Shown here one piece after another: positions 1 to 21,818 of a DNA stretch of 21,818 nt (positions are counted from its first letter, which is position 1; the number at the start of each line of letters is the position of its first letter). Under the pieces are notes generated by a model. It did not search any database and was not told the origin of the DNA. It was given only the letters and a program-made list of their open reading frames with translations. The position numbers and the translations under genes are program-made. The stretch spans positions 1 through 21,818 of the IMG/VR virus record IMGVR_UViG_3300044608_000075, one strand, 5' to 3'. This stretch comes from a virus.

Positions 1-1
1 T

Positions 2-3000
2 CGATCAATCTTCCGTCCGGACGAGACGAAGCTAGATAAAGCCAAAGGACTTGCGGATGCAGGTCTTTCTCTTTTTGGTGCGTTAGTACACGGTGTTCCC
101 GCCCAGTTCATGGGGAAGATGGGGCCTGAGTTCCAAGCCAAGAGATTCCGTCCTCCGCAAACACCTGCGGGTGAAAGATACTTCGATGTTGCTGCCGAGG
201 CTTTAGGAAAGGTTGCAGAAGCCTTCCCGATGCAGCCTACAGCCTTCACCTCCCCTGCAAACATCCTAGCGGGTCCTGCTGTCGCTCAGGCGGGTGCTAA
301 AGCAGCAGACGTTAATGCCATGGCTCAGAGGGCTTTACAGGCCGCTGGAGGCCGTCTAGAGAAGGCTGTCGAGAAGCAGGTCTACAGCACGATGGAAAAG
401 GGTGGGTTACCTGCTGAGATCCTTCAGGGGATGACGCAAGGGACGCAGAGTTTCATGGTCCCCCAAAGGGTCGAAGCGCCCCGTAATGAGATGAAACTGT
501 ACAGCCCTGCTGAAGAAGCGGCGTTGAATCTTCAAAGAGGTCAAGGAAGGGGCGAAGGCTTCCTGAGTGATCTACGAAAAGCCGGTGTTAAGGATGAGGA
601 GTTGGAATACACCGGACTGAAAGATTTCCTTGCTGGAAAGCAGAATGTCAGCAAGAAAGAGATTCAGGACTACTTGGCGGAAAACAAGGTACAGCTAGGT
701 GAAGTTCAGTTAGGCCACAGAACTCGATCTTATGAGGGTTTAACTAATCAAATAGACGAGTTGCAAAACAAGATCATTTCGGCTCAAGAAGATTTCCAAA
801 ACAGTGGCTATCTGTTTAGAGAAATTCGTGATGACAAGATGTTGAATGAGTTGCCATTTGATTGGCAATTAAAGTACGACAAGATTGTCAACATGAAAGA
901 AATGTTGGAAAAGTTAGAGAACCAAAGGTATGACCTTCCTAAAGGCGAGCCAACCAGACACTCCCAATGGACCCTTCCCGGTGGCGAGAACTACCGAGAG
1001 ATTCTGCTGACGTTGCCTTCGGATAGCATGACCACAGATCAAATAGCGCAAAAGTTGTTTGGTAAGCAAATGCGGTTTTTGTCGGAAGCGGAAAAAGATG
1101 AGGTTGTTCAAGAGTCTCGTAGATTGTTTGAGAATAGAACAGATTACCGCTCCTCCCACTGGGATCAACCTAACGTCCTAGCTCATCTGCGAGTCAATGA
1201 CCGAGTAGATGCAGACGGAAAGAAGATGCTATTGATTGAGGAGATTCAATCAGACTGGCATCAGGCGGGGAGGGAGAAAGGTTACGCAAGCAAGTCGGGT
1301 CAACTTCCAGCGGGATGGGAAGTAGTTGAGGTGCCCAAATACGGGTATCGCGGTGGTCCGCAAATCGGCACCGAGTTCATGGTGTTTGACCGATCAAAGA
1401 CACAAGTTGGTTTTGCAAGCCCAACAAGAGAAGGGGCTATTGCTAACGCGACAGGTTCAAGTTCTCTTGGCGTCCCCGACGCCCCATTCAAAGAAGACTG
1501 GTATCAACTAGTATTAAAGAGAGCCTTACAAGAGGCTGTAGACAAGGGATACGACAGGGTTGGTATCACCACAGGCAAAAGGCAGATAGATCGCTATACA
1601 GACGCTTTGAGGGCGAATGTAGACGCTATTGAGTATGAGCCGTTCAAAACTGATGCTGGCGAGATTCGATACGAAGTAGTAGGGGTGAAGAATGGCAAGC
1701 CTGTGGTTGAGTTGGATGATCTGTCATACAAAGACTTGCAAAAAAAGGTAGGCAAAGAGATCGCCGAAAAGATTCGCGCCAATGCTGGCGAAAGTCTTGC
1801 AGCGGATAGGCCGATGCGTCCTGATTGGATGCGGTTGTCAGCAGACAATCTATCTATCGGCGGCGAGGGGATGAAGAAGTATTACGACGAGATCTACCCC
1901 GGCTTCCTAAACAAGTACGGCAAGAAGTTCGATGCTAAGGTTGGGGATACTGCTTTACAAACAAAGGGAGAATGGCCGTTTCCAATAGAGATTGCTAGTG
2001 ACGGTAAGCAGTATTGGCTAAGAAGCAAAGACCCAAGCAGAAGCGATGCAGCAACTGTAGACGTATCGAAAAGATTTGACAGTTATGGAGATGCCGATAA
2101 AGCTAGAGATAAGTTATATGCTGGCTTTGATGAGCCTGTCCGTTACATCGACATTACTCCCAAGATGAAAGAGGCTCTATCTAAGGGCCAACCGATGTTC
2201 AAGGAAGGTGGGTTGGTATCTAACACCGACACCATCAAAGCCAGACTGATCGAACAAGGGATGCCAGAAGACAAGGCATTCATGCAAGCCCTGAAGTTAG
2301 CTAATGAAAAGCAGATGGCAGACGGTGAGTCACCGGATTTGCAAGAAGCGGCAACAATGATGACCTTGCCACAAGATGCCAAAAACATTCCATTGTCAAC
2401 CTTCGGTAAAATGTTACTAGACATCCCCGCGGGTCTTGGCAAGGGGGCGGTTCAGGGAACTATTGGACTTCCGGGCGATGTTATTTCAGTAACGAGAGGT
2501 GTTGGTTCGGCAATCTCTCCAGATCCTGAAGAAAGCCGGATTGATGCGTTTCTGCGAGGCATGAAGAAACGAACAGTGTTACCAACAACTGAAGACGTAA
2601 GAAGGTTTTTTGACCAAGGCTTGAACATCCCACTGGTTCCTGTAAGTGAAACAGATGAAATTAGGCGACAGTCTGCAAACATTTCAGAAACAATTGGAGA
2701 GTTATTTGGCGGCGGCAAAACCGCCATGGATATTGGAAAAGCCGTTGCAAGGACAAATGTTCCTGCGAACATATCAAGAAACATTGATGTTCCAAGGCAA
2801 CTAAATGAACCATTGGCCGTTGAAGAACCGCTTGCAGTTAACGCCAGATCCGGTGCCTTACCGGGTCAACAACGTATTACATCTGCAAAATCTGAGCCAG
2901 CCATTGACGACGGGGCCGGAGCTGTTGAATCCGTACAATTTGTCAAACTTCCAGACGGAAGATTTGCCACTAGCACCGCTTTTCAACAAGCCAGAAATGT

Positions 3001-3946
3001 AGCCGTTGGATTTGATCAGGCATCTACGCCCGAACAGGCGGCACATATTACGGCGGGTCTTCGCAAATCACCACAAGAACAATTGGTTGCGGTTGTGCTT
3101 GACGAAAACGACCGGCCCATACAAATTATCAGGCATACGATTGGACTGGCTTCGCAAACATCAGCGGAGCCGTTTTCCTTGTTGGGTGCAATCGCCAACA
3201 CGCCTAAAGCAAAAAGTTTTTGGATAAGCCATAATCATCCAAGCGGCAACCCGGAACTGTCGTCGGCGGACAGAAACCTAGCAAATGCAATTAACAATAT
3301 ATCGCGGGGAACGGGAATTGAAATGCGCGGTATTCTTGCAATTGGAAAGTCTAAGTTTGCCGCATATTCGCCAGATGGAACAATTGATATTGCTAACAAC
3401 AACATTCCTGCTGCGGCGCGAACTAAATCAATAGATATGGTGGAGCGAACCTTTCGCAAAGCAAATTTATTGGATTCAACAAAAGTAGAAAGCCCAACAC
3501 AAGCAAAAGATATAGCTCAAAAAATTGCTGGCGACGAAACAGGGTTGGTATTGTTTAATGCCGCGAGGCAACCTGTTGCGTTTATTCCATTGACAAATAT
3601 AAATGTTGGGACGTTGCGTCAAACAGGTGTGGCTAAACAACTTTTAGGCTCTCTGGAAAGAGCCAACGCTACGGCAACCATGTATGTTTCAAAATCCAAA
3701 CCAAACATGGCAGAGCTTTCTAATCTGGAAAGAATGCTTCAGCAGGCCGGGTCGCCCATGTTTGATGCGCTAGTTGGCGCTAATCGAGAGTCTTTACTTA
3801 TGACGGATGCGCTTCCAAGACAGTCCATGGATTTTAGATCTGTGTTTCCAATAACAGGCGCGGCGATGGCAGGATTGGGGGATGACACTACCAACCCCGA
3901 ATTAAGCAAAGCTAAAGGTGGCCTTGCCGCCATGAACAGGAAATAA
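2..3946 (+). CDS. Polyvalent-type phage protein with RadC-like JAMM/JAB domain (5' end outside window)
   Basis: The reading frame stays open to the left edge, so the first in-window ATG (110) is probably not the start; at least 1314 residues are visible. Residues below count from that ATG. Residues ~348-700 resemble a domain of phage large polyvalent proteins, with the motifs IEEIQSDWHQAGREKGY, WYQLVLKRAL, GITTGKRQ and the closing ITPKMKEALSKGQP. Residues ~770-870 hold a Gly-rich helix (GLGKGAVQGTIGLPGDV) followed by LPTTEDV, a pairing I recall from phage polyvalent/internal proteins. Residues ~940-1100 form a RadC-like JAB domain with a complete JAMM signature: E990, H1041-x-H1043, S1051 and D1054. 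Such proteins are thought to be packaged and delivered with DNA to act against host defences. Peptidase activity and packaging here are inference. Charged di-glycine motifs lie at residues 96-100, 698-702 and at the C-terminus (KAKGGL). The stop is 1 nt before the portal start. Confidence 0.85.
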   Translation, partial: RSIFRPDETKLDKAKGLADAGLSLFGALVHGVPAQFMGKMGPEFQAKRFRPPQTPAGERYFDVAAEALGKVAEAFPMQPTAFTSPANILAGPAVAQAGAKAADVNAMAQRALQAAGGRLEKAVEKQVYSTMEKGGLPAEILQGMTQGTQSFMVPQRVEAPRNEMKLYSPAEEAALNLQRGQGRGEGFLSDLRKAGVKDEELEYTGLKDFLAGKQNVSKKEIQDYLAENKVQLGEVQLGHRTRSYEGLTNQIDELQNKIISAQEDFQNSGYLFREIRDDKMLNELPFDWQLKYDKIVNMKEMLEKLENQRYDLPKGEPTRHSQWTLPGGENYREILLTLPSDSMTTDQIAQKLFGKQMRFLSEAEKDEVVQESRRLFENRTDYRSSHWDQPNVLAHLRVNDRVDADGKKMLLIEEIQSDWHQAGREKGYASKSGQLPAGWEVVEVPKYGYRGGPQIGTEFMVFDRSKTQVGFASPTREGAIANATGSSSLGVPDAPFKEDWYQLVLKRALQEAVDKGYDRVGITTGKRQIDRYTDALRANVDAIEYEPFKTDAGEIRYEVVGVKNGKPVVELDDLSYKDLQKKVGKEIAEKIRANAGESLAADRPMRPDWMRLSADNLSIGGEGMKKYYDEIYPGFLNKYGKKFDAKVGDTALQTKGEWPFPIEIASDGKQYWLRSKDPSRSDAATVDVSKRFDSYGDADKARDKLYAGFDEPVRYIDITPKMKEALSKGQPMFKEGGLVSNTDTIKARLIEQGMPEDKAFMQALKLANEKQMADGESPDLQEAATMMTLPQDAKNIPLSTFGKMLLDIPAGLGKGAVQGTIGLPGDVISVTRGVGSAISPDPEESRIDAFLRGMKKRTVLPTTEDVRRFFDQGLNIPLVPVSETDEIRRQSANISETIGELFGGGKTAMDIGKAVARTNVPANISRNIDVPRQLNEPLAVEEPLAVNARSGALPGQQRITSAKSEPAIDDGAGAVESVQFVKLPDGRFATSTAFQQARNVAVGFDQASTPEQAAHITAGLRKSPQEQLVAVVLDENDRPIQIIRHTIGLASQTSAEPFSLLGAIANTPKAKSFWISHNHPSGNPELSSADRNLANAINNISRGTGIEMRGILAIGKSKFAAYSPDGTIDIANNNIPAAARTKSIDMVERTFRKANLLDSTKVESPTQAKDIAQKIAGDETGLVLFNAARQPVAFIPLTNINVGTLRQTGVAKQLLGSLERANATATMYVSKSKPNMAELSNLERMLQQAGSPMFDALVGANRESLLMTDALPRQSMDFRSVFPITGAAMAGLGDDTTNPELSKAKGGLAAMNRK

Positions 3947-3947
3947 G

Positions 3948-6470
3948 ATGGCAACCGAATTCCCCATCGAGCAGGACTATGGAAGAAGTGTTCCGGGCCT
4001 CGCTCAAGGCGATCTGCTCCGGCAGGAACCAGAACCAGAGTTGGATATCAATCTCTCTGAATCCGAGATCGAAGAGCTTCCTGATGGCTCCGCTGTTGTC
4101 ACGCTCCCCGAAGGTCCGATAGAGAACCCAGACTTCTATGAGAATCTGGCTGAATCTGCCGACTCATTGGAGGTTGCAGGCTTTGCTCTGCGGTACATCG
4201 AGCTGATCGAGAAGGACAAAGACGCAAGGAAACAGCGGGACAAGCAGTACGAAGAGGGGATCAGACGTACCGGATTGGGGAATGACGCTCCCGGAGGCGC
4301 TTCGTTTAACGGTGCATCTAAAGTCGTGCATCCTGTAATGGCTGAAGGATGCGTAGATTTCGCTTCCAGAGCCATTAAAGAACTGTTTCCTCCTGATGGG
4401 CCGACCCGGACGAAGATTCTGGGGGAGACCTCTAAGGAAAAAACAGAGGTTGCGGATCGTAAACGCGACTTCATGAACTGGCAGTTGACCGAACAGATCC
4501 CAGAGTTCTCGGATGAGTTGGAGCAGATGCTCACTCAACTGCCTCTTGGAGGTAGTCAGTACCTAAAACTCTGGTATGACGAGCGTCAGAAGAGGCCTTG
4601 TGCGGAGTTTCTGCCGATTGACAACGTGATTCTGCCGTTTGCGGCGACGAACTTCTACAACAGTCAGCGGGTCACGGAAGTTCACGACATTTCCAACTAC
4701 GAATACAAGCAACGAATCCGTTCTGGCTTGTATCGGGATACGTCATACATTCGTGCAACGATGGCTCCTGAGCCTACAGGCCCACAAAAGGCCAATGACA
4801 AGGTAGAGGGAAGGTCAGATAACGACAACGAAGACGGTGTACGGCGTGTTTACCACGTTTATACATGGCTGGAACTGGAAAGTGATAGCTATACGAAGGG
4901 AGATCTAGCGCCTTACATCCTGATGATTGACGAACTGGAGACGGAAGTCGTCGGTTTGTACCGAAATTGGGAGGAAGGCGAGGAAACGATGACGAAACTC
5001 GATTGGATTGTCGAGTTTAAGTTCATTCCTTGGCGTGGTGCTTACGCTATTGGCCTTCCGCACCTGATTGGAGGGCTTTCTGCGGCCCTTACAGGCTCTC
5101 TGAGGGCACTTTTGGACTCTGCCCACATCAACAATGCAGCAACGATGCTGAAACTCAAGGGAGCGAAGCTGTCGGGGCAGTCTCAGCAGGTCGAAGTGAC
5201 CCAAGTTGCCGAGTTGGAAGCAGCTCCGGGGGTAGATGACATTCGGAAAATTGCGATGCCGATGCCATTTAACCCCCCGAGTCCGGTTTTGTTTCAACTT
5301 TTGGGGTTCCTGACGACCGCTGCTAAGGGGGTTGTAACGACAGCAGAGGAAAAGATCGCAGATGTGACTGCTAATGCTCCTGTGGGGACTACACAAGCCC
5401 TTATTGAACAGGGAGCGGCGGTCTTTTCGAGTATTCACGCGAGGCTTCACAAGAGTCAGACGAGGGTTCTGAAGATTCTGCAACGGATCAACCGTTGGTA
5501 TCTAGATGACATGGCTAGATCCGACGATATGGTTGATTTAGACATTAAGAGGGAAGACTTTGCAAAAGTATCGGACGTTGTTCCTGTCAGTGATCCTCAC
5601 ATCTTCTCTGAAACTCAGCGAATGGCCCAATCTCAAGCGGTCATGTCAATCGCAGAGAAGAACCCGGACCTCTTTAATCGAAGAGTGGTCATATCACGCT
5701 TCCTGAAGCAGCTTAAAGTACCGGCGATCAATGAACTGATGACCGATATGCCGGGGCCTCAGAAGCAGGATCCTGCTAATGAGAACGTAGCCATGAGCAT
5801 TGGTCAGTCTGCCTTTGCTTACCCTGAACAGGACCATCTGGGGCATATTCAGGCGCATTTGGACTATGCAAAGAACCCGGTATTGGGTGGGAATCCGTTG
5901 ATTGCTCCGAGCTTCCTTCCGAAAGCGATGGAGCACATCAAACAGCACATAGCTTTGTGGTATCTGAACCGTATGGAAGGCTATATTCATCAGTCTTTGG
6001 GTCAGAAGTTGGAGGATTACGAGCTAATCACCGATCCCAAGCCTGTAGACAAGATGTTTGGGGCGGCTTCTCAGCACGTTGACATGGATGCTCAGGAAAC
6101 CCTGCAAGGGATCATGCCGATCATTCAACAGATGGTCCAGCAGGCGCAACAGTTCAAGCCGAAGCCTGATTTGACGCCTGACGGACAGGTTCTGCTACAG
6201 ACGAGCATGGCTGAGACTCAAAGAAGGACTGAGCGTGACAAGGCAGAACTCCAGCTTAAAGGGCAGGAGATGCAGCAGAAACTTGAACTTCAGATGCTGG
6301 AGCTACAACAGAAACAGCAAATGGAGATGGAAGATTTGCAGTTGAGAATGGCGATTGCAGTTGGAGATCAGGAAACCAAGGAGCGTATAGAAACCGCCAG
6401 ATTGACAAGAGACGCTGCTAGGTTGAAACTAGATCAAGATAAAACAATTATTGATTACACAATCCAATAG
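3948..6470 (+). CDS. Portal (head-tail connector) protein
   Basis: This 840-aa protein would form the dodecameric ring at the capsid vertex through which DNA is packaged and ejected. The core (about residues 60-650) matches the portal family of uncultured aquatic podovirus-like phages: a GASFNGASKVVHPV segment, AEGCVDFASRAIKELFPP, and a GTTQALIEQG...SSIHARLHKSQ stretch near 475-505. The C-terminus (about 752-835) is a Gln/Glu/Lys-rich coiled coil, longer than in minimal portals. The N-terminal 55 residues are acidic and contain DGSAVVTLPE (46-55), a motif repeated in the scaffold. The start is supported by AGGA about 8 nt upstream inside the preceding gene's end, and by 1-nt spacing from its stop, which suggests coupled translation. 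The family assignment rests on recognised motifs; no search was run. Confidence 0.85.
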   Translation: MATEFPIEQDYGRSVPGLAQGDLLRQEPEPELDINLSESEIEELPDGSAVVTLPEGPIENPDFYENLAESADSLEVAGFALRYIELIEKDKDARKQRDKQYEEGIRRTGLGNDAPGGASFNGASKVVHPVMAEGCVDFASRAIKELFPPDGPTRTKILGETSKEKTEVADRKRDFMNWQLTEQIPEFSDELEQMLTQLPLGGSQYLKLWYDERQKRPCAEFLPIDNVILPFAATNFYNSQRVTEVHDISNYEYKQRIRSGLYRDTSYIRATMAPEPTGPQKANDKVEGRSDNDNEDGVRRVYHVYTWLELESDSYTKGDLAPYILMIDELETEVVGLYRNWEEGEETMTKLDWIVEFKFIPWRGAYAIGLPHLIGGLSAALTGSLRALLDSAHINNAATMLKLKGAKLSGQSQQVEVTQVAELEAAPGVDDIRKIAMPMPFNPPSPVLFQLLGFLTTAAKGVVTTAEEKIADVTANAPVGTTQALIEQGAAVFSSIHARLHKSQTRVLKILQRINRWYLDDMARSDDMVDLDIKREDFAKVSDVVPVSDPHIFSETQRMAQSQAVMSIAEKNPDLFNRRVVISRFLKQLKVPAINELMTDMPGPQKQDPANENVAMSIGQSAFAYPEQDHLGHIQAHLDYAKNPVLGGNPLIAPSFLPKAMEHIKQHIALWYLNRMEGYIHQSLGQKLEDYELITDPKPVDKMFGAASQHVDMDAQETLQGIMPIIQQMVQQAQQFKPKPDLTPDGQVLLQTSMAETQRRTERDKAELQLKGQEMQQKLELQMLELQQKQQMEMEDLQLRMAIAVGDQETKERIETARLTRDAARLKLDQDKTIIDYTIQ

Positions 6471-6479
6471 GAGTTGATG

Positions 6480-6614
6480 ATGAGCGACAAAGACCAAAAG
6501 AGTGTGAATGTTCCACAGCATAAAAGGCTTGCAATGGGCGTCCCGCTGAACGGACAGTCCATGGAACCCAAACAACCGCAAAAACAGGAGGCAAAGCTGC
6601 TTAAACGCAAATGA
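6480..6614 (+). CDS. Small conserved-position phage protein, 44 aa
   Basis: A 44-residue, Lys/Gln-rich, basic protein of unknown function (begins MSDKDQ, ends LLKRK). It fills the gap between the portal stop and the next gene. The AGGAG at 6469-6473 overlaps the portal stop codon TAG. It lies 3 nt from an ATG at 6477 and 6 nt from the ATG at 6480, so the second was chosen; the first would add one Met. The stop overlaps the next start as ATGA (6611-6614), typical of coupled phage genes. The gene call rests on the ribosome-binding site, the overlap and filling of the gap. It has no recognisable domain. Confidence 0.6.
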   Translation: MSDKDQKSVNVPQHKRLAMGVPLNGQSMEPKQPQKQEAKLLKRK

Positions 6615-6796
6615 AGACAGTCAGTGATCTGATCGGCGGTATCAAAGCCTCACAGAGTGAAATATCTCTGGCCCTTGCGCTGGGAAAAGCGCAGACATGG
6701 GAGGCGTATCACCGCATGGTTGGAACATATCAAGGATTACAGGAATCGCTTGATATTCTCAATAACCTTTTAAGAGACGAAGATGAACATGAATGA
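6611..6796 (+). CDS. Small helical phage protein, 61 aa
   Basis: A 61-residue, mostly helical-looking acidic protein (MKTVSDLIGGIKAS... ending RDEDEHE) of unknown function. It starts in an ATGA overlap with the 44-aa gene and overlaps the co-chaperonin start by 14 nt, so it sits firmly inside one co-translated cassette. An AGGAGG at 6586-6591 is 19 nt from the start, too far for normal use, so reinitiation from the upstream stop is more likely. Small proteins of this size and type commonly follow portal genes in related uncultured phages; a head-assembly role is only a guess by position. Confidence 0.7.
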   Translation: MKTVSDLIGGIKASQSEISLALALGKAQTWEAYHRMVGTYQGLQESLDILNNLLRDEDEHE

Positions 6797-7217
6797 GCCG
6801 GTAGCTTCTAACGAAGCTGAGCTTGCTTGGGCATTCCCGAGTGTAAATCCCGGTGCTACTCCTCTTGGTGGGCGGATTCTCGTACAACTGCGCCGCACCA
6901 AAAAGAAAACCCAGAGTGGTTTGATTCTGGTTTCAGAGACGAAAGAGGCAGAAAAGTGGCAAAACATGATTGCTAAAGTCATAGCGATTGGTCCACTAGC
7001 TTATCGACATCGGGACAGCATGAATCCATGGCCGGAAGGTTCATGGTGTGTTGCTGGAGACTTCATTCGGGTTCCCAAGTGGGGCGGGGATCGTTGGGAA
7101 GTCAAAGTACCCGGAGAAAAAGAGGATGAAGAGCCAGTGCTCTTTGCAATCTTTAACGATCACGAAGTCATTGCAAAAGTGACGACTGATCCCTTGTCGA
7201 TGCGAGCATTTGTATGA
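6783..7217 (+). CDS. GroES-like (Cpn10) co-chaperonin
   Basis: A 144-aa protein resembling the Cpn10 family, which caps the host GroEL chamber during folding. Evidence: GGRILVQLRR (29-38) matches the first strand of GroES; KTQSGLILVSE (42-52) resembles the GroEL-binding mobile loop, where GroES has a GGIIL-like core; AKVIAIGP (64-71) matches the following strand; and AGDFIRVPKWGGDRW (91-105) with FAIFNDHEVIAKV (121-133) matches the closing strands. At 144 residues it is longer than bacterial GroES (about 95), as phage versions often are. T4 gp31 is the classic phage example, needed to fold the major capsid protein; its place between portal and scaffold fits that role. AAGAG at 6772-6776 supports this start, and the stop overlaps the scaffold start (ATGA). 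Confidence 0.8.
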   Translation: MNMNEPVASNEAELAWAFPSVNPGATPLGGRILVQLRRTKKKTQSGLILVSETKEAEKWQNMIAKVIAIGPLAYRHRDSMNPWPEGSWCVAGDFIRVPKWGGDRWEVKVPGEKEDEEPVLFAIFNDHEVIAKVTTDPLSMRAFV

Positions 7218-8140
7218 ACGATCCCAAAGTAAAAGAAGAGCTAAATATCAAAGAGGAAGTTGACGGTTCAGCCGTTGTAGAACTTCCTGAAGATTTGACC
7301 CCAAAGGAAGAAGAAGACGCGCCTGTAGAGAAGGCCGAAGGCGGCGAAGTTGATGATGAAGATCATCCAGACGATACCGAGGCTGTACGGTCTGCCAGAC
7401 GAGCTAGGCGCAGGGCCAAGAAGGATTTAATCAAGCGCACGAACGAAGAGAAGGATCGTCGTCTTGAATTGCTCCAGAGGCAGAATCAAGACCTTATGGA
7501 GCGTCTGTCTGTAGTAGAGAAGAAAACTCACAGTTCAGACTTGGCAAGGTTAGACAAGGCTATTGAGGACGAAGAACTGCGTCTTCAGTATGCCATGGCA
7601 AAACTCAGTGATGCGGGAAATCGTTCTAACGGCGCTGAGATGGCTAAAGCGCAAGAGCTTTGGTATGAAACTCGGGGCCGTGTAGAGGCGTTGAGGCGAG
7701 CCAAAGAGCAGGCGGCAAAATCTCAGACGCAGGAATCGGGCGCGGTAAATCCTCAACTGATGCGTCATGCAAATCAGTGGATGGAAACAAACCCGTGGTA
7801 TGACCCTGCCGGTAATGACGAAGATAGTCAGATTGCGAAGATCATTGACCAACGACTTCATAAAGAAGGGTGGGATCCTAATACGGAAGAGTATTGGGAC
7901 GAATTAAATGATCGCTTGCAAAAACGACTCCCACATAGGTACAATCAGTCAGACGAGCCAAGGAGGAAGCCCAGAAGTGTAGTAACGGGATCTGGTCGTG
8001 AATCAGCACCGCGAGGAGGGGCGCAATTTGTATTGAGTCCCGAGCAAGTCCGAGCGATGAAGGATGCGGGATTTTGGGAAGACCCAGAGAAACGCGCCAA
8101 AATGATTAAACGATACGCCCAAGACGCACGACGGAGCTAA
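7214..8140 (+). CDS. Capsid scaffolding protein
   Basis: A 308-aa, highly charged protein with scaffold architecture. It has an acidic N-terminus (about 1-60, many Glu/Asp), a long coiled-coil middle (about 60-170, starting with an Arg/Lys-rich stretch SARRARRRAKKDLIKR) and a basic helical C-terminus (KRAKMIKRYAQDARRS), the kind of tail scaffolds use to bind the inner face of the capsid protein. Residues 17-26 are DGSAVVELPE, nearly identical to a motif in the portal N-terminus. It lies two genes before the major capsid protein, the usual position for a scaffold. The start overlaps the co-chaperonin stop as ATGA, so translation is probably coupled. The function is inferred from composition, order and motifs and not from a catalytic signature. 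Confidence 0.75.
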   Translation: MNDPKVKEELNIKEEVDGSAVVELPEDLTPKEEEDAPVEKAEGGEVDDEDHPDDTEAVRSARRARRRAKKDLIKRTNEEKDRRLELLQRQNQDLMERLSVVEKKTHSSDLARLDKAIEDEELRLQYAMAKLSDAGNRSNGAEMAKAQELWYETRGRVEALRRAKEQAAKSQTQESGAVNPQLMRHANQWMETNPWYDPAGNDEDSQIAKIIDQRLHKEGWDPNTEEYWDELNDRLQKRLPHRYNQSDEPRRKPRSVVTGSGRESAPRGGAQFVLSPEQVRAMKDAGFWEDPEKRAKMIKRYAQDARRS

Positions 8141-8144
8141 AACC

Positions 8145-8678
8145 ATGGATTCTCGCCTAAAAAAGTCTCTTAACGCTGGCGGACGCGAAACTCGCGCAAG
8201 CGAGGACGTAACCCGTTCAGACGATTCTCTCCATTCCACGCAGGAACGTCGCAAGATGTGGAGCGATGAGTGGACCCAATCAGCACTTCCAAAGACCCCG
8301 GATGTTCCGGGATGGCATTTGTGCTGGCTTTCAACCACCAATGGATACGACAGCATTGATAAGCGGATGCGACTCGGGTATGTACCTGTTAAGTCAGATG
8401 AGTTACCGGGGTTTGAAAATTACCGTGTAAAGGCTGGAGAAAACACTGGTTTTATCTCATGCAACGAGATGGTCTTGTACAAGATCCCAATGGATGTGTA
8501 TCAGGATGTCATGTTGCATATGCACCATCATCTTCCTATGGAAGAGGCTGAGAAGGTTCGGTATCAAGCTGAACAAGCTCAGGGTCGAGATAGCCGAGGG
8601 AGGTCTCTCGGGCAGGTTGAGGGTGAGGGCTTTGGAATGCTGGATGAACCAGTCAAAACTCCCGTATTTTCGGGTTAA
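8145..8678 (+). CDS. Conserved phage head-module protein of unknown function, 177 aa
   Basis: I do not assign a function. The protein has a polar, Arg/Ser/Asp-rich N-terminus (about 1-40), a folded-looking middle with several Trp and Tyr (GWHLCWLSTTNGYDS, then MRLGYVPVKSDELPG), a segment reading LYKIPMDVYQDVMLHMHHHL (about 106-125) and a charged, Gly-rich tail. The CGGAG at 8132-8136 lies 8 nt upstream of the ATG. It sits between scaffold and decoration-like genes, so it may be a minor capsid or assembly factor. The middle part resembles conserved proteins I recall next to scaffold genes in uncultured aquatic phages, but they too are unnamed. Confidence 0.7.
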   Translation: MDSRLKKSLNAGGRETRASEDVTRSDDSLHSTQERRKMWSDEWTQSALPKTPDVPGWHLCWLSTTNGYDSIDKRMRLGYVPVKSDELPGFENYRVKAGENTGFISCNEMVLYKIPMDVYQDVMLHMHHHLPMEEAEKVRYQAEQAQGRDSRGRSLGQVEGEGFGMLDEPVKTPVFSG

Positions 8679-8690
8679 CAGGAGCTTACT

Positions 8691-9314
8691 ATGTCTGCAA
8701 CTAGTGCTCCGTTCGGCTTGCGGCCTGCATTTCACCCCAGTGGTCTGGATCGTGCTCAGGCTCTTGCTAACGGAATTCAAGCGGTCTCGACGAGCGGAAA
8801 CGTCTCGGCGGGTTATGCCACTACCATCCTGAAGGGCCAGCCGGTCAAGATGGATACTGGTGGTTATATTGTTGTCGCTGCTGCTGGCGATGCGTTCCTT
8901 GGTGCCTTTGCGGGTGTCGAGTGGACGGATGCCACGGGTCGGCGTCGTGTTTCAAATTACTGGCCTGCTAACGAAAGTTTTCAGGTTGGTTCGGTAGTCG
9001 CGTATTTCTATGATGATCCCAACATTGTTTATGAAATTCAGGCTGACGGTACGCTTGCTCAGACCTCGATTGGCGATGAGGCTGATTTGAGCAACACCAC
9101 TGCGGGTTCTACGACCACGGGTCTTAGCCAAGCCACTTTGAGCATCAGTTTGGTTGGTGCAAACGGTGAAGCTCAGATGCGGATCGTTGATATTGCGCCG
9201 TATCCCGACAATGACTGGGGTGACAACTTCGTTATTGTTCGCGCCACGATTTCTCAACATCAGTACGGCCAAATTCGTGTCTCCGGCGCGAATTTCACGC
9301 CGATTGCCGTATAA
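8691..9314 (+). CDS. Capsid decoration-like structural protein
   Basis: A 207-aa beta-rich protein that begins with SAPFGLRPAFHPSGL, the PFGxRP-x-xHxSG opening typical of a family found beside phage major capsid genes. It continues with the family pattern: ILKGQPVKMDTGGYIVVAAA, a GAFAGVEW strand, NYWPANES, VAYFYDDPN, then a variable loop (IGDEADLSN...TTG), and a closing QHQYGQIRVSGANF. These proteins are abundant beside capsid proteins and are usually taken as decoration or stabilising proteins; that role here is by family and position, not proven. The ribosome site AGGAG (8681-8685) is well placed. The stop codon overlaps the strong ribosome site of the major capsid gene. Confidence 0.75.
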   Translation: MSATSAPFGLRPAFHPSGLDRAQALANGIQAVSTSGNVSAGYATTILKGQPVKMDTGGYIVVAAAGDAFLGAFAGVEWTDATGRRRVSNYWPANESFQVGSVVAYFYDDPNIVYEIQADGTLAQTSIGDEADLSNTTAGSTTTGLSQATLSISLVGANGEAQMRIVDIAPYPDNDWGDNFVIVRATISQHQYGQIRVSGANFTPIAV

Positions 9315-9331
9315 GGAGGGCTAGATCATGG
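9312..9331 (+). promoter_or_regulatory. Strong ribosome-binding site of the major capsid gene, overlapping the upstream stop
   Basis: TAAGGAGG: the TAA stop of the decoration-like gene is the first part of the sequence, and AAGGAGG (9313-9319) is close to a full anti-16S match, 8 nt before the ATG at 9328. This is the strongest such site in the window, which fits the high demand for capsid protein. Confidence 0.7.
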
Positions 9332-10242
9332 CAGCCCCGATGCGTAGTACCGATTTTCGGTCAATTGTCGAACCTATCCTCAACGAGTGCTTTGATGGTG
9401 TTTACGATCAGCGCACTGACGAGTGGAGCCGAGTGTTCCGCGAGTCTGAGGGTATTCCCCGTAACTACCACGAAGAACCCGTTCTGTACGGTTTTGGCGC
9501 GGCTCCGCAGCTTCCTGATGGCACTCCGGTGACCTATCAGCAGGGTGGAGTGCTGTTCCTCAAGCGTTACGTCTACAAGGTCTATGGTCTGGCCTTTGCT
9601 CTGACGAAAGTGCTTGTTGAGGACGGCGACCATATCCGTATCGGTCAGGTTTACGCCCGTCATCTGGCTCAATCGCTGATTGAGACCAAAGAGACGCTGA
9701 GTGCCAATGTTCTGAACCGCGCCTTCAACGCCTCATATCCCGGCGGTGACGGTGTTGCTCTGAACAGCAACGCTCATCCTATCGTTAACGGTACGTTCAG
9801 CAACCTTCTGACGACTGCTGCGGTTCTCTCGCAGACTTCGCTGGAACAGATGCTGATCCAGATCCGTCAAGCGGTAGACAACAACGGCAAGAAGATTCGT
9901 CTGGTGCCCCGTCAGTTGGTTGTGGCTCCGGGCAACGTCTTCCAAGCCGAGGTTCTCCTGAAGTCCGTCCTGCGTTCGGGTAACGCTAACAACGACATCA
10001 ACCCGATCAAGTCAATTGGCTTGCTCGACGAAGGTGCCGCTGTTCTGTCGCGTTTGACTTCCCCGACTGCATGGTGGGTTCAGACCGATGCGCCCGAAGG
10101 CATGAAACTCCTCATGCGCCGCCGCCTTGAGAAAACCATGGAAGGTGACTTTGAAACCGACACCATGCGCTACAAGGCGACAGAGCGTTACGACGTCGGG
10201 TTCACGGATCCACGCGCTATTTACGGCACTCCGGGGGCATGA
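9328..10242 (+). CDS. Major capsid protein (HK97-type fold inferred)
   Basis: A 304-aa protein that would form the icosahedral shell. Family signals: the region KETLSANVLNRAFN followed by GGDGVALNSNAHP (129-141) and NGTFSNL, then the helix SLEQMLIQIRQAVDNNGKK and the LVPRQLVVAPGN strand, followed by VLRSGNANNDINPI. This order (ANVLNRAF, GGDG-x-x-L-x-S-x-AHP, LVVP-like strand) is shared by Mu gpT-like and related major capsid proteins. The length is usual for a capsid protein without a long N-terminal delta domain, in keeping with a separate scaffold gene. A strong AAGGAGG supports the start. It follows portal, scaffold and decoration genes in standard order, and a stem-loop follows the gene. 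Confidence 0.85.
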   Translation: MAAPMRSTDFRSIVEPILNECFDGVYDQRTDEWSRVFRESEGIPRNYHEEPVLYGFGAAPQLPDGTPVTYQQGGVLFLKRYVYKVYGLAFALTKVLVEDGDHIRIGQVYARHLAQSLIETKETLSANVLNRAFNASYPGGDGVALNSNAHPIVNGTFSNLLTTAAVLSQTSLEQMLIQIRQAVDNNGKKIRLVPRQLVVAPGNVFQAEVLLKSVLRSGNANNDINPIKSIGLLDEGAAVLSRLTSPTAWWVQTDAPEGMKLLMRRRLEKTMEGDFETDTMRYKATERYDVGFTDPRAIYGTPGA

Positions 10243-10268
10243 CGTAAACAGTAACGGTGACTGGTAAA

Positions 10269-10293
10269 CCCCAAGGGTTCTAAATTCTTGGGG
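10269..10293 (+). terminator. Stem-loop after the major capsid gene
   Basis: In the 106-nt gap between the capsid gene and the next gene, CCCCAAG (10269-10275) pairs with CTTGGGG (10287-10293). Two G-U and two T-A pairs extend the stem inward to a CTA loop, giving an 11-pair hairpin. No T-run follows, so it is not a standard Rho-independent terminator; it may slow transcription or protect the 3' end of capsid mRNA. The rest of the gap shows only the ribosome site of the next gene (AGGAG near 10337). Confidence 0.4.
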
Positions 10294-10348
10294 AATCCAA
10301 CAACCGCTACTGATTACTAATCCTCATACGAATCTTTAGGAGAATCAA

Positions 10349-11380
10349 ATGTCCCTGACTAATTTCCCGAATGGGATTACTAGTTTCGGGGTGCCGGTTT
10401 TGGGAACCATTGGTGGGCTTCCGTTCACGGGTAACTACTATTTTGTAGATCCGGTGAATGGTGCTGATGGTAACGACGGTACGCCTGAACTGCCTCTGAA
10501 AACGCTTTACGGTGCTCTGGCAAAGTGCACTGCTGGTAACAACGATGTTGTTGTTCTGGTTGGCGACGGGTCTTCGACGGGTTCTGCCCGTCTTAGTACC
10601 GCGCTGGCTCAGTCCATCAATTCGGCTGCTACCGCTGGTACTTTGAACTGGAATAAGAACGCGACTCATCTGATTGGTGTTTGCGCTCCGACGACGGTAG
10701 CCCAGCGTGCTCGTATTGCCCCTCCGACCGGCACTTACACTGCAACGACGTTCAACAGTGATGCGTTCATCAATGTCACTGCCTCGGGTTGTTACTTTGC
10801 CAATCTGTCCGTGTTCTGTGGATTTTCCACGGGATCGGCCAGCATGATTGCTTGGACTGATTCTGGTTCTCGCAATGCTTACAGCAATGTAAGCATCTAT
10901 GGCATGGCTGATGCAGCTTCTGCTGGTGGTGCGAACGCTCGGACGCTGAAGCTCAATGGTGGTGGTGAGCATACGTTCATGAACTGTACGCTCGGTGGTG
11001 ACACCGTAGCTCGCAGTGCAGCGAATGCAACCATTGAGTTTGCTGGCGGCACGGCTCGTAACTCGTTCATTGACTGCACTCTTCCGTTCCAAGCGTCTGC
11101 GGCGACTCCGATTGGTATCAAGGTCGGTGCTGCTTCGGGCATGGATCGGTATGCGCTGTTCAAGGGCTGCTCCTTCATCAACAATATTGGTTCGACCTCG
11201 ACTACTCTTTCGGCGCTGGCTACTCTGGTGGCATCGGCTGGTGGTCAAGTTGTAATCAAGAATTCGATGATGGTCGGCATTACCGAGTTCGGCTCCGATG
11301 CTTCGTCGCTTGGACAAATTTATGTCGATATGCCTGCGCCGTCTGCTAGCGCCGGTGGTATCGGCGTGAATCCGTCCTAA
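10349..11380 (+). CDS. Predicted parallel beta-helix virion protein
   Basis: A 343-aa protein rich in Ala, Gly, Ser, Thr and Asn with the rhythm of a right-handed parallel beta-helix. The N-terminus carries YYFVDPVNGADGNDGT (about 30-45), a common entry motif of pectate-lyase-like phage proteins, then PLKTLYGAL and NDVVVLVG. Later rungs alternate short strands with Asn/Gly turns (ANLSVFCGF, YSNVSIYGM, HTFMNCTLGG, NSFIDCTLP, ALFKGCSFINN, QVVIKNSMMVG). Family knowledge: such proteins serve as decoration proteins, head fibres or receptor-binding parts. Its place right after the capsid gene favours a head-associated role; no catalytic residues for polysaccharide cleavage were identified. AGGAG near 10337 supports the start. 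A hairpin with a GAAA loop follows. Confidence 0.7.
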   Translation: MSLTNFPNGITSFGVPVLGTIGGLPFTGNYYFVDPVNGADGNDGTPELPLKTLYGALAKCTAGNNDVVVLVGDGSSTGSARLSTALAQSINSAATAGTLNWNKNATHLIGVCAPTTVAQRARIAPPTGTYTATTFNSDAFINVTASGCYFANLSVFCGFSTGSASMIAWTDSGSRNAYSNVSIYGMADAASAGGANARTLKLNGGGEHTFMNCTLGGDTVARSAANATIEFAGGTARNSFIDCTLPFQASAATPIGIKVGAASGMDRYALFKGCSFINNIGSTSTTLSALATLVASAGGQVVIKNSMMVGITEFGSDASSLGQIYVDMPAPSASAGGIGVNPS

Positions 11381-11386
11381 CTGACT

Positions 11387-11402
11387 CGGGGGGAAACCCC
11401 CG
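11387..11402 (+). terminator. Stem-loop with GAAA tetraloop
   Basis: CGGGGG (11387-11392) and CCCCCG (11397-11402) form a perfect 6-bp stem around a GAAA tetraloop, a very stable GNRA type. Only TTT follows before the next gene's AAGGAG (11406-11411), so termination would be weak at best. It lies 6 nt after the stop of the beta-helix gene. Confidence 0.5.
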
Positions 11403-11417
11403 TTTAAGGAGCGAGAA

Positions 11418-12470
11418 ATGTTCAAGCCGATGGTTAAGATGATGACCACCGAGCCTTCTATTGAGCTAAAACTCAAAAAGGGCGGCAAGGTCAAGAAGAT
11501 GCAAGCCGGCGGTATGCCCGGCATGGGGACCACCACAGCAGCAATGCCTGCTCGTGGTGGAATGGCTCCGGCCATGGCTCCTCGGCGTCCTTCGATGGCT
11601 GCTCGTCGTCGTGCGATGATGGCTATGCCTGCTGCTGCGGCTCCGGCTGCTCCGGTAGGTATGGCGGGTCGCATGATGAAAGAGGGCGGGAAGGCCATGT
11701 CCAAGGAGATGAAGGAACACGCTTCTAAACCTGCTAGTAAGGCTCACAAGGGTCTGAAAACGGGTGGTGTAGTGATGGGCCAAGGCGGTTACAAAGACGG
11801 CGGCATCATTAACACGGAAGGTCAAGGCGGCAAGTACCGCAACACCAAGATGGACACTGCAAAGCCTGATCATTCGCCCGCGAAAACGGGTGGGGTGAAG
11901 ATGGGTAATGCGGGTGGGTATAAGACGGGCGGTGTAGCAAAGGCTAACGCTGGCGGTTACAAGAAAGGTGGCATGGCAAAAAAAGCCTACGCTACGGGGG
12001 GAGTTGTTGATAGCGGTGCCCCCGTAGCGATGCCCCAAGGCCGCAAAAAGCCCTCTGCTCCTGTGAGCATTAATGAGTTGTCAGGAACCTTCAAAAAAGG
12101 TGGTTCTGTAACTCCTGCTGAAGCTCGTCTACTAAAAGCGAACAAAGCGGAGAATGCAACTGCAATGCGGCAGGCGAAGGCTTACAGTAATGAGGTCTAC
12201 AGCAAGTACGGTCGTAAGATGAAAGAGGGTGGTCTATCGGAAGCTGAAAAGCGAGCGATGGAACAAGACCGTCTGACTGTTAAAGATCCTCAAGCAACAG
12301 CCGCACAAGCGCGTCGAGGTGTTGAGGATGCTCTGAACCCTCTTGGTATAGTGAAAGAGCTATACCAGAAGGGTAAGGATTACTTTAAAAAGCCGGGGGC
12401 GGTTACCAAGACTGAAAAGTCTGTCACGGTAATGCCAGAGAAGAAGCGCGGCGGTCTAGCGAAGTGCTGA
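11418..12470 (+). CDS. Basic di-glycine-repeat virion-module protein, 350 aa
   Basis: No known fold or function. The protein is strongly basic and low in complexity. Residues ~20-90 are Met/Ala/Arg-rich (RRPSMAARRRAMMAMPAAAA), ~113-196 hold tandem units of the type KTGG[VI] ... GGYKxGG, and the last ~140 residues look helical. I count 17 Gly-Gly pairs, ten in the context K-x-GG. The C-terminus is KKRGGLAKC. Similar K-x-GG proteins are familiar from uncultured aquatic phages, but I know of no tested function. Possibilities are nucleic-acid binding inside the head, a virion scaffold, or a substrate of a diglycine-specific protease; all are inference. AAGGAG at 11406-11411, 6 nt before the ATG, fixes the start. 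Hairpins flank the gene on both sides. Confidence 0.75.
   Translation: MFKPMVKMMTTEPSIELKLKKGGKVKKMQAGGMPGMGTTTAAMPARGGMAPAMAPRRPSMAARRRAMMAMPAAAAPAAPVGMAGRMMKEGGKAMSKEMKEHASKPASKAHKGLKTGGVVMGQGGYKDGGIINTEGQGGKYRNTKMDTAKPDHSPAKTGGVKMGNAGGYKTGGVAKANAGGYKKGGMAKKAYATGGVVDSGAPVAMPQGRKKPSAPVSINELSGTFKKGGSVTPAEARLLKANKAENATAMRQAKAYSNEVYSKYGRKMKEGGLSEAEKRAMEQDRLTVKDPQATAAQARRGVEDALNPLGIVKELYQKGKDYFKKPGAVTKTEKSVTVMPEKKRGGLAKC
11757..12005 (+). repeat. In-frame repeats encoding K-x-GG / GGY units
   Basis: Imperfect in-frame repeats inside the di-glycine protein: three copies of K-T-G-G-V, two of N-A-G-G-Y-K and related K-D-G-G-I and K-K-G-G-M units. Codons vary between copies (acg ggt ggt, acg ggt ggg, acg ggc ggt), so the repeat is conserved as peptide more than as DNA. 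Confidence 0.7.
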
Positions 12471-12478
12471 AACAAGGT

Positions 12479-12494
12479 GGGGGCTTCGGCCCCC
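12479..12494 (+). terminator. Stem-loop with UUCG tetraloop
   Basis: GGGGGC (12479-12484) and GCCCCC (12489-12494) make a 6-bp stem around TTCG, a C(UUCG)G tetraloop of unusual stability. A weak pyrimidine run (CTTTCCTT) follows, then GAGG ahead of the next ATG at 12516. It could be a leaky terminator or an mRNA-stabilising hairpin. Confidence 0.55.
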
Positions 12495-12515
12495 GCTTTC
12501 CTTGAGGATTGAAAA

Positions 12516-13295
12516 ATGGGAACATATTCTTCCGCGACCCGTCAGGGCGCGTATGAGCCGTTTGAGTTGCAAGTGGCGCGAGGCCAAGTTGATGGCCACA
12601 AAACCTTGTTCCAATTTGGCATCAATGGTGATGTTGGTACATCTGTTGAAACAATTTGGGCGCAAGGCGGAACATATGCGTATCCTGCTGCCGCAACTGT
12701 TATGAAAATTTCTAGTTCCAGCGTGGATGACGCGGCTGCTGGAACTGGCGCAAGAACTATTGCAATTTTTGGTCTTAATGCTGATTACAACGAGATCAAC
12801 GAAACAGTGACCTTGAACGGTCAAACCGAAGTTAACACAACTAACAGTTTTCTGCGAATTTTTCGTATGTTTGTTGTTACCGCTGGCTCTGGTGCAACTG
12901 CTGTAGGCACTATCTACGCAGGAACGGGTACTGTTACCTCTGGTGTGCCTGCAAACATCTTCGGCATGGTTGCTATTGGTGCGAATCAAACCCAGATGGC
13001 TTTTTGGACTGTGCCAGCAGGATACACTTTCTACTTGAATGGCGTGTACTACACATCTGCGAACACAAACGCAAATGCATCCACAAATTTTCAGTTGATT
13101 CAGAGACCATTGGGTGGTGTATTTAGGCAGCAAAGTTCTTCTCGGGTTTCTGGTAACGGCAGTTTTATTCTTGATTTGCATACGCCTGTTGCTTTTGCTG
13201 AAAAAACTGACATTGAACTTAGGGCAGTTGCTTCAGCCGGAGCTTCAAACGTATCTGCTGAGTTTGAAGGAATCTACATTAAGAACCCTGACTAA
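12516..13295 (+). CDS. Virion-associated protein of aquatic phages (unknown role)
   Basis: A 259-aa beta-rich protein. The stretch ARGQVDGHKTLFQFGINGDV (about 21-40) followed by ETIWAQGGTYAYP, then DDAAAGTGARTIAIFGLNAD, ETVTLNGQTEVNT, GTIYAGTGTVTSGVPAN and a late YTFYLNGVYY strand matches a widespread protein of marine and freshwater phages. It is usually unnamed or called a structural protein. An exact position in the virion is not known to me; its place between capsid and adaptor genes suggests head decoration or a collar component. The start is supported by GAGG at 12504-12507, within range of the ATG. No cysteines or catalytic motifs stand out. Confidence 0.7.
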   Translation: MGTYSSATRQGAYEPFELQVARGQVDGHKTLFQFGINGDVGTSVETIWAQGGTYAYPAAATVMKISSSSVDDAAAGTGARTIAIFGLNADYNEINETVTLNGQTEVNTTNSFLRIFRMFVVTAGSGATAVGTIYAGTGTVTSGVPANIFGMVAIGANQTQMAFWTVPAGYTFYLNGVYYTSANTNANASTNFQLIQRPLGGVFRQQSSSRVSGNGSFILDLHTPVAFAEKTDIELRAVASAGASNVSAEFEGIYIKNPD

Positions 13296-13297
13296 TC

Positions 13298-13816
13298 ATG
13301 CCAAGCAAATCACCAGCCCAACATCGTTTGATGCAAGCCGCCGCCCACACCAAGGGCGGCTTTGGTGGTGTGCCACAAAAGGTCGGCAAAGAATTTGTCA
13401 AGGCCGACAAAAAAATGAAAGATGGCGGCGTAGCTCAATCCTTGAAAAAAGCGGGTTTTTATGAGCCGTCCAAAAGCAAATCTGAGCGATTGAAAATCGT
13501 CAACGATGTGACGACTAAGCCTCAACGGTTGGGCATGGTTGAGAAGATGTTTTCTGAGAAAAAAATGAAGAGCGGCGGGGTGTCTCTTGCTGTCGGTCGC
13601 GGTGAAAAGTTGCCTGTTGAGAAGGGTGCTGGCCTGACGGCCAAGGGGCGCGAGAAGTACAACCGAGAAACGGGGTCAAATCTAAAGCCTCCACAGCCGG
13701 AAGGCGGGAAGCGAAAAGACTCGTTTTGTGCCAGAATGGGTCCTATTGCTCGGGCCAGTGAAAAGGGTTCAAGAGCAAGGGCTTCCATGAAACGTTGGGC
13801 TTGTTCGGGGTGGTAG
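13298..13816 (+). CDS. Small basic phage protein with di-glycine motifs and a DSFCARM tail domain
   Basis: A 172-aa basic protein in two conserved blocks. Residues 1-40 begin PSKSPAQHRLMQAAAHTKGG and continue GGVPQKVGKEFVKADKK, an opening seen in many phage proteins of unknown role. Residues ~105-172 contain GAGLTAKGREKYNRETGSNL, then RKDSFCARM and a closing Lys/Arg-rich ASMKRWACSGW; I recognise this as a phage domain of unknown function (possibly DUF6321, from memory). Between them are KMKDGGV and KMKSGGV, the same charged di-glycine motif as in the 350-aa protein. There is no good ribosome site: the ATG lies 2 nt after the upstream stop, so coupling is likely. The stop abuts the adaptor ATG (TAGATG). 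Confidence 0.75.
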   Translation: MPSKSPAQHRLMQAAAHTKGGFGGVPQKVGKEFVKADKKMKDGGVAQSLKKAGFYEPSKSKSERLKIVNDVTTKPQRLGMVEKMFSEKKMKSGGVSLAVGRGEKLPVEKGAGLTAKGREKYNRETGSNLKPPQPEGGKRKDSFCARMGPIARASEKGSRARASMKRWACSGW

Positions 13817-14890
13817 ATGGCCTATTCAGGAACAGTCGGCACAACCGTAATCAACACTCAGAAGCTCATAGATCACGGTGCTAGGCGCTGTGGGAAGTTA
13901 GCTGAAGAGTTGACCGCAGAACAGATTCTCACTGCAAAAGAGAGTCTGTTTTTTCTTTTGTCAAACCTGATCAACATTGGCATCCAGTATTGGGCCATTG
14001 AGAAAAAGGTTTACGGTCTGAAAGCCGATCAGTATATCTACAAACTTCCAATTGGAGGTAACGACGTACTGAATGTAATGTACCGGCAGATGAACAGGCC
14101 GACTCCTAACGATACTGGGGGGTACACCAGTAGCGCCGGAGGTGTCGTAGAGAACGCTTTTGACGGCAACATTAATACTTTTTGTACGCAGACCTCTGCA
14201 AACGGCAACATTGCAGTAGATTACGGGACTGACAATCCTGTTTATTTGGGTTCTATTGGTGTTTTGCCGGGTGTTTCGGGCACGTTTTCGGTCATTTACG
14301 AGTATTCCGCAGATGGAATTACTTGGAGTACGTTGTATGACCCCGGTGCAGAGGTTTGGGTAAACAACGAATGGATCTGGCACGACATTGAACCCGGTCA
14401 AACGGTGCAGTATTACCGTATGAGAATGACCGGAGGGGGGACTATCAGTGTCAGGGAGCTGTTTTTCGGTAACAACTCAACCGAAATCCCGATGGCTAGG
14501 TTGAATCGGGACGATTACACCAGTTTGCCGAACAAGAACTTCACTGCAAACCAGCCGTATCAGTATTGGTTCAACAGGACGATCCCACAGGCAGAGATCA
14601 CCTTGTGGCCGGTTCCAAGTGATCCCTTCATTCAGATGACTGTTTGGTACTCCAGACAGATCATGGACGTTGGAGCCTTGTCAGGAGAGCTAGAAATCCC
14701 TCAGAGGTGGTATCTGGCAATTCAGAATATGTTGGCTCATCAGATGGCTCTAGAACTGCCGGGGGTTGATCTTGCTAGGGCGCAGTATCTTGAGGGTCAA
14801 GCAGAGAAGTATCTGACTCTTGCTGAGAATGAAGAGCGCGACAAGTCTCCGATTTACTTGGCCCCGAACATATCTGTCTATTCAAGGTAG
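13817..14890 (+). CDS. Head-tail adaptor (P22 gp4/T7 gp11-like) with inserted discoidin-like domain
   Basis: A 357-aa protein. The outer parts fit the podovirus adaptor family that docks under the portal: an N-terminal helical segment (LIDHGARRCGKLAEELTAEQ, then LFFLLSNLINIGIQYWAIEK) and a C-terminal part with LPNKNFTANQPYQYWFNR, ITLWPVPSDPF, WYSRQIMDVG and EIPQRWYLAIQNMLAHQMAL. Inserted at about residues 98-219 is an F5/8 type C (discoidin) like domain: ENAFDGNINTF, IAVDYG, YEYSADGITW and a closing YYRMRMTGGGTISVRELFF. Such domains often bind sugars in other proteins. The start abuts the upstream stop, with a GGGGTGG stretch just before it. The adaptor role is from family pattern and gene order; the ligand of the insert is unknown. 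Confidence 0.75.
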   Translation: MAYSGTVGTTVINTQKLIDHGARRCGKLAEELTAEQILTAKESLFFLLSNLINIGIQYWAIEKKVYGLKADQYIYKLPIGGNDVLNVMYRQMNRPTPNDTGGYTSSAGGVVENAFDGNINTFCTQTSANGNIAVDYGTDNPVYLGSIGVLPGVSGTFSVIYEYSADGITWSTLYDPGAEVWVNNEWIWHDIEPGQTVQYYRMRMTGGGTISVRELFFGNNSTEIPMARLNRDDYTSLPNKNFTANQPYQYWFNRTIPQAEITLWPVPSDPFIQMTVWYSRQIMDVGALSGELEIPQRWYLAIQNMLAHQMALELPGVDLARAQYLEGQAEKYLTLAENEERDKSPIYLAPNISVYSR

Positions 14891-14892
14891 TC

Positions 14893-15234
14893 ATGCCTAA
14901 GTTTCTTGACACCCTTGGGTACTCTGATATTGCAATTGCAGTTTGTGACCGCTGCAAGATGAAGCGAGCGCATTCTGTAATGAGGCCAGACCCAAACTTT
15001 CCGGGTTTGCAGGTATGTGATCAGGGGTGTGCAGATGAGTTTGATCCTTACAGGCTCCCCGCTAGAAAGACTGAGAGGATTACGATTCGTTTTCCAAGGC
15101 CGGATGTCAGCGTAGCGGTAGACCCGAACAACATAATCACCACGGGATACGGTGGATACGTCATCTCCACCCAAGAAAGCTCTCAAACTCCCGAGGGTGA
15201 TGGTAACGTCGATGGTTTGAACACGCAGCCATAA
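14893..15234 (+). CDS. Small zinc-ribbon-like phage protein
   Basis: A 113-aa protein with four cysteines placed as a likely zinc ribbon: C18-x2-C21 and C42-x3-C46. The sequence around them (AVCDRCKMKR, then DPNFPGLQVCDQGC and FDPYRLPARKTERITIRFPRPDV) matches a conserved protein found next to adaptor and fibre genes in many phages. Function unknown; a structural or assembly role at the neck or fibre base is a guess by position. AAGG at 14884-14887 precedes the ATG, and the gene starts 2 nt after the adaptor stop and ends 1 nt before the fibre gene. Confidence 0.7.
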   Translation: MPKFLDTLGYSDIAIAVCDRCKMKRAHSVMRPDPNFPGLQVCDQGCADEFDPYRLPARKTERITIRFPRPDVSVAVDPNNIITTGYGGYVISTQESSQTPEGDGNVDGLNTQP

Positions 15235-15235
15235 A

Positions 15236-17530
15236 ATGCCGAATGTCACGATTACACAACTCCCGCAGGCTACGCCACTAAACGGGACGGAATCGGTAGC
15301 AATTGTCCAAGGTGGGCAGACTCGGCAAACCACCACGGGAGCGATAGCTAACGCCCCGAATCTTCAGCAGACCTTTCTGACGATTGTTCAGGAGCCTACC
15401 CTTCCTCAGAGCAGGTATCTATCAACAGGAACAGGTCTAGGGCTTCAGGACAACGGAGCGCAGTCGTATTACAGACTGACCCTAAACGGAGCTTCTGGGA
15501 GTCTGGAAGTCGCTCTGACGGGCATCATTGCTAAGACGGATTCCAGCACCGTAGTTGCGAGAACGTTCACGGTAGGTTCTGGGCTAAACATAACGAACGG
15601 AAACGGTGTCGCTGGGAATCCGTTGTTAGAGCTGACGGGGGCTGTTTTAAGTCTTGCCAATCTTGCTTCTACAGGGATGCTCTCAATTGGCGGGGGTTCT
15701 GTTAACGCAAGGACGTTATACGGCACGACCGATCAGATTACGATTACGAATCCTACAGGTTTAGCAGATCCTGTTTTCTCAATAGCTAACAATCCTGTAA
15801 TCCCCGGAAATGCTGGAATCAGGATTCCTCAAGGAACGACAGCAGAGCGACCGGCGGGACAAGATGGTTGGTTGAGGTACAACACTGACGCCAACGCTTT
15901 TGAGGTCTATGAGAACGGTTCTTGGGCAAATCTCCCTGCGGGCGCTGTAACTCTAATAAACACGGGTACAGGGCTTACTGGTGGGCCTATTACTACGACA
16001 GGGACTATCTCCATAGATTCAACCGTTGTGACGCTGACGGGTTCTCAGATTCTTACGAACAAGACTATCAGCGGTTCTAACAACACACTGTCAAACATTG
16101 CTAACGCAAGCCTCACTAATAGTTCGATTACGATCAACGGATCGTCTGTAAGCCTTGGCGGGTCAGTAACGGTAACGGCTGTCAACCCGAATGCGCTAAC
16201 GATTGGAACGGGACTATCGGGGACAAGTTACAACGGATCCAGCCCTGTCACGATAGCTATAGATTCGACTGTAGCTACGCTTACTGGATCGCAGACACTG
16301 ACTAACAAGTCAATTAGTGGCTCAACGAATACGTTGTCAAACATCGGGAATGGTTCGCTGACGAACTCTTTCATTTCGTTTACTTATTCTGGTGGCATCT
16401 CGGGATCGGCTTCTGTAGCGTTGGGAAGCTCTAACGCTCTATCTTTGTCCAACATCCCGAATTCATCCCTTCAGAACAGTGCGGTCACGATTGGGACGAC
16501 ATCAATCTCTCTGGGGGCTACTTCTCTAACGTTGGGTGGGTTGACCTCGGTAGCGGTTACTCAGCCTCCTACAAGTGCGTTACAGTTAGCCACAAAGCAG
16601 TATGTAGACGACGCTGTATCTACAGGGATTGATATTCACACTCCTGTAAGAGTAGAAACTCCAACTGCTTTGAATGCTACCTATACCTCTGGAGGAACGG
16701 GGGTAACGGTAACAACGATCAGTGGTAATAAAACCCTCACCTTCAGTACGTCTCCGAGTCTGTCTGTAAATGACCAGATTGTCTTTTCTTCAACGGCTAA
16801 TGGGATTACATCAGGCACTGCGTACTATGTGTTCTCAGTTCCTGCCGGTAATCAAGTTACTCTTTCCTTGAGCTACAACGGTCCAGAGATCACGACTCTG
16901 ACAAGTGGCACGGGGTTGACGATTTCAGGAACGGTGAACGCAGGTGTTGGTGCGACGCTAACGAATGCAGGCACTAAAGCGGCGTTACAGATTGATGGAG
17001 TAAATCTTTCTGTTAGTAACAGAGTCTTGGTATATAACCAGACAAACGCTTATGAGAATGGTGTTTATACCGTTACGACGGTAGGAACGCCGGATCCGGG
17101 TGGTACAAACTGGGTTCTGACGAGATCAACGGATACAGACACCTTTAGACCTGACAGCACTTCAGGTTTGGGTCAGGGGGATTACTTCTTTGTTCAAGAA
17201 GGAAGTACAGGTGCAGGCGAGTCGTATGTCTTAACGACTGCAAACCCGTTGATCATCGGCACAACTAACTTAACGTTTACACAGTTTTCATCTTCTCAGG
17301 TTTATTCTGCTGGAACTGGGTTGACGCTCTCGGGGACGCAGTTCAGTCTGACAAGTCCGGTAACTGCTATAACCGGGGGCACAGGGCAGACCAGTTATGC
17401 TGTTGGGGACATTTTGTATGCCTCGACGACAACAGCATTGAGCAAGTTAACAAAGGGACAACAAGGGTACGTTTTGAAAGCCGGGGCGACCATTCCTGAG
17501 TGGGGTGGAATCTCTGGCGGGACGTTCTAA
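15236..17530 (+). CDS. Tail fibre protein 1 (764 aa, repeat-built)
   Basis: A long Thr/Ser/Gly/Asn-rich fibre. The N-terminus (ITQLPQATPLNGTESVAIVQ) is the typical anchor opening of phage fibres. Residues 205-235 include GIRIPQGTTAERPAGQDGWL and RYNTDANAFEVYENGSW, a common shaft motif. Two tandem shaft units start at residues 260 and 342 (IDSTVxTLTGSQxLTNK). From about 451 (LATKQYVDDAV) runs a widespread fibre domain ending TNLTFTQFSS, interrupted at about 485-568 by a second module (NDQIVFSSTANGITSGTAYY). The C-terminus carries GGTGQTSYAVGDILYAS, which recurs in the next gene. There is no clear ribosome site; the ATG follows the upstream stop by 1 nt. Receptor binding is inferred from family. 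Confidence 0.8.
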   Translation: MPNVTITQLPQATPLNGTESVAIVQGGQTRQTTTGAIANAPNLQQTFLTIVQEPTLPQSRYLSTGTGLGLQDNGAQSYYRLTLNGASGSLEVALTGIIAKTDSSTVVARTFTVGSGLNITNGNGVAGNPLLELTGAVLSLANLASTGMLSIGGGSVNARTLYGTTDQITITNPTGLADPVFSIANNPVIPGNAGIRIPQGTTAERPAGQDGWLRYNTDANAFEVYENGSWANLPAGAVTLINTGTGLTGGPITTTGTISIDSTVVTLTGSQILTNKTISGSNNTLSNIANASLTNSSITINGSSVSLGGSVTVTAVNPNALTIGTGLSGTSYNGSSPVTIAIDSTVATLTGSQTLTNKSISGSTNTLSNIGNGSLTNSFISFTYSGGISGSASVALGSSNALSLSNIPNSSLQNSAVTIGTTSISLGATSLTLGGLTSVAVTQPPTSALQLATKQYVDDAVSTGIDIHTPVRVETPTALNATYTSGGTGVTVTTISGNKTLTFSTSPSLSVNDQIVFSSTANGITSGTAYYVFSVPAGNQVTLSLSYNGPEITTLTSGTGLTISGTVNAGVGATLTNAGTKAALQIDGVNLSVSNRVLVYNQTNAYENGVYTVTTVGTPDPGGTNWVLTRSTDTDTFRPDSTSGLGQGDYFFVQEGSTGAGESYVLTTANPLIIGTTNLTFTQFSSSQVYSAGTGLTLSGTQFSLTSPVTAITGGTGQTSYAVGDILYASTTTALSKLTKGQQGYVLKAGATIPEWGGISGGTF
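16013..16369 (+). repeat. Tandem 82-residue shaft repeat in fibre 1
   Basis: Two units, starting at 16013 and 16259 (246 nt apart, exactly 82 codons). Over the first 37 residues of each (IDSTVVTLTGSQ... and IDSTVATLTGSQ...) 31 are identical by hand alignment. A third, degraded unit may follow (SLSNIPNSSLQNSAVTI). The coordinates cover unit 1 through the aligned part of unit 2. Confidence 0.75.
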
Positions 17531-17539
17531 GGAAAAAAC

Positions 17540-20500
17540 ATGGCCGCTACCAACTTCACGCCCATACAGTTATACCATTCGACCACCACGACTGCGGTTC
17601 CGGTCAATACCAATCTGGTCGATGGTGAGCTTGCTATCAACATTACTGATGGCAAGTTGTTCTATAAGGACAACAGTGGAACGGTGCAGGTCATAGCGAC
17701 CAAAGCGACGGGGACCATTGGTGGTTCTACGACGCAGGTTCAATATAACAACGCAGGTGCCCTTGCAGGTTCTGCGAACTTTACGTTCAACGGAACTACT
17801 GCAACGATTAACACGCTGAATCTGACGAATGCTCTTGGTGCTGCTTATGGTGGTACGGCACAAAGCAGTTATACGCAGGGGGACATTGTTTATGCCACCG
17901 GCGCAACAACTTTGGCAAAGCTCGGTATTGGGCTGAATACCTATATTCTTACGTCCAACGGAACGATTCCGGGGTGGTCTGCTCCCTCTTCTATTTCTGT
18001 CAGTACGGCAACGAATCTAGCCGGAGGCGCTGCTGGATCGGTTCCTTATCAGTCTGGAGCAGGAGCAACGACGTTCCTTTCAATCGGAACAACGAACCGT
18101 GTCCTGACTTCTTCTGGAACGGCTCCTCAGTGGGTGACTGCGCTTACGGGTCTGACAAGCGTCTCATCAAACTTTGACACCCTTGGCGGTTCTGGGTTCA
18201 CGCTGCCTGCGGTGCTATCTGCGACTGCTCCGGCAAAGCTCTACATCAACACGAGTACGGTCACTGACGGTTCAAGTGCAATTGGCGCAACCAACGCCTT
18301 GGGTGCGATCACTTCGTTCGACGCGACCACGGTTGCGGCCTCAAATGTGAATGTAACCTACACCAACCTTGCCACGTTGGTAATCAACGCCGCCCCGACG
18401 GCTGGCACCAATGTCACGATCACCAATCCCTACGCGCTGTATGTTGCAGCAGGTGCGTCGTACTTTGCCAGCACGGTGACGGTCAACGGCACGGTCAACG
18501 CAACAACGCTTGACCTGACCAACCTCGAAGTCACGAACATCAAGGCCAAGGATGGTACGGCGTCAATCACGCTGGCTGATTCAACGGGCGTAGCTACGTT
18601 CTCTGCAAACCCGATCCTGAATGCTGGTACTGCTAACGGCGTGGCATTCCTCAACGCCTCCAAAGTCCTGACCACTGGGTCTGCGCTGACGTTTGATGGG
18701 AGTCGCTTTAGTGTCATTGGCTCTGGGACGCTTGAGGTTGCTCAATTTGGAACATCTACAAACAACACACCTTCAATTGGTATTTACTCAGACGGTTCAA
18801 TCAGAGCAAAACTTCGTGCGTCCTCCGCAGAGACAGCTTTGCTGACTCAGGGTAATTTGCCGTTGCTGTTTGGCGTAAATGACACCGAAAAGATGCGCCT
18901 TGAATCCGCCACCGGCGGCGTTGGCGCTCTAGGAATTGGCTACTCCACCCTGACCAGCGTTGGAGATTCCGGCCTAGCAGTGTTGGGTAAGGTTGGGATT
19001 GGGACGGATGCGCCAACAACCAAACTATATGTCACAGCTTCTGTAGCAAGTACAGCAATTGCTGGCTTTTTTAACACGGATACCGCAAACGGTAACGGTG
19101 TTTATATCAAAGCAGGGGGTGCAAACGCAGGCAAATACGCACTTGCTGTTGATAACGCTGCCTCTGCGTCGTTGTTGTACCTTGAATCCTCCGGCAACCT
19201 TGGCATTGGGACGACTCCCAGCAACCGACTTCATGTAGTCTACGGCGGCTCTACTGTTGGAGCGCAATTCACTGCGTCTGCGGGCTATGCTCAGATGCAG
19301 TTGACGGCTGCTGGTTCAAACCAAAGCGCCTACTACACGTTCAATGTCAATGGCACGGGAAAAGGCATTGTTCAGGTAAACGCAGTTGATGCACTGACCC
19401 TTGATTCCTCGGGTAACGTCAGTGTCGGCACATCGTCTGTAAACGCAAAACTTAACGTCGTCACTGCACTCAGCGGCACTTACGGAAGCGCCGGAATTTG
19501 GTTGTCGGATAACTCTACAACATCCATGCTGATGAACAACACCGCTAGTGGTGTTTCGTCTATTTGGGCCAGTGGAGCACTCACGTTTGGTAGTGGAGGC
19601 AACAACAACACCGAACGCGCCCGTATCGACGCCTCCGGCAACCTCGGTCTGGGGGTGACGCCTAGTCCGTGGGGCGGTGCAAAAGCGTTTGAAGCAGGTC
19701 TTGTTGGTAACTACTTTATCGGAAGCACTGCTGCGTCATATACATCTATTGGCACAGCATCATATTACAACGGTAGCAATTGGGTTTACGCAAGAAGTAC
19801 CGCAGCCTCCAAGTATGAATTGCTAAATGACACTCACGCTTGGTACATAGCCCCTTCCGGCACCGCTAACACTACAACCATTACTAACGGTGTTTCTTAC
19901 ACCATTATCACTTCTGGCAACCAAACTGCATTTGGCGCTGCCAACAACAATGTAGGCACTTCGTTTACCGCGACTTCCAGTGGAACCCTGTCCAGCGGAA
20001 CCGTATCGCAGAACATCTCCTTCACCCAAGCAATGACGCTCGCAAACAACGGAACGTTGTTGTTGGGGACGACGACGGATTCTCTTGCGAGTGCTGGCAA
20101 CTTCACCCTTGGATCGTCAAAGCCCGGTGGCGAAACCGACGCGTTGGTTTATAACCCAAGCAATACTGCTGCCTCTAGAGCACGCGTCTGGATCAGCAAC
20201 GGCGGCACTTCGGCTGGTTCGGCCAACTTGCTTTTCACGTCTGGTTTGGCTGGAACGCGTCTTGTCATGGGCGTGGATAGCACCGATGGCGACAAGTTCA
20301 AGATTGGCAATGGCTATTCCGTCGGCTCAGGAACCACGTATGTGCTTCTTGATACCTCCGGCAACCTTTTGCTCGGCGGTACAGTGTCTCCAGCCTCGGC
20401 TACAAAGTCATTTTCGCTGTTCAACGGTACGGTGCCGACAGGCTCGGTCACAGACGGTTGTGTCCTTTACACCGAAGACGTATCGTCTAGCAGCGAGTTG

Positions 20501-20695
20501 AAGGTTAGGGACGAAGCAGGAAACGTCACCACACTGTCTCCGCACAACTTCGACCTCATCCCCGAAGGCCCGTCAGAGGAAATGGCGTGGTCTTACTACT
20601 CTGAGCGTGACGGCAAGCGCATCAACGTCGATATGCTCAAAGCCATCCGTTTGCTGGAAAAACTCAGCGGCGAAAAACTGGTGCATTTTGCATGA
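17540..20695 (+). CDS. Tail fibre protein 2 (1051 aa)
   Basis: The N-terminus (FTPIQLYHSTTTTAVPVNTN, LVDGELAINITDGKLFYKD) is a standard phage fibre anchor, followed by GGSTTQVQYNNAGALAGSAN. Residues 104-147 repeat the GGT-x-Q-x-SY ... GDI-x-YA module of fibre 1. The distal half holds about six beads of the form SGNLGIGTTP / KVGIGTDAP / SGNLLLGGTV at roughly residues 483, 549, 623, 697, 835 and 939, typical of shaft-like fibre regions. The C-terminus (DEAGNVTTLSPHNFD, then ERDGKRINVDMLKAIRLLEK) ends in a helix likely to form a trimeric coiled coil; no S74 autoprotease domain was seen. AAGGA at 17529-17533, overlapping the fibre 1 stop, fixes the start. Third-position GC rises from 24/50 (17852-18001) to 33/50 (18239-18388), which hints at a mosaic joint. 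Confidence 0.8.
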   Translation: MAATNFTPIQLYHSTTTTAVPVNTNLVDGELAINITDGKLFYKDNSGTVQVIATKATGTIGGSTTQVQYNNAGALAGSANFTFNGTTATINTLNLTNALGAAYGGTAQSSYTQGDIVYATGATTLAKLGIGLNTYILTSNGTIPGWSAPSSISVSTATNLAGGAAGSVPYQSGAGATTFLSIGTTNRVLTSSGTAPQWVTALTGLTSVSSNFDTLGGSGFTLPAVLSATAPAKLYINTSTVTDGSSAIGATNALGAITSFDATTVAASNVNVTYTNLATLVINAAPTAGTNVTITNPYALYVAAGASYFASTVTVNGTVNATTLDLTNLEVTNIKAKDGTASITLADSTGVATFSANPILNAGTANGVAFLNASKVLTTGSALTFDGSRFSVIGSGTLEVAQFGTSTNNTPSIGIYSDGSIRAKLRASSAETALLTQGNLPLLFGVNDTEKMRLESATGGVGALGIGYSTLTSVGDSGLAVLGKVGIGTDAPTTKLYVTASVASTAIAGFFNTDTANGNGVYIKAGGANAGKYALAVDNAASASLLYLESSGNLGIGTTPSNRLHVVYGGSTVGAQFTASAGYAQMQLTAAGSNQSAYYTFNVNGTGKGIVQVNAVDALTLDSSGNVSVGTSSVNAKLNVVTALSGTYGSAGIWLSDNSTTSMLMNNTASGVSSIWASGALTFGSGGNNNTERARIDASGNLGLGVTPSPWGGAKAFEAGLVGNYFIGSTAASYTSIGTASYYNGSNWVYARSTAASKYELLNDTHAWYIAPSGTANTTTITNGVSYTIITSGNQTAFGAANNNVGTSFTATSSGTLSSGTVSQNISFTQAMTLANNGTLLLGTTTDSLASAGNFTLGSSKPGGETDALVYNPSNTAASRARVWISNGGTSAGSANLLFTSGLAGTRLVMGVDSTDGDKFKIGNGYSVGSGTTYVLLDTSGNLLLGGTVSPASATKSFSLFNGTVPTGSVTDGCVLYTEDVSSSSELKVRDEAGNVTTLSPHNFDLIPEGPSEEMAWSYYSERDGKRINVDMLKAIRLLEKLSGEKLVHFA

Positions 20696-21177
20696 TTACC
20701 CAACAAGACGTAGCAAACTGCTTTGAGTACCGTGACGGGTATTTGTATTGGAAAGGCGTAAGCCATCCAAACAAGCAATATCTGGTTGGGCAAGAGGTTG
20801 GCTCAACGCACAAAACCGGCTATCGCCATGTCACATGGATGAACAAAATCTGGAAAGTTCATCGTCTGATCTTTGTTCTGCATCACGGCTATTCGCCCAA
20901 AGAAATAGACCACATCAATGGCGACCGCGCAGATAACCGTATTGAGAACCTGCGTGCGGTTACGAGAAGCGAAAACCAGTGCAACCGACCGACATTGACC
21001 AGCAACACATCAGGCTATCCCGGCGTGTCTTGGCACAAAAAGAACCAAGCGTGGGTTGTTAGAGTCATGAAGAACGGTAAATCACACCTAATTGGCTACT
21101 TCAAAGAGTTGGAGTTGGCAGGTTTGGTGGCCGCAGAAGCAAGATCAATCTATCACGGCGTCTACGCCAAAGTTTAA
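20692..21177 (+). CDS. HNH endonuclease with AP2-like DNA-binding domain (homing type)
   Basis: A 161-aa free-standing nuclease. The HNH core reads KVHRLIFVLHHGYSPKEIDH, then INGDRADNRIENLRAV; likely catalytic and metal residues are H57, H73 and N82, with a further SENQCNR motif typical of the family. Residues ~104-157 (NTSGYPGVSWHKKNQAW, RSIYHGVYA) match the AP2-like domain that often follows HNH in phage homing endonucleases and binds DNA. Such genes spread by cutting alleles that lack them. The start overlaps the fibre 2 stop (ATGA), and the stop is part of the next gene's ribosome site (TAAGGAG), so it is neatly fitted between two structural genes. No intron was seen. The target site is unknown. 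Confidence 0.9.
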   Translation: MITQQDVANCFEYRDGYLYWKGVSHPNKQYLVGQEVGSTHKTGYRHVTWMNKIWKVHRLIFVLHHGYSPKEIDHINGDRADNRIENLRAVTRSENQCNRPTLTSNTSGYPGVSWHKKNQAWVVRVMKNGKSHLIGYFKELELAGLVAAEARSIYHGVYAKV

Positions 21178-21188
21178 GGAGCTTAATC

Positions 21189-21512
21189 ATGAACTGGACC
21201 GTATCGGCGATGGATTGCAAAGTCTCAGAAGACAACCTGAGCGATGTTGTATTCAATGTTCACTGGCGGTGTTCTGCCACCGAAGTAGATGGTGACAAGA
21301 CCTACTCTGCCTCTGTCTACTCAACCTGCTCGGTTCCCGGCCCGAACCCGGCGAGCTTTACACCCTACGCCAGCCTGACCCAAGAGCAAGTGCTCGGCTG
21401 GATCTGGGCGAATGGGGTTGACAAGGCCGCGACGGAAGCCGCTGTAGCTCAGCAGATCTACCTCCAGAAGAACCCCGTAGTGGTCAGCCCTCCCCTGCCG
21501 TGGAATGATTGA
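21189..21512 (+). CDS. Conserved phage protein, 107 aa, unknown function
   Basis: A 107-aa protein found near fibre genes in many aquatic phages: it opens MNWTVSAMDCKVSEDNLSDV, has an NVHWRCSATEVDGDKTYSAS strand pair, YASLTQEQVLGWIWANGVDK and a C-terminal VVSPPLPW. I recall this as a domain of unknown function (possibly DUF7936, uncertain). The function is not known. AAGGAG at 21176-21181, 7 nt before the ATG, supports the start. Its stop lies inside the next gene's first codons (8-nt overlap). Confidence 0.8.
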   Translation: MNWTVSAMDCKVSEDNLSDVVFNVHWRCSATEVDGDKTYSASVYSTCSVPGPNPASFTPYASLTQEQVLGWIWANGVDKAATEAAVAQQIYLQKNPVVVSPPLPWND

Positions 21513-21818
21513 TCCGGTAACCGCCCTTGCAACCGCTACTGCTGTATTCAATGGGATTAAGAAAGCGGTTGAGATTGGCCGAGAAGCCGAGGATGTCTTT
21601 GGACAACTCGGTAAATGGGCCGGGGCGGTTGCTGACATTCAGGAATGGGTGAGCGGGGAGCAGGCCAGACCTTCAATCTTCAAGAAGATTGCCTTTTCCA
21701 AATCAGCCACCGTAGAGGCGTTTGATGCTTACGCCGCTCAGGTTAAGATCCAAGAGATGGAGAAGACTCTCTACCACTGGTTCCATTACGGGCCATTGCA
21801 GCACCTAGGAAGAGAAGG
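21505..21818 (+). CDS. Conserved phage protein near fibre/lysis genes (3' end outside window)
   Basis: An open frame from ATG 21505 to the right edge, 104 complete codons so far. It opens MIDPVTALATATAVFNGIKK, which resembles a protein found near the fibre and lysis region of pelagiphage- and cyanophage-type genomes (MIDPVTAxxxA opening, then a GKW...DI segment and a basic KIAFSKSATVEAFDAYAAQ helix, followed by QEMEKTLYHWF). The N-terminus is Ala/Val-rich and could be an amphipathic or membrane-active helix, but there is no clear transmembrane segment in view. It overlaps the preceding gene by 8 nt, with no strong ribosome site (GTGGA only), so coupled translation is likely. Function unknown. 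Confidence 0.7.
   Translation, partial: MIDPVTALATATAVFNGIKKAVEIGREAEDVFGQLGKWAGAVADIQEWVSGEQARPSIFKKIAFSKSATVEAFDAYAAQVKIQEMEKTLYHWFHYGPLQHLGRE

Follow-up and report, generated by a model that had tools for sequence, protein, structure and literature searches.

The window analyzed here, the whole 21,818-base stretch of an IMG/VR virus record, encodes a portal protein, a GroES-like co-chaperonin, a scaffold-like protein, and a major capsid protein in one head gene cluster (Table 1). The 840-aa product is a Caudoviricetes portal of the SU10/N4-like fold by both profile (PHROG 1216, E=3e-17) and structure, as its best Foldseek matches were the portals of cyanophage A4, N4, and SU10, with E down to 5.6e-14, and the matches to the A4, N4, SU10, and T7 portals had E values of 1e-10 or better; a PDB sequence search with the portal found nothing. 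The gene for the 308-aa protein lies between those for the portal and the major capsid protein, and AlphaFold2 predicts for its product the acidic, helical coiled-coil architecture of a scaffold, namely an N-terminal hairpin, an acidic disordered linker, a long coiled coil, and a small C-terminal domain. From this gene position and predicted architecture, we infer that the protein is the scaffold. It matched neither a named scaffold family nor a solved scaffold fold: the only profile match was PHROG 28737 ("unknown function"), Pfam gave no match, and Foldseek gave no PDB fold match with E <0.9. By analogy with P22, the C-terminal domain is a candidate for the capsid-protein-binding end.

Table 1. 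Features of the portal, co-chaperonin, scaffold, and capsid protein genes in the window
Feature	Position	Strand	Basis
Portal protein, 840 aa, SU10/N4-like fold	3948..6470	+	PHROG 1216 and Foldseek
Portal N-terminal beta-hairpin (predicted), residues 40-53; strands 40-43 and 49-52; turn LPDGS	4065..4106	+	AlphaFold2
Portal peptide DGSAVVTLPE, residues 46-55	4083..4112	+	Direct translation
Another conserved portal-tail box, residues 56-68 (GPxxxxDFYxNLA), immediately ahead of the first wing helix	4113..4151	+	Column identities
First long portal helix (predicted), residues 73-106	4164..4265	+	AlphaFold2; putative counterpart of the SU10 wing helix
Phage GroES-like co-chaperonin, 144 aa	6783..7217	+	Pfam PF00166, E=3e-7; PHROG 3188
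Scaffold-like protein, 308 aa	7214..8140	+	Gene position and AlphaFold2 architecture; PHROG 28737 "unknown function"; putative scaffold role
Scaffold N-terminal beta-hairpin (predicted), residues 11-24; strands 11-14 and 20-23; turn EVDGS	7244..7285	+	AlphaFold2
Scaffold peptide DGSAVVELPE, residues 17-26	7262..7291	+	Direct translation
Scaffold C-terminal strand-helix-helix domain (predicted), residues 271-307 (FVLSPEQVRAMK...)	8024..8134	+	AlphaFold2 and conserved columns
Major capsid protein, 304 aa, proposed as the most likely common partner	9328..10242	+	Pfam PF25209, E=1.8e-12

Further downstream, positions 11418 to 12470 encode a 350-aa protein that is rich in Gly and Lys, contains repeats such as GGYKTGGVAKANAGGYKKGG, and matches nothing in Pfam. 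In a 357-aa protein (13817 to 14890), residues 106 to 210 weakly match an F5/F8 type C (discoidin-like) domain and residues 210 to 340 the SU10 adaptor family, both below cutoff; the protein may be a tail adaptor that has acquired a sugar-binding domain. At 20692 to 21177, a gene that begins at the 3' end of the gene for a 1,051-aa protein encodes an HNH endonuclease with a below-cutoff AP2-domain match, which resembles homing endonucleases.

Direct translation bore out the observation, made in the initial annotation, that the N termini of the portal and the scaffold carry a common peptide, identical at 9 of 10 residues and written with different codons at 7 of the 9 identical ones, the same codon being used only for one Val and the final Glu. 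Among the 18 proteins of the window, this is the sole pair of 10-mers from any two proteins with at least 9 of 10 identities, and 0.003 matches of that grade are expected by chance (300 residue shuffles); the match is not a chance event. The surrounding tails, which had been described as probably disordered, contain stretches with an AlphaFold2 pLDDT of <50 in both proteins (residues 1 to 35 and 55 to 59 of the portal and residues 1 to 8 and 27 to 44 of the scaffold). A stretch of the capsid protein, LPDGTPVTY, also resembles the motif, its likeness being limited to DG[ST].

Considering the hairpin-face geometry and the conserved positions, the shared element is not the 10-mer but [ILV]xExxDGS[AV]xVx[LM], a unit that is longer than, and different from, the peptide noticed at first, the final PE of which is not conserved in most portals. 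AlphaFold2 models run separately for the two proteins, on 80 portals and 83 scaffolds, place a beta-hairpin in identical register in both, with strands at positions -6 to -3 and +3 to +6 from the Asp. The confidence of the hairpins is modest (block pLDDT of about 50 to 66), yet mostly higher than that of the adjoining tails; in the portal, the hairpin block reaches about 64, with flanking blocks at 47 and 50. D46 and G47 of the portal are invariant in 80 portals that range from 27 to 87% identity. Positions -5, -3, +3, +5, and +7 make up one face of the hairpin and are better conserved than the other face; with the Glu at -3 set aside, the hydrophobic fraction of this conserved face is 0.84 to 1.0, versus 0.22 to 0.37 on the opposite one. 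The shared element is thus predicted to be an amphipathic beta-hairpin whose conserved residues lie on one hydrophobic face.

We followed the element through more than 400 loci, collected in five IMG/VR portal scans and one GTDB scan, and the phages that carry the hairpin in both proteins form a freshwater group. In the window clade, with portals 71 to 100% identical, one copy of the motif occurs in all 81 portal N termini and all 69 scaffold N termini examined. The sister clade around MW202545, whose portal is about 61% identical to that of the window, has two tandem portal copies in 77 of 81 cases and one scaffold copy in 63 of 63. Intermediate lineages from bacterial bins (e.g., L360, L362, L363, and L381) likewise have the motif in both proteins. 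Within sister-clade genomes, the first portal copy is the one closest to the scaffold copy (74% identical residues; L083 and L277-L354), and the second resembles the window-type portal copy.

Farther away, the portals keep the form DG[SG][AV]xVx[L/I/F] in 24 of 25 relatives of Caulobacter phage RW, 71 of 76 of DSL-LC04, and 75 of 78 of Pelagibacter phage HTVC027P, and a matching peptide is found in none of the respective scaffold tails (0/19, 0/62, and 0/28), which show no likeness to the portal element above shuffled controls. The proposal that the motif should be paired within a genome therefore held in the window clade (69/69 loci with both N termini, one copy per protein) and in the sister clade (62/63 with two tandem portal copies and one scaffold copy), but failed in the RW, DSL, and 027P groups, where the portal hairpin occurs without the scaffold peptide. 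The sharing is, on these sequences, lineage-restricted. Since the distant clades have the portal hairpin without a scaffold match, parsimony makes the portal element an old one and suggests that the scaffold gained its copy in the lineage from which the window and sister clades both descend.

In 30 long contigs of 44 to 58 kb, a degenerate form of the pattern gave one or two matches in the portal and a single one in the scaffold, with about 7 other scattered matches against 6 for a reversed control pattern; the fetched loci had the motif in no recurrent protein besides these two, so that it is essentially confined to the portal and scaffold genes. Parallel peptides in phage psg01 (EEGGAEIAFD/EEEGAEINLD) and in the DSL group (ATVE[IL]) were suggestive by eye and were discarded, as they did not beat shuffles, in the latter case for most DSL loci. 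Pelagiphage-type scaffolds have a near-invariant N-terminal element of their own, VDIDTSGPAMDVDVPE (N termini of L172-L251), which could also form a hairpin and is unlike the portal's in sequence. Distant portal relatives also lie in long bacterial contigs of Salinisphaera hydrothermalis C41B8 (L386, 168 kb) and a Parvibaculum sp. (L387, 94 kb), perhaps as prophages of an otherwise lytic-looking group.

The claim that selection acts on the peptide also stood. In the window clade, identity is 0.8 to 1.0 at the key positions of the motif (E, D, G, S, V, L, and P) and mostly 0.1 to 0.4 in the scaffold tail outside it, and codon agreement at identical motif residues does not exceed that elsewhere in the gene. 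Because synonymous sites are near saturation around a peptide that remains a conserved island in fast-changing tails, the constraint must lie on the peptide. Within genomes, the portal and scaffold share codons at a fraction of 0.40, versus 0.37 expected from codon usage, which rules out recent duplication or gene conversion for the present sequences, and synonymous variation at the gene background rules out a DNA or RNA element. The element has the character of a short linear motif, a conserved island in the disordered tails of two unrelated proteins, selected as a peptide. Alternation between Ala and Val at +3 appeared associated between portal and scaffold in a naive Fisher test (P = 0.012); with phylogeny taken into account, the covariation was not significant (LR 4.66, P = 0.32), and the two copies show no correlated evolution at this position beyond their shared ancestry.

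Two possible functions can be set aside. A JAMM protein was named as a possible partner, but among loci with more than 5.5 kb of upstream sequence, it occurred in 1 of the 53 from the window clade and none of the 63 from the sister clade, and we reject it since nearly all relatives lack it. At its end, the very large protein encoded upstream of the portal (positions 2 to 3946) has a RadC-like JAB domain that hardly any relatives possess; its N-terminal part recurs in 12 of the 53 loci of the window clade and 39 of the 63 of the sister clade. T4-type prohead-protease sites read LxE, and the final LPE of the 10-mer is out as a protease site, as it is not conserved in portals. An LxE end of the type found in the T4 capsid targeting sequence (CTS) is not conserved in the window-clade portals, where position +9 is mostly Thr; in the second portal copy of the sister clade, it is mostly Asp. 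The capsid cluster showed no prohead protease.

By inference, a common docking signal for the portal and the scaffold is the best reading of the element, and the data suggest that both hairpins use the same socket during shell assembly. Specifically, we propose, as the leading explanation but with slightly less than even confidence, that both occupy a single site in the procapsid, most likely on the inner face of the major capsid protein close to the portal. In this scenario, the portal and scaffold hairpins would insert into one site on a common partner within the procapsid, with many copies of the capsid-protein site taking scaffold hairpins and those around the unique vertex taking portal hairpins. 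With the hairpins of both proteins on the same site, the capsid protein would treat the portal as part of the scaffold layer, and once the scaffold leaves, the portal hairpins alone would remain. A fuller version, in which the capsid protein recognizes scaffold and portal through one hairpin, the portal imitating the scaffold or vice versa, and the sister lineage has doubled the portal copies, is one that we hold tentatively and consider somewhat doubtful.

The geometry of related portals is consistent with a capsid-protein site. The first wing helix of the SU10 portal (residues 8 to 44) lines the inner face of the capsid (PMC9509320); helix 73-106 of the window portal is, by analogy, its probable equivalent, which would put the hairpin, about 20 residues ahead, inside the shell and beside the capsid protein. 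Beta-type docking of a scaffold has a precedent in HK97, where the scaffold domain extends the P-domain sheet of the capsid protein by one strand (PMC10275583). The genes for the co-chaperonin and the capsid protein are present throughout the relatives, and a PDB sequence search with the capsid protein returned one insignificant histone match only. Against a capsid-protein site, the scaffold may, like that of P22, already bind the capsid through its C-terminal domain, and the lineage-restricted sharing, the Ala and Val states that do not coevolve, and the modest confidence of the hairpins argue in the same direction.

The main rival places the socket on the portal ring itself, in the wing or the cleft between subunits, with the scaffold hairpin mimicking the portal's own. 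It draws on P22, whose scaffold tail occupies the cleft between portal wings and makes hydrophobic contacts there through its C-loop (PMC12005531, PMC13386823). The portal hairpin would then fill the socket in the mature ring, and the scaffold hairpin would occupy it during ring assembly and later be displaced. A portal hairpin that is older and more widespread, with D46 and G47 invariant in 80 divergent portals, agrees with this explanation, as does a scaffold copy in a sub-lineage only, as expected of a mimic. However, the portal monomer model gives the hairpin only moderate confidence, and the P22 contact is made by the C-terminal part of the scaffold rather than its N terminus, and we consider a socket on the portal unlikely. 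We judge it equally unlikely that the two hairpins have no partner in common and serve separate roles, as a generic DG-turn element or a fragment once copied between neighboring genes. DG turns with alternating hydrophobic residues are common hairpin phrases, and the restriction of the similarity to one lineage and the lack of correlated substitution at +3 would fit such an origin; yet the same 13-position pattern persists in both proteins with synonymous sites near saturation, and it is nearly absent elsewhere in the 30 contigs.

Two further possibilities seem remote. The hairpins might pair along their edges, linking scaffold to portal and one scaffold to another with no third protein, as their identical amphipathic character in both proteins and the two portal copies of the sister clade could indicate, but the conserved acidic residues of the hairpin and its surroundings would be mutually repulsive, and it is one face, not a strand edge, that is conserved; such pairing is very improbable. 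Least probable of all is a partner elsewhere in the head cluster, either the GroES-like co-chaperonin, acting with host GroEL, or the 177-aa protein encoded downstream of the scaffold. Both genes are found in this cluster in all clades examined, but these include clades whose scaffolds lack the motif, and we know of no precedent for the recognition of such hairpins by GroES.

How exactly one vertex of the shell receives a portal rather than a capsid pentamer is a long-standing question, and a capsid protein that recognizes portal and scaffold through one hairpin would, if true, be a new way for tailed phages to incorporate the portal. A short, deletable peptide present in both proteins makes one answer directly testable, and it would also give a transferable tag with which to load proteins into procapsids of this kind. 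A limited literature search found no report of a portal and a scaffold that share a peptide.

One of the closest parallels is the CTS of T4, a short conserved peptide carried by otherwise diverse internal head proteins, which it targets to the precursor scaffolding core (PMC3012670). Here, however, the sharers are a portal and a scaffold-like protein, the element is a predicted hairpin, and the LxE-like end is not conserved in the portal. The scaffold (delta) domain of HK97 is likewise a beta-type scaffold element (PMC10275583), and the binding mode proposed here resembles that of HK97, but the delta domain is fused to the capsid protein, C-terminal to the coiled coil, and the HK97 portal is not known to share it. 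P22 gp8 also places a scaffold tail in hydrophobic contact with the portal, in the wing cleft (PMC12005531, PMC13386823), but does so with a C-terminal loop, and we found no report of a sequence common to the P22 scaffold and portal. The window has a below-cutoff match to an SU10-type adaptor, and its portal has the same fold as the SU10/N4-like portals, from which it differs in that some 70 additional residues precede the first long helix and bear the hairpin.
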